A stretch of 64,000 nucleotides of DNA from Saprospiraceae bacterium (GTDB lineage Bacteria; Bacteroidota; Bacteroidia; Chitinophagales; Saprospiraceae). Under the pieces are notes generated by a model, which made no database searches, was not told the DNA's origin, and worked only from the letters and a program-made list of their open reading frames with translations. A program made the translations under genes and the position numbers. The stretch lies in contig JALHQW010000024.1 of the NCBI GenBank assembly GCA_022841745.1, positions 1 through 64,000 of the forward strand, given 5' to 3'. Each line of letters starts with the position of its first letter. Position 1 is the stretch's first letter. Of this stretch, positions 1 to 64,000 are shown piece by piece.

Positions 1-119
1 GCTGGATGCTGGATGCTGGATGCTGGATGCTGGATGCTGGATGCTGGATGCTGGATGCTGGATGCTGGATGCTGGATGCTGGATGCTGGATGCTGGATGC
101 TGGATGCTGGATGCTGGAT
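1..119. repeat. Heptamer tandem repeat (GCTGGAT)x17
   Basis: Seventeen uninterrupted copies of the 7-base unit GCTGGAT open the window, and the array may extend further left. It lies about 160 bases upstream of the carbonic anhydrase gene. A partial array of the complementary word ATCCAGC follows at 224-256, so the two arrays can pair as a hairpin arm set. A few more copies of the same word occur at about 55,450-55,470. No coding function is evident. Copy number could vary between cells or could be mis-assembled. Confidence 0.95.
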
Positions 120-223
120 AGTTTTATGACTTAAATATGCTTATGTTTCAAAAATGATGCACTCAGTACGATGTAAATCAACATTTTTGCGCTTGGTGCA
201 AAATAGTGGGTAATGGGTAGTGG

Positions 224-256
224 CATCCAGCATCCAGTATCCAGTATCCAGCATCC
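224..256. repeat. Inverted heptamer array (ATCCAGC/T)x4
   Basis: Four to five copies of ATCCAGC or ATCCAGT stand just before the carbonic anhydrase start at 279. They are the reverse complement of the GCTGGAT array at 1-119. The spacing leaves about 100 bases of AT-rich DNA between the arms. Confidence 0.85.
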
Positions 257-278
257 CCCACAATCACATTAAGAAGAA

Positions 279-920
279 ATGGAACTTTACAAACAAGTAT
301 TTGAGAACAACAAGCGGTGGGTCGAATCCAAGGTCGCCCACGACGTCGATTTTTTTGAAAAATTGGCAAAGGACCAGCGGCCCGACTTTCTTTACATCGG
401 CTGCTCCGACAGCCGGGTGCCCGCCAACGAAATCATGGGACTGGAGCCGGGCGAAGTCTTCGTCCACCGCAACATCGCCAACCTCGTGGTGAACACCGAC
501 CTGAACGTGCAATCGGTCATTCACTATGCCGTAGTGCATTTGCAGGTAAAGCATATCGTGGTATGCGGCCACTACGGCTGCGGGGGCGTGAAGGCGGCCA
601 TGATGTCCAAAGACCTCGGCCTGATGAACCCTTGGCTGCGCAATATCCGGGATGTTTACCGCCTGCACCAAGACGAGTTGGATGACATCCCCAACCTCGA
701 CGAGCGTTATGACCGCCTCGTGGAACTGAACGTTCGGGAGCAGTGCATCAACGTGGTCAAAGTTGCTTCTGTGCAAAAGCGCTATTACCACGAAGGCTAC
801 CCGACCGTACATGGCTGGGTCTATGACCTGCATAATGGGCTACTGAAAGACTTGAACCTCGACATGGGACACGAGGTGGCGAAGATTGCGAAGATTTACG
901 ACCTGCACGATGAGTTTTAG
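279..920 (+). CDS. can: Beta-class carbonic anhydrase
   Basis: This 213-residue protein should reversibly hydrate CO2 to bicarbonate in the cytoplasm. The zinc ligands of the beta class are visible: Cys42 in the motif CSDSR, with the Asp44-Arg46 dyad, then His98 and Cys101 in HYGCGG. This spacing is the same as I recall for the E. coli Can enzyme, and the length is typical. The start at 279 is the first ATG and directly precedes the conserved N-terminal helix. It is a single gene with repeats upstream and a secreted coiled-coil gene downstream. The family assignment is secure; the physiological role (supplying bicarbonate) is inferred. Confidence 0.95.
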   Translation: MELYKQVFENNKRWVESKVAHDVDFFEKLAKDQRPDFLYIGCSDSRVPANEIMGLEPGEVFVHRNIANLVVNTDLNVQSVIHYAVVHLQVKHIVVCGHYGCGGVKAAMMSKDLGLMNPWLRNIRDVYRLHQDELDDIPNLDERYDRLVELNVREQCINVVKVASVQKRYYHEGYPTVHGWVYDLHNGLLKDLNLDMGHEVAKIAKIYDLHDEF

Positions 921-1000
921 GTGTTAACATTGCAACCAATCGAAGGCAGTTTGGTCATTATTCCTGAAACTTTATTTCAATCACCAAACTGTTTATCATC

Positions 1001-1606
1001 ATGAAAAAAACGATTTTCCTTAGCCTGTTGCCAATGTTCGCTTCGCCCTTTTTGGCTGTTTCGCAATCCAATTCTGCTGACGATATGACCATGGCCGCCC
1101 TTGAGGTGAAAATGGAAAGCCTCGGTCAAGAAATGGAAAAACTAGGCGAGATCATGGAGAGCTATGGCCAAGAAATGGAAAAATACGGGGACGAACTGGA
1201 AAAAAGCGAAGGCAAGTCAAAAACCGCCGAGAAGAAAATGGAAGAACTCGGCGACAAGATGAACACCCTTGGCGAGCAGATGGGCAAGTTGGGCGCAATC
1301 ATGGGCGAGTACGGGGAGAAAATGGGCGAAAAGCACCACCAGATGATGACATGGTTCTTTAAGGAACTGAAAAAAGACGGCCTTATCTCCTCCCTCAATG
1401 GCAAGGCCCGCATCATTTTCGATGAAAAAGGGCTGAACGTGGACGGCAAAAACGCCTCCGATGCCTTGTTCAAAAAGTACAAAGCAGGCATTGAAAAATA
1501 CTATGACCAGCCGCTTAAGACCGATTTCAGCCTATTTTTCAAAGGCACTATCAAGGAGAAAAACGGCAAAATAGAAACAGATGGGAGCATGAACTCCGAC
1601 TTCTAA
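1001..1606 (+). CDS. Secreted coiled-coil protein of unknown function
   Basis: The 201-residue product starts with a signal peptide (MKKTIFLSLLP, hydrophobic, ending near SQS at about residue 23). Residues of roughly 35-115 form a Met- and Glu-rich heptad pattern repeating elements such as MEKLGEIMESYGQEMEKYG, so a long periplasmic or surface coiled coil is predicted. The C-terminal 80 residues are mixed and Lys-rich. I do not recognise a family. A strong hairpin terminator lies immediately downstream. It is probably a monocistronic gene in the cell envelope. Confidence 0.8.
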   Translation: MKKTIFLSLLPMFASPFLAVSQSNSADDMTMAALEVKMESLGQEMEKLGEIMESYGQEMEKYGDELEKSEGKSKTAEKKMEELGDKMNTLGEQMGKLGAIMGEYGEKMGEKHHQMMTWFFKELKKDGLISSLNGKARIIFDEKGLNVDGKNASDALFKKYKAGIEKYYDQPLKTDFSLFFKGTIKEKNGKIETDGSMNSDF

Positions 1607-1628
1607 GGCACCAAATAGAAAGGGGCAT

Positions 1629-1667
1629 AATGCCGCATTTGAAACGGTTTCAAATGCGGCATTTTTT
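1629..1667 (+). terminator. Rho-independent terminator
   Basis: A perfect stem of about 16 bases (AATGCCGCATTTGAAA with its complement) with a 3-base loop is followed by six T residues. It sits 22 bases after the secreted coiled-coil gene and just before the convergent DinB-like gene, so it may act for both. Confidence 0.85.
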
Positions 1668-1668
1668 A

Positions 1669-2256
1669 TCAATCCCGCACCGTTCCTGAAAACACGCTCA
1701 CCTTCGAGCTGAACGGGTTGCCCGAAGACCGCCGGAACGACACGACTTGCCCGACATGCCAGAGCGCATCGCCAAGTGGGCCGTTCATGATATTCCAGAA
1801 CGGGAACTCCGTCCTGTTTTCCCCATTCTGCCGGATGATGTGCAGGCCCTCCAACTTCGTGCCCGGCTGCTTCAAGAGCGTGCTGGCCTCATGCAGGTTT
1901 TCCAGCGTTTTCCGCCGCTTTACCTCAAAGCTCAACGGCGATGTCTCCTCTCCTGAACGGATATTTGGCTGGTTTTTCACAGCGTTCAGCATCATGGTGG
2001 AAAGGCCCATGATATGGTCAATCGTCTCCTCGGAACTGCGGGACTCCGGTGTGGGGCGGAAGGCGAGGTCTTCAACACGAAGACCCTCCGTTGCCCAATA
2101 AAAGCGAAAGCCCAGCCCGTCAATGCTACGGGCAGCCACGTTTTCAGCGGTGAAGCTGTCTGGGTACGCAGGGATTTCCCGGTAGGGCAATTCTGCATTG
2201 GTTTGGGCAAATATGGTCATCGGTAAAAGCAGAAGAAACAGGGTGAGTGATTTCAT
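1669..2256 (-). CDS. Secreted DinB-like protein
   Basis: The product has 195 residues when started at 2256, where MKSLTLFLLLLPMTIFAQT makes a clean signal peptide; an upstream in-frame ATG at 2385 would add an implausible leader. The mature part resembles DinB/YfiT-type four-helix bundles: a helix with ETIDHIMGLSTMM and a late helix with DALWHVGQVVSFRR, the histidines being likely metal ligands. Enzymes of this superfamily are metal-dependent thiol transferases or unknown. Export is unusual for the family but is found in Bacteroidota. Substrate unknown. Confidence 0.75.
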   Translation of the reverse strand: MKSLTLFLLLLPMTIFAQTNAELPYREIPAYPDSFTAENVAARSIDGLGFRFYWATEGLRVEDLAFRPTPESRSSEETIDHIMGLSTMMLNAVKNQPNIRSGEETSPLSFEVKRRKTLENLHEASTLLKQPGTKLEGLHIIRQNGENRTEFPFWNIMNGPLGDALWHVGQVVSFRRSSGNPFSSKVSVFSGTVRD

Positions 2257-2405
2257 GATGGATGATTTAGCAGTCGGTGAAACGCAAAAATAGCCAATAC
2301 AATGATAAAGGTGAGCTTGGCCAATATCCATGAATATGGCAAGTGAGGAAATCAATAGTTTTGATATTTTTGACCATATTTTCAAACTGAAATCATCCGA
2401 AAATT

Positions 2406-3080
2406 ATGGTAAATATCTCCCACCCTACCCTCCAGTTCCTCACCGACCTCAAGGCGCACAACGACCGGGATTGGTTCACTGCCAACAAGCCTCGCTTCGA
2501 GGCCGCCAACAAGGAATTCCACCAGTTCGTGGATGCTTTGATTGGTGAAATCCAAAAATTTGACCCCAGCATCGCCCACTACACGGCGAAAGACTGTGTG
2601 TTCCGAATTTACCGGGATGTGCGCTTTTCAAAGGACAAATCGCCGTACAAGACCCACTTCGGGGCGCATGTGACCGCCGCCGCAAAGAAATCGGAAATCC
2701 ATACCAAAGCAGGTTACTACCTCCACCTCGAACCCGGCGGCGAAAGCTTCTTAGCTGGCGGGGCGTATCTGCCTGAAAGTCAATGGCTTAAAGCGATTCG
2801 ACAGGAAATTGCCTATAATACCGCTGATTTCAACGCCATCCTCAGCGGCAAGGATTTCAAACAGTATTTTGGTGAAATGGAAGGCGAAAAACTCAAGACC
2901 ACGCCGAAGGATTACGCCCCCGACCACCCTGCCATTGAATTGCTCAAACACAAGAGCTTCCTCGCCTCGCATAAACTGACTGACGAGCAAGTGTTGTCCG
3001 ATGGGTTTTTGAAGCATTGCGCCACGGTGTTCAAGGCGCTGCACCCGTTTGATGCGTTCTTGAACCGGGCTATGGATTGA
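2406..3080 (+). CDS. DUF2461 family protein
   Basis: This 224-residue cytoplasmic protein matches the DUF2461/TIGR02453 family from end to end: the N-terminal FLTDLKAHNDRDWFTANK segment, the central FRIYRDVRFSKDKSPYKTHFG motif and the GGAYLPES stretch are the family hallmarks. Function is unknown; members occur widely in Bacteroidota. It is divergent from the DinB-like gene, with about 150 bases of AT-rich DNA between. A GC-rich hairpin follows the stop. Confidence 0.9.
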   Translation: MVNISHPTLQFLTDLKAHNDRDWFTANKPRFEAANKEFHQFVDALIGEIQKFDPSIAHYTAKDCVFRIYRDVRFSKDKSPYKTHFGAHVTAAAKKSEIHTKAGYYLHLEPGGESFLAGGAYLPESQWLKAIRQEIAYNTADFNAILSGKDFKQYFGEMEGEKLKTTPKDYAPDHPAIELLKHKSFLASHKLTDEQVLSDGFLKHCATVFKALHPFDAFLNRAMD

Positions 3081-3800
3081 TTTGTGTTCCCTTTAAATGA
3101 AAAAAAATGGGCGGCGCCCCGAAAGCCGCCGCCCAATTTTGACCAATCAAATTGATTGGTATTTACTGCCCAACCACTGGGCAGTTGACCAAAGCCACCC
3201 CGCTGCCAAGGATATTGGCAGTTTGGGCTGTCATAAGGTCGCTCACCTCGCAAAATTTGCATTATCGAACACGTTCACTGACCACAGCGGCGACTAGTCG
3301 GCATCAGCAGGGATAGCCAGCACGTTGTGCGTTTGGCTGCTGCCGCTCTCTGTCACGAAGCCGGAGGCTGGGCCGCCGTTGGGCTGGTCGGGGTTCACGA
3401 GTTTTTGAAAAACGCCGCCCCGTTGGTCTGTCCAACCCCCGTTGCGGCGTTGCTTCTTTGAATATTCGGGGACAAATTTCCGACCCTTCCGACAGCCAAT
3501 CGTCACGGTTTGTTTACAATTTTGTCACTTTATATAAGTGTGGTTAAATCTTTAGTTTTGCAACTTATGATGTTGTTAATCAATGGCTTATCTTGGTTTT
3601 TGATTGAAGATAAATGGTCAAACCCAATCCATATCATGATGTTTTTGTGAGCTTCGCAATACCCTTGTCATAATTGTCCATAATGCTGTGATAGTTCTGT
3701 GATAGTTGAGGGGTATTTTTGCGGAGCAGTAAATGCCTTCTCCAAACAATTCAGCAATCAAACTCCAAAGGAGCAAGCAATCAAAACAATCACTAACCCA
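3081..3800. other. Intergenic region with four consecutive hairpins
   Basis: No convincing gene fills these 720 bases. Four back-to-back inverted repeats occupy 3109-3221: GGGCGGCG at 3109 (the likely terminator of the DUF2461 gene), ACCAATCAA at 3142-3160, ACTGCCCA at 3165-3185 and CTGCCAA at 3203-3221. A small minus-strand reading frame at 3294-3506 (70 residues, no recognised family, no signal) is possible but weak. Farther right, CACTT-TATAT-AAGTG at 3527-3541 is a palindrome, and TAGTTTTG at 3553-3560 fits the Bacteroidota -7 promoter element (TAnnTTTG), perhaps for the two-component operon. Confidence 0.5.
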
Positions 3801-4508
3801 ATGTCCAAGCAAGTCCTTGTCGTGGAAGACGACCCCAATATCATAGACCTTCTGGAAATCCACCTGAAGGACCTCGACTGCACCGTCACCAAGGCCATAG
3901 ACGGCGAAGCGGGCCTGCGGGAAGCACTTGGCAGCCCTTTCGACCTCATTATACTTGATCTGATGCTGCCAAAAATGGACGGCTTGGAGGTCTGCCGCCG
4001 CATACGGGCAAAGGAGCTGCACCTTCCCATCCTCATGCTCACTGCCCGCACCGAGGAGATTGATAAAGTGCTGGGCCTCGAAATGGGTGCCGACGACTAC
4101 CTGACCAAGCCCTTCGGCGTACGGGAGTTCATTGCAAGGGTGAAGGCCATCTTCCGCCGCATGGAACTGTTCAGCACACGCTCCTCGCAGCAGCCAATTG
4201 GTAGTGCCATGCAGTTTGGCAGCCTCCAAATCAACCTCGACATGCGCCGGGTGACCATCGAAGAGCGCCGGGTGGAGCTGTCGCCCAAGGAGTTCGACCT
4301 GCTCAGCTTGTTGGCCTCCAACCCCGGCAAGAGCTACGACCGTGCCCGCATCCTTGACTTGGTATGGGGCTACGAGTTCGAGGGCTACGAGCACACCGTC
4401 AATTCCCATATCAACCGTTTGCGCAGCAAAATAGAACCCGATATCCACCAACCGACCTATATCCTCACCACCTGGGGCGTGGGGTATCGGTTTAATGAAG
4501 AACTTTGA
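3801..4508 (+). CDS. OmpR/PhoB-type response regulator
   Basis: The 235-residue protein has an N-terminal receiver domain (acidic pocket EDD at 9-11, phospho-acceptor Asp53 in ILDLMLP, conserved Lys in YLTKPFG) and a C-terminal winged-helix DNA-binding domain with the wing motif TWGVGYRF near the end. The start at 3801 (MSKQVLVVED) is preferred because the upstream extension is not conserved-looking. A histidine kinase follows on the same strand 144 bases later, so the two form a cognate pair. Target genes are unknown. Confidence 0.93.
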   Translation: MSKQVLVVEDDPNIIDLLEIHLKDLDCTVTKAIDGEAGLREALGSPFDLIILDLMLPKMDGLEVCRRIRAKELHLPILMLTARTEEIDKVLGLEMGADDYLTKPFGVREFIARVKAIFRRMELFSTRSSQQPIGSAMQFGSLQINLDMRRVTIEERRVELSPKEFDLLSLLASNPGKSYDRARILDLVWGYEFEGYEHTVNSHINRLRSKIEPDIHQPTYILTTWGVGYRFNEEL

Positions 4509-4509
4509 C

Positions 4510-4646
4510 GATTGCGGAATTCGGATTGCGGAATGCGGATTGGGGCGATTGCCAAATTGCAAGACCCCTTTTCATACTGAAAAAGACAGTGAAAATCAAC
4601 TCCGCACTTCCCCCAATCCGAAATCCGCAATCCGAATTCCGCAATC
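4510..4646. repeat. Long inverted repeat of heptamer words between regulator and kinase genes
   Basis: A 36-base left arm (4510-4545), built of the heptamers GGATTGC, GGAATTC, GGATTGC and GGAATGC, is repeated in inverted orientation at 4611-4646 with two mismatches. The spacer is 65 bases. The element starts two bases after the regulator's stop codon and ends five bases before the kinase start. It would fold into a very stable hairpin in the shared transcript and could set the ratio of the two proteins. The same word type recurs at about 55,921-55,955. Confidence 0.85.
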
Positions 4647-4651
4647 AAATC

Positions 4652-6118
4652 ATGTCCAATTCAAATAAACTATACTGGAAAATCTCGGCCACTTTCCTCC
4701 TCGTGATGGTGGTGCTGGGGGTAGTCTATGTGCTGGTGAGCGCCTACACCTACCGCAACTATACCTTGGAGACGAGCCAAAGACTCCATGCCCACCTCGC
4801 CGACCACCTCGTGAAGGAAACCAAGCCGCTCGTGAATGGCAAGCCCGACACGACCGCCACGCACGACATCATGCATTCCATGATGGTCATCAACCCCAGT
4901 GTGGAGGTGTATCTACTCGACACGACTGGGCGCATCATTGACTACGTGGTGCCGTTCAGCACGGTGAAACGGGAGCGGGTTAGCCTCGAACCCGTGCACA
5001 AGTTCATTGAAGCCAAGGGCGAACTGCACATCCTCGGCGATTGTCCGAAGGCACCCGGCGCACAGAATATCTTCTCGGCTTCGCCAATTTTTGAGGGGGA
5101 AAAACTAACGGGCTACGCCTATATCATCCTCGCTGGCATGGCGCAGCAGGAGGTGGGTGCCACGCTGCTCGGCAGCTATTTTTTAAAAACAGGTTCGCTC
5201 ATTTTCCTCGCCACCCTGATTGCATCGCTGCTGGTCGGATTGTTCGCTATCTGGCTGATTACGAGGAACTTACAGAACATCATAGAAGTGGTGCGGCGCT
5301 TCAAGGAGGGCGATAACAAGGCTCGTGTGCCAAATGCGCAGGGCAACGACCTATCCCTGCTGGCCACCACTTTCAACGATATGGCGGACACCATCGGGGC
5401 CAATATCGAGGAACTGAAATCGGTCGAAAACCTGCGTCGGGAACTCATCGCCAACGTCTCTCACGACCTGCGCACCCCGCTGGCCATCATGCAGGGCTAC
5501 GTGGAGACGCTGCTCATCAAGAACGACACCCTCACGCCCGACGAGCGCAAGCAGTACCTCGAAACTACACTTGGCAGTTCGGAGAAATTGGCAAAGCTTA
5601 TTTCCCAACTCTTCGAGTACTCCAAGCTGGAGGCCAAGCAAATACAGCCCCGCAAGGAGCCGTTTTTCATCGCAGAACTGGCGCAGGACGTCCACCAGAA
5701 GTACCAAATCATTGCGAAGCGAAAAGGCATCACGCTCCAACTCGACCAACCGAAGGACCTGCCCATGGTCTTCGCCGACCTCGGCCTGGTGGAGCGGGTC
5801 ATCCAGAACCTGATGGACAATGCCCTAAAGTTCACCCCGTCTGGCGGCAAGGTGAGCATCGCCCTACGGGCAATGGACAGCAACGTGGAGGTGCGCATCG
5901 CCGACACGGGGCCGGGCATACCAGAAAGCGAGCAGTTGGCCATTTTCGAGCGTTACCGCAAGGCATCAACTGGCCATATGCAACAGTCGGCGGGGGCTGG
6001 GCTGGGTCTGGCCATTGCTAAGAAGATTCTAGAACTGCACGATGCCACGATTCGGGTGCAGAGCAAGCTGAACGAGGGGACGGCGTTCATGTTCCAGTTG
6101 CCGGTGGCGGTGGGATAG
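4652..6118 (+). CDS. Membrane sensor histidine kinase
   Basis: The 488-residue kinase has a transmembrane segment at about 10-32, a periplasmic sensor region, a second segment at about 181-204, a HAMP linker, a HisKA domain with phospho-acceptor His271 in NVSHDLRTPL, and an ATPase domain with NALKFTP (N box), DTGPGIPE (G1) and GAGLGLAI (G2). The start is set at 4652 (MSNSNKLYWK); the open frame extends to 4505 only because it reads through the heptamer repeat. It pairs with the upstream regulator. The sensed signal is unknown. Confidence 0.92.
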   Translation: MSNSNKLYWKISATFLLVMVVLGVVYVLVSAYTYRNYTLETSQRLHAHLADHLVKETKPLVNGKPDTTATHDIMHSMMVINPSVEVYLLDTTGRIIDYVVPFSTVKRERVSLEPVHKFIEAKGELHILGDCPKAPGAQNIFSASPIFEGEKLTGYAYIILAGMAQQEVGATLLGSYFLKTGSLIFLATLIASLLVGLFAIWLITRNLQNIIEVVRRFKEGDNKARVPNAQGNDLSLLATTFNDMADTIGANIEELKSVENLRRELIANVSHDLRTPLAIMQGYVETLLIKNDTLTPDERKQYLETTLGSSEKLAKLISQLFEYSKLEAKQIQPRKEPFFIAELAQDVHQKYQIIAKRKGITLQLDQPKDLPMVFADLGLVERVIQNLMDNALKFTPSGGKVSIALRAMDSNVEVRIADTGPGIPESEQLAIFERYRKASTGHMQQSAGAGLGLAIAKKILELHDATIRVQSKLNEGTAFMFQLPVAVG

Positions 6119-6123
6119 GCATA

Positions 6124-6170
6124 CCTCACCCCCGGCCCTTCTCCTGCGAGGAGAGGGGCCGGGGGTGAGG
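6124..6170 (+). terminator. Strong GC-rich hairpin, probable terminator
   Basis: The arms CCTCACCCCCGGCCC and its complement enclose CTCCTGCGAGGAG, six bases after the kinase stop. No long T tract follows, so it may be a repeat of the CCCCGGCCCTTCTCC type that also ends transcripts. Confidence 0.65.
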
Positions 6171-6227
6171 TGAATCTTCCTTCACCTCTCATTGAAAATC
6201 AAACCTTTTAATCAAATACTTCAACTT

Positions 6228-6758
6228 ATGAAAAGGAACAAAATCCTACTGCTTTCAACCCTACTCTTTGCAGCATTGGCCTTGCTCAACGCTTGCAAAA
6301 ATGACGACGACAGCGGCAGTTCGGCGGCTATCACCGACGAAGAGCTGTACGACTTGGCAAAGTCCACATCCGGCTTTGTTTGGTATAAAAATTCCGATGA
6401 CTTTCTGGACATGAGCGCAGGTTCGGGCCATGCCCAACCCCTGCTCCGCACCCGCTACAACGCTAAGGCCGCCGCTGCTCTCGACTCGGACGGCAAGGTG
6501 AAGGCTGGTACTACCTTTGCCGATGGCTCGCTCATCGTGAAGGAACTGAACAACAACCCCACCACGTTGGCCATTTACGCCGTCATGTACAAAAGCGCCA
6601 ACGACCCAAACGCTGACGCCAATGGTTGGGTTTGGGCCTACCTGAATGCCAATGGCTCCGTACTGTCCAGTTCCACGGGCAAGGGCAGTGGCTGCAATGG
6701 CTGCCACGGACAAGCAGACCATATTGATTTTACCCTGATGAACAAGTTTTTTCAGTAA
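6228..6758 (+). CDS. Cytochrome P460-like haem lipoprotein
   Basis: The start at 6228 gives a lipoprotein signal with lipobox LLNAC, so the 176-residue product is membrane-anchored. Near the C-terminus CNGCH is a CXXCH haem-attachment motif. The preceding pattern (FADGSLIVKEL, YAVMYKS, GWVWAYLNANG) fits the cytochrome P460 domain, whose haem motif also lies close to the end. Family members bind c-type haem with a lysine crosslink and can oxidise small N compounds; the substrate here is unknown. It is followed by an outer-membrane protein gene. Confidence 0.8.
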   Translation: MKRNKILLLSTLLFAALALLNACKNDDDSGSSAAITDEELYDLAKSTSGFVWYKNSDDFLDMSAGSGHAQPLLRTRYNAKAAAALDSDGKVKAGTTFADGSLIVKELNNNPTTLAIYAVMYKSANDPNADANGWVWAYLNANGSVLSSSTGKGSGCNGCHGQADHIDFTLMNKFFQ

Positions 6759-6771
6759 GCCCAAAGCCGAT

Positions 6772-6844
6772 GAGGTGACACCTTTTTGCCTTTCAAAATA
6801 CTACTAAAATTCCAAGAGTTTAGTTGGCAGAAAGATGTCACCTC
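6772..6844. mobile_element. 73-bp inverted-repeat element, copy 1
   Basis: The element begins GAGGTGACACCTTTTTGCC and ends GGCAGAAAGATGTCACCTC, about 17 of 19 end bases being inverted repeats. A second copy of exactly the same length, with scattered differences, sits at 7789-7861. The two flank the outer-membrane protein gene in direct orientation. This is MITE-like or hairpin-RNA-like; no transposase is nearby. Confidence 0.75.
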
Positions 6845-6876
6845 TGAACCCCAACTGCCAGTAAAATAATAGCAAA

Positions 6877-7776
6877 ATGAAAAAAATCACCATCCTACCC
6901 TTCCTCCTGATTGCCATTTTCGCCCAGAATCAGGCTACCGCCCAAGGTTGCTCAGATGCTGGTGTCTGCACCCTGAACGCCTTCAAGCCCGGCTCGGAAA
7001 CGGACACCGACAACCACCTCAAATTAGGTTATACCAACGGCCTTGCCGACTACGACATCAGTGTGAATGGGGCGTACCTCGAATACGGTCGCCGATTCGG
7101 GGAGAAGTTTGGCGTGGACGCCAAGCTGGCGGCGCTGGGGCAGTCTGGCAACGGCATTTCCGTTTTCGGGATGTCGGATATGTACCTGAATGCCAATTAC
7201 AGGTATTCCGAAACCACTGGATTTACTATGGGTTTTAAAATCCCGTTCAACAAGGCCGACCGCCGCCAGAACGGCATTGGACTGCCGATGGACTACCAAT
7301 CGAGCCTCGGGACGCTTGACCTCATCCTTGGCGTGAGCCACCACATTGGCAAGCTACAGGCGGTGGTGGGCTACCAGCAGCCGCTGACGCAAAACGATAA
7401 CGTGTTCGTGCCGGAAGCCTTCTCCGCCGACTCCAAGCTGCGGGAAATCCCCTCCACCTACCTATTCAAGCGGGCAGGTGATGTGCTGCTGCGCCTCTCC
7501 TACCCCATCAATTTGGGGGAAAAGCTGCGCATCACGCCCAGCATACTGCCGATTTACCATGTTTCCAACGACAAGTTTAACGTGCAGAGCGTTCAGAAGG
7601 AAATCGAAGGCTCTAAGGGCTTTACGCTGAACGGGAACGTCTATGTGGACTACCAGTTGGGAGAAAAGGGCAATCTGCAACTGAGCCTCGCCTCCCCCTT
7701 CGTGGTGCGGGACGTTCGGCCCGATGGCTTGACGAGGGGCTATGTGCTGGGCATTGAATATGGGGTGAGGTTTTGA
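6877..7776 (+). CDS. Outer-membrane beta-barrel-like protein
   Basis: The 299-residue product has a signal peptide (MKKITILPFLLIAIF to about ATAQ), alternating short beta segments throughout and a C-terminal aromatic residue (GVRF), typical of outer-membrane barrels. No TonB box or plug domain is present. It lies between two copies of the 73-bp element and after the P460-like lipoprotein, with which it may be co-expressed. Function unknown; a porin or substrate channel is one possibility. Confidence 0.75.
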   Translation: MKKITILPFLLIAIFAQNQATAQGCSDAGVCTLNAFKPGSETDTDNHLKLGYTNGLADYDISVNGAYLEYGRRFGEKFGVDAKLAALGQSGNGISVFGMSDMYLNANYRYSETTGFTMGFKIPFNKADRRQNGIGLPMDYQSSLGTLDLILGVSHHIGKLQAVVGYQQPLTQNDNVFVPEAFSADSKLREIPSTYLFKRAGDVLLRLSYPINLGEKLRITPSILPIYHVSNDKFNVQSVQKEIEGSKGFTLNGNVYVDYQLGEKGNLQLSLASPFVVRDVRPDGLTRGYVLGIEYGVRF

Positions 7777-7788
7777 GGTCACGGTTTT

Positions 7789-7861
7789 GAGATGACACCT
7801 TTTTGCCTTTGAAAATCCTGCTTCAATTCCAAAGGTGTAGTTGGCAAAAAGATGTCACCTC
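7789..7861. mobile_element. 73-bp inverted-repeat element, copy 2
   Basis: This copy starts GAGATGACACCTTTTTGCC and ends TTGGCAAAAAGATGTCACCTC-like sequence. It has the same length and orientation as the copy at 6772-6844 and stands in front of the TfoX-like gene. Confidence 0.75.
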
Positions 7862-7934
7862 AAAATTTGGATGAATTGTATGATATTTGAAGCCCAGAAC
7901 CTGCATGGGCATTTCATCCTTACAATTCAAAATT

Positions 7935-8279
7935 ATGGACTCAAACCACATCACCGCAGCCCGCATCACAGATATGCTCACGGCCAAAAACATCCCTTTC
8001 GAGCAGAAGCGAATGTTTGGTGGCGACTGCTTCATGGTGGACGACAAGATGCTCATGGGCACCTACAAAGGTGGCATCATGGCCCGTGTTGACCCCGCCG
8101 AAGAGGAAACCCTAACTGCCAAGCTCGGCGCCTCGGCCATGATTCACGGCGGCAAGGCCATGCCCGGCTTCCTGATGATTGAACCCCTGGGTTATGAGAG
8201 CGACGCCGACCTTGATTTTTGGATAAAAAAGGCGATGGAGTTCAACCCGAAGGCGAAGTCGAGCAAGAAGAAGAAATGA
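7935..8279 (+). CDS. TfoX N-terminal-domain protein
   Basis: The 114-residue protein matches the TfoX/Sxy N-terminal domain: KRMFGGDCFMVDDKMLMG followed by an acidic stretch and a Lys-rich tail (SSKKKK). Single-domain members are widespread in Bacteroidota and have no established role; full TfoX regulates competence in Haemophilus. The start at 7935 (MDSNHITAAR) is chosen over 7887 because the extension lies in non-conserved DNA. The lysine tail may bind nucleic acid. Confidence 0.82.
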   Translation: MDSNHITAARITDMLTAKNIPFEQKRMFGGDCFMVDDKMLMGTYKGGIMARVDPAEEETLTAKLGASAMIHGGKAMPGFLMIEPLGYESDADLDFWIKKAMEFNPKAKSSKKKK

Positions 8280-8342
8280 CGGACTCCCGCAAGCTTGCCT
8301 TATGCTTTCCCACCTGCGCCCGTTTGAACTCCACCTGTAATT

Positions 8343-9221
8343 ATGTTTAGCCAAAAATGGAAGACCCCTATTTATACCGTATTCGCCCTGGGTTGTTTTG
8401 CCGCCAATTCCGTGCTGAACCGCATGGCTTTGGGCGGCGGTAAAATTGATGCATCCTCCTATATCGGCATGCGGTTGGTTACTGGGGCTGCGGCACTTTG
8501 GATCATGCATGCCAGTGCCTCCCGAAAATGGAACCCGATGGCCGACCTGGATGCTATTGTAGTAAAGGGCAGCTTGCTTTCCGCCTTTTGGCTGTTGTTG
8601 TACGGTATCGCTTTTTCGTTTGCCTACCTCAGCTTGGCAGCAGGAATGGGTGCGTTCATCCTCTTTGGCACTGTGCAGACGACCATGCTCGCCACTTCCT
8701 ATTTTCAGGGCGACCGACCAACCGTGGCCACTTGGGTAGGCTTGGCTATCGCCGTGAGCGGGTTGGCATACCTGACGCTTCCTGGTTTATCGGCACCCGA
8801 CCCGCTCGGCTCGGCCTTGATGGTAGTGGCTGGTATTGCCTGGGGGATTTACACGCTCAGGGGCAAGCGCAGCCAAAAAAGTCCGCTCGAAACCACCACC
8901 TTGAACTTTGTTTTTTCCGTCCCCATGGTGCTGCTTTTTTGCTTTTTCATGCTTTCTGGTGCCAATATTACCTGGGAGGGAGCGGTTTATGCAACATTGT
9001 CCGGCGTGGTGGCATCAGGCATGGGCTATGTGGCCTGGTATGCTGCGTTACGGGGCCTGGGAATTGCCCAGGCAGCTTTGTTGCAATTGCTTGTGCCAAT
9101 AATAGCGGCACTTGGCGGGGTAGCGCTGCTGTCGGAAGCGGTGACCACAAGGTTGCTCATCGCTGGGTTAATGATAGTGGCGGGCATTGCGCTGGCGCTG
9201 TTTGGGAAAGGAAACAGGTAG
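8343..9221 (+). CDS. EamA/DMT-family transporter
   Basis: The 292-residue protein has ten hydrophobic segments arranged as two EamA halves. The second half starts near the GIAWGIYTLRGK stretch, and the loop positions are typical of drug/metabolite exporters. The inner-membrane substrate cannot be told from sequence; amino acids or other small metabolites are common. It stands alone, 63 bases after the TfoX-like gene, and is followed by a repeat-rich stretch. Confidence 0.88.
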   Translation: MFSQKWKTPIYTVFALGCFAANSVLNRMALGGGKIDASSYIGMRLVTGAAALWIMHASASRKWNPMADLDAIVVKGSLLSAFWLLLYGIAFSFAYLSLAAGMGAFILFGTVQTTMLATSYFQGDRPTVATWVGLAIAVSGLAYLTLPGLSAPDPLGSALMVVAGIAWGIYTLRGKRSQKSPLETTTLNFVFSVPMVLLFCFFMLSGANITWEGAVYATLSGVVASGMGYVAWYAALRGLGIAQAALLQLLVPIIAALGGVALLSEAVTTRLLIAGLMIVAGIALALFGKGNR

Positions 9222-9293
9222 GTGTATTGCATTTATTTGACAAGTTGCCAGAACGGTCAGCCATAACTCTTTACCTCCCAAATAGGAGGATAT

Positions 9294-9550
9294 AGCTTAA
9301 CGTGAGGTTTGTATAAAACTTGGCATAAGAACGTCCCGTTAGGGACGAAATATGGGTAGAAAGGCAATAAAATTACGGTATCCGTCCCGTAGGGACGTAA
9401 CATAGGTAGGCTTCGTGCCCGTTTGCTACCCATGTTGCGTCCCTACGGGACGGGGGATCTCGGAAAACGTTCGGTTCTACCTATGTTGAGTCCCTACGGG
9501 ACTGATAATCAAGCATTTAATTCAATTTCAATCCAAACCTCACGTTAGCT
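9294..9550. mobile_element. MITE-like element with internal CGTCCC palindromes
   Basis: Inverted ends AGCTTAACGTGAGGTTTG (9294-9311) and its near complement (9534-9550) bound 257 bases. Inside are four copies of a palindrome of the type CGTCCCTACGGGACG, two in each orientation, each followed or preceded by TAACATAGGTAG-like sequence. There is no reading frame inside. The structure suggests a composite of REP-like palindromes carried by a miniature inverted-repeat element. Confidence 0.7.
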
Positions 9551-9555
9551 TAATC

Positions 9556-9688
9556 AAGTCCCATAAAATTGGGATTATAGCCCCAGCGGGGCGAAATATT
9601 TGTAGGAATTCAGATTACCCAGGTCTCAAGCTCCAGAGGAGCGAAATCTATAGGGGAAATATTTTCATAATGCGCCCCGCTGGGACTA
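9556..9688. repeat. Palindromic GCCCCAGCGGGGC repeat cluster
   Basis: GCCCCAGCGGGGCGAAATAT and the opposed GCGCCCCGCTGGGAC are the outer parts, with a diverged middle unit (GCTCCAGAGGAGCGAAATCT). These resemble short palindromes dispersed in Bacteroidota genomes. They fill the gap before the terminator of the propeller lipoprotein gene. Confidence 0.65.
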
Positions 9689-9718
9689 AAAAAAGGCCTG
9701 CCAAAATCATGGCAGGCC
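9688..9718 (-). terminator. Rho-independent terminator
   Basis: GGCCTGCCA / TGGCAGGCC stem with a 6-base loop. Read on the minus strand it is followed by seven T residues. It ends the propeller lipoprotein transcript. Confidence 0.85.
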
Positions 9719-9763
9719 CGTTTAGTATGAAAAACTTTCTTTGTAAAACAGGATTTCCTTTCC

Positions 9764-10990
9764 TTAGAACCTCACCACCAAGCCGTTCATACGGTCGGGC
9801 AGGTTGTTGTCGTCAATGTCAATCTGGGTAAGCTGGCCATTGCTGCCGATGTTATAGCTGATGATGGCATTGTTGCCGGTAGCCAGCACGTAGAGGTAGT
9901 CGGAGCCTTGGTCAATGGCAGCATCCAATGGGACGGACATGGAGGGCGTGGGGTTGCCACCATTGCCGAAGCTAAGATTGCCAGACTGCGATACATTTAG
10001 CGTTGAAATGTTGTTTGAACCAGTGTTCGTGGTGTAAAGATGCTGGTTGTTGTGCGTGAGCACGACCCAACAAGCGGCAGTTTGGTTGAGGGCAAATGGG
10101 CCGTTCACCAAGCTGACATGGCCGTTGTTGCTGACATCGTACGTGGAGACGGAACTTGCACCCGGCGCCCCGCCCACGGCTTCTGATACGTGAAAGTCAC
10201 CGTTGTTGCCGAAGGCAAAACCAAATGGCGTTGCATTGGCAGCTGGGAAGGTGCGGATGGCGCTGGGCCGCCCGTTGTTCAGTACGGCATAGCTGGAAAT
10301 GATGTTGGTCGCCTTCTCCGTGACCACGAGCGCCTTGCCGTTGGGCTTGAATGAGATTTGCGCAGCACCTGCAGCCGAACTGCTGAGGTCACGGGTCGAG
10401 TTGGGAAGCTGGAAAAGCTGGCCCTGCTGGTTGAAGGCGAAGCCCGTGATATTGCCCGTGCCGCCAGCGTTCAGCACATAGACCAAGCTGTTGTAAACCG
10501 TGATGCTGATGGGCGTCATGCCGCCTGAGCCAATCCTGTTGAGCAGCATGAGCGAGCCATCGTTTTTGATGAGGAAATAGCTGATGTCGTTGCTACCGGG
10601 GTTTACCACGTAGAGGAACTTGCCGCCGGGGCTGATGGCCAGTGCGCCTTGGTTGCCGAGGCCACCGCCCGTGCCAGTGCCGCCCGTGGCGTACCTGCCT
10701 GCTTCGTAAATGCTGCCGTCGCTGTTACGGTTGAAGGCAATGACCTGGTTGGAAGCGACTTCATTGCTAATGGTGTAAACCGCCGACTGGCCGGATGAGC
10801 GAGTGGAAATTTCTTCCTCGCCCAATAGCCGGAGCAGCCCGGCTTCGTCCAGCAAGCCCTCGGCTGGGTCAATTTGCAGCAGGTCGGCATCAACGGAAAC
10901 AGCGGCTGTGGGCGTGAGTGGTTCCTTCACGCAAGCGGCGAGGGTGATAGTCAAGGCCAAGATTGGGAGCAAAATGCGGATGTTTTTCAT
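9764..10990 (-). CDS. Lactonase-like beta-propeller lipoprotein
   Basis: The 408-residue protein has a lipoprotein signal with lipobox LAAC. The rest is a repeated beta pattern with units such as GKFLYVVNPGSNDIS, NQHLYTTNTGSNNIST and SDYLYVLATGNNAIIS, fitting the 7-bladed lactonase/YVTN propeller family (PF10282 type). Some relatives are 6-phosphogluconolactonases, but exported lipoprotein forms are generally of unknown function. Divergent from the next gene; a strong terminator follows. Confidence 0.82.
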   Translation of the reverse strand: MKNIRILLPILALTITLAACVKEPLTPTAAVSVDADLLQIDPAEGLLDEAGLLRLLGEEEISTRSSGQSAVYTISNEVASNQVIAFNRNSDGSIYEAGRYATGGTGTGGGLGNQGALAISPGGKFLYVVNPGSNDISYFLIKNDGSLMLLNRIGSGGMTPISITVYNSLVYVLNAGGTGNITGFAFNQQGQLFQLPNSTRDLSSSAAGAAQISFKPNGKALVVTEKATNIISSYAVLNNGRPSAIRTFPAANATPFGFAFGNNGDFHVSEAVGGAPGASSVSTYDVSNNGHVSLVNGPFALNQTAACWVVLTHNNQHLYTTNTGSNNISTLNVSQSGNLSFGNGGNPTPSMSVPLDAAIDQGSDYLYVLATGNNAIISYNIGSNGQLTQIDIDDNNLPDRMNGLVVRF

Positions 10991-11199
10991 GAATGTAATT
11001 GATTAGCAATTGGGCAAAAAATGGCCTACCCTGTACACCAGCACAGGCTCCTTTTCAACCGCAACTGTGGTTATAAAATATGCTGCAAAGTTGGGTGGGA
11101 AGTATCACAGGAGCGTCACGCCGGGATTCTGATTTCATGAAGGATGTGTCACGGATGGGTATATTTGTTGCGTTTATGGCTGTTAAAACCATTTTGAAA

Positions 11200-11814
11200 A
11201 TGAGCTACCGCAAATACTTCGAGCAAACCATCAGGCACCGCTACCCCGAAGCGCACCAAGTCATCATGCTGGACTTGAATGCATTTTATGCAGCCATCCA
11301 ACCCGATGTTGGCTTCGCAAAAACGTCCTCCAACCCAATGGACAGGCGGCTGGATTTTTCGGCTTACTTCCTCGCCACGATACAAGTTTTGGAAAAACAG
11401 GGCGAGCCTTTCGAGCGCATCCGGGAGGTTTGCCTCGAAATCACGCAGGCATATTTGCGGCCCAAAAACAGCTTGCAGGCATGGCTCAAGCGCCTTCCCG
11501 TAAAAATCATCGGTTCACCGTTGGCCGGGCTGCTCACCCGTTTCATGGAAAAGAAAACCACCAAGCTCGGCCACCCTGACGGGTTCCGGGTGAAGCTGCT
11601 CACCGACCCCTCCCTTACCTTCGGCCTTGGTTATGGAGTTGATATTTTGGAATGCGGCATTTGCAAGCTGTTCAACAAGTACGGGGCGGGCAAGTACGTC
11701 CCCATCCTTTGCGAAGTGGATAAGCTCACCGCCTCGTTGGCTGGACTGGAGATGGTGCGCAGTGGCACGATTGCCAATGGGGCGAAGTGTTGTGATTTCA
11801 GGTGGAAACAATAA
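11200..11814 (+). CDS. ATC hydrolase family protein
   Basis: The 204-residue product (start MSYRKYFEQT chosen; ATGs at 11080 and 11176 are alternatives) resembles L-2-amino-thiazoline-4-carboxylate hydrolase proteins (PF14196 type): FGLGYGVDILECGICKLF, then a conserved end SGTIANGAKCCDFRW. In pseudomonads the enzyme acts in conversion of the thiazoline to L-cysteine; activity here is untested and many homologues are uncharacterised. Its 3' end abuts, and slightly overlaps, the truncated DUF6090 gene on the other strand. Confidence 0.75.
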   Translation: MSYRKYFEQTIRHRYPEAHQVIMLDLNAFYAAIQPDVGFAKTSSNPMDRRLDFSAYFLATIQVLEKQGEPFERIREVCLEITQAYLRPKNSLQAWLKRLPVKIIGSPLAGLLTRFMEKKTTKLGHPDGFRVKLLTDPSLTFGLGYGVDILECGICKLFNKYGAGKYVPILCEVDKLTASLAGLEMVRSGTIANGAKCCDFRWKQ

Positions 11815-12030
11815 AACAATACTGTCGGATTTCAGGTCTTCGACGAGGTTCAACAGGTGGGTTTTGATGGCAGCTTTTTCCTTTCGGTTTTCATTCCAGT
11901 TGTTAATCTGCAAGGCAATAAGGATACCTAAGACGACGAGGATGATTTCGCCAGCAGCGTATTTAAGGTATTGGCCGATTTTGTGATTGGCCAGTAATTT
12001 CTGCCGGATGCTTCGGAAGAATCTTAGCAT
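11809..12030 (-). pseudogene. DUF6090 membrane protein, 3'-truncated
   Basis: The first 74 residues are the typical DUF6090 start: MLRFFRSIRQKLLANHK, a membrane helix GEIILVVLGILIALQ, then INNWNENRKEK and a helix. Homology-like sequence stops at about 11,809, exactly where the convergent ATC-hydrolase gene ends, and the frame then runs on as meaningless antisense to 11,515. The usual protein has about 250 residues, so some two thirds are lost. Confidence 0.75.
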
Positions 12031-12110
12031 GTTGTTTTCAATGTGTTTGCATGCCTTTCCGTTGGGTTACTGCGAAGGTGGGAATTAGTTTTGACATATC
12101 GCTACCCAAC

Positions 12111-12203
12111 CTACTCTATCCCCGCCCGCCAAACCTGTACCTTCCCGTTCATCTCGTTGCCTAAAAGCGTTTGCCCTTCGGGCGAAAAAGTGAGGTTATA
12201 GAC
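12111..12203 (-). pseudogene. WD40-repeat gene, 3'-terminal fragment
   Basis: Reading minus from 12203, the codons give a WD40-like blade end (LTFSPEGQTLLGNEMNGKV, then QVWRAGIE) and a TAG stop at 12111-12113. No start or upstream part remains; a hairpin lies directly upstream. This is a gene remnant of about 30 codons, too short for normal reading-frame searches. Confidence 0.6.
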
Positions 12204-12207
12204 CTAA

Positions 12208-12242
12208 TAAAAGCATGGTGATTTTTGAAATCACCATGCTTT
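12208..12242 (-). terminator. Hairpin terminator
   Basis: AAAGCATGGTGATTT pairs perfectly with its downstream complement across a short loop, seven bases past the stop of the VOC gene (minus strand). The trailing T tract is short. Confidence 0.75.
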
Positions 12243-12248
12243 GACAAT

Positions 12249-12641
12249 TTACCCCTGCGGCACCGAATGCACCGCAATGCGATTACCCTCCGTGTCGGTG
12301 AAAACCCCCATGTACCCGTACTCGGGCGAAATCTCCGTCTTCGGCACGGTGACTCTTCCGCCGGCAGCCTCCACCTTGTCGAGTACGCCCTGCACGTCAG
12401 GGTTGGCATTGAGGTAAATCAGTGGGCCGTGGCTATCCGAGGGGTTGTAGAAACCCTCGGAATGCACCAATGCACCGCCCACGCCTGTTTGCATGTCTTG
12501 CACGGGGAACATCCGCATTTTGATGTTGGGCATATCCAGCGGGGTGAGTTGCACGGAGAAAACCGCTTCGTAAAATGCGGCTGCCCGTTCGATGTCGTTG
12601 GTTGGAATCTCGAACCAACTGATGGCGTTTGTTTGTACCAT
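12249..12641 (-). CDS. VOC (glyoxalase-like) family protein
   Basis: The 130-residue protein has the paired beta-alpha-beta-beta-beta modules of the vicinal oxygen chelate fold: ISWFEIPTNDIERAAAFYEAVF at the start and YGYMGVFTDTEGNRIAVHS at the end. Likely cytoplasmic. Substrate unknown; homologues in Bacteroidota are usually labelled glyoxalase/bleomycin resistance without evidence. It stands between gene remnants. Confidence 0.85.
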   Translation of the reverse strand: MVQTNAISWFEIPTNDIERAAAFYEAVFSVQLTPLDMPNIKMRMFPVQDMQTGVGGALVHSEGFYNPSDSHGPLIYLNANPDVQGVLDKVEAAGGRVTVPKTEISPEYGYMGVFTDTEGNRIAVHSVPQG

Positions 12642-12744
12642 GTTGAAAAAATTTGTCAGGTGAAAAAATATGAGTTTGAGCGGGTGAAGCTATCAATTTT
12701 TCCCCAGTTAAATGTTTCAATTTCTTTTGCAAACGTATTTCTGG

Positions 12745-12878
12745 CGGGCCGCCCACACACCCTCGATGATGTCGAAGGAATGGGTCGTAACAATGCAGAA
12801 CTGGTGCGGGATGCACCGGGGTATATGAAGTTTCAGCCGAATTCGGAATGGGCGGAGGAGGCTTTGGCAGAGCAGTAA
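12745..12878 (+). pseudogene. 3'-terminal fragment of an unknown gene
   Basis: A coding-like run on the plus strand (GRPHTLDDVEGMGRNNAELV, continuing to EEALAEQ) ends at a TAA at 12876-12878. It has no start codon in reach, and its upstream sequence is antisense to the VOC gene. The stop codon is at the same time the first three bases of the TAACACGG palindromic repeat. I do not recognise the family. Confidence 0.4.
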
Positions 12879-12965
12879 CACGGACTGTTAGTCCGTGCTT
12901 TTGCGCTGGCAAGTTGGCTGCCGTTTTGGGAAGTGTGGAAGCACGGTCTAGCAGACCGTGTTACT
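12876..12965. repeat. Pair of CACGGWCTG palindromes
   Basis: TAACACGGACTGTTAGTCCG (12876 on) and a matching AAGCACGGTCTAGCAGACCG unit (about 12,940-12,965) are each palindromic and are also inverted with respect to each other. Related units occur at 54,313-54,427 and 59,714-59,801. The left edge supplies the stop codon of the fragment before it. Confidence 0.8.
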
Positions 12966-12987
12966 GCCGGTGGGCGCCTCGGTACTC

Positions 12988-13039
12988 GCCGCTTTTGTCA
13001 TCTTGAAAAGACCCGTCCACGTAATGCGGGAAGCCCCGC
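12988..13039 (-). repeat. 52-bp repeat, left copy (inverted)
   Basis: Read on the minus strand this is GCGGGGCTTCCCG...GTGGACGGGTCTTTTCAAGA...GCGGCG. Two copies in the opposite orientation stand at 13472-13524 and 13541-13593, so the GIY-YIG gene is bracketed by inverted copies. Confidence 0.8.
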
Positions 13040-13100
13040 CCAACGATAAAACATAAAAAATCACCCGCTAAAACCTATTTTTGACCACAAAACAACTACT

Positions 13101-13472
13101 ATGGAGAAAACCTACAACTTCTGGGTTTATATCGTCACCAACTGGAAAAAGACAACCTACTACGTTGGCATGACCAACAACCTGCCCCAACGACTTAGAG
13201 AGCACTACGATAATCGGGGCAAGCCCGACACTTTCGCTGGCAAATATTACTGTTACAACCTAGTCTATTACGAATGGCATCAATATGTGTACAATGCTAT
13301 CGGCAGGGAGAAGGATGTCAAATTGATGAAAAGGGAAGCAAAGAAGGCAATTATTAGAGAAATGAACCCTGAAGGGAAGTTTTTCAATGTGGAGTTTTGC
13401 GGGGAGTGGCCACCAAAATTTGAGGGCAGACTGCATGGCGAGGGAGGGCTTGATGTTGAAAGGGGCGCATAG
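13101..13472 (+). CDS. GIY-YIG domain nuclease
   Basis: The 123-residue protein is a single GIY-YIG domain: FWVYIVTN and YYVGMTNNL correspond to the two short motifs, Arg in LPQRLREH and Glu in RGKPDTFAGKYY-EW region follow the family order. Small proteins of this type occur in many Bacteroidota, often in several copies; they are presumed endonucleases of unknown target. The gene sits inside inverted copies of a 52-bp repeat, and its stop codon lies at the edge of the right copy. A role in spreading these repeats is possible but unproven. Confidence 0.88.
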   Translation: MEKTYNFWVYIVTNWKKTTYYVGMTNNLPQRLREHYDNRGKPDTFAGKYYCYNLVYYEWHQYVYNAIGREKDVKLMKREAKKAIIREMNPEGKFFNVEFCGEWPPKFEGRLHGEGGLDVERGA

Positions 13473-13593
13473 CGGGGTTTCCCGTATGGCGTGGACGGGT
13501 CTTTTCAAGATGACAAAAGCGGCGCACAGCGTTTCGCACAGCGGGGCTTCCCTTATTGCGTGGACGGGTCTTTTCAAGATGACAAAGGCGGCG
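13472..13593 (+). repeat. 52-bp repeat, two tandem right copies
   Basis: Copies at 13472-13524 and 13541-13593 (period 69 bases) share GTGGACGGGTCTTTTCAAGA and flanking GCGGGG / GCGGCG words. The reading frames through them are probably not genes. They face the copy at 12988-13039. Confidence 0.8.
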
Positions 13594-13651
13594 CATAGCG
13601 GGGCGCACAGCGTTTCTCAGCCCCTGCTCAGCTATTTGCTCCGCAAGCCTT

Positions 13652-13760
13652 CGCAGCCCTAAAGGGGAACCCACAGAGGCAATGGACTAGGAACTTTGGC
13701 ATTTTTGAAGTACCGATAATTGAATGGGTTTAGGTTCCCCTTTAGGGATCAGGGGCTGCG
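13652..13760. repeat. Inverted repeat CCCTAAAGGGGAACC
   Basis: CGCAGCCCTAAAGGGGAACC (13652-13671) and its complement with an 8-base insertion (13733-13760) enclose 61 bases of AT-rich DNA. It lies five bases past the stop of the oxidoreductase gene and may end that transcript. Confidence 0.65.
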
Positions 13761-13764
13761 TCCC

Positions 13765-14874
13765 TCAATACCCAATCTCCACCTCCCGCCCCTTCTCAAT
13801 CGCCTGTTTTATCGCATCCACGATTTGCATGTCAATCAGCCCCTCCTCGCCGGAGGCGACCACGGGCGTCCCATCGAGGATGTTGCGGGCGAAGGCGTCC
13901 ATCTGTGTGGCCTGCTGGAACTCGGCGCTGGGCAGCGTCCGCTCGCCGTCCCAAGTGCGGAGGGATAGCTTGGCATTGGCCGAAAAAGCGGGCTTCAGTT
14001 CGGTATAATGGTGCCCCTTCGCCACATGGTAGCGGTCAATATAGGCCGAAAAGCTGGCGGTCGAGTTGCAGAGCGCATCGTCGGGGAAGCGCAGTTGCCA
14101 AGTGTAAGTGCCGTAGATACCCTTGTAAAGTTCGGGGTCGTCCACATAGCCCTGCGCCCTGACGCTGACGGGGTTGGCACCTGCTGCCCGCCTGGCCGCT
14201 TGTATGACGTAAGGCCCTAAATCCATGAGCGCACCGCCGCCGCCCATGCGCTTGTCAATGCGCCAGAGGCCGGGCCGGGCCATGTCGAAGCCGAGGCTGG
14301 TTTCCATCAGCTTGATGCGGCCCTCGTGCGGCTCTTGCGCCCAGCGCATCATCTCCAAGTGGTGCGGTTCGTAGAACAGTCGGTAGCCGATTTGCAGCAG
14401 CCGGTTGGCTTTTTTTGCTGCCGCAATCATGGCACGGCACTCGGCGGCATCCATGCCCATCGGCTTTTCACAGATGACGTGCTTGCCCATTTCCAGCGCC
14501 CGTATGGTGTATTCGGCGTGCATGAAATTGGGCAGCACGATATACACGATGTCAATGTCGGGGTCGTCCCGCAGGCGGTCGAAAGTCTCGTAACTATAGC
14601 TATGGGCTGGCAGGATGCCGTATTCTTTTTGCCATTTTGTAGCCTTCTCCGGTGTGCCGGTCACGATGCCCCGCAACTCGCAGTACTGGGTCTGGCGAAG
14701 GGCCGGGCCAAGCTGCACCGTGGCATAATTGCCAAGGCCGACGAGGGCGATGCCGAGTTTTTTCTCCTCCGTTTTGGCGCAGGCCAAGAGCGTCGGGGAC
14801 AAAAAGGCGGCACTACCGAGGAGGGCCGCTTGCTTGAGGGCTTTGCGGCGGGAGGGGGAATGGTGTGGTTTCAT
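13765..14874 (-). CDS. Gfo/Idh/MocA-family oxidoreductase, Tat-exported
   Basis: The 369-residue protein begins with a twin-arginine type signal (SRRKALKQAALLGSAAFL). A Rossmann domain follows (GIALVGLGNYA), then the family's EKP motif in HVICEKPMGMDAAECRAM, then the substrate domain with GGGGALMDLGPYVIQAAR. It resembles glucose-fructose oxidoreductase-like periplasmic enzymes that use tightly bound NADP. The sugar substrate is not predictable. It ends the run of minus-strand genes from 17.9 kb, but its gap of 24 bases to the cyclase gene makes co-transcription possible. Confidence 0.9.
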   Translation of the reverse strand: MKPHHSPSRRKALKQAALLGSAAFLSPTLLACAKTEEKKLGIALVGLGNYATVQLGPALRQTQYCELRGIVTGTPEKATKWQKEYGILPAHSYSYETFDRLRDDPDIDIVYIVLPNFMHAEYTIRALEMGKHVICEKPMGMDAAECRAMIAAAKKANRLLQIGYRLFYEPHHLEMMRWAQEPHEGRIKLMETSLGFDMARPGLWRIDKRMGGGGALMDLGPYVIQAARRAAGANPVSVRAQGYVDDPELYKGIYGTYTWQLRFPDDALCNSTASFSAYIDRYHVAKGHHYTELKPAFSANAKLSLRTWDGERTLPSAEFQQATQMDAFARNILDGTPVVASGEEGLIDMQIVDAIKQAIEKGREVEIGY

Positions 14875-14898
14875 TTTATGCTGGATATTGATGAGTTT

Positions 14899-15939
14899 TT
14901 AACCTACCACCTCGTACAGCACCATTGGCACTGCCTTGTTTTTCAGGCTCACCTCCCCCACCGCTTTGCAGTTGAAAGACTCCTTTACCTGCTCAAAGGC
15001 GGATTGTGCAATGATGATTTGACCAGCCTTGGCGACTGACTGGAGGCGCTGCGCCGTGTTCACGGTGTCGCCGATAACGGTAAAGTCAAGGCGGCGCAGG
15101 CTGGCGGCGCCAATGTTCCCAGAAATCATCTCGCCGTTGTTCACGCCGATGGAGACATTGGGCTTGAAGGCCACGTGGTCGTTGACGGCAGGCAGTGCCG
15201 CTATTTTTTCCCGGACGGCGAGGCAGGCGTCAATGGCCCGGTCCAACTGGAATTCGCCCCGGAACACGGCCATTATGGCGTCCCCGATGAACTTGTCCAC
15301 GTGCCCGCCCTGGGCCACGATTTCCGCCACCATGATTTCAAAATAGCTGTTGAGCAGCCGCACCACGGTGTCCGGAGCCTCGTTCTCGCTGATGGAGGTG
15401 AAGCTGCAGATGTCCATAAAAACGACGGTGGCCTCGATGGTCTCGTTTACCGTGAGGGCGTTCTCGAACTCCCGGCTGGCCATGAAGTTCAGCACGCTCT
15501 CGTCCACGTACATTTTCAGGATGTTGTTCTCCTTGATGGCCCGCAGCGTTTCTTGTAGGTGTGCAACGTGGTGGATGGTGCGCTCCACCGTCACGGCGAA
15601 GTCCTGGAAGTTGATGGGCTTGGTTAGGAAGTCGAATGCGCCCCGGTTCATAGCCGTGCGGATATTGGCCATGTCGCCGTAGGCGGAAACAATGACCGAC
15701 TTGATGAGCGGGCTGCACTCGTTGAGTCGGTGGAGCAGGGTCAGGCCATCCATCTCCGGCATATTGATGTCACTGATGACAATGGCCACATCTGGGTGCT
15801 GCGCTAGTTTTTCGAGCGCATCCCTCCCGTTTGAAGCGAAGACAAACTCGTACTCCCGCTCCCGGATTTTTTGCCGAAACTTCTGCTTGATTAGCATTTC
15901 GAGGTCGGCCTCATCGTCGGCTACCAATATTTTAGTCAT
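14899..15939 (-). CDS. Receiver domain - class III adenylate cyclase
   Basis: The 346-residue protein joins a receiver domain (Asp57 acceptor in ISDINMPEMDG, Lys107 in LTKPI) to a class III cyclase domain. The metal-binding aspartates are visible at Asp176 (VVFMDICSFTS) and Asp220 (KFIGDAIMAVF), and LDFTVIGDTVNTAQRL carries the adenine-pocket and catalytic Asn/Arg positions. The Lys-Asp pair favours ATP over GTP. It should couple phosphorelay input to cAMP. Its ATG overlaps the stop of the upstream receiver gene by one base, implying translational coupling. Confidence 0.9.
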   Translation of the reverse strand: MTKILVADDEADLEMLIKQKFRQKIREREYEFVFASNGRDALEKLAQHPDVAIVISDINMPEMDGLTLLHRLNECSPLIKSVIVSAYGDMANIRTAMNRGAFDFLTKPINFQDFAVTVERTIHHVAHLQETLRAIKENNILKMYVDESVLNFMASREFENALTVNETIEATVVFMDICSFTSISENEAPDTVVRLLNSYFEIMVAEIVAQGGHVDKFIGDAIMAVFRGEFQLDRAIDACLAVREKIAALPAVNDHVAFKPNVSIGVNNGEMISGNIGAASLRRLDFTVIGDTVNTAQRLQSVAKAGQIIIAQSAFEQVKESFNCKAVGEVSLKNKAVPMVLYEVVG

Positions 15940-16313
15940 CAGGCTTTGTTCTTTAGTTTTTCTTTTAAAGCGATGAAATCAATCGGCTTGGTCAGGAAAT
16001 CGTCGGCGCCAAGGTCTTGTGCCGCCTTGAGGTTCTCGGTATTGCCATAGGCCGTTATCATCATGACCACGGGCGGCGGCACTTTGTATTCCTGCTTAAT
16101 CTTGCCCAGCAGCACCAGGCCGCTCATGCCGGGCATATTGATGTCGGAGAGAATAAGCACTGCCTCGTGGCGCATATTTTCGAGGCAGGCCAAGGCTTCC
16201 TCACCCGAATAAGCGAACACGAACTCCATCTCCCCAGCCCTGATTTCCCTTCTGAAACGCTGCTCGAAAAGGGTGCGGATGTCCTGCTCGTCGTCAACTA
16301 CTAAGATCTTCAT
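15939..16313 (-). CDS. Single-domain response regulator
   Basis: The 124-residue protein is a stand-alone receiver with acidic pocket DDE at 7-9, acceptor Asp57 in LSDINMPGMSG, Thr in MITAYG and Lys in LTKPIDF. With no output domain it probably passes phosphate on or acts by protein contact. It lies ten bases downstream of the histidine kinase gene and overlaps the receiver-cyclase gene, which has a very similar receiver. Confidence 0.92.
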   Translation of the reverse strand: MKILVVDDEQDIRTLFEQRFRREIRAGEMEFVFAYSGEEALACLENMRHEAVLILSDINMPGMSGLVLLGKIKQEYKVPPPVVMMITAYGNTENLKAAQDLGADDFLTKPIDFIALKEKLKNKA

Positions 16314-16323
16314 TCGTCAAGGT

Positions 16324-17880
16324 TTATGCAGTCAAAATCATGGTAAACACTGTCCCACGCTCCTTCGGATTACTAGCTTCGGTACTGGTCTCCATCTTTA
16401 GCTCTCCACCGTGCCCTTTGGTCACAATATCATAGGCCAGCGAAAGCCCCAGCCCCGTGCCCTGCCCGGTAGGCTTGGTGGTGAAGAAAGGTTGGAAAAT
16501 CTTGTCTGAAATAGCGGGTGGGATACCGTTTCCATTGTCCTTCACGCTCAAAATCACCCTGTTGCCCTGCCGCTGAGTGCTGACCATGACCGTTGGCTCG
16601 TAGCCAGTTTGTCCGTTTTCCCTTTCTTGTTTTTGGCGCTCCGCAACGGCGTGGAAGGCGTTGGTCAGCAGGTTCAGCACTACCCGCCCGATGTCCTGCG
16701 GGATGATGTTTACCTTGCCAACCGACACATCGAATGCTGATTTCATGGTGGCGTTGAACCCCTTGTCTTTGGCCCGTAGGCCGTGGTAGGCGAGGCGGAA
16801 ATACTCGTCGGCAAGGGCATTGAGGTCGGTCGGCTCCTTGGTGCCGCTGCTGTCCCTGGCGTGCTGGAGCATCCCGCTCACGATGCTGGAGGCCCGCTTG
16901 CCGTGGTGGTTTATCTTCTCTTGGTTTTGGCTGAGGTCGTTCATCAGGTCATGCACCAGCGCCTTGTCCGGGTCGGGCTTCCCGATTTCCTCCCGAAGTT
17001 CCTGCACCAGTTCAAGGTTTAGTTCCGAGAAGTTGTTGACGAAGTTCAGGGGGTTCTGTATCTCGTGGGCGATGCCCGCCGTCAGTTCACCAAGGGAGGC
17101 GAGCTTCTCGGACTGGATGAGTTGCGCCTGGGTGGACTTGAGTTCCGTGAGCGCCTTTTCTAGTTCTTCTTTTTGTTTGGTCAATTGGTTGGTGCGCTCC
17201 GTGACCAAATGCTCCAGTTCCGCCTTTCGTGCCTCCGCAATTTGAGCCTCCTCCTGCAATTTCAGCCGTAGCTTGCGCTCTTTTTTGATGCGGGTAAGGG
17301 CGTAGATGCCAAAGCCGATGAGCCAGAGGAAAGCAAAAGCCGCCGCCGTGTCAAAATACGCATTGTTTTCTTTAACAAAGCTGTTGGCCAAACGCTTTAA
17401 AATGAAGGCCAATACATACACAACGCCGATGGGCAAAATAGCGAGCAAGAGCAGCCGGGCTGGGCGGTAGTCATGGAGCAGGTAAACCTTGTCGTTGGAG
17501 GAGCTTTTGGCGGCATCGAACAGGGCTGGGCGGTAGTCCCGGAGCAGGTAGAGCGTTATGAGTACGACGACGTAAAAAAGCTCGGTGAAACTCTCCTGAA
17601 GGATGTGCAACGCCGGTATTAGCGCCAGCCCGAAATAAATAATGGAGCCGAGCCAAACCTTCGATAAGACCTTGTCCCAGACCGGGAGTCGGTTGGCTGT
17701 GTCCAAAGACTTGCGCATGACGTGAACCCCGTAGATGGCCAAGGCGATGGTAAAAATCAATCCTATTTCCATGCAGTCACTATTCTTGGTTGAAAAGGTA
17801 ATTTGGTTGGCAAGGTAAGAAACAGTTTGCTCAAAATTTTCGAAGGAATTTAGCACAAAGGTGCTATTGCTATTGTACAT
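16324..17880 (-). CDS. Multi-span sensor histidine kinase
   Basis: The 518-residue protein has about five membrane segments (near 39-56, 76-94, 99-113, 141-161, 177-196), a long coiled coil (about 198-260), a HisKA-like region with His272 in AGIAHEIQNPLNF and an ATPase domain with NAFHAV, DNGNGIPP and GTGLGLSLAY. A short internal duplication is seen (YLLRDYRPAL and YLLHDYRPAR). It is the first gene of a three-gene operon with a lone receiver and a receiver-cyclase, a plausible phosphorelay controlling cAMP. Confidence 0.92.
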   Translation of the reverse strand: MYNSNSTFVLNSFENFEQTVSYLANQITFSTKNSDCMEIGLIFTIALAIYGVHVMRKSLDTANRLPVWDKVLSKVWLGSIIYFGLALIPALHILQESFTELFYVVVLITLYLLRDYRPALFDAAKSSSNDKVYLLHDYRPARLLLLAILPIGVVYVLAFILKRLANSFVKENNAYFDTAAAFAFLWLIGFGIYALTRIKKERKLRLKLQEEAQIAEARKAELEHLVTERTNQLTKQKEELEKALTELKSTQAQLIQSEKLASLGELTAGIAHEIQNPLNFVNNFSELNLELVQELREEIGKPDPDKALVHDLMNDLSQNQEKINHHGKRASSIVSGMLQHARDSSGTKEPTDLNALADEYFRLAYHGLRAKDKGFNATMKSAFDVSVGKVNIIPQDIGRVVLNLLTNAFHAVAERQKQERENGQTGYEPTVMVSTQRQGNRVILSVKDNGNGIPPAISDKIFQPFFTTKPTGQGTGLGLSLAYDIVTKGHGGELKMETSTEASNPKERGTVFTMILTA

Positions 17881-18066
17881 CGCATTTTAAATTAGATGAA
17901 CGGATTGTTCCAACAGAAGTAACCCTCAAGGTATTCGAATGATGACTGCATAACTATTTTCGCACGCTCCTTTTCAACCGAAGCTGATTATCAATTGATT
18001 ACAAGACCTTGTATCCTGGCCTCAGATTCGATTTACTGTGGTGAACCTTCGATTTCCCAATTTCAT

Positions 18067-18238
18067 TTAATTCCCAATTTCCAAGGCTTCCAACGCCACC
18101 CGGTACAAATCCCCCGGCCTTCGTTTGCCTTCCGCAAACTCCCGCACCACGCCGGGCCATGTCCGCTGTGGATTGTGCCGTGGCTTTGGGGGTAATAACA
18201 GCGAAACATAAGGCAAATACAATTAGGTAAGTTTTCAT
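18067..18238 (-). pseudogene. Secreted-protein gene with internal loss
   Basis: From 18238 a signal peptide is encoded (MKTYLIVFALCFAVITPKAT). After about 27 codons the sense-like reading moves to another frame, giving WPGVVREFAEGKRRPGDLYR and VALEALEIGN before a TAA at 18067-18069. A start joined out of frame to a plausible C-terminus suggests an internal deletion or frameshift. Family unknown. Confidence 0.35.
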
Positions 18239-18362
18239 GGACTTAAAATAGAAATGCACCCAAGTTTGGGGGTAACAACTTATAAAGATTGACCAAATTG
18301 CCAACCGTTGCGTAGCGTATCCTGTTTCTTTATGCCATGCAACCCCGAACCCTTCGATGCCT

Positions 18363-18842
18363 TCATTGGTCGCCCGCAGCAGCAGCCAGTTTTTTAATCA
18401 AAACCACCTGCCCCATATGGTAGTAGGCGTGCTCAATCATGCCGTCTATATTGCGTCGGTAGGTGCCATATTTTTCATCCACGAAAGGGGCGTCCAATTG
18501 CTCGTCGGGTAACTGTTCCACCAAATCGGCAAAGGATTCTGCGTCCGAAAACAGCTTGTCCCGCAGCCGTTCCCAGTCCTCTTGCGATTGGATGGGCGGC
18601 ATGTCGAAGCTGAACCTGTCCCGGATGTCGAGCGAGCCGCCCTTCAGCACGTTCACGATGCCAGCGATGTAGTAGTCAATATGGAAGGTGAGCAACGCAA
18701 TGGTGTTCAGCGAGCCGACCTGCGTGGTAGCTTGTTGCCAGTCGAGGTCCTGGACTTGTTCCTTGAAATTGGTGTTGGCGATCCATTTGCCGTTCAGGAT
18801 GACCTCCCGAAAGCGGTCGGCGATTTGCTTTGTGGCGGACAT
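18363..18842 (-). CDS. DinB superfamily protein
   Basis: The 159-residue cytoplasmic protein has the DinB four-helix pattern with metal-type histidines in LLTFHIDYYIAG and in the final helix MIEHAYYHMGQVVLIKK. The family includes bacillithiol and mycothiol transferases, but most Bacteroidota members are uncharacterised. It is the first of four small minus-strand genes with separate spacing, probably independently transcribed. Confidence 0.88.
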   Translation of the reverse strand: MSATKQIADRFREVILNGKWIANTNFKEQVQDLDWQQATTQVGSLNTIALLTFHIDYYIAGIVNVLKGGSLDIRDRFSFDMPPIQSQEDWERLRDKLFSDAESFADLVEQLPDEQLDAPFVDEKYGTYRRNIDGMIEHAYYHMGQVVLIKKLAAAAGDQ

Positions 18843-18944
18843 GATTTCAGGTTTTGGTTTGTGATGCGCAAGTTTAGTGAGAAATTAGTTTTGTCGCTGA
18901 ACTGTTCCTTTGTTCCTAAGTGCCCATGCAACGCATTTGGCTGT

Positions 18945-19958
18945 TCATTTCGCAAAAACTCCCGGCGGCAGCCCCGCCGCAAAATCGGCCTCCCCTACCC
19001 CGCCGTCCTCGTCGCTGTCGTAGTCCACGGCGATTTTCCAAGTGCCGTCCATTTTCCGAAGTATGACATGGAACTTGCCGTAATAATGGAACTGCTCCCC
19101 GTCCGAATAAGTGAGCGTATAGCGGTAAATGCCTCGCTCCGAAGCAGTGGCCGCACCCGCTACCCGTTCAAAAAAAGCAAAGGCAATGCTTGGCTTGGCT
19201 TTTTGTCCCTTCGTCCATTCAAACTGCCCTTGGACATTGGCCTTGTAATTGGCCAAGTCTTTCACCCCTGCATCCTTGCCGCCAGTAGCCCGGACGAGGT
19301 CGGGCGTGTGGAGGTTGATGTACTTGCCAGCGTCCTCGGTGGCGTAGGCTTCCATGAAAGGTGCCCAGATGTCACGGTCAATTTCCCGAAGGCGGGCTAG
19401 GTTTTCGGCGTCCTGCGGGATATGCACCTTCGGCAATGGGCGCTCCGGCTTGTCTCTCCGATATACCAAATACTCCTCTTTGTGGCTGCCGTCCTCCTGC
19501 CGCAACGCTAACCAGATGTCGCATTTTCCACCATTTTCAATCATCGTGAGTCCGCTGAAATACACGGCGTTGGGCGCCGTTTTCACCAAATTGAAAGTGA
19601 CGTACTCGTCCTTTTCCTCCCAGCCCGTCAGGTCGGGGTTGAAGTGCTTGACCTTGTAGGTGAGCGTACCGTTCTCCTCTCCTATCTGGCAGATTTCGGA
19701 GAAAACGGGCTTACCGTTCTCCAGCACCCTGAACGTGGCGAGCATCTGTCCGCCTGCAGGGGGCGACCAGATTTCCTCCAACCAGCCGCCGAAGCCCTCG
19801 CCCGACCAGCGTCCCTTGAGCCAGTCAAGGTCGTTGATGTTGGCGGATACTTTGGTAGTACCGTCGTATTCGAAGGTGTGCTCGGTGAGCTTTTTTTGCC
19901 CAAAGGAAATGGTGAAAAGGCCGCAGAGGAAGAAGGCGGTGGCGAGTGATTTTCCCAT
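18945..19958 (-). CDS. Secreted DUF6265 + SnoaL-like protein
   Basis: Started at 19958 (MGKSLATAFFLCGLFTISFG, signal peptide), the product has 337 residues; the open frame runs upstream only as antisense of the next gene. Residues of about 40-165 fit DUF6265 (DWLKGRWSGEGFGGWLEEIWS). The C-terminal 150 residues have an NTF2/SnoaL-like layout (PFMEAYATEDAGKYINLHT, later GTWKIAVDYDSD). Both modules bind small hydrophobic molecules in other proteins. Function here unknown. Confidence 0.82.
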   Translation of the reverse strand: MGKSLATAFFLCGLFTISFGQKKLTEHTFEYDGTTKVSANINDLDWLKGRWSGEGFGGWLEEIWSPPAGGQMLATFRVLENGKPVFSEICQIGEENGTLTYKVKHFNPDLTGWEEKDEYVTFNLVKTAPNAVYFSGLTMIENGGKCDIWLALRQEDGSHKEEYLVYRRDKPERPLPKVHIPQDAENLARLREIDRDIWAPFMEAYATEDAGKYINLHTPDLVRATGGKDAGVKDLANYKANVQGQFEWTKGQKAKPSIAFAFFERVAGAATASERGIYRYTLTYSDGEQFHYYGKFHVILRKMDGTWKIAVDYDSDEDGGVGEADFAAGLPPGVFAK

Positions 19959-20014
19959 GTCAGGTGATTTTGGACAAATGTACAAACGGGCATTGAATCT
20001 AAAAAGGAACCCGT

Positions 20015-20929
20015 TCAATCTGCCAATTTTGCGACCATTTCGACTCCCAACCCACTGATGAAAAACCGCTCCTTGCGGTTGCTGAGGAGCCGGGCCGTCC
20101 AGTTGGTAAAGCCGCAGTCGCCGATTTCCCATTCCTTGGTGCCGAGGGTCAGCAGGATTTTGCAGCGCAGGAAACGATAGTAGCCTTCTGGCTCGGCAGG
20201 CTTTACCTCGATGGGGAACATCCCTGCCACGATGTCTGGCAAGGTGCTTTCGCAAAAACGTACTCCTTCCGTAGAAAACGGCGTAAAAACTGCCCGGAAG
20301 CCGGACGCCCCCGGCAGCGTTTTTGCCCAACTATGGTAAAAAAGCAGATGCTCCGCCACTGTCGTTTTTTCAAAGGAAAAATGCCCGGTATCACGTCCTG
20401 CACTGGTCATGCAGAATATATCAAAATGCGGTGTAAACCCTTCTAAATCAAAAACTTGTGTACGGATATGACGGTGGGATGCGCAAAGCCGGATTAAATC
20501 TTCAGGCCCCTGCCCTTTCCGGCGGAGGGCAGTTTCCAAGGCAAGCACATTGGTGGCATCGGCAACGAGTTCCGTGCCACGGGTGGCCGAAACCACTTTG
20601 TCCTGATGGGCCAGTGCCACCACCGAGCAAGTGCCCAACGGGCAGGCCGGCGACAACTGCAAAGGCTCGAAACCTGCCGAGGCGGCCCGTTGGAGCAAGT
20701 CGTTTTTTATCGCAACTAATTTGAAAAAGGGGGCACTGGAGGGTCGAACAAACCGGTTTTCAGCGTAGGCCCGCAGCACGTCGGCGGGCTGGAGTTGGGT
20801 CGTTTTCAAGTGGAAGATTTCCAGCAAAACGGAGTTCAGGGTGCTGCCGGGCAGTTGTCCCGCCAAAATCGAAGGGAGATGCTGGAGGCCCAAATCATGC
20901 AGTGGGCGTTGGAGGATTTTTGCTTTCAT
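20015..20929 (-). CDS. Conserved protein of unknown function
   Basis: The 304-residue protein (start MKAKILQRPL at 20929; the upstream ATG at 20989 is less likely because the next gene's 3' end lies there) has no signal or membrane segment. Notable stretches are LSPACPLGTCSVVALAHQDK, then RGTELVADATNVLALE and SHRHIRTQVFDL. The ordered motifs suggest a folded enzyme or a tRNA-synthetase-like paralogue, but I cannot assign it. The gene is close to the VOC gene upstream on the same strand and could be co-transcribed. Confidence 0.75.
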   Translation of the reverse strand: MKAKILQRPLHDLGLQHLPSILAGQLPGSTLNSVLLEIFHLKTTQLQPADVLRAYAENRFVRPSSAPFFKLVAIKNDLLQRAASAGFEPLQLSPACPLGTCSVVALAHQDKVVSATRGTELVADATNVLALETALRRKGQGPEDLIRLCASHRHIRTQVFDLEGFTPHFDIFCMTSAGRDTGHFSFEKTTVAEHLLFYHSWAKTLPGASGFRAVFTPFSTEGVRFCESTLPDIVAGMFPIEVKPAEPEGYYRFLRCKILLTLGTKEWEIGDCGFTNWTARLLSNRKERFFISGLGVEMVAKLAD

Positions 20930-20985
20930 GGATGTGTTTTTGGGAAACAACGAATTGCAATCATCAAAAATTCCGGCATTGCAAC

Positions 20986-21357
20986 TCACACCTGTTGCCC
21001 GAACATAATCCGGTGCCCATCAATGGTGATGACGCCAAACTCCCGCATCCCCCAAGGCTTGCTGCCCAGCGGATAGTGGATTTCAGCACCATTTGTTAAA
21101 AGCTCGTTGTACAGTTCGTCAACGCCCTCCACCTGCACGTAGGCGAAGTAGGAATGGTTGCGGGTCTCGTGGGCCGAGCAGTCGTCGGCGCAAACGCCGA
21201 GCATGACGACGAAGCTGCCCCGGCGGAGTTGATGCCAGCCGTCGTAGGCCCAATCGGTGGTAAAACCCAGTTTTTGCTGGTAATGCTCAACGGAAGCGGC
21301 GAGGTTCTGCACGGCCAGTACATAGCGGGTTTCGAGGATGGTCGGGTTTGCAGTCAT
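20986..21357 (-). CDS. VOC family protein
   Basis: The 123-residue protein (start MTANPTILETRYVLAVQNLA at 21357) has the glyoxalase-like fold: a first module with ASVEHYQQKLGFTTDW and a second ending PWGMREFGVITIDGHRIMFG. Substrate unknown. It lies directly upstream of the unknown gene at 20015-20929 on the same strand. Confidence 0.88.
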   Translation of the reverse strand: MTANPTILETRYVLAVQNLAASVEHYQQKLGFTTDWAYDGWHQLRRGSFVVMLGVCADDCSAHETRNHSYFAYVQVEGVDELYNELLTNGAEIHYPLGSKPWGMREFGVITIDGHRIMFGQQV

Positions 21358-21531
21358 TGTTTTTTCTGCAAAAATGGAGCAAAATGGCCGGACAAGCATT
21401 GGTTTTTCTAAAAAATGGCTGCGCTACCCCACCCCTGTTTGATTTTCGTAAGCATTGCTTTGAAAAATATTATTGCAAACCGTCCTGATTCCGTTCCTGT
21501 TAGCCTTAACTCATGGGGGTCAAATCATTGG

Positions 21532-21741
21532 ATGAAAAAACGAACAACCAAACCCCCGCTGCTGCTTGCACTGCTTCATTTTTGTAAGTCGGCCTTGGAC
21601 CAAACGGCGGACAGCACCAAGTCCACCATCAACCTCAGTGGCTACATAAATGCCAACAGCAACGGCTTCTCGCTCGTGCCAACCTTTTCGCTGGGCAAGC
21701 CCGCCATGCAGACGGGCTTCAATATCAGCATCAACAAGGGG
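21532..21741 (+). pseudogene. 5' fragment of a secreted or outer-membrane protein gene
   Basis: From the ATG at 21532 some 70 codons look real: MKKRTTKPPLLLALLHF then LSGYINANSNGFSLVPTFSL and GKPAMQTGFNISINKG. At about 21,741 this ends, and the frame continues as antisense of the ABC permease gene, whose stop is at 21,751. The gene has lost its 3' part at the convergent junction. Confidence 0.6.
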
Positions 21742-21750
21742 CGGGCTGCA

Positions 21751-22905
21751 TCACCCCGCCGTCTTCCGATACGTCCACACCGCCAGCGCATTGAACAGTA
21801 CGCCCAGCCCAATCATCACGAAGAAATTATAGCGAATATCCACCCAGCCGCTGCCCTTGAGCAGCACCAGCCGCATGACGGTCACAAAGTGGGCGATGGG
21901 GTTCGGGACGGTCATCGCCTGCGCCCATTCGGGCATGGATTCGATGGGGGTAAATAGTCCGCTCATCAGGATGAAAATGACCATGAAGAACCAGGCGATG
22001 AACATGGCCTGCTGCTGTGTGTCGGCGAAATTGGAGATGAAAAAGCCAATGCCCAGCACGGCGAAGATATTTGCTACGCAAAAAGCAAAGACCAGCCAGA
22101 GGTCGCCTTCCAATGGGATGTTGAAGAGCAGCTTGCCGACCGTGAGGCCCAGCGCCAAATCGAAGAGGCCGATGAAGAGGAAGGGCAGCAATTTGCCCAA
22201 GATGAACTGCCATTTGCGGATGGGCGTCACGTTGATTTGCTCGATGGTACCGATTTCCTTTTCCCGCACCACGTTCATGGCCGAGAGGATGAGCACCAGC
22301 ATGGCCACCAGCTCGCCGAGGATGCCGGGCACCATGAAGGTCTTGTAGTCGAGGGAGGGGTTGTACCAGTACCTTACGGAAGGATTGAAGGATTGAAGGG
22401 TTGAAGGATTGAAGGATTGGGGCGTCGCCGAATTTCCCGCAATGAACCTTGGGGAAATATTCGCCATGAGTTCACTGCTGAAGCTTTGGAAAACGTCGCC
22501 GGCGTAGCTGGCGGCGAGGCCGGCTTTTTGGCCGTTGATGGCGTTCACCTGGACTTGCAGTTGAGTCGGTTGTTTCTTCAAAATATCCCTTTCAAAATGG
22601 GCGGGGATAGTGAGGAAAACGTCGGCGGCGTCTTTTTCGATGAGTTCGAAACCTTCGTGGTCGCTGAGGGGCATCCCGGCGAGGGTGAAGTAGCCGGAGG
22701 CGGTCAGTTTGCTCACGAGCAGTCGGCTGGTGCTGCTGCGGTCTTGGTCGAGCACGGCGAGGGCGATGTTCTTCACGTCGTGCGTGGCCGCAAAGGACAG
22801 GATGACCAACTGGATAATGGGGAACACGAAAATGATGGGCAGCATCGCCCGGTTCCGGAAGATTTGGAGGAATTCTTTTTGCAGTAAAAGCAGCACAATA
22901 CGCAT
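21751..22905 (-). CDS. ABC-2 exporter permease
   Basis: The 384-residue protein has the ABC-2 (YhhJ/YbhS) layout: one N-terminal helix after MRIVLLLLQKEFLQIFRNR, a large extracytoplasmic domain, then five helices with the signature VREKEIGTIEQINVTPI. The extracytoplasmic domain contains an insertion of word repeats (QSFNPS twice, encoded at about 22,381-22,427). It is the last gene of a minus-strand exporter set. Its 5' neighbour permease is a paralogue. Substrate unknown; related E. coli systems export drugs or are uncharacterised. Confidence 0.92.
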   Translation of the reverse strand: MRIVLLLLQKEFLQIFRNRAMLPIIFVFPIIQLVILSFAATHDVKNIALAVLDQDRSSTSRLLVSKLTASGYFTLAGMPLSDHEGFELIEKDAADVFLTIPAHFERDILKKQPTQLQVQVNAINGQKAGLAASYAGDVFQSFSSELMANISPRFIAGNSATPQSFNPSTLQSFNPSVRYWYNPSLDYKTFMVPGILGELVAMLVLILSAMNVVREKEIGTIEQINVTPIRKWQFILGKLLPFLFIGLFDLALGLTVGKLLFNIPLEGDLWLVFAFCVANIFAVLGIGFFISNFADTQQQAMFIAWFFMVIFILMSGLFTPIESMPEWAQAMTVPNPIAHFVTVMRLVLLKGSGWVDIRYNFFVMIGLGVLFNALAVWTYRKTAG

Positions 22906-22937
22906 GGTTGTTTCACGCCATTTTGACGCTATTTATT

Positions 22938-23121
22938 TTTCACGCAACGCCGCAACGGACGCAACGTGTTTAAACAAGCGTTGCGCTCGTTGCAGCGTTG
23001 CGTGAAACTTTATTTTTCTCGTCTTGCCAACGAACTCAATGTGACTAAAAATGCGTCTGTAGGGGCGTTGCGGACGGAATGTGTTTAATCAAGCGTTGCG
23101 TCCGTAGCGGCGTTGCGTGAA
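22938..23121. repeat. Two palindromic repeats CACGCAACG...CGTTGCGTG
   Basis: A hairpin unit with arms TTTCACGCAACG... (22938-22966) and its complement (22979-23006) is followed by a second, diverged unit (about 23,055-23,121) with GTGTTTAATCAAGCGTTGCG and CGTTGCGTGAAA. The units fill the gap between the two permease genes and would fold strongly in the transcript. Confidence 0.75.
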
Positions 23122-23139
23122 AAAACCATGCGTGCATAG

Positions 23140-24252
23140 CTACGCCAAGCGTGTCTTAAAATTCTTCATTGCGAGCAACAAGAAAAACAGCGACATCCCC
23201 CCCAGCACCGCCGCCTTTTGCCAGATGAAATTCCAGCCAACGCCTTTCAGCATCACGTCCTTCAGGATGGCGATAAACCACTTGGCAGGTATGGCATTGC
23301 CGATGACCTGCAGCGGCACGGGCATGGATTTCAAGGGGAAAATAAAGTCCGAAAGCAGCACCGTCGGCAGCATGAGCGCCATCAGGGACATCATCATGGC
23401 CTGCTGCTGCGTCTTGGCCTTGGTGGAAATGAAAACCCCCAACGACAGTGCCGCCACTACATACAACACGCTCATTATCAGCAACAAAGCCATGCTCCCA
23501 CGGATGGGCACATCAAAAACCAGGTTGCCGACGGCCAGTACCAAGACCCCGTCCATGAAGGCTATCAACACATAGGGCACTACCTTGCCCACCACCATCA
23601 GCAGCGGGTGCAGCGGCGACACGAGCAGCAGTTCCATCGTGCCCAGCTCCTTCTCCCTTGCGATGGTCAGCGAGGTCATCATCGCCGAAATCAGCATCAG
23701 GATGAGTGCCATCACGCCCGGCACAAAGAGGTAGGCGGAGACGAGTTGGGGGTTGTAGAGCATCCTCGTTTCCACTAGGATTGGAGGATTGAAGGATTGA
23801 AGGATTGAAGCTGGGGCCTGCTCCTGCTGAAAAGTGGCTATCATTTGCGAAGCATAAGCCACCAGCGTGCTGGCGTAGTTCGGTTCGCTGCCGTCGGCAA
23901 TGAGCTGGACTTGGGCGGTGCCCCGCTTAATTGCTTGGTCGAAGCCGGGGGGTATGACGACGGCCATCTTCACTTTTCCCGTCTGGAACTGTCGGTGGAT
24001 GTCTGCATAGTTCTGCACCGTGCCATTCAGGCGGAGGTGGCCGGAGGCGGTGAGTTTTTGGGTCAGTTTGAAGCTGAGGTCGTCCTTCGCCTGGTCGAGC
24101 ACGATGATGTCGGCGTTCCTGAACTCGTTGGTGATGGCGTAGCCAAAAATGATGACCTGCGCCACGGGCATCCCCAGCAGGATGAGCAGCGTCCGCTTGT
24201 CCCGGAGGATGTGGCGGAACTCTTTTTTGACGAAGGCGAGGAATTTTTTCAT
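23140..24252 (-). CDS. ABC-2 exporter permease
   Basis: The 370-residue protein (start MKKFLAFVKKEFRHILRDKR at 24252) has the same layout as the downstream permease, with the signature AREKELGTMELLLVSPL after the second helix. The equivalent extracytoplasmic position carries a short word-repeat insertion (SILQSFNPP, encoded at about 23,779-23,811). Two different permeases imply a heterodimeric channel served by the two ATPases farther upstream. A plus-strand toxin-antitoxin pair separates it from the nearer ATPase gene. Confidence 0.92.
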   Translation of the reverse strand: MKKFLAFVKKEFRHILRDKRTLLILLGMPVAQVIIFGYAITNEFRNADIIVLDQAKDDLSFKLTQKLTASGHLRLNGTVQNYADIHRQFQTGKVKMAVVIPPGFDQAIKRGTAQVQLIADGSEPNYASTLVAYASQMIATFQQEQAPASILQSFNPPILVETRMLYNPQLVSAYLFVPGVMALILMLISAMMTSLTIAREKELGTMELLLVSPLHPLLMVVGKVVPYVLIAFMDGVLVLAVGNLVFDVPIRGSMALLLIMSVLYVVAALSLGVFISTKAKTQQQAMMMSLMALMLPTVLLSDFIFPLKSMPVPLQVIGNAIPAKWFIAILKDVMLKGVGWNFIWQKAAVLGGMSLFFLLLAMKNFKTRLA

Positions 24253-24309
24253 GGCGTGACGCCTTTTTGAGGCAATCTGTGTAAGTTTGTTTTGAAAAAT
24301 ATCCAATCC

Positions 24310-24570
24310 ATGCAAATCATTATTGAGGTCAAAAATTCTGGCATGTTCAACCGCTTGCTCGACCTGATTCGCCGGGCTGAGTGGCTGAACGGTGTGCGGG
24401 TCTGGAAAAAGACGAGCGAAAAGGCTAATACTGAACTGGTTTTAGACCTCAATACGCCGAATCAACCCGTTGTACCACGCACCGACTACCGTGAATTTTG
24501 GGGCTGCATCCAACCACAAATGGGCATCACGACCGTTGACCGCCTAATCGCTGAAATGCGGGAAGACTAA
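24310..24570 (+). CDS. Probable antitoxin of a PIN-toxin pair
   Basis: The 86-residue protein (MQIIIEVKNSGMFNRLLDLI) has no recognised DNA-binding fold in view, but it stands three bases before a VapC-like PIN gene on the same strand, the usual place of the antitoxin. Related Bacteroidota proteins with the start VKN...LLDLIRRAEWLNGV are found in the same setting, as far as I recall. Its C-terminal part (DRLIAEMRED) may neutralise the toxin. Confidence 0.65.
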   Translation: MQIIIEVKNSGMFNRLLDLIRRAEWLNGVRVWKKTSEKANTELVLDLNTPNQPVVPRTDYREFWGCIQPQMGITTVDRLIAEMRED

Positions 24571-24573
24571 GCT

Positions 24574-24959
24574 ATGCGATACATTCTGGACACAAACACC
24601 TTGATTTACTTCTGGACGGAACGCTTTCGCCCACGGGTTTCGAGTTTGTGTTGAACGCCCTCCAAAAACAAGAATGCTCGCTTTCCGTCATTTCAAAAAT
24701 CGAGGTGCTTGGCTTTCCCTTCCCCGATGTCTCGCAAGAGGAAAAAGCGGTGAAGTTCATTCAGAGTTTGCCCATCTTTCATTTAACCGAGGATGTGGTT
24801 GATAAATCCATCCAAATCAGAAAGGCAAACAAGACCAAAATAGCCGATGCAATCATAGCTGCCGCCGCCATTTTGAAGGATTTTACACTCATTTCAAGGA
24901 ACGAAAAGGATTTCAAAAACCTGCCAGGATTGAACTTCATCAATCCGTTTGATTTATAA
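24574..24959 (+). pseudogene. VapC-like PIN-domain toxin with a one-base frameshift
   Basis: From ATG 24574 the start MRYILDTNTLIYF carries the first PIN aspartate. The reading then must shift by one base at about 24,613 (TACTTCTGGAC where TACTTCTTGGAC would restore FLDG) to continue as GTLSPTGFEFVLNALQKQE, the catalytic Glu in SKIEVLGF, and IADAIIAAAA with LISRNEKDF to the stop at 24959. The rest is intact and about 128 residues long, as expected for a VapC RNase. Either the toxin is freshly inactivated or a base was missed. Confidence 0.82.
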
Positions 24960-24963
24960 ATCC

Positions 24964-25686
24964 CTACCCCCTCGCCAATTTCAAAAATACCTCATCCATG
25001 CTCCCCGCAGCGTACGTCTGCTTCAAGTTCCCCGGCGTGTCCAGTGCCTCTATCTTGCCATTGACCATGATGCTCACCCGGTCGCAATACTCGGCTTCGT
25101 CCATGTAGTGAGTGGTGACGAAGACCGTGACGCCCTGCGCAGCCGCCTTGTAAATCATCTCCCAGAACTGCCGCCGGGTAATGGGATCCACGCCCCCTGT
25201 TGGCTCATCAAGAAAAACGATGCGGGGATCGTGGAGCAGCGCAACGCTGAACGCCAATCGCTGTTTCCAGCCGAGCGGCAGCGAGCCAACTTGCTGTTTT
25301 TCAACGCTTTGCAGTTCCAGCTCCTCCAACAGCCGCTCCGTTTTATCCAAGACCTCCCGTCGCCGAAGGCCATAGATGCCGCCGAAGAAGCGCACGTTTT
25401 CCCGCACGGTGAGGTCATCGTACAAGGCGAATTTCTGGCTCATATAGCCGATGTTACGCTTGATGTTTTCGGCCTCTTTGTAAACGTCGAAGCCTGCCAC
25501 GCTCCCCTCTCCGCTTGTTGGCGAAAGCAGGCCCGTGAGCATTTTCATGGCCGTGGTCTTGCCCGCCCCGTTGGCGCCGAGGAAGCCAAAGACCTCGCCC
25601 TCCCGCACCTCGAAGGTGATGGCGTCCACGGCGGTGAAGGCGCCAAATTTCTTGGTTAATTTATTGGCTGTTATTGCAGTTCCCAT
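24964..25686 (-). CDS. ABC exporter ATPase
   Basis: The 240-residue ATPase has Walker A GANGAGKTT, Walker B VFLDEPTGGVD and the switch histidine in TTHYMDEAEYCDR. The signature motif is unusual: LPLGWKQRL instead of LSGGQ, a known variant of the ABC-2 drug-export type. It couples ATP hydrolysis to the two permeases. A second ATPase gene lies upstream on the same strand, separated by a plus-strand T9SS gene. Confidence 0.93.
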   Translation of the reverse strand: MGTAITANKLTKKFGAFTAVDAITFEVREGEVFGFLGANGAGKTTAMKMLTGLLSPTSGEGSVAGFDVYKEAENIKRNIGYMSQKFALYDDLTVRENVRFFGGIYGLRRREVLDKTERLLEELELQSVEKQQVGSLPLGWKQRLAFSVALLHDPRIVFLDEPTGGVDPITRRQFWEMIYKAAAQGVTVFVTTHYMDEAEYCDRVSIMVNGKIEALDTPGNLKQTYAAGSMDEVFLKLARG

Positions 25687-25743
25687 GAGGATATTTACAA
25701 ACCATTTAACTTTGATGCACTGTCTATCGAAAAAACGCCATCC

Positions 25744-26613
25744 ATGAAAAATGCTTTACTCGCTTTTGCAATGCTGCTCCCAGCTTTGCCATCATTGGCC
25801 CAAACCGAATTTGCCCCGTCCGGCGCTACTTGGAGCTATACATTTCAAACTTTTTGGACCAGTTTCAATGGTTTTTTGGTGTTGAAATACGAGAAGGACA
25901 CCCTCATCGGCAACAACCATTGCAAAAAGCTAAAAGGCTCGATATTGGACAGCTCGCTCGTAAAAGTGGATAACCATGATGTTTTTATCCGGCAATCCGC
26001 CGACTCCATTTTCCTGGTTTGGGACGGCTCAAATACAGGCTACTTTTGTTTCAAAAACAATTTCGAACTCAACGAAACGGTCAATTTCCCAATCTTGTGG
26101 AGCTACCCGCTAACGGTCACTGCCATGGAAGCCCTTGATTTCGGCGGGCAAACAACCCAGCAATACACACTTGAAAGCGATGGCAACTTTTTCGACCAGA
26201 CCAAAATTTACGAGCATTTCGGCCCGGAACTTGGCTTTTTCCAAAATTGGTGGGGAGTGGCCGTTGATGGGTTTTCTTATCAACTGCTTTGCTACCAAGA
26301 CGACAGCTTCCCGCTGGCCGAAATCGGCAACGGCCCCTGCTTCGGCCTCACCCCTTCCGTGGAAAATGAGCTACCTGACGGCAATCTGTCGGTCTTTCCC
26401 AACCCAGCTTCCGATGAAATCACTTTTGATTTTCATGGAAAAAATACGGTTTCAATTGGCGTTTCCATCTTTGATGCTGTGGGCAAATTGCTTGTCAAAA
26501 AGACGCTCCCGTCCAGCCACCGCCTCGATGTTTCGTCGCTACCAAACGGCATCTATCTTGGAAACGCCGTGGCCGATGGGCAGCTATTTCCCTTCAAGTT
26601 TGTCAAGCAATAA
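25744..26613 (+). CDS. Secreted protein with T9SS sorting domain
   Basis: The 289-residue protein has a signal peptide (MKNALLAFAMLLPALPSLAQ) and a C-terminal type A T9SS domain of about 80 residues (LSVFPNPASDEITFDF ... GIYLGN ... KFVKQ). The middle 190 residues are beta-rich and not assigned. It should be exported across the outer membrane by the type IX system and attached or released. It lies on the opposite strand between the two ATPase genes, so it is probably an insertion into the exporter operon. Confidence 0.88.
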   Translation: MKNALLAFAMLLPALPSLAQTEFAPSGATWSYTFQTFWTSFNGFLVLKYEKDTLIGNNHCKKLKGSILDSSLVKVDNHDVFIRQSADSIFLVWDGSNTGYFCFKNNFELNETVNFPILWSYPLTVTAMEALDFGGQTTQQYTLESDGNFFDQTKIYEHFGPELGFFQNWWGVAVDGFSYQLLCYQDDSFPLAEIGNGPCFGLTPSVENELPDGNLSVFPNPASDEITFDFHGKNTVSIGVSIFDAVGKLLVKKTLPSSHRLDVSSLPNGIYLGNAVADGQLFPFKFVKQ

Positions 26614-26615
26614 AA

Positions 26616-27521
26616 TCACTGCATCAACGCCATAAAACAATCCTCCACCGTCGCTTCCGCCTTTTTGACCTCTATTTTCTCATGCCCTTTGCTGCGCAAA
26701 AATTCAGTGACTGCGCCCTCCGCTACCCTACCCTTCGTGGTCAGGTGAAGGTACTCGCCGAAGGGGAAGGCCGTGTCCGTCATTTCATAGCTCCGTAGGT
26801 CTAGAATCAACTGGTACATGCTCGCCGTCCGCACGGCCAGCAATGGTTTTTGGTAGCTCCGCAACAGGCCGTCAGGTGTGTCCAAAGACAGTATCCGGCC
26901 ATGCTGGATGAGGGCAATACGGTCGCAACGGCTCGCCTCGTCCATGTAGGGAGTGCTCACCAAGATGCTGATATTCAGCGCCTTAATCCTATCCAGCATA
27001 TCCCAGAACTCCTTGCGACTCACGGCGTCCACCCCCGTGGTCGGCTCGTCGAGCAGCAGCAGTTCGGGCTGGTGGATAAGGGCACAGCTCAGCGCCAGCT
27101 TCTGCTTCATGCCCCCAGAGAGTGCCCCTGCCCGGCGGTTTTTGAAAGGCTCCAATTGCGAATAAATCTCCTTAATCAAATGGTAGTTCTCCTCGATGCT
27201 CGTCCCGAAAATAGCGGCGAAAAACTCCAAATTTTCCTGTACTGTCAAGTCTTGATAGAGGGAGAAGCGCCCCGGCATATAGCCTATCCGCCGCCGGATT
27301 TGAACGTAATCCTTCACCGCATCAAAGCCCAGCACCGTGGCCTCGCCCGCATCCGGCAGCAGCAGCGTGGCGAGGATGCGGAACAGCGTCGTCTTGCCCG
27401 CCCCATCCGGCCCGATGAGGCCGAACAGCTCACCGGGGCGCACATCGAAGCTGACGTTGTCCACGGCCTTTACCTTGCCAAAGGATTTGCTAATATTTTG
27501 AATTTCAATTGCTTGCATCAA
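26616..27521 (-). CDS. ABC exporter ATPase
   Basis: The 301-residue ATPase has Walker A GPDGAGKTT, a canonical signature LSGGMKQKL, Walker B LLLLDEPTTGVD, and a Thr-Pro instead of Thr-His at the switch position (STPYMDEASRCDR), so the switch histidine is missing. The C-terminal 70 residues form an extra domain. The degenerate site here and the degenerate signature in the other ATPase suggest an asymmetric pair. Similar pairs are fused in E. coli RbbA/YhiH. Confidence 0.93.
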   Translation of the reverse strand: MMQAIEIQNISKSFGKVKAVDNVSFDVRPGELFGLIGPDGAGKTTLFRILATLLLPDAGEATVLGFDAVKDYVQIRRRIGYMPGRFSLYQDLTVQENLEFFAAIFGTSIEENYHLIKEIYSQLEPFKNRRAGALSGGMKQKLALSCALIHQPELLLLDEPTTGVDAVSRKEFWDMLDRIKALNISILVSTPYMDEASRCDRIALIQHGRILSLDTPDGLLRSYQKPLLAVRTASMYQLILDLRSYEMTDTAFPFGEYLHLTTKGRVAEGAVTEFLRSKGHEKIEVKKAEATVEDCFMALMQ

Positions 27522-27563
27522 AAAGTCAACTTAACCCATTATTTTTGTCCAATAATCAAATAA

Positions 27564-27953
27564 ATGAACAAAGCTGATTATGTCAAATATTGGGTGACAA
27601 CCGCTTCCAAAGATTGGGAAGCGGCAAGCCATTTGTTTGAAAAAGGCGATTATTTGCACAGCTTATTTTTCGCTCACTTGGTTTTGGAAAAATTGCTAAA
27701 AGCACATTTTGTGAAAGACAACACGGTAGATTTTCCTCCCAAAACGCACAATCTCCTACTTCTATCCTCGCAAACCAAGTTGTTGCCATCGGTTGACCAA
27801 CTGCGGTTGCTGAGCCAAATGAACCAATTTCAATTGGATGCCCGTTACCCAGATTACAAACTGAACATGTTCAAAATCGCTACTGAGTCATATACTCAAG
27901 CGCTTTTAGACGAAATCGAAAAAGTTAAGCAATGGTTAGAGAACAGCCTGTAG
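27564..27953 (+). CDS. HEPN-domain protein (toxin-antitoxin type)
   Basis: The 129-residue protein is an all-helical HEPN domain (WEAASHLFEKGDYLHSLFFAH, then LEKLLKAHFV and PPKTHNLLLL). The neighbour downstream is a minimal nucleotidyltransferase overlapping by 22 bases. In HEPN-MNT modules the HEPN partner is an RNase toxin and MNT inactivates it by AMP addition. The usual RX4-6H motif is not obvious, so it could instead be a substrate-binding partner. AT-rich compared with neighbours. Confidence 0.85.
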   Translation: MNKADYVKYWVTTASKDWEAASHLFEKGDYLHSLFFAHLVLEKLLKAHFVKDNTVDFPPKTHNLLLLSSQTKLLPSVDQLRLLSQMNQFQLDARYPDYKLNMFKIATESYTQALLDEIEKVKQWLENSL

Positions 27954-28249
27954 TCAACCAAGTCCGCCAATTTGTGGATGACGTAAAAAAACATGGCGTC
28001 AAAGTCCGCAAAGCCTTCCTTTTCGGCTCATACGCCAAAGGAGAGCAACGTGAATATTCAGACATTGACGTTGCCTTAGTAGCCGATGATTTTATAGGTG
28101 TCAGTTTTGAAGACGTAAAAAAATTCATTGATGTTTCCATCCAAAAGCCATATTTTATGTTCGAGTTCCACACCTTCAAGACTTCCGATTTTGAAGAAGG
28201 AGACCCATTTATAGACGAAATAAAGCGCACAGGCATTCCCATAGCCTAA
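27932..28249 (+). CDS. MNT-type nucleotidyltransferase
   Basis: The 105-residue protein has the minimal nucleotidyltransferase motif: GSYAKG at 32-37, then the catalytic aspartates Asp44 and Asp46 in EYSDIDVALV. It is the partner of the overlapping HEPN gene. The pair lies on the plus strand between the exporter ATPase and adaptor genes. Confidence 0.9.
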   Translation: MVREQPVVNQVRQFVDDVKKHGVKVRKAFLFGSYAKGEQREYSDIDVALVADDFIGVSFEDVKKFIDVSIQKPYFMFEFHTFKTSDFEEGDPFIDEIKRTGIPIA

Positions 28250-28255
28250 GGCCGA

Positions 28256-29206
28256 TTAGTTTTCACCGCTATCCTGTGTAATCGGGACAAGGCTTGCCGA
28301 CTGCGAGCTAAAAACCACCTCTCCCGGCATCCCAATCTTCAACTCCCCTTCCCCGTTTGCCACTTTCACCTTAAAAGCATAGACCAAGTTCACCCGCTCC
28401 TCCTGCGTCTGGATGGTCTTAGGCGTAAACTCCGCCTTGCTCGCAATCCAACTGACCGTTCCGGGCATGGGCTTCACACCGCCGCCGTTCTGGTCAACCA
28501 GTACGTTTACCTGCTGCCCGATTTTCAGGCCCGGCAACTGCGCACCGCTAACGTAGGCCCGTAGTTCCAGCGTGTCGAGTGCAGCGATTTTGTAGAGCGG
28601 CGAGCCAAAGCCCACCACCTCGGCGGGTTCGGCGATTTTGGTTAGCACCGTGCCGTCAACGGGATTGCGCACATAGCAGCGGCGGATTTGCTCGTTGAGC
28701 ACCTTGATTTGCGCCAGCACAGGGTCTTTTTCGCCCAAAATGCCCGTGTTCACCGTGCCAGCCGAGCGCCGTGCAGCCTTGATTTGGGCGTCCACCACCT
28801 CGATTTGGCCGTTCAGGTCGTCGAGTTGCTTGGGCGTGGCAGCCTTGTCGGTGAGCAGGCGCTGCACCCGGTCACGCTCCCGTGTTAGGTTGCGGCGTTG
28901 CTCCTCCAGCACGGCGATTTGTGGGTTGGGGTCTTGCTGCTTTTTGCCGATGGTACCGAGGCTGGCCACGGCCTGTTGCTTTTGCAAGTGAAACAGGGTC
29001 GTGTCCACCAGCGCCACCAGTTCGCCTGCCTTCAGGGGTTCGCCTTCGGCAACGTGCAGGAACAGCAGTTTGCCGTTTGCCTCGGCGCTGACGATGGTCT
29101 CCACGGCTTCGAAATTGCCGTAGGCATCGGAGCGTTTTTCTTCTTTTTTGCAAGAAGAAATAAAGGCTAAAATGCTGAAAATGAGTATTTTTTGAAAGGC
29201 ATTCAT
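28256..29206 (-). CDS. HlyD-like periplasmic adaptor lipoprotein
   Basis: The 316-residue protein (start at 29206) has a lipobox ISSC, a biotinyl-lipoyl-like half (ETIVSAEANGKLLFLHVAEGEPLKAGELVALVD), a long coiled-coil hairpin (about 85-190) and the second half (RNPVDGTVLTKIAEPAEVV), as in YhiI/HlyD adaptors. It should bridge the inner-membrane ABC permeases and the TolC-like channel encoded upstream. Confidence 0.92.
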   Translation of the reverse strand: MNAFQKILIFSILAFISSCKKEEKRSDAYGNFEAVETIVSAEANGKLLFLHVAEGEPLKAGELVALVDTTLFHLQKQQAVASLGTIGKKQQDPNPQIAVLEEQRRNLTRERDRVQRLLTDKAATPKQLDDLNGQIEVVDAQIKAARRSAGTVNTGILGEKDPVLAQIKVLNEQIRRCYVRNPVDGTVLTKIAEPAEVVGFGSPLYKIAALDTLELRAYVSGAQLPGLKIGQQVNVLVDQNGGGVKPMPGTVSWIASKAEFTPKTIQTQEERVNLVYAFKVKVANGEGELKIGMPGEVVFSSQSASLVPITQDSGEN

Positions 29207-29268
29207 TTCTATAATTTTCAATGACCCGCAGTTTTGAAATATATTGGATTAGAAAGCATTAGTGATTT

Positions 29269-29922
29269 CTATGCACGGCCTGTTGGTTTTAAAGAACCAT
29301 TAGCCAAGAACATCCATCCAAAGAAGTATTCTTCTACAACTAAGGCTTCCAAACGATTTTCAATGACATTCCATGGTTTTTCTTCAAATCCCGGAGTTGA
29401 GGGAAAAGAAAGTTTGGAAAAGGCAAATCGCAGTAGGCTGTTCAATTGCCATCCAAATTTTCTATTTGATATTTTAGCACCGAAAAATACTATCGGAGCA
29501 TTTTCATTTAAATAAGGCAAAATATTCGACAATACCTTATCAGAAGCGTAAATATCTGCGGCAGCAAACATCAGTAATCCATCAAATTTACCAGCTAAAT
29601 TTATGTTCTTAGCGTCCCCTTCTATTATTTTTATGTTCTTCCATTTATTCTTCTCTATCCGCTTTCTCGTATTAATTATTGTTGATGGGCTTATCTCGAT
29701 ACCGACTATTTCGCCCGTTTTTCCAACACCATTTAAAAGAAAAGGGAAGCTCCCACCAACGCCACAACCTGCATCAATTACCCGATTGCCTTCCTTTAAA
29801 TTAAGCAGCTTTGCAGCTTTCTCCCTGATAGGTTTAATAAAAGAAAAATCAAAATCTGGAAAGGCTCTTATAAGCCATGCAAGGTATTTTGCATATAGGG
29901 GGTCTTTCATTTCTACTTCCAT
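29269..29922 (-). CDS. Class I SAM-dependent methyltransferase
   Basis: The 217-residue protein has motif I VIDAGCGVGGSFPFLL and motif II VGIEISPSTIINTRKR, then IEGDAKN. The substrate is unknown. It is strikingly AT-rich (codon use heavy in AAA, ATT and TTT) compared with the exporter genes on both sides, so it was probably acquired and inserted between the channel and adaptor genes in the same orientation. Confidence 0.9.
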   Translation of the reverse strand: MEVEMKDPLYAKYLAWLIRAFPDFDFSFIKPIREKAAKLLNLKEGNRVIDAGCGVGGSFPFLLNGVGKTGEIVGIEISPSTIINTRKRIEKNKWKNIKIIEGDAKNINLAGKFDGLLMFAAADIYASDKVLSNILPYLNENAPIVFFGAKISNRKFGWQLNSLLRFAFSKLSFPSTPGFEEKPWNVIENRLEALVVEEYFFGWMFLANGSLKPTGRA

Positions 29923-30023
29923 TTTGATGCTGTTTTATTTCGAAATAAACTTATGGCAATATGGACAAACCTAAAAAATGGTTGAATTAATAGCATTGCC
30001 CAACATGCTCTAATCATAATCTA

Positions 30024-31301
30024 TCACTCGTCAATCCCGAAATGCGTCCGCCACGCAGCCTCCACCTGCGCCAATTGCACCCGGTGCGCCTCCATCGCCA
30101 GCCTAGCTTGTAGTTCGGCGTCGGATTGCAGGAGGTAGTCCGTGGCAGTGGCCACGCCGTTTTCCAATTGGCTGGAAAGCTGTTTCAAAATCTCCGCTTG
30201 CAGCTTGGCCACTTCCTCGTCCCTCCGGATTTGGTTTTGCAGCTTCGCAATATCTTCCCGGAACTTGCCGTCCTGGTGCTGGAGCGTTTGGGTGAACGTT
30301 TGCTTCTGATTTTCAATCAGTTGCGTTTGCACGGCCAGCACTTCCCGCTCTCGGTCAGCCTGCTTCCAATCCCAGAACTTCCACTGGAACTGCACCCCGC
30401 CGATGAAGTACGGGCTGATTTTATCATCGAAAAAATTCAGCGGGTCAGGGTAGCCGAGGCCCGTGGTGGCGAAAGCTGCGAGTTTGGGTTTCCATTGGGC
30501 ATCAATCAGGTCGGCGGAGGCTAGGACTTGCTGCTTTTGCAAATCAAATAAGGCCAATTCTGGCCTAAGTGATTGGTGATTAGTGATTGGTGATTGGGAA
30601 GCAGGCTGTTCGAGCCGTGCTTTTTCATCCAAGTTTTGCCCAATGAGGCTGCTCAATAAAGACAGCAGCGCCCGCCTATCACTTTGCACTTCTTCGATTT
30701 TCGACTGGATTTTCAGTTGCTCCACCCGCAGTTTCAACACCTCGCTTTCGAGTGCGACGCCATGCCTCACGGCTGCTTCGACTTGGGTGGTTTTTGCTTG
30801 TATGTCTTTCAGTGTCACATCCAGCGACTTGGTCTGTTCTTGGAGCAGCAAGGCTCCGAAAAAGAACTTGTCCACCTGTTCCCGCAGTTTGTTCAGCTCC
30901 ACTGTAACTAACCGATTGTCAACGGCTAATTTCGCTTTTTCGACTGTCTTCCTTGCCTCAGCAAGGCCACCATCCAACACGACGTAATTGGCCTCCAAAT
31001 TGGTGACGATATTGGTCTTTGGGATGTTCACCTCCACGCCAGGGAAGCTGAACGGCAAGCCAAAAACCTCGTTTTGCCAAGTGGCTTTGGCGTTCCATTG
31101 CAGCGTGGGCAGGCGGCTGGCGTCCACGTTCTCTAATTTCAAGGCGGTGATTTTCTCGAAGAGCTGCGGGTTTTGGGCAATGGCCGTATTAGCCTCGGCA
31201 AGGCGGTAGCAATCGGCCAAGCTGGTGCCCGTTTGGCCGAAGGCTGAAAGCCCAAAAACCAAAAATGCGTATAGTAGTATGGTTCTGACCGTTGCGCTCA
31301 T
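30024..31301 (-). CDS. TolC-like outer-membrane channel
   Basis: The 425-residue protein has a signal peptide (LLYAFLVFGLSAFG) and the two repeated helical and strand segments of the outer-membrane efflux family. It is the first gene of the minus-strand exporter set. A heptamer word repeat (GTGATTG/GTGATTA, at about 30,574-30,600) is inserted in frame and encodes SPITNHQSL between the two halves. It should form the outer-membrane exit of the ABC exporter. Confidence 0.9.
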   Translation of the reverse strand: MSATVRTILLYAFLVFGLSAFGQTGTSLADCYRLAEANTAIAQNPQLFEKITALKLENVDASRLPTLQWNAKATWQNEVFGLPFSFPGVEVNIPKTNIVTNLEANYVVLDGGLAEARKTVEKAKLAVDNRLVTVELNKLREQVDKFFFGALLLQEQTKSLDVTLKDIQAKTTQVEAAVRHGVALESEVLKLRVEQLKIQSKIEEVQSDRRALLSLLSSLIGQNLDEKARLEQPASQSPITNHQSLRPELALFDLQKQQVLASADLIDAQWKPKLAAFATTGLGYPDPLNFFDDKISPYFIGGVQFQWKFWDWKQADREREVLAVQTQLIENQKQTFTQTLQHQDGKFREDIAKLQNQIRRDEEVAKLQAEILKQLSSQLENGVATATDYLLQSDAELQARLAMEAHRVQLAQVEAAWRTHFGIDE

Positions 31302-31357
31302 GTTCTTTTTAATTTCGGGGACAAAACTGGGGCGTATGTCCGTCCTTTTCAGAAAAA

Positions 31358-31475
31358 TGCAACGAATGGCGGGATTATTCCTTCGAATGGTATTGCCGAA
31401 CCCCAGTTCGGCATGTACGCTCCCGAACTGGGGTTCAGCAGTACGCTCGTTGCGGAAAAACGGCGATTCGTTGCA
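31358..31475. promoter_or_regulatory. Nested inverted repeats between divergent genes
   Basis: An outer repeat TGCAACGAAT (31358-31367) / ATTCGTTGCA (31466-31475) encloses an inner one, GAACCCCAGTTCGG (31398-31411) / CCGAACTGGGGTTC (31423-31436). The region separates the divergent channel and LytS genes. It may hold operators or be a repeat element. Confidence 0.5.
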
Positions 31476-31523
31476 AAATTGCAGATGGCATTGCGGAGCA
31501 AGTTAGATTTGTGCTACTAAAAC

Positions 31524-32534
31524 ATGAAAAACAAAGCATCCATCATCGGCCACCTGGTTTTTTGGCTCTTCTACCTGACGGTCGTGGGCACGGGCGGCAC
31601 GCTGCTCGCCGACCGTGCGCAAGGCTGGGCCTTCGTTTGGAACAGCATCGTGTTCGGTGGGCTGGTCATTTACGGCAACCTGTTTTTCATACTGCCCTAC
31701 CTACTGGAAAAGAAATACAGCCGCTTCGCAATGCTGGGGCTGGGCTTCATGTCGGTAAATATTTTGCTGCGATTCCAGACGGAGCACCTTTTCGGCCTCC
31801 ACGTAACAGAACGCTATGGCTGGCCGGCTTACTTTTTCATGTCCATGCAAATACTGGCGCTGTTCATCCTGAGCACCATGTTCGGTGGCTTCATGCAGTG
31901 GTTTCGGGACAGGGAACGCACCGCTTTTTTGCAAAAAGAAAAACTGGAAGGCGAACTGAAATTCCTGAAAACACAAGTGAACCCGCACTTCCTCTTCAAC
32001 ACCCTGAACAATATCTACTCCCTCGCCTATCGCCAGCACCCCAACGCCGCCCCCATGATTGCAACGCTCTCCAAAATCATGCGCTACCACCTTTACGACG
32101 GCAGTCGGGAACGGGTCAGCTTGATGAAAGAGGCCGAGTTGTTGCAGGATTTCGTTGCGCTGCAACGCCTTCGGCACGGCGATGCACTGGACGTGGATTT
32201 TTATACGGAAGGTATTGACAATCAACATGAAATAGCGCCGCTGCTGCTCATCAATTTCATCGAAAACAGCTTCAAGCACAGCGACGTGGACGCCAATCCC
32301 GATGCTTTTATCCGCATTGGCCTTACAGTGGAGGATGGGCAACTGAGTTTTACCGTCGAGAACAGTTTTGGATTGCCTTCCCATGGGGATAAATCAGCGT
32401 TGACAAATCAAGGCGAAGGCGTTGGCCTGAAAAGCGCCCAACGGCTGCTCGATTTGGCCTATCCGGGGCGTTATGAGCTTTCGCAAAAAGCAGAAGGCGG
32501 GATTTATTCAGTCCAGCTAAAGCTGGCGCTTTGA
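31524..32534 (+). CDS. LytS-type sensor histidine kinase
   Basis: The 336-residue protein has four membrane segments and then the His_kinase domain (PF06580 type) with LKTQVNPHFLFNTLNNIYSL carrying the phospho-acceptor His, and an ATPase part with NFIENSFKHS and GEGVGLKSAQRRL-like sequence. Such kinases pair with LytTR regulators. The likely partner is the LytTR gene at 34218, now separated by two minus-strand genes. Confidence 0.92.
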   Translation: MKNKASIIGHLVFWLFYLTVVGTGGTLLADRAQGWAFVWNSIVFGGLVIYGNLFFILPYLLEKKYSRFAMLGLGFMSVNILLRFQTEHLFGLHVTERYGWPAYFFMSMQILALFILSTMFGGFMQWFRDRERTAFLQKEKLEGELKFLKTQVNPHFLFNTLNNIYSLAYRQHPNAAPMIATLSKIMRYHLYDGSRERVSLMKEAELLQDFVALQRLRHGDALDVDFYTEGIDNQHEIAPLLLINFIENSFKHSDVDANPDAFIRIGLTVEDGQLSFTVENSFGLPSHGDKSALTNQGEGVGLKSAQRLLDLAYPGRYELSQKAEGGIYSVQLKLAL

Positions 32535-32542
32535 GACACGAA

Positions 32543-32638
32543 GAGGATGGTTACACGGATTGGGCGGATTGGACTGATTCAAACTGATTTAATCTGTGTT
32601 CATCCGCCAAATCCGCCAAATCTGTGGTCCCATCCTCC
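32543..32638. repeat. Inverted repeat of GGATTGGGC words
   Basis: GAGGATGGTTACACGGATTG and following words are mirrored by a diverged complement ending CCATCCTC. It occupies the gap between the convergent LytS and BNR genes. The same vocabulary (CACGGATTGGACGGATTTGG) recurs at about 55,545-55,580 and 55,690-55,735. Confidence 0.75.
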
Positions 32639-32643
32639 TCGCG

Positions 32644-33723
32644 TTAAATCATTTGCACCGAATACACCATCGGCAAATAATTGCTCAGCAGTTCCCAGGA
32701 TTCACCCCTATCGTTGGAGGTAAAAAAATTGCCCGTCGTCGTGCCAAAAACCACGTCGTCGCCAGCGGCGGCAAGGGCATGGCGGTAAACGATGTCGAAG
32801 CAGTTTTCCTGAGGAAGTCCTTTGCGAAAGGTCTGCCACGATTGGCCGCCATCGTCGGTGCGGCAGATGCAGAGGGCATTGCCGAAGGCCACCCGCTTCT
32901 CGTCGCTGGTGCCGGGGGCGACCCAAGCTTGGTTGGGGTTGTCGTGTGCCACTGCGATGCCAAAGCCGAACTTGGCGATGCCGTTCACATCTGAAACATC
33001 CTGCCAACTATGGCCACTGTCCACCGAGCGATAGATGCCACAATGGTGTTGAACCCAAATCACGTCGGGGTTGGTAGGTGCTGCCACGAGGATGTGCGGG
33101 TCTTGACTTACCTCGCTATCGGGGTCGGGCAGGTACTCCGCCTTCATGCCCTTGTTGCGGGCAACCCAGGTTTTTCCGGCGTCGGTCGTTTCAAAAACCC
33201 CGGCCACGCTCACACCGACCAGCACCCTGTCCTCGTTCCGAGGGTCAACGAAAATGGAATGGACGCCGGGCGTGTCACGGCCTGCTCCAAACCAGGTTTT
33301 TTCTCGGTCAGGGTAGTTCCAGAGGGTTTCCATGAGCTGGAAGTTATCGCCACCGTCGTCGCTGCGGAAGAGTCCGCCGGGTTCGGTGCCAATCCAGAGG
33401 CGGTTGGGGTTATGGACGCCGCCGTGCTGCACCGACCAGAGGTAGCGAGTCGTAGCTGCTTCACCGGGCTTGATTTCAGCGCCTTCGGGGTAAGCGGGGG
33501 CAGTGACTTCCGACCAACTGCGGCCCTCGTCGCTGGAGCGATGAAGCTTCACGCCCCAATGGCCGTGGTCGAGGCAAGCCCACCAGGTGCCGTTGCGCTC
33601 GTCGGCATAGGCGATGGAGACGGGCACGCCCTCGAAGTGTAGGTCGCTGATTTTCCAGTTGCCGTGCTTTTTACGGCAAACGATGAGGCCCTTGCGGGTG
33701 CCGAGGAGGAGGGTTTGTTTCAT
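32644..33723 (-). CDS. BNR/sortilin-like propeller protein
   Basis: The 359-residue protein has no signal peptide and contains several Asp-box (BNR) units such as SSDEGRSWSEV, SDDGGDNFQL, TTDAGKTWVAR, SVDSGHSWQDV and TDDGGQSWQTF. It is a cytoplasmic beta-propeller; sialidase activity is unlikely because the catalytic arginine triad is not evident. A MoaD-like gene lies upstream on the same strand after a 150-base repeat-bearing gap. Confidence 0.85.
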   Translation of the reverse strand: MKQTLLLGTRKGLIVCRKKHGNWKISDLHFEGVPVSIAYADERNGTWWACLDHGHWGVKLHRSSDEGRSWSEVTAPAYPEGAEIKPGEAATTRYLWSVQHGGVHNPNRLWIGTEPGGLFRSDDGGDNFQLMETLWNYPDREKTWFGAGRDTPGVHSIFVDPRNEDRVLVGVSVAGVFETTDAGKTWVARNKGMKAEYLPDPDSEVSQDPHILVAAPTNPDVIWVQHHCGIYRSVDSGHSWQDVSDVNGIAKFGFGIAVAHDNPNQAWVAPGTSDEKRVAFGNALCICRTDDGGQSWQTFRKGLPQENCFDIVYRHALAAAGDDVVFGTTTGNFFTSNDRGESWELLSNYLPMVYSVQMI

Positions 33724-33759
33724 TTCAGTAGGGTGATTTTGATTGATGGATTTTGTTTT

Positions 33760-33830
33760 GATTTCAGATTTCAGATAGACGAAATACGATTTTAGATTGG
33801 GGGTGCCGGGAAAATCTGAAATCTGAAATC
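33760..33830. repeat. Perfect 17-bp inverted repeat of AATCTGA words
   Basis: GATTTCAGATTTCAGAT (33760-33776) and its exact complement (33814-33830) face each other across 37 bases. It stands between the BNR and MoaD-like genes; more words of the same kind follow to about 33,852. Confidence 0.85.
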
Positions 33831-33871
33831 GTCAATCTTATATCTGAAATCAAATTCCAGTTCATGACATT

Positions 33872-34144
33872 TTACCCTCCAGACAACGACTGCATGATAT
33901 GCACCTCGCTGTTTTCCTTCACTGCATCGCTTAGATTATCCCGGTCGTTGATAACTTCGCCGTCAATGAAAATCAGGACGTGCTTGCGCAATGCGCCCCG
34001 CTCGTCCACGACGTAGCTGCGGATGCCGGGGTAATGGGCATCAATGCTTTGCAAGAGGTCGGGCAGGCTGGTGGTGTTGACCTCCGTGTCTTTTAACGAA
34101 GGAAAAAACCGCCGCAAGGCGTAGGTGAATTTGACAGTCGGCAT
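33872..34144 (-). CDS. MoaD/ThiS-like ubiquitin-fold protein
   Basis: The 90-residue protein (start MPTVKFTYALRRFFP at 34144) has the beta-grasp pattern of small sulfur carriers and ends in Gly-Gly (MQSLSGG), the residue pair that is adenylated and thiocarboxylated. No MoeB/ThiF-type activating enzyme is nearby. The neighbouring BNR propeller gene on the same strand is probably its functional partner. Confidence 0.88.
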   Translation of the reverse strand: MPTVKFTYALRRFFPSLKDTEVNTTSLPDLLQSIDAHYPGIRSYVVDERGALRKHVLIFIDGEVINDRDNLSDAVKENSEVHIMQSLSGG

Positions 34145-34217
34145 AACGGGTGATTGAGTGGCGAATATAAACCCACGCAACCAAATTCGTGCATTTTTCG
34201 AAAAATATTATCACAAA

Positions 34218-34955
34218 ATGTTTCAACTAAAGACCCTCATCGTGGACGACGAAAAGCCAGCCGTGGAACTGCTGCTGGCCTACGCCGCTAAAATCCCGGA
34301 ATTGGAGGTGGTGGGAACGGCACACAGCGCCATTGTCGCCAAGACCCTTTTGCAGGAAAAACCCGTTGACCTGCTCTTCCTCGACATTCAAATGCCCGAC
34401 CTGACAGGCTTGCAACTCTTGCGGATGCTGAAAAACCCACCCGCCGTGGTGCTGACAACGGCCTATTCGGAGTTCGCATTGGAAGGCTATGAATTGGATG
34501 TGCTGGATTATTTGCTGAAACCGATTGAGTTCGGGCGGTTTTTCAAAGCGGTGTCGAAATTAGTTGGTAAGCGGCAGTCAGCATATCCTGTCCCGACTCC
34601 TCGGGATGGCAATCAGGCCGACGAACCCGCAATCTCAGATTATTTCTTCGTAAAAACCGACCACCAAATCGTGAAGGTGAACTTCGCAGACATCCTTTTC
34701 ATCGAAAGCCTTCGGGAGTACGTACGCATCCACACGCCCACGCAGCGCATCGTGGCGAGGCTGGCCATGCAGCGGCTGGAGGAGGAGTTGCCTTCGGCAA
34801 AATTCATCCGCATCCATCGCACTTATATCGTAAACATTGACGCCGTACAAAAAATAGAGGGCAACTTGCTGCACATCGGCAAGGAACTATTGCCTGTGAG
34901 CAAGGGAAAACGGGAAGAGTTTTTGGCGTTTGTGGAAGGCAAAGTGATTGGATAG
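34218..34955 (+). CDS. LytTR-family response regulator
   Basis: The 245-residue protein (start MFQLKTLIVDDEKPA at 34218) has a receiver domain with Asp56 in LFLDIQMPDLTG and Lys in LLKPIEF, then a LytTR DNA-binding domain with FADILFIESLREYVRIHT and FIRIHRTYIVNI. The linker contains a palindromic word (TCCCGACTCCTCGGGA, at about 34,591-34,606) that reads VPTPRDG. Cognate kinase is probably LytS at 31524. Confidence 0.92.
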   Translation: MFQLKTLIVDDEKPAVELLLAYAAKIPELEVVGTAHSAIVAKTLLQEKPVDLLFLDIQMPDLTGLQLLRMLKNPPAVVLTTAYSEFALEGYELDVLDYLLKPIEFGRFFKAVSKLVGKRQSAYPVPTPRDGNQADEPAISDYFFVKTDHQIVKVNFADILFIESLREYVRIHTPTQRIVARLAMQRLEEELPSAKFIRIHRTYIVNIDAVQKIEGNLLHIGKELLPVSKGKREEFLAFVEGKVIG

Positions 34956-35005
34956 CGGCTGGATTTTTTTACAAAAAGCCCTATCTTGCATAAAAATTGA
35001 CGACA

Positions 35006-35566
35006 ATGGAAGTTTTGGAAAAAATGCTGACTTACCGGGAATACCGTGATATGGAGTTCGACGACGACGACAACTTCCAGTACGAACTGATAAACGGAGA
35101 ACTAATGAAAAAGGCATCCCCTACCCTTCAACACCAGCGAATTACTGGTAACATCTATTTTTGGATGCGGTCTTTTGTTCAAGAAAAACAAATTGGAGAG
35201 GTGTTTACCGCTCCTCTTGATGTTGTCTTAAATGAATTCAATTCCCCGCAGCCTGATGTTTTTTTTGTCGGCATTGAGAAAAAATACATTCTCGATGAGG
35301 AAGAGCAAGCAGTTATTGGCATACCAGATATTGTGGTAGAAGTGCTTTCTCCCGGTTCCATCAAAAAAGACCGTATCACAAAGCGCAAAGTCTATGAGCG
35401 CTGCGGGGTGCCAGAATTTTGGGTAATTGACCCCTCCTATAAAAGCGTTGAAATCTTCCGCCTCACCGATGGCACTTACGAACTCCTCGACTTCGTGGAA
35501 GTCACCGGCACGGTGAAAAGCGTTGCCTTGGAAGGCTTTGAGCTTGGCCTCGATAAGATTTTTTAA
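35006..35566 (+). CDS. Uma2-family putative endonuclease
   Basis: The 186-residue protein has the Uma2 (DUF820) PD-(D/E)XK fold: LINGELM and the catalytic set in SPQPDVFFV, GIPDIVVEVLSPGS and KRKVYERCGVPEFWVIDP. The start at 35006 is the first ATG; a TTG at 34997 is possible. These proteins are plentiful in some bacteria, commonly linked to mobile DNA, and their natural substrate is not known. Confidence 0.9.
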   Translation: MEVLEKMLTYREYRDMEFDDDDNFQYELINGELMKKASPTLQHQRITGNIYFWMRSFVQEKQIGEVFTAPLDVVLNEFNSPQPDVFFVGIEKKYILDEEEQAVIGIPDIVVEVLSPGSIKKDRITKRKVYERCGVPEFWVIDPSYKSVEIFRLTDGTYELLDFVEVTGTVKSVALEGFELGLDKIF

Positions 35567-35570
35567 GTGG

Positions 35571-35741
35571 GCAGTTCAGTAGTGGGCAAATCTTGTCCCG
35601 GCCCCTCGATAGGGCTGTCTTAGTGCATCCTTAAAGCTATTTACCCTCTTTCATATCCCACGGCACTGACTAAACAACTGTCAAACTGACTGCCCTCCCG
35701 AGTGGTCGGGACAAGATCTGCCCACTGTCGAACTGCCAACT
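35571..35741. repeat. Inverted repeat of GTGGGCAGT words
   Basis: GTGGGCAGTTCAGTAGTGGG and AAATCTTGTCCCG (from 35571) are mirrored at the right (to about 35,741) with several mismatches; the inner parts contain TCCCGAG-type palindromic words. The element fills the gap between convergent Uma2 and hydrolase genes. Confidence 0.7.
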
Positions 35742-36762
35742 AAATCTTCCCCCCATCCACCTCCTTTATAAACTGAATAATACCCGGATAATAGTGCTGC
35801 TGGTCGTCCCACATGCTCAGGTGCGAGCCTTCGGGGCAATAGAGGTAGCGGCCTTTTTGCACCATTTTGCTCATGGCTTCCATGGCAGCAGGGTCCATCG
35901 TGTCGTATTTGGCGCCAATCATCAAAGTGGGCGTTTTGATGGTTTTCAACTGCTTCATAATGTCCCAATCAATTAACCTACCTCCTACCTTGAACTCGCT
36001 CGGGCCTTGCATCAGCACATAGATATGCTCGTTCATGTGCGAGAAGGAGCGGTTCACGGCATCGGGCCACTCTGCTAAGCGGCAGATATGCTTGGTATAA
36101 TACTCCTTCATCACCAAGTCCATGTAAACGGGATTCTTGAAGTCCTCTTTTTTCTCAAAGGCTTCGAGGCTGTCAATCAGCGATTTGCGCATCTGGCTGC
36201 GGAGCACGGCGTTGTACTTAGCGTATTCGGGTATGCTGCCCTGCATATTGCTCACGATAAGGCCCTTTAGGTTGTCCTGGTACTTCAGGGCATACTCCAT
36301 TCCGAGGATGCCGCCCCACGAGTTGCCGAGGATGTAGAAATTGTCCTTTGTCATGCCAAGTGCCTTGCGCACCTGCTCAACCTCCTCCACAAAGCGGGGC
36401 GTCGTCCAGAGGTCGTCGTTGTCGGGCTGGTCAGAACGGTTGCAGCCAAGCTGGTCGTACTCGTAGAACTCAAAGCCTTCCTTCGGGAAAAAGTCCCGGA
36501 AGCACTCCATGTATTCGCAGCCCATGGCCGGGCCGCCGTGCAACAGCAGCACTTTCACCTTGGGGTTATCGCCGAACTTGCGGGTCCAGACATTGAAGGT
36601 GCCTGCCGCCGTTTCGATGGGTATCATGCGCACGCCCGCTTCTGGTTGTGCTTGTGTGCTGTCCGCAATGGGTTCCCCGGCAGGAGCTTGCCCTTCGTTC
36701 TTGCAGCTGAACTGGGTGAACAGCATGGTGATGAACAGAAATTGTAGGATGGTGGCTTTCAT
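35740..36762 (-). CDS. Alpha/beta-hydrolase lipoprotein (proline iminopeptidase-like)
   Basis: The 340-residue protein (start MKATILQFLFITML at 36762) has a lipobox FSC and an alpha/beta-hydrolase domain: oxyanion LLLHGGPAMG, nucleophile in GNSWGG, Asp in GAKYDTMDP and His in PEGSHLSMWDD. The pattern matches the S33 peptidase (prolyl iminopeptidase) group. It should act in the periplasm on N-terminal proline peptides or related amides. Confidence 0.9.
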   Translation of the reverse strand: MKATILQFLFITMLFTQFSCKNEGQAPAGEPIADSTQAQPEAGVRMIPIETAAGTFNVWTRKFGDNPKVKVLLLHGGPAMGCEYMECFRDFFPKEGFEFYEYDQLGCNRSDQPDNDDLWTTPRFVEEVEQVRKALGMTKDNFYILGNSWGGILGMEYALKYQDNLKGLIVSNMQGSIPEYAKYNAVLRSQMRKSLIDSLEAFEKKEDFKNPVYMDLVMKEYYTKHICRLAEWPDAVNRSFSHMNEHIYVLMQGPSEFKVGGRLIDWDIMKQLKTIKTPTLMIGAKYDTMDPAAMEAMSKMVQKGRYLYCPEGSHLSMWDDQQHYYPGIIQFIKEVDGGKI

Positions 36763-36971
36763 TGTATTCGATTTTAAGCCACAAATTGACGTAAAATCCA
36801 TCATATTTTCCTACGCTTCCGCCAAGAACTCGTCGTTTGGCTATTTCATGCCACCGTCAATCGTCCAGGATTCAGGTTGTGCTGTATGTGCTGGCTTGGT
36901 GTTGCAAGGGATTTATAATTCGGCAAACTGCACAACCCATAAAACCCCTTTCTTTGCCCAAAATAGCCCGT

Positions 36972-37550
36972 ATGGAAAAGAATCGACTAGAAGCTTTCAG
37001 CGATGGCGTGCTCGCCATCATCATCACCATCATGATTTTGGAAATCAAAGTGCCACATAGCCCTGAATGGAACGAACTCCTGAAGATATGGCCCGCCTTT
37101 TTTAGCTACCTACTCAGTTTTATTTATGTTGCCATTTATTGGGGCAACCATCATCACCTGCTTCACACCGTTCAGCAAGTGAACTCCGGCATTATTTGGA
37201 CGAATATGCTATTGCTGTTCTTCCTCTCATTGGTGCCTATCGCCACTGCTTGGATGGGCGAGAACCAATTTGAGGCGAATACGGTAGTGGTTTATGCTAT
37301 CGTACTCGAGCTTTGCGCATTGGCGTTTTTTGCCTTGCAGCAGGTTATTGCAATGAGCCAAGAACACGACAAAAAACTGAGGATGGCTTTAAAAAAGGTA
37401 AGGATAAAGGGTATCCTCTCGCAACTCGCTTACCTTGTCTCCATACCGATTGCTTTTTGGAAACCGGGCATTTCCTTCTTTTTATTTGCAGCGGTTGCAG
37501 TCGCTTGGATGGTGCCGGATAGGGGAATCGAGAAGGCATTGGGGGAGTGA
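36972..37550 (+). CDS. TMEM175-like channel (DUF1211)
   Basis: The 192-residue protein starts MEKNRLEAFSDGVLAIIITIMILEIKVP, the hallmark of bacterial TMEM175 potassium channels (RxxxFSDG motif), and has about six membrane helices. The long upstream frame from TTG 36837 is not conserved-looking. It is divergent from the hydrolase. The pore should conduct K+ in the inner membrane. Confidence 0.93.
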   Translation: MEKNRLEAFSDGVLAIIITIMILEIKVPHSPEWNELLKIWPAFFSYLLSFIYVAIYWGNHHHLLHTVQQVNSGIIWTNMLLLFFLSLVPIATAWMGENQFEANTVVVYAIVLELCALAFFALQQVIAMSQEHDKKLRMALKKVRIKGILSQLAYLVSIPIAFWKPGISFFLFAAVAVAWMVPDRGIEKALGE

Positions 37551-37599
37551 AAATATTTCTTTCTTTTTCAAACATTTTTTTTCAAAAATCCAAAACCCC

Positions 37600-37619
37600 A
37601 CTGACACACAGCTGTCAGT
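37600..37619. promoter_or_regulatory. Palindrome ACTGACA-N6-TGTCAGT upstream of dinB-like gene
   Basis: A perfect 7+7 inverted repeat lies 46 bases before the DinB gene start. Its symmetry and position suggest an operator for a dimeric repressor. No regulator gene is adjacent. Confidence 0.45.
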
Positions 37620-37665
37620 ACCCTACTCCACCTTTGCCCCATTATTCATCAAAACTTAACTCATC

Positions 37666-38163
37666 ATGACGATTATCTCATTGTTTCTCAGGGAGTTGGA
37701 AGAAGAAGCCCTCACCACCCGCAAGATGCTCGCCCGCATTCCCGCTGACAAACTCGACTGGGCACCGCACGAAAAAAGCATGAAACTGGGGCCATTGGCC
37801 ACCCACATCGCCGAGCTGCCCACTTGGATAACGATGGGCTTCACAGCCGACCAATTGGACTTCAATGAAAGCAATTGGGAGCCGACCAAAGCGGAAAGCA
37901 CGCAGGAAATTCTGGACATTTTTGAAAAAAGCCTCGTGAATGGCAGGACGCAATTGGTGGAAGAAAATGCCGCCCGCCTTGGCGAAACTTGGTTGCTGCG
38001 GCAAGGAGAGCATATCATCTGGTCAACGGACAGGGCCGGCGTTGCCCGCCATGCGCTCTGCCAGGTGATTCATCACCGGGCGCAGCTGGGCGTTTACCTG
38101 CGGCTATTGAATATCCCGATACCCGGCAGCTATGGGCCGAGTGCCGATGAACAAGGAATGTAA
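37666..38163 (+). CDS. DinB superfamily protein
   Basis: The 165-residue protein has the DinB pattern with likely metal histidines in LATHIAELPTW and in CQVIHHRAQLGVYLRLLNIP near the end. Cytoplasmic; function unknown. A palindromic operator-like site lies upstream and a terminator downstream, so it is probably monocistronic. Confidence 0.9.
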   Translation: MTIISLFLRELEEEALTTRKMLARIPADKLDWAPHEKSMKLGPLATHIAELPTWITMGFTADQLDFNESNWEPTKAESTQEILDIFEKSLVNGRTQLVEENAARLGETWLLRQGEHIIWSTDRAGVARHALCQVIHHRAQLGVYLRLLNIPIPGSYGPSADEQGM

Positions 38164-38183
38164 ATGAAAATCACCCGATTGAG

Positions 38184-38213
38184 ATGCCCGCCATTCTGGT
38201 GGGCATTTTTATT
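38184..38213 (+). terminator. Rho-independent terminator
   Basis: ATGCCCGCC / GGTGGGCAT stem (one G-T pair) with a 5-base loop is followed by TTTTTATTTT, 20 bases after the DinB stop. Confidence 0.85.
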
Positions 38214-38233
38214 TTGCGGTCAAAATCAAAACC

Positions 38234-38887
38234 ATGCAACCAACCATCACCACCCTGACCGAGAAAAAACTCGTCGGCAAGCACCTCACGCTATCCCTCG
38301 CCAACAACCTGACGGGGCAACTCTGGGGCAGCTTCATGCCCCGCCGTCGGGAAGTGCAGTACGCCATTGGCACAGATTTGTACTCGCTGCAAGTCTATCC
38401 CGCCGGGTATTTCGAGCGGTTTGCTCCGCAAAATGAGTTCGTGAAATGGGCTGCCTTGGAGGTCGCCGATTTTGAAAACATCCCCGATGGAATGGAAGGC
38501 TTCACGCTGCCGGGCGGGCTGTACGCCGTGTTCCCGCACCGAGGCATGGACACCGCCATTTTCCAATACATTTATGCCGAATGGCTGCCACAATCTGGCT
38601 ACACGCTGGACGAAAGGCCACATTTTGAGTTGCTCGGTGAGCGGTACAAACAGGGCAGCCCGGACTCGGAGGAGGAGATTTGGGTGCCGATACAGCCTGC
38701 TATTGAGCACATGAATACCTCATTTTTCCAAAGCCTTGAGGTACAACTTGCTATGAAACCCATCAAGGCTTTTCAAAAAAACCATCAATTGCTGTCGCTC
38801 CTCACCGCTCAAGTCGGCAAGTACGTCTTGGATACCACCGAAACCTACATAGACCTGCTGCAAGACCGTCTTACCTGCTGGGGTTAG
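38234..38887 (+). CDS. GyrI-like effector-binding protein with abnormal C-terminus
   Basis: Residues of about 1-155 form a GyrI/AraC effector-binding domain (YSLQVYPAGYFE, AVFPHRGMDTAIFQYIYAEWLPQSGY, ending EEEIWVPIQP), which usually ends the protein. Here the frame continues for some 56 residues over the antisense of the convergent MarR gene, so the natural stop was probably lost at about 38,700. The domain binds small hydrophobic ligands in other proteins; no DNA-binding part is present. Confidence 0.82.
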   Translation: MQPTITTLTEKKLVGKHLTLSLANNLTGQLWGSFMPRRREVQYAIGTDLYSLQVYPAGYFERFAPQNEFVKWAALEVADFENIPDGMEGFTLPGGLYAVFPHRGMDTAIFQYIYAEWLPQSGYTLDERPHFELLGERYKQGSPDSEEEIWVPIQPAIEHMNTSFFQSLEVQLAMKPIKAFQKNHQLLSLLTAQVGKYVLDTTETYIDLLQDRLTCWG

Positions 38888-39349
38888 GGAAATTAAGCGC
38901 TCCCGGCGGTCATTTTCATTGACTTTCTCATGGAGCAATCCTTTGTTTACCAGCCGTCGGATGGCATCAATACCCGTTGTCGTGTCCATCATATTTTCCT
39001 CAATAGCCGATTTCTTGGTGCATTCGCCTTCAAAATCGGTATGAGCGAGTATCCCGAAATCATCAAGGCTGGAAAGCCCGACAGTAAGTAAAATAGGCCG
39101 AGTATAGCTACGGACGTATTTATAAAGCCGTCCGATGAAATAGGCTGCCTCCGAACTCAGGTAGCCCGAACCTTCCCCTGAATTGGCGCTGAAATAGGCT
39201 TGCAGGGCAGGGTCATCGAGTATATCTGGAGCTTTTCGCTCGCCTTGCTTGTGCTGGATAAGCCAAAGGGCAAAATGCTCCAAAGATTCGGTGCCCCCTC
39301 CTTGGAGATAGGATTCCCATTTTTCGATAAGTGGTAAGTAAGATGTCAT
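38720..39349 (-). CDS. MarR-type winged-helix regulator
   Basis: The 209-residue protein has a helical N-terminus and a winged-helix domain (LSSLDDFGILAHTDFEG, then MDTTTGIDAIRRLVNKGLLHE and the wing NENDRRERLISLTPAG). Its C-terminal 56 codons overlap the abnormal tail of the GyrI-like gene. It is divergent from the TonB receptor gene and probably regulates it or itself. Confidence 0.88.
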   Translation of the reverse strand: MTSYLPLIEKWESYLQGGGTESLEHFALWLIQHKQGERKAPDILDDPALQAYFSANSGEGSGYLSSEAAYFIGRLYKYVRSYTRPILLTVGLSSLDDFGILAHTDFEGECTKKSAIEENMMDTTTGIDAIRRLVNKGLLHEKVNENDRRERLISLTPAGKTVLQQVYVGFGGIQDVLADLSGEERQQLMVFLKSLDGFHSKLYLKALEK

Positions 39350-39629
39350 GCTAAGTGAAGTTGATTACCATCTGTCATAGCGTTTTGGCTTATGGGCAAA
39401 GTACATTAATTCTTTTTAAGTCGAAATCGTTTTTATTTTAAAATGTTTTCGTTAAAATATTTTTTTATCAAAATCATTGATTATCAATTATTTATAAAAA
39501 TGGTCAAAAAAAATCTTGCTATTTTTATGAACAATTAAAACGATTCTGTTTTTATGTCGCATCGTTTTCGATGTTTAAAGGAACAAAAAGGAAAACGGTT
39601 CATTTCTTCATCAGTTTTCAACCAAAAAA
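39350..39629. promoter_or_regulatory. AT-rich divergent promoter region
   Basis: These 280 bases between the MarR and TonB-receptor starts are about 75 percent A+T. They contain CATCGTTTTCGATG (39560-39573), a palindrome, and several AATCGTTTTTA or AAAACGATT words that could be binding sites for the regulator. Exact promoters cannot be placed. Confidence 0.5.
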
Positions 39630-42038
39630 ATGAAAAAATTCAGCTTAACCAACTTAGTCATGCTGCTGGCCGCGTGGGCAGCCATTGCCCAAACGGGCAG
39701 CATCCGCGGCACCATCACCAATGCACTGACCAACGAACCCGTCTTCTTGGCCAACGTCATCGCAGTTGGCACTGACGCAGGAGCCACCACCGACGAAAAC
39801 GGCAACTATGAAATCACGGGCCTCGCCCCCGGCCTCTACAATGTGCAAGCCAGCTTCGTCGGCTTCAACGACCAGACACAAGCGGAAATTCAGGTCACGA
39901 ACTCGAAGCCCGCCGTCGTAAATTTCAAAATGGAGGAACAAAGTGCTGATTTGCAGGAAGTGGTGGTAAAGGCTTCGCCCTTCAAAAAGCCGGAGGAAAG
40001 CCCCCTCAGCCTGCGCACCCTCGGCGTGGCGGAAATCCAGCGAAACCCCGGCGGCAACCGCGACATCTCCAAAGTGGTACAGACCCTGCCTGGCGTCACG
40101 ACGACGGCCAGCTTCCGCAACGACCTCATCATCCGCGGCGGCGCACCGAACGAGAACCGCTTTTTCCTCGACGACGTGGAGGTACCCAATATCAACCACT
40201 TCGCCACGCAGGGCAGCAGCGGCGGGCCAGTCGGCCTCATCAATGTGAATTTCATTTCCGAAGTGGATTTCTACAGCGGTGCCTTCCCCGCCAATCGTGG
40301 AAATACGCTCAGCTCCGCCTTCAATTTCCGGCAGCCCGATGGCCGCAGCGACAAGTTGGGGGCGACCCTGCTCGTGGGCGCTTCCGATGCTGGCCTGACG
40401 CTCGATGGGCCGATTGGCGAAAAAACGACCTTCCTTTTCTCGGCCCGGCGGTCGTATTTGCAGGCCCTGTTCTCGGTGTTGGGACTGCCGTTTTTGCCCA
40501 CCTACAACGACTTCCAGGTGAAGGTGAAGCATAAAATCAACCAGAAGAATGAAATCTATTTCGTAGGCCTGGGCGCCATTGACGACTTCGTGCTGAACGA
40601 GGACGCCAATGACACGGAAGAAAAACAGTTCCTGCTCGATAACATCCCCTACAATTCGCAGTGGAACTACACGAATGGCCTGGTTTACAAACACTATGGC
40701 GATAAAGGCTATTGGACGATGGTGGCCAGCCGCAATATGCTGAACAACGAGTCGGAGAAGTATTTCAAAAACGACGACAGCTCGGAAGACCAGCTTATTT
40801 TGCGATACAAATCGCAGGAAATAGAGAACAAGCTGCGCCTCGAAAACACCAGCCGCTACGGTGATTTGAAGGTCAACTACGGCATCGGCTACGAGTTCGT
40901 GAAGTACAACAACCGGACCTTCAACCGCATTTTCACGACAGCCGGGCCGCAGACGGTGGACTATTTCTCCGAGTTCGACATGAGCAAATACAGCTTGTTC
41001 GGGCAGGTCAGCCACAACTACCTCAACGACCGCCTCGTGCTCTCGCTCGGTGCCCGCATGGACGCCAATTCCTATTCCGACGACATGAACAACCCGCTGG
41101 AGCAGTTCTCGCCACGGTTTTCAGCGTCCTATTCGTTTACGGAGCAGCTTTCGTTCAATTTCAACACAGGCCGCTATTTCCAGTTGCCGCCCTACACCGT
41201 GCTGGGCTACCAGGAGAACGGCGCTTTTGTGAACAAGGAAAACGACGTGAAATACATCCGTGCCGACCATGCCGTGGCGGGCTTTGCCTATAATACCAAG
41301 ACGAACGGCAAAATATCGGTGGAAGGCTATTTTAAGCAATACGCCGACTACCCCTTCCTGCTGCGCGACAGCCTCACCCTGGCCAACCTGGGCGGCGACT
41401 TTGGCATCATCGGCAACGAACCTGCCGTGAGCCGCAGCGAAGGTCGTACTTACGGCATCGAGTTTTTGTTCCAACAGCGACTTTTCAAGGGCTTTTATGG
41501 CATCGCCAGCTACACCTTGGGCAAGAGCGAGTTCGAGGACAAAAATGGCGATTACGCCCCCTCGTCCTGGGATTCCCGCCATATCATCAACATGGCTTTG
41601 GGCAAAAAATTTGGCAAAAACTGGGAAGTGGGCGTCAACTGGCGCTTCCAGAGCGGCCTACCCTACTCGCCCTATGCCGACGAATCGGCACTGGTGGCCA
41701 GTTGGGACGTGCGCGGGTTTGGCCTTTTCGACTACAGCCGCCTCAACACCGAGCGCAGCGCCCCAAGCAATACGATTGACCTCCGCATTGACAAAAAATG
41801 GTTCTTCAAGCGCATGAGCCTCAATGTTTACCTCGACATCGAAAACATCACGGGCAACGCCACTGGGATTCCGAGCCTGCTGCTCGACCGGCCTTTGGAC
41901 GAGAACAACATGCCCATCGGCGGCGGCGTCATCGAAAACCCGGACGCACCTGCCAGCCAGCAGCGCTACAAAGTGAAAATACTGGACGTGGCGACGGGGA
42001 CGCCGATTCCGAGTGTGGGGGTGATGGTTGAACTTTAA
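39630..42038 (+). CDS. TonB-dependent outer-membrane receptor
   Basis: The 802-residue protein has a signal peptide (LTNLVMLLAAWAAIAQ), a carboxypeptidase-regulatory-like domain (about 24-105, GSIRGTITNALTNEPV), a plug (LPGVTTTASFRNDLIIRGG, LDDVEVPNINHF) and a large beta-barrel; the end is SVGVMVEL. It should take up a ligand with TonB energy. No SusD gene follows, so the ligand may be a siderophore or peptide rather than a glycan. Regulated probably by the divergent MarR protein. Confidence 0.93.
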   Translation: MKKFSLTNLVMLLAAWAAIAQTGSIRGTITNALTNEPVFLANVIAVGTDAGATTDENGNYEITGLAPGLYNVQASFVGFNDQTQAEIQVTNSKPAVVNFKMEEQSADLQEVVVKASPFKKPEESPLSLRTLGVAEIQRNPGGNRDISKVVQTLPGVTTTASFRNDLIIRGGAPNENRFFLDDVEVPNINHFATQGSSGGPVGLINVNFISEVDFYSGAFPANRGNTLSSAFNFRQPDGRSDKLGATLLVGASDAGLTLDGPIGEKTTFLFSARRSYLQALFSVLGLPFLPTYNDFQVKVKHKINQKNEIYFVGLGAIDDFVLNEDANDTEEKQFLLDNIPYNSQWNYTNGLVYKHYGDKGYWTMVASRNMLNNESEKYFKNDDSSEDQLILRYKSQEIENKLRLENTSRYGDLKVNYGIGYEFVKYNNRTFNRIFTTAGPQTVDYFSEFDMSKYSLFGQVSHNYLNDRLVLSLGARMDANSYSDDMNNPLEQFSPRFSASYSFTEQLSFNFNTGRYFQLPPYTVLGYQENGAFVNKENDVKYIRADHAVAGFAYNTKTNGKISVEGYFKQYADYPFLLRDSLTLANLGGDFGIIGNEPAVSRSEGRTYGIEFLFQQRLFKGFYGIASYTLGKSEFEDKNGDYAPSSWDSRHIINMALGKKFGKNWEVGVNWRFQSGLPYSPYADESALVASWDVRGFGLFDYSRLNTERSAPSNTIDLRIDKKWFFKRMSLNVYLDIENITGNATGIPSLLLDRPLDENNMPIGGGVIENPDAPASQQRYKVKILDVATGTPIPSVGVMVEL

Positions 42039-42130
42039 GGTTGTTTTTTTGTGCAGCAATCGCAGCTGGCTAACCTGCAATTGCAGCGCAAAAACCAATG
42101 CTACCTATATCCTTTAGCTACATTCCACCC

Positions 42131-42604
42131 ATGCCAAGCATAAAATTATCCGTCCCAATCCAGCAATTGGAAAAACGGAAAGGGGGCTATTACTACTTAG
42201 TCGTTGAAGCCGGAACAGTCAATTTGTTCGAGCGAAAAAAGTCCACCCGGCTCATTTGCTCGGTGAAGGACAAACTCAAGTTCCCATGCGGGCTGAACCA
42301 CCTCGGCGACGGCAATTTCTTCATCATCATTTCCACCAAGTTGTTCAAGGCTTTGGGGAAACCAGTGGGCGAACAGGTTGATTTTGAAATATCGGAAGAC
42401 CCGAACCCGCTTGGCGTCGAGGTGCCGGAAGTGTTGCTGGTCTTGCTGGAACAGGACGCCGCCACCAAAGCGACCTACGATGCGCTGACAGACGGGAAAA
42501 AGCGCAGCTTGATTCATTACATCAAGGGCATTAAGGATATTGATTTGCAGATTGCGAAGATAGAGCAGTTCTTGAGCGGACAGGTCAGGGTTGGGGGAAA
42601 ATAG
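42131..42604 (+). CDS. DUF1905/YdeI-like protein
   Basis: The 157-residue protein (start MPSIKLSVPIQQLEKRKGG) has a beta-barrel like N-terminal half (DUF1905 type, with KFPCGLNHLGDGNFFIIIS) and a helical C-terminal half similar to the OmpD-associated YdeI family (YDALTDGKKRSLIHYIKGIKD). The role is unknown; some relatives are annotated bacteriocin-protection proteins. It follows the receptor by 92 bases. Confidence 0.8.
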   Translation: MPSIKLSVPIQQLEKRKGGYYYLVVEAGTVNLFERKKSTRLICSVKDKLKFPCGLNHLGDGNFFIIISTKLFKALGKPVGEQVDFEISEDPNPLGVEVPEVLLVLLEQDAATKATYDALTDGKKRSLIHYIKGIKDIDLQIAKIEQFLSGQVRVGGK

Positions 42605-42784
42605 CCCTTGACTGTACAGCTTGTTTGAGCGCATCGAACTTAAGTCCGTTTTACCAAGCCGCAGGGCATCGTCAAAGCCCAAGCCTTGTTGGAGTTCCTT
42701 GGGCTGAATCACCAAGCGGCCATCATCACCATTCGGAGGTGTTTTTTTTGGGCATTGGGCAATGGGGTTTCTTGGCCAGGCATA

Positions 42785-42895
42785 TTAACGGGACGCCTAT
42801 TGGCGGCGGCGGCAACGGCGGTACAAGCTGTAGTCGTTGAGCGCGGAGATGGGGACGATGATACGGAATGGGGGGGGTGATGGTGGAGTTGGGAT
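42785..42895 (+). pseudogene. Remnant of a TonB-receptor 3' end, copy 1
   Basis: The stretch CGGTACAAGCTGTAGTCGTT and GAGCGCGGAGATGGGGACGA aligns with the last codons of a TonB receptor (QRYKL..SAEIG..). It is shared, with few differences, with 43845-43976 and more distantly with the true receptor end at 41,930-42,038. It is out of frame and lacks any upstream part. An additional coding-like scrap (KAQALLEFLGLNHQAAIITI) precedes it at about 42,672-42,733. Confidence 0.6.
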
Positions 42896-43043
42896 TTGTG
42901 GCGTGGCCACTGAGGGGTAAGTTATCAAGGGTTGTTTTTCCCAAAAACCACTTAATGTTTGAAGAACTTTTTTACTTTTATCCCTTCATTTTTCTTACCC
43001 GGAACGTGCCGTACAACACATACTTTTTCCAAAGACAAAATCA

Positions 43044-43805
43044 ATGGAACAGACACCTATTGTCAAATTCGAGTACGAAGGCTTCCCCATTTCTTTTGAT
43101 TTCGGGGACGGAAGCAAACTCGTCAATGCAACGGAAATGGCTAAGCCTTTCAACAAGCTGCTGAAGGATTTTTTTCGGCTCCAACAGACGGCAGAATACA
43201 TTGATGTGCTTCATAAGTCATTGAAAATGAGCCGATGGGAGAATTCCCCCATCGGTCAAATCAGAAGCCTAAGCACTGAAAACCTCGCAAAAATCTACCC
43301 GGAATTAATCAGGGTCGTAAAAGGCGGCAACCTCCCACAAGGCACTTGGGTACATGAAAAAATCGCCCTGAAATTCGCCGCCTGGTTAAGCCCATTCTTC
43401 GAGCTGTGGATTTACGACCGCATCCATGAGCTACTGACGACCGGGAGAACGGAAATACCGCACCACCAAAGCGGCGGCATCATCAAGAGCCTGCGCATGA
43501 TTGTTGACCAATTGGAACTACAGGAGAAAACCAATTCGCAGTTCCGGGCAGAGTTGGACATCGTTTCGGAAAGGCTTGATGAACTCGAAGCGAAGGTGTC
43601 CTCCATTGATGAAAATTATTACTCCGTTTCGGGTTGGTGCGCCCTCCACGCCATTGCCTGCCCTTTGGACAAGGCACAGAAATGGGGCTATTCGGCCACC
43701 CAAAAAAGCCGTGCGAAAAAGCTGCCCGTTGGCAAAGCGTACGATGCCAAATATGGCGTGGTGAACACTTACCACAGCGATGTGCTGAAGGAGGTGATTG
43801 GGTGA
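43044..43805 (+). CDS. KilA-N domain protein
   Basis: The 253-residue protein has an N-terminal KilA-N domain (FDFGDGSKLVNATEMAKPFNK, with GGNLPQGTWVHEKIALKFAAWLSPFFELWI), a coiled coil of about 150-200 and a C-terminal region with KKLPVGKAYDAKYGVVNTYH, probably a second DNA-binding or antirepressor-like part. Such proteins come mostly from phages and mobile DNA. It is bracketed by two receptor 3'-end remnants. A second KilA-N gene lies at 52516. Confidence 0.88.
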   Translation: MEQTPIVKFEYEGFPISFDFGDGSKLVNATEMAKPFNKLLKDFFRLQQTAEYIDVLHKSLKMSRWENSPIGQIRSLSTENLAKIYPELIRVVKGGNLPQGTWVHEKIALKFAAWLSPFFELWIYDRIHELLTTGRTEIPHHQSGGIIKSLRMIVDQLELQEKTNSQFRAELDIVSERLDELEAKVSSIDENYYSVSGWCALHAIACPLDKAQKWGYSATQKSRAKKLPVGKAYDAKYGVVNTYHSDVLKEVIG

Positions 43806-43844
43806 GTCACCGTCAGCCTGCCCGTCCTCATTCGCGACCGCCGC

Positions 43845-43976
43845 TGGACGGGAGCGGTTGCCCGTCGGCGAGGGTGTCATCGAAAAACCGGACGCGGCGG
43901 GGCAGCAGCGGTACAAGCTGTAGTCGTTGAGCGCGGAGATAGGGGCGATGATACTGAGGTGGGGTGATGGTGGAGT
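43845..43976 (+). pseudogene. Remnant of a TonB-receptor 3' end, copy 2
   Basis: This copy keeps more of the receptor end: GTCATCGAAAAACCGGACGC corresponds to VIE-PDA in the receptor tail, then CAGCAGCGGTACAAGCTGTA and GTTGAGCGCGGAGATAGGGG. It is frame-disrupted. It follows the KilA-N gene by 40 bases. Confidence 0.65.
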
Positions 43977-44013
43977 TGTTAGATTAGCCTAACAGTCCAA
44001 TTTTTCACCTCAA

Positions 44014-44790
44014 TTATCGAACAAGCAGAAAAACCAAGACACCTGCTGCCAGCAACGCATTGATAATGAGCAAATTAAAGACGAGTTGGAACTTACTGCC
44101 CTGCTTATGAGAAAGCTGTTCAATCTTTGGGCTAAGAGTTGCCAACTCCTCACGGGTTGCCTTGATTTCATCCTTTAAATTCCGCTCCACATTCTCCAAC
44201 CGTGTCTGTACGTTTTGAATGCCAAGGTTGATTGCGGAGATATTAGCGTCTATTTTATCGAGCCGTTGAGGGAAATCAATTGCGTTGATTTTTCCAATCA
44301 ATTTCTCCGATATATCAACGAGGTGTTTATATGCCAATATCTCCTTTTCGATTACCTCTTTTAACCTGCTCAATTCCGTTTGGAGTTTCTTTTCGGTTTC
44401 CTGAACCAAATTCTCCATTTGGACTTTGGTGGCCGCCATGTGCCCGTCCATCAATTTTTTGGCATCCTCAATGGCGTCCTCGGATTGCTTTATCAAAATG
44501 GCTATCTGACCATTAATGTACTTTTGGTGTTCGGAAATAGCTGTTTCGGCAGCTTTTAGGGCTTGGCGCGCTTGACCTGCCATACCTTCTATTTTTTCCG
44601 TCGCCATTTTTTCCAAATCATCCAAAGACTGTGGATAGGCACGGTTCAAGCGTTCCAATAAGTTGGTAGCCTCCTCTGCCGCAGTCTGGCATTTTCTGGC
44701 TACCTCATCCACTTCTTTGTAGATGGTGACAGCGGGTTTAAGCTGTGACAACTGCTTCTGCAGGTCTTGTAATGTTTCGGTTGGGTTCAT
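44014..44790 (-). CDS. Membrane-anchored coiled-coil protein
   Basis: The 258-residue protein is almost entirely a long amphipathic coiled coil (about 1-230, e.g. [20 protein letters not shown]), ending in one transmembrane helix ([20 protein letters not shown]). So it is a tail-anchored protein with a large cytoplasmic rod. It begins 53 bases before the end of the nuclease-helicase gene and overlaps it, indicating translational coupling and a shared function. Possible roles are a sensor or scaffold; no family recognised. Confidence 0.8.
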
Positions 44791-47700
44791 CGTAAAAGTC
44801 TGTTAAGAATTTTTGGTTGAAGTCTTTAAGCCAGTTTTTATGGTATTCGAGGCGTAAAATATCCAATAGCTTGTCAAGAAAGTCTTTGATTTTATCCCTG
44901 CCCTCAGATGGGGAATATTGCAGCACATTTTTTGAATACTCCTTGACTTTCCAAACGAGTGCATCGTCATCGTCATTAAGGTATGCGCCAAATCCACTGA
45001 TACAATCCTCTTGTGCTTCTTTGAAAAGCGCCTCGCTGTCGTGCCCAAGTACCAGATAGGTAAATGCTTTCAGGAGTTTAAGGGAGGCATTGCCAGGGTT
45101 ATCCCTAAGCAAGCGAATGCTGGCGCCACGAAGGTGTTTTATGTTGTCCGTCTCACCTCCACTTTGGTCAAGCGCCATGAGTTCCAGGTATTTTATCACA
45201 CGAGGAAATTTCAATTCTTCCCTGCCACCATGCGTTTCATCCCACAAGGAATAGCTGACGGATGCTTTGCTATCGCTTAGTTTTGCCTCATAGCCCGTTT
45301 TCGCATATTTGGAATTGAAGTAAAGGTGCAGCCACTCTTTCATCACAAGATTACCTTGAAAATCATCATCCTGATTAAGAAACTCCTTGCAAGCATCGAA
45401 CATGTCTTTGATGGCTGCATGTCGCTTTACCTGAATTTCCCGATAAGAAAAGTCAATTAAAAAATTCGCACATTCAGGTAAAACGGTGCTTAGTTCATTG
45501 TAATTCAAACTAATATTTTCATCAGTGACAGGACGGTTGTCATCTTTCAATCCAACACACTTCAAGGAATTCACTTCAGCTTTTGCCCGTTCATGGCAAT
45601 AGTAACGGCAGATGTAGTTGTACAGCGCCATAACGTATGCTTCCGGCGTTTTGCGCTTGACAGTGAGGTAGTACATTTTCTTGTTGTAATCCACCGTGAA
45701 ATCATCCACGACCCCGATACAGGTCAGGCGGAAAATGGCTTTGTCCGTATCGGCTTTCTGGCGGCGGGCATGGTAGAACTCCCTAAACCGTTCAAACCTT
45801 TCCTGCCCCAGGTGAGCTTTGATTGTGTTATGCGACCACCCGTTGAGACTGTTGCAAAAATCTTCAAAGCCTTCTGCGTACTTGAATGCAGATTCGAACT
45901 CGGGCTGTGGTATAGCTCCGATGTTTGCGTGAACAAAATCACGAATCTTTTCTTTGTGCTTCAGTTCGTCGGTGAAACGATTTGAAAACCCAACAATCAA
46001 CTTGAACTCTTCTTCCTCGCCGTTGATTAGCCTTTGTAAAATACCCTCGTCAATAGGTTGGGCAACTTGTCGGTTATAGGCTGCAAGGAAATTTTGGAGA
46101 GCTGGGTTTTCACCTAATTCTTCGAAAATGACTACTTTCAAAGCATCATGAACCTCAAGGCTTCCAATTGGGGCGTTCGAGCCCCAATTAAGCAAATTTA
46201 TATAGCCAAGTTTCTCTCCAGTCTCGACATTATCTATGAATAATCGGTGCAAAGGATTGCCATTGGGAGGTGTCCATGTCCAATAATTAATTTTTATATC
46301 CTTTCCAATCACATGGAAGACTTCTTCTTCCCAGTCTTTATGATGTGTGTGACTTGGAAACGTAATTGCCTCAAACAACTGCCTCACCATCAGTTTTTCC
46401 TTCTCTACGCCTTTGAAAGAATTGAAATGAAAGAACTCCAAAATATCCCTGTCCACATGGATAGCTTTTGCAGCTTTCCTTTCTGGTATCAAACTTTTAT
46501 CCAGTCCCAAATGCTCTAACAGTCTATCAAAATCATCTTTTTCGAAGAGCTTATTTGCCAGCGTATTTGGAATATCAACCCCTTTCTCGGCTTTCCACCA
46601 ACGGATTTGACGCCTGCCAAACCCATATAGCTTTTGGTCGTTCAGCAAAATATAGGACATTGCCAAACGCCCGTCACGACCTGCCCGACCGCTTTCTTGC
46701 ACAAAGCCTTCTGGGGAAGCAGGAATGTTGAAATGCACTGTAAACCGGATATTGGGCTTGTCTATCCCCATGCCGAAGGCTTTGGTGGCTACCATGAGTT
46801 TTAGCCTGTTGGCAAGGAACAAATCTTGGTTTCGGAAACTGTCAAAGTCTATACGCCCTGATTTATCCTCCGAATCATCGGAAGACCCCATGAAAGTGCC
46901 CACATACTTGGATAGGTCTGTATCAGTAGTGAAATTTACTTCAGGTATGGCTTCTGTAAAATCTGCTTCAGAAAGGCAGTCGGCAACGCTTTTTCGGTTG
47001 GTTTTTGGTGTTGGAACAGGTTTGCCCGCCGCATCCCTTATAATTTGCCCGTTTTCATCTTTTTGGGATTCAAATTTTTCTGTAACCCCAAAATGCCCTT
47101 TCCGGTGTGGCGCAAAAATCAACCCTCCGTTTTCCGCAAACAATTTCGATGGGGAGTAATCGTTATAGAGTATTCTCACTGCTTTTTCTTTCTTGTAATC
47201 TTGCTCGTTGAGGGTCCTTTTCGTTTCCTCATCAAACAAATGCTCCCAAGCATTTTCCAGTATTCCTTTAATGGATTCCTCGGCATTCAAAACCTCATAA
47301 GTGCTTGGGATTTCTTTCAACAATTCATTCAAGGCCGCCAGTTTCTTTTCTGCAACTGCTGCTTTAAACGATTTCTCATCCAAATTCACTGGTCGAGGGC
47401 GAAAACCATTTACTTCAAAACCATCGTCCTTATTAAACTCAACCTCCACTTTTTTAACCCTGTATTGAATTTCCTCTCGTACCGTGTTTTCATGCCGTAC
47501 AACAGCCTCCGCATCTTTGATGAGCAACTCCCGCTCTACGTCTGAAAGTACGTCAAAGGAAGCAGTCGCCGTCAGTCCTACCAAGTGTGTTTCACGTTCT
47601 GGCTCGTATGCTTTGGAATGCTGAATAGCATTGAGACCCAAAGCAAGGTATGCCGTCCGAAAGTCGTGTCCCTATTCAGAAACGCAATGTGCCTCGTCAA

Positions 47701-49450
47701 TCACGCAAGAAGAAAAGGCGATTTTCTTGTCTGCCATTTTCTTAGCCGTATCCCTGAATTCATCCACAAGAAAGCGTTCAGGAGATACGAAAGAAAATAG
47801 CACTCTTCCTTTTTCGAGGTCGTGCAGGGCAAGCGTTTTCTCATGCCGCTTGAGTGTTGAATTGATAAACTGGCAGGCATCAATACTATTGCGTATAAGC
47901 CCATCCACTTGGTCTTTCATCAAGGAACGGATAGGGTCAATGACCAAGGTCACGCCTGGTTGCAAGAGCGCTGCCAACTGGTAGGTTAATGATTTTCCAC
48001 CGCCCGTTGGCAACAACCCGATGACTGTTTTCCCCTGAAGTGCCCTTCGGAGGATGGGTAGTTGCCCAGGTCGGAAACCCGTCTTGCGAAAGAGGTTTTT
48101 AAGGAAAAAACCAATTTCAGGAGCCTGCATTTCCCCATTTTTAGTAGCAATTTCCTTGTAAGCCACAAGCGGTGCAAAAACGAGTCTTTGGTCGAATTCA
48201 AACCATCTGGCTGTTCGCAGGATGGCAAAATTGCCGGGATAGCCCGGGTGGGCCTCAAGACCTGTGCGGCGCAGCATTGACACATCAATCAGCAAATCGC
48301 ATGGGGTATTGTCATATTTTCCAACCGTGACATCTGCGCCAGCGTGTAACCCAGCATTTCGAAATTCGCTGGAAATAAACATCTTCTTTAATCGGATACG
48401 GGGTGGTCTGGGCTTGTCGGCTAATGCAAATATTGCATCGAAGTTCTCTTGAAGACTATTGACTGCAAGCCTTGCGCATGGCACATCTTGTTCAACCACT
48501 ACTATATTCCATTCTTCCGCATCCATTTTCAAATGTCCGCTCAGGACAGCCTCAATGATAGCTTTTTGAACCCTCGCTATAGCAAATGGGGTCAGGGCAA
48601 ACTGTAAGGTTTCCAACCATTCTGGGTCTTCAAATGACTGTTTACAATGTTCGCCGACTTCTTTAACGTAAGCATCTTCACTCACCCTTCTCAACACTGC
48701 CGCCGCTTGGGTTATATCATTGAACCGGTGGCATTTCCACGCACTTAATTCCGCAGCTTCATTCCTGCGTTCATCAAGCAGGATTTGGTCGAGGGCACAA
48801 TGGTAGTTTCGGCCATCCACTTCGACTACATAACTTTTATAGCCTGTTCTCTCCCTATCTCCTTGTACTTCTTTGTGGTGGTAAGGCACAGGAAAGGCAA
48901 AGTCAACTTTCTGTTCGTGAAAGCCGCCATTGCCGGGGGCAAGAAAGCCTTTTATTTTTTCAAACTTTACTTGCGGCTGAAACAATTGCTGGAGATAAGG
49001 GAAGCTGCCAGCATCATCGTAGTAAAATGCTCTTTCAAAATTGCTTCCGAAGTCCGCATTGAAAGGGAAACTTTCCCTTGTTATTTTTAACCGCTTATCG
49101 GCAACATGAAGTGCTGTGAAAAAGATAGGCAATTTACTTTTCCCTTTTTCAGTCAATTCGAATTTGATGCCGCCATTGTCTTCCTTCCTTTCTGTAAAGC
49201 CAAGTCGGGTCAGTGCTTCTTCGACAAGCAGTGGGCAGAGAGTGGGCAAGCCCCTAATGAGCAGATTGTGCAAAACAGCGATTTCGGAAGATATATTTTC
49301 TAACCTTTGCGGAAAGTTAGAGATGGCAGTAAATAGCGACAAGGAACGGAGCAATGGCTCCATTTTTTCAGCCCCGTAGCGTTCTATAAGTTCGTTTCGG
49401 AGTTCTTGATTGAAATATCCTGCTTGGTGATTAGGTAGCTCAACTGGCAT
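44738..49450 (-). CDS. Nuclease plus RecQ-like helicase, in-frame amber codon
   Basis: A continuous frame of 1,570 codons is interrupted only by TAG at 47672-47674. Part 1 (592 residues) has helical and winged-helix-like regions, a PD-(D/E)XK nuclease domain at about 178-243 (KVDFAF; EVDG at 210-213; LLDERRN, DUF559/Vsr-like), then a helicase start with Walker [11 protein letters not shown] (478-487) and DEAHC (585-589). The stop replaces the Trp expected in SEWGHDFR. Part 2 (usually started at 47641) holds [20 protein letters not shown] and [10 protein letters not shown] (motifs III, V, VI) and about 600 uncharacterised residues. Low GC marks it as acquired. Defence against phage or plasmids is a reasonable inference. 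Confidence 0.88.
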
Positions 49451-49590
49451 AAGTCTATTGTGACATTTTGACGTGTAGCCTTCTCATAGACTTGCATTGA
49501 GCAATTGGAGCTAAGGTATTAAAAAATTTATGTTACTCTTTTTTTAGCCTGAAAATAGCTCACTTTTAAGACTATAAATAGCCTCATCTT

Positions 49591-49959
49591 TCAACTCCCA
49601 CCAAAAAAAATACTCCGCCCCCGTTTCCCCTCCACCCGTTCCAGCCACCCCTTTTCCTGGTGGCTCAGTTCGATGATTTCTTGGGTATTTGTTTTACGGA
49701 AGCGCTGTGCCACTTGTTCCAGCGCTTACAGTCCTTCCGAGGTGAAAACCTCCGCAAATGGCAGGTTGTACTTTTCCCGGTACAGGTTGTGTACCTGAAT
49801 CAGGTTGAGTTGGAGGCACTGCTCGTCCTCGAACGCTTCCCCACTGTCTTCGCAGCGGTAGTAGTGGTGCCAAATTTCAAAATCTTCTTTGCAGAAGGAA
49901 AACGAGCGGCGTTCCTCCACCATTTTCATTGCCTTGCCTGTGATTGGACTTTTCATCAT
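49591..49959 (-). pseudogene. SocA/MqsA-like antitoxin gene with internal deletion
   Basis: The start MKSPITGKAMKMVEERRSFS and EDSGEAFEDEQ, LIQVHNLYREKYNLPF resembles the N-terminal part of Bacteroidota antitoxins that carry a DUF4065 (SocA-like) C-terminus. After a TAA at about 49,726 the same frame continues with TNTQEIIELSHQEKGWLERV to a TGA at 49,591-49,593, which looks like the end of that C-terminal domain. The middle, including the helix-turn-helix, is missing. Confidence 0.55.
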
Positions 49960-50040
49960 TTTATTCTTTATAGGGATAAACCATTGGGTGTTCGGCTTGG
50001 TGGCAGGGAATGCAGATGACTGCTGCCGACGGCAGCCCCC

Positions 50041-50897
50041 TCACCCCCCCAACCCCGTCCCACAATACTTGCAATACACCGCATCCTCCTCATGCCCCTC
50101 CTTACTGCAACCGGGGCAATGCTGGGCGCTTTGTTTCCTACCCAAATTCACCAAGGATGAAGTGACGATGCCCGTGGGCACGGCAATGACGGCATAGCCC
50201 AGCAGCATGACAAACGAGGCGAAGAACTTGCCGAGCGGCGTGACGGGGCTGATGTCGCCATAGCCGACCGTGGTGATGGTCACGATGGCCCAATAAATTG
50301 AAGTGGGAATGCTATCGAATTTGGGGTTGGACTTATTTTCCACCATGTACGTGATGGAGCCGAAGACAAAGACCATCAGCACCACGAAGAAGGTGAACAC
50401 GAGTATTTTCTCCCTGCTCATGCGGATGGCCTGTAGGATTTGGTTGCCCTGATTGAGGAACAGGTTCATCTTGAAGATACGGAACAACCGCAGCAGCCGC
50501 AACGAGCGCACTATCATCAGGGAATGAGCACCCGGGATGAACAGGCTGAGGTAAACGGGCAGGATGGAGGCAATGTCAACAAGGCCATAGAAGCTGGTCA
50601 CGTACTTCATCGGCTTGTAAACACTGTACAGCCTAACGAGGTACTCGATGGTGAAAAACACGGTGACGGCCCATTCGAGCGCATACAAGGTTTTGCCTCA
50701 TTTGGCCTGGATGGAGGGCACCGTATCCAGCATGAGCAGCACGATGCTGAACACGATCATCCACAATAACACGATGTCGAAGAGCCGCCCCGCTCGGGTG
50801 TCGGACTCGAATACAGTTTGGTGGAGGCGCTCCCGTCGGTCGCTGAAGCCCTCCGGCTTTTCGCCCGTAGATGCGTATCGAAATTGATGATTTTCAT
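50041..50897 (-). pseudogene. Voltage-gated potassium channel with frameshift and stop
   Basis: The uninterrupted 3' part (50041-50688, 215 residues) has S2-S6 helices, an S4-like segment RSLRLLRLFRIFK, the selectivity filter TTVGYGD and a C-terminal zinc ribbon (CPGC...CKYCG). Upstream, the first helix is readable (RLFDIVLLWMIVFSIVLLML) but is cut off by an in-frame TGA at 50698-50700, and the true start (ATG at 50895-50897, MKIINFDTH) needs a frameshift at about 50,865. It is either decaying or affected by sequence error. Confidence 0.8.
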
Positions 50898-51044
50898 GGT
50901 TGGTGCTTCATTTGAGGCGAAACATACGATATTTGAAGAAAACAGCACCTTCACCTGATGCATTGCTGAAAAACACCTGCTACCCTATCGAACCAAAACC
51001 CGTTTCATGCGATTTAATTGACTGCCTCGAATAACGCCTCGAAC

Positions 51045-51096
51045 AAATCAAACTCATCAAACCCATCAAACAAACCAAACTCATCAAACAAATCAA
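51045..51096. repeat. ATCAAAC word repeat
   Basis: AAACTCATCAAACCCATCAA and further CAAACCAAACTCATCAAAC words form an imperfect 7-8-base tandem array directly before the GTG start of the MFS gene. Confidence 0.75.
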
Positions 51097-51099
51097 TTA

Positions 51100-52362
51100 G
51101 TGACCAACTCGACAACAACACCCACCTTCTCCCCCTACCAAAAATTCGTCATCGCCATTCTGGCCATCACGCAGTTCACCATCGTGCTGGACTTCATGGT
51201 GCTGAACCCGCTGTTGCCGTTCATTTCCAAGGACATGTCCATCACACCCAAGCAATTCAGTTGGGTCGTGTCTGCTTATGCTTTCAGTGCGGGCGCTGCG
51301 GGATTACTGTCCTCGTTCATTGCCGACCGTTTCGACCGGAAGCGGCTTTTTGTGGTGTTCTATATTGGTTTTATTGTCGGGACGCTGTTTTGCGGCCTTG
51401 CCAGCACCTACCACCAACTCTTGGCTGCCCGCACTGTTGCGGGCATTTTCGGGGGCGTCATGGGGTCCACCGCCGCGGCCATCATCACCGACGTGTTTGC
51501 CTTCGAGCAGCGGGGCCGGGTCATGGGTTTTTTCCAGATGGCCTTTGCCTCCAGCCAGGTGCTGGGCCTGCCCATCGGCCTCGCCCTCGCCAACGAGTGG
51601 GGCTGGAACTCCACCTTCCTGGCCATCGTCGGCATTTGCATCCCGATTCTACTGGCCATCGTGTTCCTACTGCGGCCCATTGACAGCCATTTATCGCTAA
51701 AGCGCAGCAGCTCTGCGGGCGTTCACATGGCAAGGGTCGCCACCGACCGAAGGTACCTCCAGGTGTTCCTTGCCACTACCCTACTGGCCACGGGCGGCTT
51801 CATGCTCATGCCTTTCGGGGCGGCCTTTGCCGTGGGCAACCTTGGCCTTACGATGGAGCAATTGCCTTTCATTTACTTTGTGACCGGGCTTTGCTCCATG
51901 GCCGCCGGGCCGCTCGTCGGCAAGCTGGCCGACCGACTGGGAGCCTATAAGGTCTTTGTGGTGGGGTCTTTGACGACCATCATCAGTGTGCTGATTTACA
52001 CGAACCTCGGTATCACGCCCGTTTGGGCAGTCACCCTGCTCAGCGCCGTGATGATGTCGGCGGTGGGCAGCCGCATGATTACCGCCTCCGCCCTTACCTC
52101 CGCCGTGCCCGACCCCGCCGACCGGGGGGCCTTCATGGGCATCAACTCCAGCGTGGCGCAGGTATCCGGCGGCATCGCTGCGGCGGTTGCGGGCATGATT
52201 GTGGTGGAACGAGCGGACGGGTTCCTGGAAAACTACCCCCTGCTCGGCATCGTGGTGGCAGCGGCGATGTTCATCACGGGAGTGCAGCTTTACTTCGTGA
52301 ACAGGGCGGTTCGGGAGCGCAGGAAGAAAGTGGTAGAAGGCAATGTAGAAATAACGAAATAA
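51100..52362 (+). CDS. MFS transporter
   Basis: The 420-residue protein has twelve predicted helices and major-facilitator motifs (ADRFDRKRLFVVFYIGF after helix 2; GKLADRLGAYKVFVVGS in the second half), of the drug:H+ antiporter or sugar-efflux type. It begins with GTG at 51100; the preceding DNA is a word repeat without an ATG. Its last codons (EITK, TAA) are made by the octamer repeat that begins here. Confidence 0.9.
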   Translation: MTNSTTTPTFSPYQKFVIAILAITQFTIVLDFMVLNPLLPFISKDMSITPKQFSWVVSAYAFSAGAAGLLSSFIADRFDRKRLFVVFYIGFIVGTLFCGLASTYHQLLAARTVAGIFGGVMGSTAAAIITDVFAFEQRGRVMGFFQMAFASSQVLGLPIGLALANEWGWNSTFLAIVGICIPILLAIVFLLRPIDSHLSLKRSSSAGVHMARVATDRRYLQVFLATTLLATGGFMLMPFGAAFAVGNLGLTMEQLPFIYFVTGLCSMAAGPLVGKLADRLGAYKVFVVGSLTTIISVLIYTNLGITPVWAVTLLSAVMMSAVGSRMITASALTSAVPDPADRGAFMGINSSVAQVSGGIAAAVAGMIVVERADGFLENYPLLGIVVAAAMFITGVQLYFVNRAVRERRKKVVEGNVEITK

Positions 52363-52515
52363 AGATTTCATCATGGGCTTTTCGCTAAGCAATTTGGCGT
52401 TTTGCACAGCTATGCTAAATTTGCGTTCCGTTCAATTCATTCTTCCAGAGCAACATGGCCATTTATCACCACAGCTTGCAGCCGAGCTTGCGCAAGCTGC
52501 CAAATCTTTGCTCAA

Positions 52516-53349
52516 ATGAATCAACAACCAAACACCCTGCAAGTAGAAGGCACGGCCATCCGGCTGAACGAGAACTTTATTTCTTTGACGGATATGTGCA
52601 AGCATTTCCCAAGGGGAACAAATCTTTTAAGTGATTGGCTCCGCAATAGGAACACACTTGAGTACATTAAGACATGGGAGCAATTGAACAACCCCAATTT
52701 TAAAACCAGCAAATTCGCTGGTTTTGAGAATCAAGCAGGGTTGAACACTTTTCACGTATATGCGGGAGACCTTGTCGAGACCTGCGGTGTCCGCTGCTTG
52801 CAAGTTTCCAAAGGAAGGTATGGCGGAACGTATGGCGTGTTGGAAGTAGCCTTCCATTTTGACATGTGGCTGTCGCCAAAATTACACATGTTGGTAGTCG
52901 GGCAATACCTGCAACTATTAGAAGAGAAGTACGGCAATGAAGCCATCCAATGGAAGGTGCGCCGGGAATTGTCGAAGGTGAATTACCGCCTTCATACCGA
53001 GGCCATCAAGCAGGTGATGCCGCCCCGGTTGGGCAATATCGAGCAGGGCTTCCGCTATGCCAACGAAGCCGATCTGCTGAACCTCGCCCTTTTCGGCATT
53101 ACTGCTGCCCAATGGCGGCTCGAAAACGCTCACCTGCCCGGAAATATCCGGGACCATGCCTCCACCGAACAATTATTAGTGCTGGCCAACCTCGAAAACC
53201 TGAACGCCGAGTACCTCAAAAACGGACTTAACAGTACAGAGCGCCTTCGCCTGCTCAACGAAAGGGCCATCGAGCAAATGGACCTGCTGATGCGGTACGA
53301 CGCTGGGAAAAAGCTCCAGCAGATAGCAAATGACGATTTAAAGAAATAA
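52516..53349 (+). CDS. KilA-N domain protein
   Basis: The 277-residue protein (start MNQQPNTLQVEGTAIRLNEN) has a KilA-N domain (SLTDMCKHFPRGTNLLSDWL, then RYGGTYGVLEVAFHFDMWLSPKLHMLVVGQY) and a C-terminal helical region (NANLENLNAEYLKN-like). KilA-N proteins bind DNA and are typical of phages and mobile elements. The stop TAA lies inside an octamer repeat. Confidence 0.88.
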   Translation: MNQQPNTLQVEGTAIRLNENFISLTDMCKHFPRGTNLLSDWLRNRNTLEYIKTWEQLNNPNFKTSKFAGFENQAGLNTFHVYAGDLVETCGVRCLQVSKGRYGGTYGVLEVAFHFDMWLSPKLHMLVVGQYLQLLEEKYGNEAIQWKVRRELSKVNYRLHTEAIKQVMPPRLGNIEQGFRYANEADLLNLALFGITAAQWRLENAHLPGNIRDHASTEQLLVLANLENLNAEYLKNGLNSTERLRLLNERAIEQMDLLMRYDAGKKLQQIANDDLKK

Positions 53350-53362
53350 CGAAATATACAAC

Positions 53363-53818
53363 ATGATTTCCATCCTTCGCACCACTTCCGCCCACCCCGG
53401 CTTCGTTGCCCTTGTGCGGCACCTCGATGCTTACCTCGCCCATATTGACGGCGACGAGCACGCTTTTTACGCCCAATACAACAAGATTGCAGCCCTGCAA
53501 AATGTGGTGGTAGCCCTTGAAGGCGACACGCCCATTGGCTGCGGTGCCTTCAAGCCTTTCGATGAAAAATCGGTGGAAGTGAAACGGATGTACGTGCTGC
53601 CCGAATGGCGTGGCAAGGGTGTGGCAAACCAGGTGCTTTCAGAACTGGAACGCTGGGCGGCAGAACTCAGCTACAGTAGCTGCCTGTTGGAGACAGGGCT
53701 TCGGATGCCCGATGCGGTGGCGTTTTACACCAAGAACGGCTATTTAAGGACGGAGAATTTTGGGCAGTACGTGGGGGTGGAGAACAGTGTTTGTTTTGAG
53801 AAAGAATTACAGATTTAA
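53363..53818 (+). CDS. GNAT acetyltransferase
   Basis: The 151-residue protein has the GNAT fold with the acetyl-CoA signature VKRMYVLPEWRGKGVANQVLSELERWA and a late LETGLRMPDAVAFYTKNGY. Substrate unknown. It follows the KilA-N gene by 13 bases on the same strand, and its stop codon TAA starts an octamer array. Confidence 0.92.
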   Translation: MISILRTTSAHPGFVALVRHLDAYLAHIDGDEHAFYAQYNKIAALQNVVVALEGDTPIGCGAFKPFDEKSVEVKRMYVLPEWRGKGVANQVLSELERWAAELSYSSCLLETGLRMPDAVAFYTKNGYLRTENFGQYVGVENSVCFEKELQI

Positions 53819-53844
53819 CGAAATAACGAATTCTATAAATCTCT

Positions 53845-54273
53845 TCAAACAAAAAAAACCAGTAAAAGAGCCAAACATCCAATGGTAAGGCACAGTGGCG
53901 AAAAGCACTTCGTATCCATCCTCGCAAACAACGACTCCTTCTCCCTCTTAAAAAAACCCACATACCGGAAATCGCCAACCGCCCTGAAAAGGAAAACCGC
54001 TGCAATCGCCCAGACCGACCACTCCCCTACCCTATCGGGCAGCCAGTCAATTTGAACCAGTCCGCCCCTAATAAGAACGGCCAAGCCCATCAACAGCAGG
54101 CCGAAAGCCACAACGAGCGTGGCCACAGGGCCGGGCCTGAACAAGGGCTGCCCATCAGTGTTGGTCGGGACTGCCGTAGCCAAGCCCCATTTGCCGCCGA
54201 GCACCCAGTAAACGTGGATGAGGGAAAGCGCCATGAAAATGGCAACAAGCAATAGACTGATGAGGATAGCCAT
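53845..54273 (-). CDS. DUF3995 membrane protein
   Basis: The 142-residue protein (start MAILISLLLVAIFM at 54273) has four membrane helices and the DUF3995 pattern (SLIHVYWVLGGKWGLATAVP). Function unknown. Octamer arrays stand at both its ends (53814 and 54290). Confidence 0.8.
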   Translation of the reverse strand: MAILISLLLVAIFMALSLIHVYWVLGGKWGLATAVPTNTDGQPLFRPGPVATLVVAFGLLLMGLAVLIRGGLVQIDWLPDRVGEWSVWAIAAVFLFRAVGDFRYVGFFKREKESLFARMDTKCFSPLCLTIGCLALLLVFFV

Positions 54274-54312
54274 GACTTTTGAATAAAGATTTAACGAAAT
54301 AACGAATTCTTC

Positions 54313-54427
54313 GTAACACGGACTGCTAGTCCGTGCATTCGTGCTTCCCCTTTGCTGACGCTTTTTCAATTAAAGCGAACGGTCTGGCAGACCGCTTTAC
54401 TTTGGCACGGTCTGGCAGACCGTGTTA
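54313..54427. repeat. Palindrome cluster (CACGGACTG / ACGGTCTGGC)
   Basis: Three palindromes follow one another: TAACACGGACTGCTAGTCCG, AAGCGAACGGTCTGGCAGAC and GGCACGGTCTGGCAGACCGT. The last one ends in TTA, the complement of the VOC gene's stop codon at 54425-54427. The vocabulary is shared with 12876-12965 and 59714-59801. Confidence 0.85.
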
Positions 54428-54802
54428 TTTGAAATGCGGGTTCTCAATGACGCCCAATACATTCCCAAACGGGTCGAAGAACGTCGCCACCTTGATGCCG
54501 CCGCCCACTTCCGTGACTGGCTCTCGCTCCACAGCGCCAAGCGATAGCAACCTCGAAGCAGCAGCATCTGCATCCGTTACGCCCCAGTAGGCGAGCACCC
54601 CTCCCCCACCCGGCTGGTTCACTTCGTCGGCGGGCATAACGCCCAACTCGTAGCCGCCGACATTGAAGCCGACATAGAACGGCTCGTCGAAATAGGGCGG
54701 AAAGCCGAGCACTCGGGCGTACCAGTCCCTTGCCTTTTCAAGTTCGGTGTTCACATATATGACAGTGCGGAGGCCAAGGAAATGTTGATGGTTGTTTTCC
54801 AT
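54425..54802 (-). CDS. VOC family protein
   Basis: The 125-residue protein shows the glyoxalase fold (FLGLRTVIYVNTELEKARDW, GYELGVMPADE, GIKVATFFDPFGNVLGVIEN). Cytoplasmic, substrate unknown. Its stop codon is the first triplet of a palindromic repeat. Confidence 0.88.
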   Translation of the reverse strand: MENNHQHFLGLRTVIYVNTELEKARDWYARVLGFPPYFDEPFYVGFNVGGYELGVMPADEVNQPGGGGVLAYWGVTDADAAASRLLSLGAVEREPVTEVGGGIKVATFFDPFGNVLGVIENPHFK

Positions 54803-54877
54803 GATTGCTGAAGATTAACGAAATGACGAAATAAAGAAAAATGGGGTGGCGAAATATGGTTTCAAAGATATTTGGGT

Positions 54878-54915
54878 AACGAAAAAACGAAATGCAGATT
54901 TCGTTTTTTCGTTAT
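54878..54915. repeat. Perfect 17-bp inverted octamer repeat
   Basis: TAACGAAAAAACGAAAT, four bases, and its exact complement. It is one of the octamer sites, arranged as a palindrome instead of a tandem. Confidence 0.9.
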
Positions 54916-54942
54916 TTCTGCATTTCTCCACATCCATCCAAA

Positions 54943-55155
54943 ATGGCTTACTGCTCTCCACCCGATTTTAAGCGGATATGGGCGCAGATTTCCATGCATT
55001 ACCACCCGATGCCGGAGTTGAATGGGCAAAATCCGGCAGAGCGGCGGAAAATGGCCAAAATCGGAAAGCGCCGCTCCCCTACCCTGCTACCAGAAACAGA
55101 ATTTGGCAGAGCAAAGATGATAGGAAGTCATTTCAGTAACGATAAGACGAAATAA
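54943..55155 (+). CDS. Small reading frame, doubtful
   Basis: A 70-residue frame (MAYCSPPDFKRIWAQISMHY, then KIGKRRSPTLLPETEFGRA) lies in the gap between the VOC and RHH genes. It contains no recognised motif, and its tail is encoded by an octamer repeat. It may be a small basic protein or chance. Confidence 0.25.
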   Translation: MAYCSPPDFKRIWAQISMHYHPMPELNGQNPAERRKMAKIGKRRSPTLLPETEFGRAKMIGSHFSNDKTK

Positions 55156-55187
55156 CGAAAACGTTATTTAACGATAAAACGAAAGCG

Positions 55188-55412
55188 TTACCGTGTGCTC
55201 TTGAAATGTTCGAAGCAGGTGGACAGCAGGGTGACCATGCTCATGTCCATTTCGTTGGCATACGCCTTGAACTCCCGCTTGAAGGCGGCTGGCACCTTGA
55301 AGTTGAGGGGGCGCAGGTCTTGGTCGGAGCTGCGGCTGAGGTTGGCGGGCGCCTCGAACTCTGGCGGCGGCGCTCCCTTGCGGTTGGTGGCTGGTTTGCT
55401 GATTTTTGCCAT
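55188..55412 (-). CDS. Ribbon-helix-helix protein, probable partition (centromere-binding) protein
   Basis: The 74-residue protein has a basic, disordered N-terminus (about 1-33) and a ribbon-helix-helix domain (RPLNFKVPAAFKREFKAYAN, then EMDMSMVTLLSTCFEHFKST). Size and layout match ParG/omega-type centromere-binding partners of small ParA proteins, with the N-terminal tail able to stimulate the ATPase. parA lies 540 bases upstream on the same strand. Its stop TAA is part of an octamer array, the likely DNA target. Confidence 0.8.
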   Translation of the reverse strand: MAKISKPATNRKGAPPPEFEAPANLSRSSDQDLRPLNFKVPAAFKREFKAYANEMDMSMVTLLSTCFEHFKSTR

Positions 55413-55954
55413 AATGGTTGATGTTGGATGCTTTTGTTACTGGATACTAGATGCTGGATGCTGGATGCTTTGGAGCAGCTGCAAAGATATAGAAATAACG
55501 ATTTAACGATTTCGTTTTTTTTTGCCCTTGTTCAGGATGGTCACACGGATTGGACGGATTTGGCGGGTTTGCACGGATTTTTCCCAGATTTCAATTTGGG
55601 TCATTTTTCCAGTCTGTTCCATTGCTGCGTTCAATTTGCTTAGAAGGTATAAATAACGAATTAACGATTTCGTTTTTTCTCATTCTGCAGGATGGTCACA
55701 CGGATTGACGGATTTGGCGGGTAAGCACGGATTTATCTTGGATTTCATTTCATGCCTTCAGTGCATTCCATTTTACAAATACGCTCAACCTGCGTAACAA
55801 GTACAATAACGAAATAACGCTTTAACGAATTCTACTCTTCCAGATTCACCTGTTGTCAAAATAATTTATAACGAAATAACGCTTTAACGAATTATACAAC
55901 AGCAGAATATTAGAGCAGTGCCCCAATCCGAAATCCGCAATCTCCAATCCGAAA
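55413..55954. other. Repeat-filled gap between parA and the RHH gene
   Basis: No gene is visible in these 540 bases. They contain GATGCTGGAT heptamers (about 55,450-55,470), four octamer arrays (55492, 55650, 55806, 55868), two copies of a GGTCACACGGATTG word (55,540 and 55,692) followed by GGCGGG words, and CCAATCCGAAATCC words (55,921-55,955). A gap of this length inside a parAB-type operon is unusual. Confidence 0.7.
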
Positions 55955-56593
55955 TCATTTGACTTCCTCCACCCGGTTCACGATGGCCTGCACGAGCACG
56001 TCGGCCTTCTCGTTGATGGTCTTGAAGCCAGTCTCTGTAGCGCACTTGCCTTCGTCGGAGGCACGGCGCACGGCGGTCTTCTCGAAGAGTACGCCGTCGA
56101 GGAGGTGGTAGCCGCTGGATCGGACGTATTCCATGCCCTCGGCCAGTTCGGCGTCGCTGTTGCCGATGCGGGAGAGGGCGATGGCTATTTTCTGGGCTTG
56201 GATGCCATTTTTCTTGAGTTCGTGCGCGAGTTTGATGGTCGGCTCCAGGTCGTCGAGGGAGACGCCTGTTGGCAGCACCACGAGGTCGCTGACCTTGGCG
56301 ATGTCGAGGGTCTTGGAAGTGGAGTGGGGGGCACCATCGAAAACGATGAGGTCGTAGCGGTCGCCGTGCTTGAGGGCATCGGATACGTTGACGAACTGCT
56401 CCACGGCCACCGTCGGGCCGATTTCGTTCTGCATCCGACGGCGGTTCCAGTTGGTACAGGTGCCCTGTGAGAGGTCCATGTCGGCTATCTTCACTGCCCA
56501 TTCGCTGGCGGCATAATTGCAGGCGGTAAGCCGTGCGATGGTGCTCTTGCCCACGCCGCCCTTTTGTGATACTACTCCGATTACGAGTGCCAT
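55955..56593 (-). CDS. parA: ParA-family partition ATPase
   Basis: The 212-residue protein (start MALVIGVVSQKGGVGKSTIA at 56593) has the deviant Walker A motif KGGVGKS at 11-17, Walker A' IADMDLSQG and Walker B-like LIVFDGAP. It lacks the N-terminal DNA-binding domain of large ParAs, so it is the short, type Ib class. It should form gradients on the nucleoid that move the replicon bound by its partner. The RHH protein downstream is the expected partner. The upstream frame to 56680 is not used. Confidence 0.92.
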   Translation of the reverse strand: MALVIGVVSQKGGVGKSTIARLTACNYAASEWAVKIADMDLSQGTCTNWNRRRMQNEIGPTVAVEQFVNVSDALKHGDRYDLIVFDGAPHSTSKTLDIAKVSDLVVLPTGVSLDDLEPTIKLAHELKKNGIQAQKIAIALSRIGNSDAELAEGMEYVRSSGYHLLDGVLFEKTAVRRASDEGKCATETGFKTINEKADVLVQAIVNRVEEVK

Positions 56594-57017
56594 TCTGTTT
56601 GTTTTTGATGTAGAAATAACGAAATAAAGAATTAACGCCCCTGGGCATTTCCGCCGCAAAACTATAAACAGGAATGACAAGTAGGGTAGGGTAGGGGTGA
56701 ATTTTATATAAAAAAGTAAATGACGATTTCGTTATTTAACGAAATATAAAGCGCGAAGACAAAGGAATCATTTGACTTCAAAGCATTTTCAACCCTTTAC
56801 ATTAATATTTGCTGGGCAAAGGATCACAAGGCTTTATTCTATCTGTTTGGCAGCCGCCGTCGAGAGGAGGGGTTCGCAATTTTAAATACATTCATCAATA
56901 AAACCTCCCAAGCCTATCACACAACAGGTACACATCAGCCGGATAAAGGGTTTTCGCGTATAGTTTTACTACTACTTCATTCCTCTATGTCCCAGAAAGC
57001 CGCTTGCAGCGGCTTTC

Positions 57018-57150
57018 AAAAAATCATCAAAAAAAATAAAAAAACACTTCTTTTTCCCTTTCCAATTTTATGTGTTTTGATTTTATGGTTTGTTTTATTT
57101 ATTGTTTATGCCATTATAACAAATTGAAATTCAATTGATTGCAAATTTTT
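57018..57150. other. AT-rich segment next to iterons (possible unwinding element)
   Basis: This stretch is more than 80 percent A+T (AAAAAATAAAAAAACAC, TTTTATGGTTTGTTTTATTT) and borders the first iteron. It is where strand opening is expected in iteron-type origins. A second AT-rich area lies at about 56,695-56,760. Confidence 0.5.
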
Positions 57151-57152
57151 GT

Positions 57153-58032
57153 GTGTACCTGCTGTGGGTAAAATGTGTGCTTTGAAGGGGTGCCAACTGT
57201 ACCTGCTGTGGGTGAGGTGTGTCGTTATTGTGGGTCTCCCGCGTCCGCAGGGTGGGGTAGGGGTGTACGTGCTTGGGGATACCCGCGTTGCCAATGTGGG
57301 CTGGATGTGCTCCCGTTGTGGGTTGTGTACCTTATGTGGGATAATTGGTCGTTAAATCAGGCGATCCTCATTTTTTGTCTGCGCTTCAGCTCCATTTTGC
57401 CTGCCCTGAAATACAACTAATCATATCCAAATCAAAGAGAATAGACCATAATCTACTCATTATGAGGTAGTTAGCTAATTTTGATTCAAACGCTTCGTGA
57501 GATTGGATGGGAGCTGACCTTCCGAATTTGGCTGCAACCAAGAATATTTTTGGTCGCCCAAGCCCGAAAATTACACATCATGGACACACATAGACAGGTT
57601 AATTGTGTACCCGTTGTGGGCATTTTGGCGAATCATATTCTGCACTAAATCTATAGCTTGATTTTGTAAATTGCTGATAACCAGTATTTTAGGCTATCAG
57701 CATAGGTAAGTGTGTACGTAAAGTGGGTAATCGTGTCCATAAAGTGGGGGCTTTTTACGCAATGACAACAGTTTTGTTTCACTGATGTGTACCCGATTTG
57801 TAAACAGGCGTGGTTGTTAAGGCTTGGTGTGTTCCTGATGTGTTACCGGGATTAAGGCTCGTTTCGGCGCTTGTATTTCAAGTAAAAAATAAGAGCGTCT
57901 CAATTTTTTCAACCTCATGTGTACCTATCGTGGGGTTGTTTTCTGGCAAAAGGACACTTTTCTTTCATTGGCGTGTCCCCACTGTGGGAGATGTTGAAAA
58001 AAAGTGTACCTCTCTGTTTGCACACGTACACG
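57153..58032. other. Iteron-type replication origin
   Basis: About fourteen 16-18-base repeats fit GTGTACC-NNN-TGTGGG: 57153, 57197, 57217, 57263, 57306, 57325, 57605, 57712, 57733, 57787 (degenerate), 57829 (degenerate), 57919, 57973 and 58004. Nearly all point the same way, and they cluster in two groups (57153-57342 and 57605-58021). The initiator gene starts 160 bases after the last one. A partial inverted copy stands at 58021-58032. The iterons should be bound by the initiator and also set copy number. No clear DnaA box was found by eye. Confidence 0.88.
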
Positions 58033-58180
58033 CGAGGAAATATTTTGCCGCTCTTAATATGACAGGGGCTAGCTGGTTTGGACGAAATTCATGTTTTTTC
58101 CCAATCCCCTAACCCGTCGGGAGCTTTGGAAGATGTAAATTCCTTAAAGCTCCGCTTGCAGACCTTAAAAAGGAAAGAAT

Positions 58181-59716
58181 ATGACCATGCAAGTGGAAAA
58201 GACTAAAAAAGTGGCGGCCATCGCCAACCAGTTTATCCAAAACGCCCGGTACAAGCTATCGCCCCGCGAACAGAAGCTCATCCTTTATATGGCCACGCTG
58301 CTGCGCCCCGAGGACAGCGACTTCGAGACCTACCTCGTGCCCGTCTCCGAAATCGAGTACATCCTCAAATCGGATGAGACCAAGAAGCACGGCTCCTTCT
58401 ACGAGCGCCTCGATGATTTGCTCGACAGCATCACCGACAAGAAAATCACCTTCCCAACCGACTTCACCGTGGACGGCCACCGCCTTCGCGGTCATATCAA
58501 CTGGGTGGCAGGAGCCGTGCCAAAGTACGACGAGCACGGCATCCTTTGCGTCGAATTCGGCTTTTCGCCACAAATGAAGCCTTTTTTATTGGGCTTGAAA
58601 GAGCGGTTCACCCGGTTCGAGTTCCTGGAAGTGGCCAAGATGAAGAGCGGTTTCAGCATCCGCATATACCAGATGTGCAAGGCCTACTACTTCGAGAACA
58701 TCCGGCACGGGCGCAACGTATTTGCGGTGAGCATTAAAGAGTTCAAATCGCGCCTTGGCATACAGGACAAATACCCCGACTTTCGCAACTTTCGCCGCAA
58801 GGTGCTCGACGTGGCCCGCGAGGAAATCAACGAAAAGACCCACCTCCGCATTGACTTTGATTTCATCAAGAAAGGCCGCAACATCACCGACCTGCGTATC
58901 GTCATTAACGAAAAAGCCGATTTTACCCCTGAACCAATTGAAGAGGAAACACCCGCCCCAGAGCCTGCTCGCAAGAAGGCCACCTCTAAACCAGCCAACG
59001 ACCTGCAATCGCGCATCGAGTCGCTGACCGAGGCACAACGCCGCGCTTTCAACACCCTAACCGAATACGGTGTGAGCATGGTCTTTGCCCTCGACGAGGT
59101 ACTGCCCATCATCAAGGGCAGCGAATTGCTGGGATATGAGGACTTTTTCGTGCTGTTTATGCTCGCTTTTTTCGAGAAAAAGACCAACGTTAAGGGGCCC
59201 AAGGAAAAGGTGAAGGCTTTTGGCGGCTGGGTTACAAACCGCCGATTTGAAGAACCTAACCTTTATACTCAGTTGCTCGAACAAGTCGTTTCGAGGAAAA
59301 AAAGCCTAAAAGACGACGAGCGCGCCAACCGCGAGCGCGCCAAGGGCATTACCGCCGCAGAGTTCCGGGCCTTGCTGGAGGAAGAGAAATCCATTGGAAA
59401 AACAGCCCAACCTGCTTTTTCCGTCCAACGGAAAACCGCTACGCAAGCCAGCCGGATGAACAGGGCAGGGGAGGGAGGCGACCTTTTCACGCCAACCCCC
59501 AAAATGGACACGCCAGCCCCGCCACCTGTGGCCGTGCCAAAGGAAAAAGCTGTGTTTAGTTTTGATAGTTTCAAGAAGGAGTTCCCCGATGTTTACAAGC
59601 GCATCCGCAAGGAGCGCCAAGACGCATTTGAGGGCTTCAAGACGGCCTCCAACTACAAGCAACTGCTCGAAAACAGCGTGCAAGCGTATTGCGAACAGTG
59701 GTACAAAGCGCAGTAA
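58181..59716 (+). CDS. Rep_3-family plasmid replication initiator
   Basis: The 511-residue protein starts with the typical initiator segment (VAAIANQFIQNARYKLSPRE) and two winged-helix domains: KLILYMATLLRPED... and the second with RFEFLEVAKMKSGFSIRIYQ, RLGIQDKYPDFRNFRRKVLD, INEKTHLRIDFDFI. Beyond about residue 245 follows an extended, disordered and helical tail of 260 residues, longer than the usual 250-350 residue initiators. It should bind the upstream iterons and start replication. The stop TAA is also the first triplet of a palindromic repeat. Confidence 0.9.
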   Translation: MTMQVEKTKKVAAIANQFIQNARYKLSPREQKLILYMATLLRPEDSDFETYLVPVSEIEYILKSDETKKHGSFYERLDDLLDSITDKKITFPTDFTVDGHRLRGHINWVAGAVPKYDEHGILCVEFGFSPQMKPFLLGLKERFTRFEFLEVAKMKSGFSIRIYQMCKAYYFENIRHGRNVFAVSIKEFKSRLGIQDKYPDFRNFRRKVLDVAREEINEKTHLRIDFDFIKKGRNITDLRIVINEKADFTPEPIEEETPAPEPARKKATSKPANDLQSRIESLTEAQRRAFNTLTEYGVSMVFALDEVLPIIKGSELLGYEDFFVLFMLAFFEKKTNVKGPKEKVKAFGGWVTNRRFEEPNLYTQLLEQVVSRKKSLKDDERANRERAKGITAAEFRALLEEEKSIGKTAQPAFSVQRKTATQASRMNRAGEGGDLFTPTPKMDTPAPPPVAVPKEKAVFSFDSFKKEFPDVYKRIRKERQDAFEGFKTASNYKQLLENSVQAYCEQWYKAQ

Positions 59717-59801
59717 CACGGACTGCCAGTCCGTGCTTCCGCACTTTTCAAGTCCCAATTGCCCTTTCTTTCAAGAAGCACGGACTGCCAGTCCGTGCTA
59801 A
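59714..59801. repeat. Pair of CACGGACTGCCAGTCCGTG palindromes
   Basis: CACGGACTGCCAGTCCGTG occurs at 59717 and again at 59780, in the same orientation since it is palindromic, with TCAAGTCCCAATTGCC-type spacer. The left copy is joined to the stop codon of the initiator gene; the right copy lies before the RluA gene and creates the spurious upstream frame STDCQSVLK. Confidence 0.9.
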
Positions 59802-59812
59802 AAACGAGTTTC

Positions 59813-60457
59813 ATGCAAATTCTTCAAGAAGACAACTACCTCCTAGCCGTCAACAAGCCATCGGGCCTCCAATCCGACGCCGACCGCCGTCGCAACCTCT
59901 GCGCCGAAGATTGGGCTGGCGACTACCTCAAGCGCACCTACCCTTGGAAAAAACAGCTCAAGGCTGGGCTGGCGCACCGCCTCGACCGCGCAGCCAGTGG
60001 CGTACTGCTTTTCGGCTTGACGCCCGCCGCTTTGAAGTCGTTGCTGGCGCAATTCGAGGCGCGCACTGTGGGCAAGTTTTACCTGGCTTTGTTGGAAAAA
60101 ACGCCACCCGAAGCCGAGGGCGAACTGGTGCATTGGCTCAAAAAAGACGACGTTCAGAAGCGCTCCGTGGTCGTCAACCCACAGACGAAGCACTCGCAGC
60201 AGTGCAAGCTGCGGTACAAGGTTTTGGAAGAAAAAGCTGGGAAATGCCTCGTAGAGGTGGAGTTGTTGACGGGACGCTACCACCAGATTCGGGCACAAAT
60301 GGCAGCGATGGGCTGCCCTGTGGTTGGCGACGAGAAATATGGCGCAAAGCCAATAAAATCAAATACTTCGATGATTTATCTGCATTGTCACAGGCTCGTT
60401 TTTGACCACCCGAAGACGGGCGAACGAATGGAGGTGAAGGTGGAACCAGCGTGGTAA
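59813..60457 (+). CDS. RluA-type pseudouridine synthase
   Basis: The 214-residue protein (start MQILQEDNYLLAVNKPSG at 59813) has the RluA/RsuA catalytic motif HRLDRAASGVLLF with the nucleophilic Asp, and LLTGRYHQIRAQMAAMGCPVVGDEKYG. It should isomerise uridine in an RNA, presumably rRNA or tRNA. The upstream ATG at 59759 is inside a palindrome repeat and is not credible. A perfect hairpin follows the stop. Confidence 0.92.
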   Translation: MQILQEDNYLLAVNKPSGLQSDADRRRNLCAEDWAGDYLKRTYPWKKQLKAGLAHRLDRAASGVLLFGLTPAALKSLLAQFEARTVGKFYLALLEKTPPEAEGELVHWLKKDDVQKRSVVVNPQTKHSQQCKLRYKVLEEKAGKCLVEVELLTGRYHQIRAQMAAMGCPVVGDEKYGAKPIKSNTSMIYLHCHRLVFDHPKTGERMEVKVEPAW

Positions 60458-60523
60458 TGACTGTTGTCAAACAACGCAGGCAGGGTTCAAAACCCTGCCT
60501 GCGTTGTTTGACAACAGTCATTA
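60455..60523. terminator. Perfect 33-bp hairpin, bidirectional terminator
   Basis: TAATGACTGTTGTCAAACAA and CGCAGGCAGGGTT pair with an exact complement across a 3-base loop (CAA). The left arm includes the RluA stop codon, and the right arm ends three bases before the stop of the convergent glycosidase gene. It serves both genes. Confidence 0.85.
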
Positions 60524-60525
60524 GA

Positions 60526-63432
60526 CTACTGCACCACCAATTTCTCCCGCTTCACCCAATCCCCTGCCTTGCACTCCACGAAATAGACGCCCTTGGCCAA
60601 GCCGCCAAACTCGATGCGCTCCCGAACCGTCAGCACGGGGTTTTCGTTCTGATAAACAGCCTTCACCAAACGTCCGTTCACGTCCAGCAGTCGGATAGCG
60701 AGTGGGCTTGCCGTTTTCATCGAAACCTCCACGAAGCTGCGCTCGCTGGATGGGTTCGGGGAAATGCGGACGGTGTTGGCTGTGGCCAAATCATCCGTAG
60801 CGGATATATTGCCGAAAGTAAGCCCGTACCAAAGCGTCTCGTCGTCGGATTGGTCAATGGTGAAGCTGAACTTGCCGTTTTGCGCAGCAACCACCGAATA
60901 GCTGCCCTCGGCGCCCGTTGGCGATAGCGGATGGATGCGCAGTTGGTTGTTGGTATGCGCCAGTTCCAAGGTTAGCTCGATGGGCTGCACCTCGGTCGGC
61001 TGCTGGCCCCAACCGTTCTGCACGCTGTTGCCGTTCCAGATCATATTGGTGTTCTGCGCCCTTGACGACACAGTCAGCACGGCCTCATTGGTCTCGGCGA
61101 GGGGCTTATCGTCCAAGGAGAGCATGCTGACCACGGCAAAATCGTTGCCCGAAACCACCTTCAATGGCCCGGCTTCGTGCGGCCCGTTTTCATGGATAAA
61201 ACCAGTGATGCTGGCAAACTTGGGCGTTGCAGTGGTCAGGATGCCAGCCTCGCCGTCAATGGTCGTTTGGCCCGTGCTGGTCGTAGCCTGAATGCCAGGC
61301 CCGTCGGGCAGTTGGCTGAACTCAGGCTCGCTGGTACCAGAAAACGAAGAACGGATGGCCGTCGTAAGTGCCAAGCGGCTGTTGTAGGGGATATGCGTGC
61401 CCCAGCGCCCTGCGTCGTCCTCAATTGGGACTTGTTGGAAAATATAGCTGTCAGGGTAGTTCAGCACGATGGGGTTGCTGGCCGAAGCCAGCAGCCCATT
61501 GCGGAACGCATAACCGTACATGGGCGAGAGGGCCATCTGCGTTGCGTTGCGGTGCATGGCGTAGTTATCGTCCACCATGTCGCGCTCCCATTCGTCGTAG
61601 TCGTAGTTGTAATTGTAGAAAAGGATGGCGTCAGCGTCGTGGAAGGCACCGTAGGCCGACATCCAGGGCATCATCTCGGCTTGGTAAATATTCGGGTAGG
61701 CCTGGTAATACTGCCCGATGATGAAAGGCTTGCCATTCATTGCCAGCCCACTGAACAGTTCATTCGGCGAAGTGTACCAATCGCTCTTCACCATCGGCGT
61801 GTTCATCACTTCCCATACCCAGTTGGTGCCATCGTAACTCCAAGCGGTGTAATCCCAGAGGCCGTGGTCGTCTATGTAGTCCATGTCCTGGTGGGTGTAA
61901 ACATCCGAGGGGCCGCCCAGTGCGTTGGAGCCGCCAATTTGGGCTTTCACCCCGATTTCGTTATTTAAGTAATTCTTCATTTCGTTAAAATAATCGCGTT
62001 GGAGCTTCAGGTAGAACTCCGTCATGTCGGCGATTCGGGCACCCGTGTAGTTGGTGCGGTCGCTGTAGTTGAAGCGGCGGACGGTGCCGTTGGCAAGGCT
62101 TTCGCCAGCGGCGACGCCCGTGGCGCCTGCATCGGCGAGGGTTATTTTATCGAAATAAAAATTGCCGAGGTTGTTCTCAAAGCTGAAGGCGAAGCGCACG
62201 AAGTCCGTGTTGTCTTCAGGCGCTATGAAAGTATAGCTGAACTCTTGCCATTGGGTCGTCAGTTCGGTGTAATTGGCGCCGTACCAGGTCCAAGGCTCAA
62301 GGTTGCGCATGGTGTAGGCCCAGATGCTGGCCGGCTGGTCGGCACGGGCGGCGAAGCGCACGGTGTATGCCCTGCCCGCCTCCACACTTAGGTTTTCCTG
62401 CTTGAACTGGATATGCCAGCCCGTGCCCGTCACGTTGGTCACGCTGACGCGGGCGCAGTCCTGGCCTTCGTAGGGGTTGGTCTGCACAATGCTGAGGGTG
62501 GCGGCAGCGGCGTCGTGAAGTTCGAGTTTCCAGTCGTCGTTGGGGTTGCCGTTCTCGAAATTGTTGTCGAGGAGTTGCTGGTTGGCGCCGGGGGTACTGG
62601 CGAGGGCGTTCCAGGCCGTGGCGAGGGCCGCTTGAGCGCCGTATTTGCTTTGCAAAAACTGGTTCCAGCGCAGGTCGAGCGTATCGCAATGGCGCTGCAT
62701 GAGTTGGCCGTTGCTGTGGCTGAAATGCTGGAGGCGGTCGCCGCGCCAGTAGCTGTAGAGGCTGTTCTCGTCCGTGATTTCGACCATGGCCACAGCTGGG
62801 TCGTTGGTAAGCGACAGCCCTGTGTAGAGGCTGACGGGGGTGAGCAGTTGCTGCGCATAGCTTTTTTGAAGTGCAATCAACTGGCGGTCGAATATTGTGA
62901 CGGCATTGCCATTGTCCTGGATGCTGTCTGCCCCGGCCACGCCGTCGCCCGCTTGGAACTGCCGCTGGGATTGCAGGTTGATGCAAGAGTAGATGCCCTG
63001 CTGCTTCAGGTGGTGGACAAAGTAGTGGAACTTGTCCAATTGGAAATAGTCGAGCACTTGGGTAGTGCCAGCGTTTTCAAGGAAAAGGGAGGCGTTCTCT
63101 CCTGCCCAGTAATTGTCCATTTCGGTGAAGCGGACGAGGTTGAAGCCAAGCTTGCGCAAGCGGGCCGCAATCCAGGGTGCTTTGGTTTTCTTTGGGAAAC
63201 AGGCACCTTTCACCATGTTCGTCCCCCAGAACCGCAGGCGTTGGCTGCCCGACTGGAAGTGACCATTGGCGTCAATGCCCACGAAATTGGTGATGGGCTG
63301 CTTCGCAAACTCGGGCAGGAAGCGCTGTGCTGAGCTGTCGCCGGGCGGCATGTAAAAATGGAAGCCGTTGTCGAACTGTTGGGCATTGAGCGAAAGGCTC
63401 AAGAGGAGGAACAATGGTAAAATGATGCGCAT
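60526..63432 (-). CDS. Secreted glycosidase-like protein with T9SS domain
   Basis: The 968-residue protein has a signal peptide (MRIILPLFLLLSLSLNAQ). The N-terminal part has a cellulase/beta-mannanase-like barrel start (RFWGTNMVKGACFPKKTKAP, GFNLVRFTEMDNYW, VAMVEITDENSLYSYWRGD), an inserted carbohydrate-binding-like domain (about 295-440, LEPWTWYGANY), a catalytic continuation (MDYIDDHGLWDYTAWSYDG; GQYYQAYPNIYQAEMMPWMS), and a C-terminal T9SS type A domain (TVRISPNPSSERSFVEVS ... GVYFVECKAG). Exported to the cell surface, probably to cut a polysaccharide. Confidence 0.85.
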   Translation of the reverse strand: MRIILPLFLLLSLSLNAQQFDNGFHFYMPPGDSSAQRFLPEFAKQPITNFVGIDANGHFQSGSQRLRFWGTNMVKGACFPKKTKAPWIAARLRKLGFNLVRFTEMDNYWAGENASLFLENAGTTQVLDYFQLDKFHYFVHHLKQQGIYSCINLQSQRQFQAGDGVAGADSIQDNGNAVTIFDRQLIALQKSYAQQLLTPVSLYTGLSLTNDPAVAMVEITDENSLYSYWRGDRLQHFSHSNGQLMQRHCDTLDLRWNQFLQSKYGAQAALATAWNALASTPGANQQLLDNNFENGNPNDDWKLELHDAAAATLSIVQTNPYEGQDCARVSVTNVTGTGWHIQFKQENLSVEAGRAYTVRFAARADQPASIWAYTMRNLEPWTWYGANYTELTTQWQEFSYTFIAPEDNTDFVRFAFSFENNLGNFYFDKITLADAGATGVAAGESLANGTVRRFNYSDRTNYTGARIADMTEFYLKLQRDYFNEMKNYLNNEIGVKAQIGGSNALGGPSDVYTHQDMDYIDDHGLWDYTAWSYDGTNWVWEVMNTPMVKSDWYTSPNELFSGLAMNGKPFIIGQYYQAYPNIYQAEMMPWMSAYGAFHDADAILFYNYNYDYDEWERDMVDDNYAMHRNATQMALSPMYGYAFRNGLLASASNPIVLNYPDSYIFQQVPIEDDAGRWGTHIPYNSRLALTTAIRSSFSGTSEPEFSQLPDGPGIQATTSTGQTTIDGEAGILTTATPKFASITGFIHENGPHEAGPLKVVSGNDFAVVSMLSLDDKPLAETNEAVLTVSSRAQNTNMIWNGNSVQNGWGQQPTEVQPIELTLELAHTNNQLRIHPLSPTGAEGSYSVVAAQNGKFSFTIDQSDDETLWYGLTFGNISATDDLATANTVRISPNPSSERSFVEVSMKTASPLAIRLLDVNGRLVKAVYQNENPVLTVRERIEFGGLAKGVYFVECKAGDWVKREKLVVQ

Positions 63433-63513
63433 GTCAGTGTGTATTGAGTGAAACTGAGTGGAAATGCTTTTTGCAAAAATCCGTATTTCAACTAACTTTG
63501 AAAAAAATAAGTC

Positions 63514-64000
63514 ATGGAAGCGATTGCCACCAAACCAATAACGAAAAGACCTGCGAAAACCCTGCCGGAGGAATTGGTTTATGAAACCATTGCCGGGCGG
63601 GTGTTCTATCGAAAAGGCTATCGGGAGGTGCTCAACAAAACAAAAACCATCGAGGAAATCATGGGCTCCAGCGGACTACAATCTATCATGGTCAGTTACT
63701 TGATGAAAACGCTATTTAAACTTGATAATGAGAAGTATTGGATACTTTCCAACGAAATCGGCCTTCATATTGACCACCGCAACAACCCTGTTTCCGACAT
63801 CGGCATTTTCGATGTAAATGTGCTGACCCCGGATTTGGTTGACATTCACTACGTCAGCGTCCCTGCCAAGGTATTTATCGAAGTGGATATCCGTGCCAAC
63901 GTGGACGACATCGGCGAAACGGGCTATATCAACTTGAAAACCCAAGCGTTGTTCAGTTTTGGCGCTGAGAAGGTCATTTGGATTTTGTCCAATATCCAGA
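63514..64000 (+). CDS. Uma2-family putative endonuclease, partial
   Basis: The first 162 codons of a protein cut off by the window end: MEAIATKPITKRPAKTLPEE, then the Uma2-like catalytic set PVSDIGIFD, VFIEVDIRANV and EKVIWIL. It lies divergent from the glycosidase gene. Relatives may regulate or cut DNA of mobile elements; function unproven. Confidence 0.82.
   Translation, partial: MEAIATKPITKRPAKTLPEELVYETIAGRVFYRKGYREVLNKTKTIEEIMGSSGLQSIMVSYLMKTLFKLDNEKYWILSNEIGLHIDHRNNPVSDIGIFDVNVLTPDLVDIHYVSVPAKVFIEVDIRANVDDIGETGYINLKTQALFSFGAEKVIWILSNIQ

Follow-up and report, generated by a model that had tools for sequence, protein, structure and literature searches.

A type Ib ParA/ribbon-helix-helix (RHH) partition system with a dispersed centromere, carried on an iteron/Rep3 replicon, is the probable explanation of the locus described here. 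In this group of uncultured bacteria, short octamer arrays scattered among ordinary genes seem to serve as the centromere. The dispersed-centromere reading is favored because the arrays are confined to the locus in their own genome, occur together with the RHH gene in 12 of 14 congeners, and are restricted to the plasmid contig in Saprospira.

RESULTS

Octamer Arrays Surround parA and the RHH Gene

The window, that is, the whole 64-kb stretch of DNA analyzed, was scanned for at least three contiguous in-phase units of WTRAMGAW, which yielded 16 matches where 0.8 is expected from a Markov model. Thirteen of these are the arrays that the initial annotation had described as WTAACGAW units with AACG cores 8 bases apart, in direct or inverted order. 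That description was confirmed, the core-to-core phase being exactly 8 bp with cores on either strand, and the arrays span positions 52343–56743 around parA and the gene for a 74-residue RHH protein (Table 1). When degenerate units are counted, seven of the 13 arrays contain 4–7 units and six contain three; the stop codon of a gene falls inside four of them. Two further matches, at 22385 and 23789, are TTGAAGG simple repeats, and the last, at 52565 inside the KilA-N coding sequence, is probably a chance occurrence.

A unit matrix trained on 268 units from the genus revealed 12 arrays, all within 53815–56743 (Markov mean of 0.0), and no array in the rest of the 64-kb window, in agreement with the earlier statement that none lies elsewhere in it. 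Two arrays (52343 and 53330) escaped the matrix, and the one at 54876 was split by it. AACGnnnnAACG was found 14 times in the window, 11 times inside the array region, with 2.2 matches expected for the whole window.

The pair count was extended to the 8.43-Mb draft genome, as the initial annotation had proposed. All six matches to the exact double octamer WTAACGAWWTAACGMW were located at the parA/RHH locus, and its backwards control pattern matched once genome-wide; chromosomal DNA away from parA thus shows no equal density of such pairs. With one mismatch allowed, WWAACGAWWWAACGAW gave 33 matches genome-wide, of which 17 were in the 4.3-kb locus, 1 was elsewhere on the contig, and 15 were on different contigs. 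As the backwards control gave 42, the 16 matches outside the locus do not exceed background. No three-unit WTRAMGAW array was present in 11–14-kb stretches around the ParA loci on contigs C31, C35, and C20 of the same genome; on C35, parA is instead preceded by ACTTA repeats particular to that locus.

Table 1. Octamer arrays and associated features of the partition locus (TAnnTTTG is the Bacteroidota promoter element)
Feature	Position	Strand	Description
Array 1	52343..52374	+	4 in-phase units, one strong AACG core; MFS stop codon (52360-52362) inside; 26 bp at 96% similarity to array 12
Array 2	53330..53353	+	3 units; KilA-N stop codon (53347-53349) inside
Array 3	53799..53838	+	5 units in a convergent-gene gap; GNAT stop codon (53816-53818) inside
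Array 4	54283..54314	+	4 units
Array 5	54815..54838	+	3 units; directly upstream of glyoxalase gene
Array 6	54876..54923	.	6 units, inverted order (>>><<<); adjoined by TAnnTTTG
Array 7	55136..55191	.	7 units (>>><>><), the longest; RHH stop codon (55188-55190) inside
RHH gene	55188..55412	-	Presumed centromere-binding protein, 74 aa; model and fold matches, no Pfam/NCBIfam match
Array 8	55487..55518	.	4 units; adjoins TAnnTTTG promoter-like element upstream of RHH gene
Array 9	55653..55676	.	3 units; 107-bp stretch 84% similar to array 8 stretch
Array 10	55806..55829	+	3 units
Array 11	55868..55891	+	3 units; 97% identity to array 10 across 30 bp
parA	55955..56593	-	212 aa; deviant Walker A motif KGGVGKST
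Array 12	56608..56639	+	4 units; 14 bp upstream of parA
Array 13	56720..56743	.	3 units; upstream of parA
17-bp repeat TGTGTACCTGCTGTGGG	57152..57988	+	10 degenerate copies; presumed Rep iterons, outside the octamer set
Rep3 family replication initiator	58181..59716	+	511 aa

Proteins Encoded at the Locus

The contig is linear and 98.8 kb long, which makes the replicon here a candidate plasmid only. Its ParA is a short ParA of type Ib, with a deviant Walker A motif and without an N-terminal helix-turn-helix (HTH), and the tandem octamers that adjoin the parA and RHH genes at a constant phase are likewise those of a type Ib system. CbiA and AAA_31 matched ParA above their cut-offs, the nearest solved chain was ParF (E = 2e-4), and NCBIfam ParA_partition scored 87 bits, under its cut-off of 180.

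No Pfam or NCBIfam family matched the 74-residue protein at E ≤ 1, and a sorting nexin (E = 0.86) was the sole match in a profile search of PDB sequences. The monomer model contains helices at residues 42–54 and 59–73 (pLDDT of ∼95 there), a low-confidence N-terminal tail, and no strand. Its best Foldseek matches were RHH proteins with probabilities up to 0.98, but all had E > 0.1; ParG (1p94) ranked 22nd, with a probability of 0.57. Taken together, the predicted structure and these matches provide weak but consistent support for an RHH fold. The N-terminal tail carries a conserved KGxPP motif, the conservation of which does not arise by construction, whereas that of NFKV (18 rows) partly does, since loci were found with that peptide.

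Arrays Accompany the RHH Gene in Related Bacteria

Of 14 congeners, the 12 that have RHH are also the ones with exact double octamers, and no such pair was detected in the two that lack RHH. The related parA loci, which the initial annotation had suggested should be inspected, bore out the association: 35 of 38 exact double octamers across the 14 congeners were on the contig that carries RHH (backwards control, six matches). One match away from the par contig was on C48 of G009. Arrays 12 and 13, upstream of parA, are kept in six genomes despite a poorly conserved flank.

In four Saprospira genomes, all 73 double AAAG octamers were on a 53–57-kb contig, which is a known circular plasmid in three of the four, and none occurred on 17.2 Mb of chromosome; controls gave two matches. 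The chromosomal-density comparison therefore gave the same answer as in the genome of the window. The 55-kb plasmid NC_016936.1 contains 11 arrays of 7–11 units around the entire circle. They occupy three of its six convergent gaps, three of its seven divergent gaps, and five of its 19 tandem gaps. Given their presence in half of the convergent gaps, the arrays are not promoter-bound, and they show no preference for promoters. Two of the 11 overlap the final bases of a gene. Among the matches listed, an 83-bp Saprospira array was 97.6–98.8% identical to three others, with the flanks of that copy unmatched, and a second pair shared 96.9% identity over 64 bp. Many other intergenic repeats are also present on the plasmid.

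More widely, a spacing of 8 bp ranked first in 31 of 45 related modules compared with 14 of 124 control segments, which is the fair test, as ranking cores by their own 8-bp score is biased. The 14 modules with another top spacing include G009, in the genus of the window. Related ParA/RHH modules often have arrays with an 8-bp phase but a core particular to the module (AACG, AAAG, AGCG, or ACGC). Compact arrays adjoin parA/RHH on plasmids of Pseudomonas and Halomonas as well as in cyanobacteria. Array matches off the par contig were observed on C30 of G173, C177 of G159, and C551 of G179.

Inspection of the presumed RHH strand revealed that the lysine of LNFKV accompanies CG-containing cores, and that serine or asparagine accompanies AAAG in Saprospira and G197. 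A strand-core covariation code, although suggestive, was dropped, there being few independent changes and an unclear fit for G247 and G311.

DISCUSSION

A Candidate Mechanism

RHH dimers may bind the 8-bp units irrespective of their orientation, with stacking on adjacent units. Once coated, the arrays would be linked to ParA on the nucleoid and would activate its ATPase, possibly via the conserved KGxPP tail, and would thereby support segregation. Fixed arrays over kilobases, in Saprospira over the entire plasmid, could assemble a large partition complex, as ParB does by spreading; a 74-residue RHH protein has no room for a CTPase clamp, so several fixed arrays could replace spreading. The parA and RHH genes are probably also autoregulated by the arrays on either side of their promoters, and new arrays may be generated by copying into intergenic gaps.

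A stronger, polycentric form of this model has, as a whole, about an even chance of being correct. It holds that a copyable octamer array seeds the intergenic gaps of the par region in the genus of the window, or of the whole circle in Saprospira, and that many fixed force-bearing sites, with cores matched to the strand of the module's own RHH protein, replace CTP-dependent ParB sliding and spreading.

Alternative Roles for the Arrays

The arrays could instead be chiefly operators for an RHH protein that acts as a regional or plasmid-wide repressor, partition being a side role or absent. They do flank the parA and RHH promoters, omega of pSM19035 both represses and partitions at promoter-overlapping parS sites, and TAnnTTTG lies at most 12 bp from 8 of 116 arrays compared with 11 of 532 AT-rich controls (L055 and L060 excluded). 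This excess is only weak, however, and promoter association was rejected as the main explanation: 108 of the 116 arrays have no TAnnTTTG alongside, the Saprospira arrays occupy all three types of gap, and array 3 of the window sits between convergent genes. A purely or chiefly regulatory role is accordingly considered unlikely. Less likely still is that the arrays are a short repeat, mobile or slipping, which spreads at the ends of genes and plays no part in segregation. Near-identical Saprospira arrays, the stop codons within window arrays, the overlaps with gene ends on NC_016936.1, and the abundance of other intergenic repeats on that plasmid speak for it. Against it, a free repeat would be expected on the chromosome, where none of the 73 Saprospira pairs lies, and would not be expected to track RHH, to stay exactly in 8-bp phase where units are inverted, or to have different cores in related par modules. 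Spreading of this kind, raised in the initial annotation as an alternative, probably does describe how arrays multiply and is no competitor of the centromere role.

Binding of the arrays by another protein of the replicon, either the Rep3 initiator (the arrays being extra iterons) or the KilA-N protein, is the most improbable of these possibilities. Both genes neighbor the arrays. Rep3 is present in 12 of 14 congeners but has its own 17-bp repeats, and G002 retains Rep3 with no RHH, ParA, or arrays found (on a 7.9-kb contig of an 89% complete genome in 780 contigs). The arrays track RHH/ParA, not Rep3, which supports the dispersed centromere. KilA-N relatives were found in all but one of the 14 congeners (only partial in G002), lie within ∼7 kb of RHH in 5 of 12 (G000, G003, G007, G010, and G011), and are annotated on the Saprospira plasmid. 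By contrast, KilA-N is a many-copy family, with 14 matches in G000, and no KilA-N is annotated in the incomplete gene tables of Nostoc, Pseudomonas KBS0707, and Halomonas plasmids or of 50 kb of HR96, all of which have arrays beside parA/RHH.

Implications

The usual picture of a plasmid centromere is one locus from which ParB spreads. HTH ParB proteins slide by means of a CTPase clamp, which RHH partners lack. How RHH partners build a complex strong enough for pulling becomes a testable question in this family. Its presumed binding arrays are dispersed, in one case around a whole plasmid, no double octamer among those tested is chromosomal, and cores differ between related modules, so that site number, spacing, and specificity are available as variables in cultured Saprospira or in the compact modules of other plasmids. 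The exact 8-bp phase beside parA/RHH also provides a simple rule for finding centromeres in a large, mostly unannotated family.

Comparison with Known Partition Systems

Searches for the octamer strings in published literature returned no related paper, as judged by titles, and no description of these arrays appeared in literature listings on Saprospiraceae partition, RHH/ParA in cyanobacteria, the Saprospira plasmid, or multiple parS sites. The arrangement resembles the delta/omega system of pSM19035 in its short ParA, its small RHH partner, and its runs of short units, whether direct or inverted. The plasmid pSM19035 has six parS sites of 7–10 units each, which overlap three promoter regions; four contiguous repeats are needed, and a single parS site may suffice (PMC9499535, PMC4498918). 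The 7–11 units of the Saprospira arrays are similar in number, and at least four contiguous units, degenerate ones counted, are present in 11 of 11 arrays on NC_016936.1 and 7 of 13 in the window. The six three-unit window arrays fall below that requirement and count against the dispersed-centromere reading. The possible sufficiency of a single parS site also counts against it, since many arrays need not then be required. Unlike in pSM19035, the unit is an 8-bp WTAACGAW type rather than the 7-bp WATCACW, the RHH tail differs from that of omega, and arrays also lie between convergent genes and around a whole plasmid.

The TP228 ParF/ParG/parH system is comparable in that ParF is the nearest solved ParA and ParG is among the fold matches. 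ParG, itself an RHH protein, is described as coating tetramer boxes that have AT-rich spacers. TP228 parH is one site, with a different core, in contrast to thirteen arrays over 4.4 kb here.

On RK2, OB sites for KorB are scattered around the plasmid. KorB is reported to be both a partition protein and a repressor, active at several operators on one plasmid, and to work as a ParB-type sliding clamp that depends on CTP (PMC11790492). The present system is alike in having a presumed partition protein, possibly also a repressor, with several sites on one plasmid. It differs in its tandem octamers and in its 74-residue RHH partner, which has two model helices and no Pfam match in place of the HTH and CTPase domains of KorB/ParB. 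The layout proposed as novel in the initial annotation is supported as regards dispersal, and its novelty is qualified by the several parS sites of pSM19035 and the scattered KorB operators of RK2.

RESULTS

Octamer Arrays around parA and the RHH Gene

All thirteen in-phase arrays of the octamer WTAACGAW reported around parA and the RHH gene in the initial annotation were recovered by scanning (52343-56743), with a core-to-core distance of exactly 8 bp on either strand. A matrix trained on 268 units from 12 genomes placed 12 arrays at 53815-56743 and no array in the rest of the 64 kb. A looser scan that allowed AAAG cores gave 16 matches, including all thirteen arrays; of the other three, one falls within the coding sequence of KilA-N and two are simple repeats.

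The genome-wide count of octamer pairs proposed earlier points the same way: all six exact double octamers (two units in phase) in the draft genome (8,428,107 bases, 178 contigs) lie at the par locus, with one match in the backwards control (reversed pattern, same search). With one mismatch allowed, 17 of 33 matches fall at the par locus, and the 16 elsewhere are regarded as background because the backwards control gives 42.

Genes for MFS, KilA-N, GNAT, DUF3995 and glyoxalase proteins are interspersed with the arrays, and a tRNA search of the window found none. Four arrays include the stop codon of a gene (MFS, KilA-N, GNAT and RHH); the octamer contains TAA and its 8-bp period passes through all three frames, and an array is therefore able to end any abutting gene. 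KilA-N genes repeatedly adjoin Rep3/ParA modules, with 14 matches in the window's own genome (G000), some beside other Rep3-ParA pairs.

Positions of par-associated features in the window and in other loci
Feature	Location	Strand	Remarks
parA		minus	212 aa
RHH gene		minus	74 aa; 542 bp downstream of parA
Rep3 initiator	58181-59716		17-bp repeats upstream
Stop-codon arrays	52343-52374, 53330-53353, 53799-53838, 55136-55191		also hold last codons of adjoining gene
KilA-N, window	52516-53349
KilA-N, G000	C20:97662, C31:25137, C35:33735
KilA-N, NC_016936.1	51842 and 53000
KilA-N, L117	7305-8141		recognized by eye only
Rep3, congener G002	L152, C233, 3416-4912		72% identical to that of the window
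Another ParA module, G000	L061, C35, 4890-5260		compact block of its own ACTTA repeats upstream of parA, in part 8-bp phased; partner is a different RHH-like protein

The 74-aa Protein

Searches of Pfam and NCBIfam with the 74-aa protein gave no match. Its structure model comprises a low-confidence tail and two confident helices, the pattern that an RHH monomer would be expected to show. At a cutoff of E ≤ 10, Foldseek returned 62 matches to the model, not one of which reached E ≤ 0.001; among these weak matches CopG ranked best, followed by the RHH proteins PutA, Arc, AmrZ and ParG. Tail residues K12, G13, P15 and P16 are identical across 18 chosen relatives.

Arrays and RHH in the Genus

A search of 100 relatives found RHH in 12, each of them a member of the genus (12 of its 14 genomes), and ParA relatives of at least 75% identity were found in 11 of the 14; in G012, the contig stops at RHH. 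The 12 genomes with RHH are also the ones that carry the exact double octamer, and 35 of its 38 matches fall on the RHH contig (backwards control, 6). The remaining three are all in G009, two on C102 and one on C48, and gene order suggests that C102 is the missing neighbor of the par contig. Two arrays upstream of parA are kept in six genomes, and the DNA further upstream is not.

No RHH, close ParA or double octamer was found in G002 and G008. Rep3 is retained in G002; its contig, 7.9 kb long, has no octamer arrays, and the neighboring genes, judged by eye, resemble ordinary metabolic or chromosomal genes; this locus is perhaps an integrated or domesticated replicon.

Arrays on the Saprospira Plasmid

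Four Saprospira genomes (three of two contigs, one of five) each include a 53-57-kb and a 4.19-4.42-Mb contig. Three of the small contigs match in length plasmids listed as Saprospira; records NC_016936.1 and NZ_CP116809.1 are circular, and the S. grandis WHT plasmid is reported as 53,161 bp. The pattern WTAAAGAWWTAAAGAW matched 20, 18, 15 and 20 times in these genomes, with 73 of 73 matches on the small contig and 2 in controls.

On NC_016936.1 (54,948 bp), 11 arrays lie between positions 236 and 50529, where 2.2 arrays of at least 3 units would be expected on the plasmid. They consist of 7-11 contiguous octamers, in which AAAG cores are interspersed with AACG ones. Nine lie fully between annotated genes and two run into a gene, covering the terminal 12 bp of purF in one case and 4 bp at the end of a recombinase gene in the other. 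Of the gaps between genes, 3 of the 6 convergent ones hold an array, as do 3 of the 7 divergent and 5 of the 19 tandem ones. The copy at 49344 shares 97.6-98.8% identity over 83 bp with three others, its flanks matching no further, and those three have flanks in common too. The plasmid holds many other intergenic repeats, and repeat traffic is therefore common on it; its gaps (loci L119 and L120) are crowded with further repeats, each about 130 bp long. Its guaA, guaB, purB, purD, purF, purH, purN and pyrF genes indicate that it may be chromid-like.

Recurrent 8-bp Phase with Differing Cores

Among the 298 genomes of the family, 16 have ParA relatives at E ≤ 1e-40, and these represent 10 of 112 genera. 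Several carry arrays in 8-bp phase built on a core of their own: AACG in G173, AAAG in both Saprospira and G197, and AGCG in G179 and G159; in G311, G267, G110 and G247 the picture is mixed, minimal or unclear. On the par contig lie 22 of 25 double octamers in G173, G159, G179 and G311 (backwards controls, 13 over five genomes). Five ATTTCGTT units follow the RHH gene in the cyanobacterium Symploca, and Pseudomonas and Halomonas plasmids carry compact blocks adjoining parA/RHH.

In a contest open to every tetramer containing G or C and to all spacings between 5 and 15, the winning spacing was 8 bp for 31 of 45 modules versus 14 of 124 control segments from the same loci (Fisher P = 8e-13, which overstates independence because the modules share ancestry). 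Modules not won by 8 bp include that of G009, a member of the genus, and those of Nostoc UHCC 0870, Azotobacter and 7 of 19 other cyanobacterial loci.

DISCUSSION

The initial annotation is judged to be right on its observation and on its main proposal, a centromere of octamers dispersed among genes, with RHH binding and segregation as predicted functions. New here are the replicon-only distribution of arrays in Saprospira, their plasmid-wide spread, their absence together with par from two congeners, and an 8-bp rule that reaches past the phylum with differing cores. The window's own contig is a candidate plasmid.

In pSM19035, each 7-bp repeat, whether direct or inverted, is bound by an RHH dimer, and ParA activation needs at least four contiguous repeats (PMC9499535). 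By analogy, RHH dimers would coat the octamers and couple the arrays to ParA. Those arrays that lie at the promoters of parA and RHH probably serve autoregulation of the kind exerted by omega and ParG. Runs of at least four units are found in 11 of 11 Saprospira arrays and 7 of 13 window arrays. As a counterpoint, a single parS may be enough in pSM19035, and many sites may thus be unnecessary. The pSM19035 repeat is 7 bp long, whereas the octamer of the window is 8 bp.
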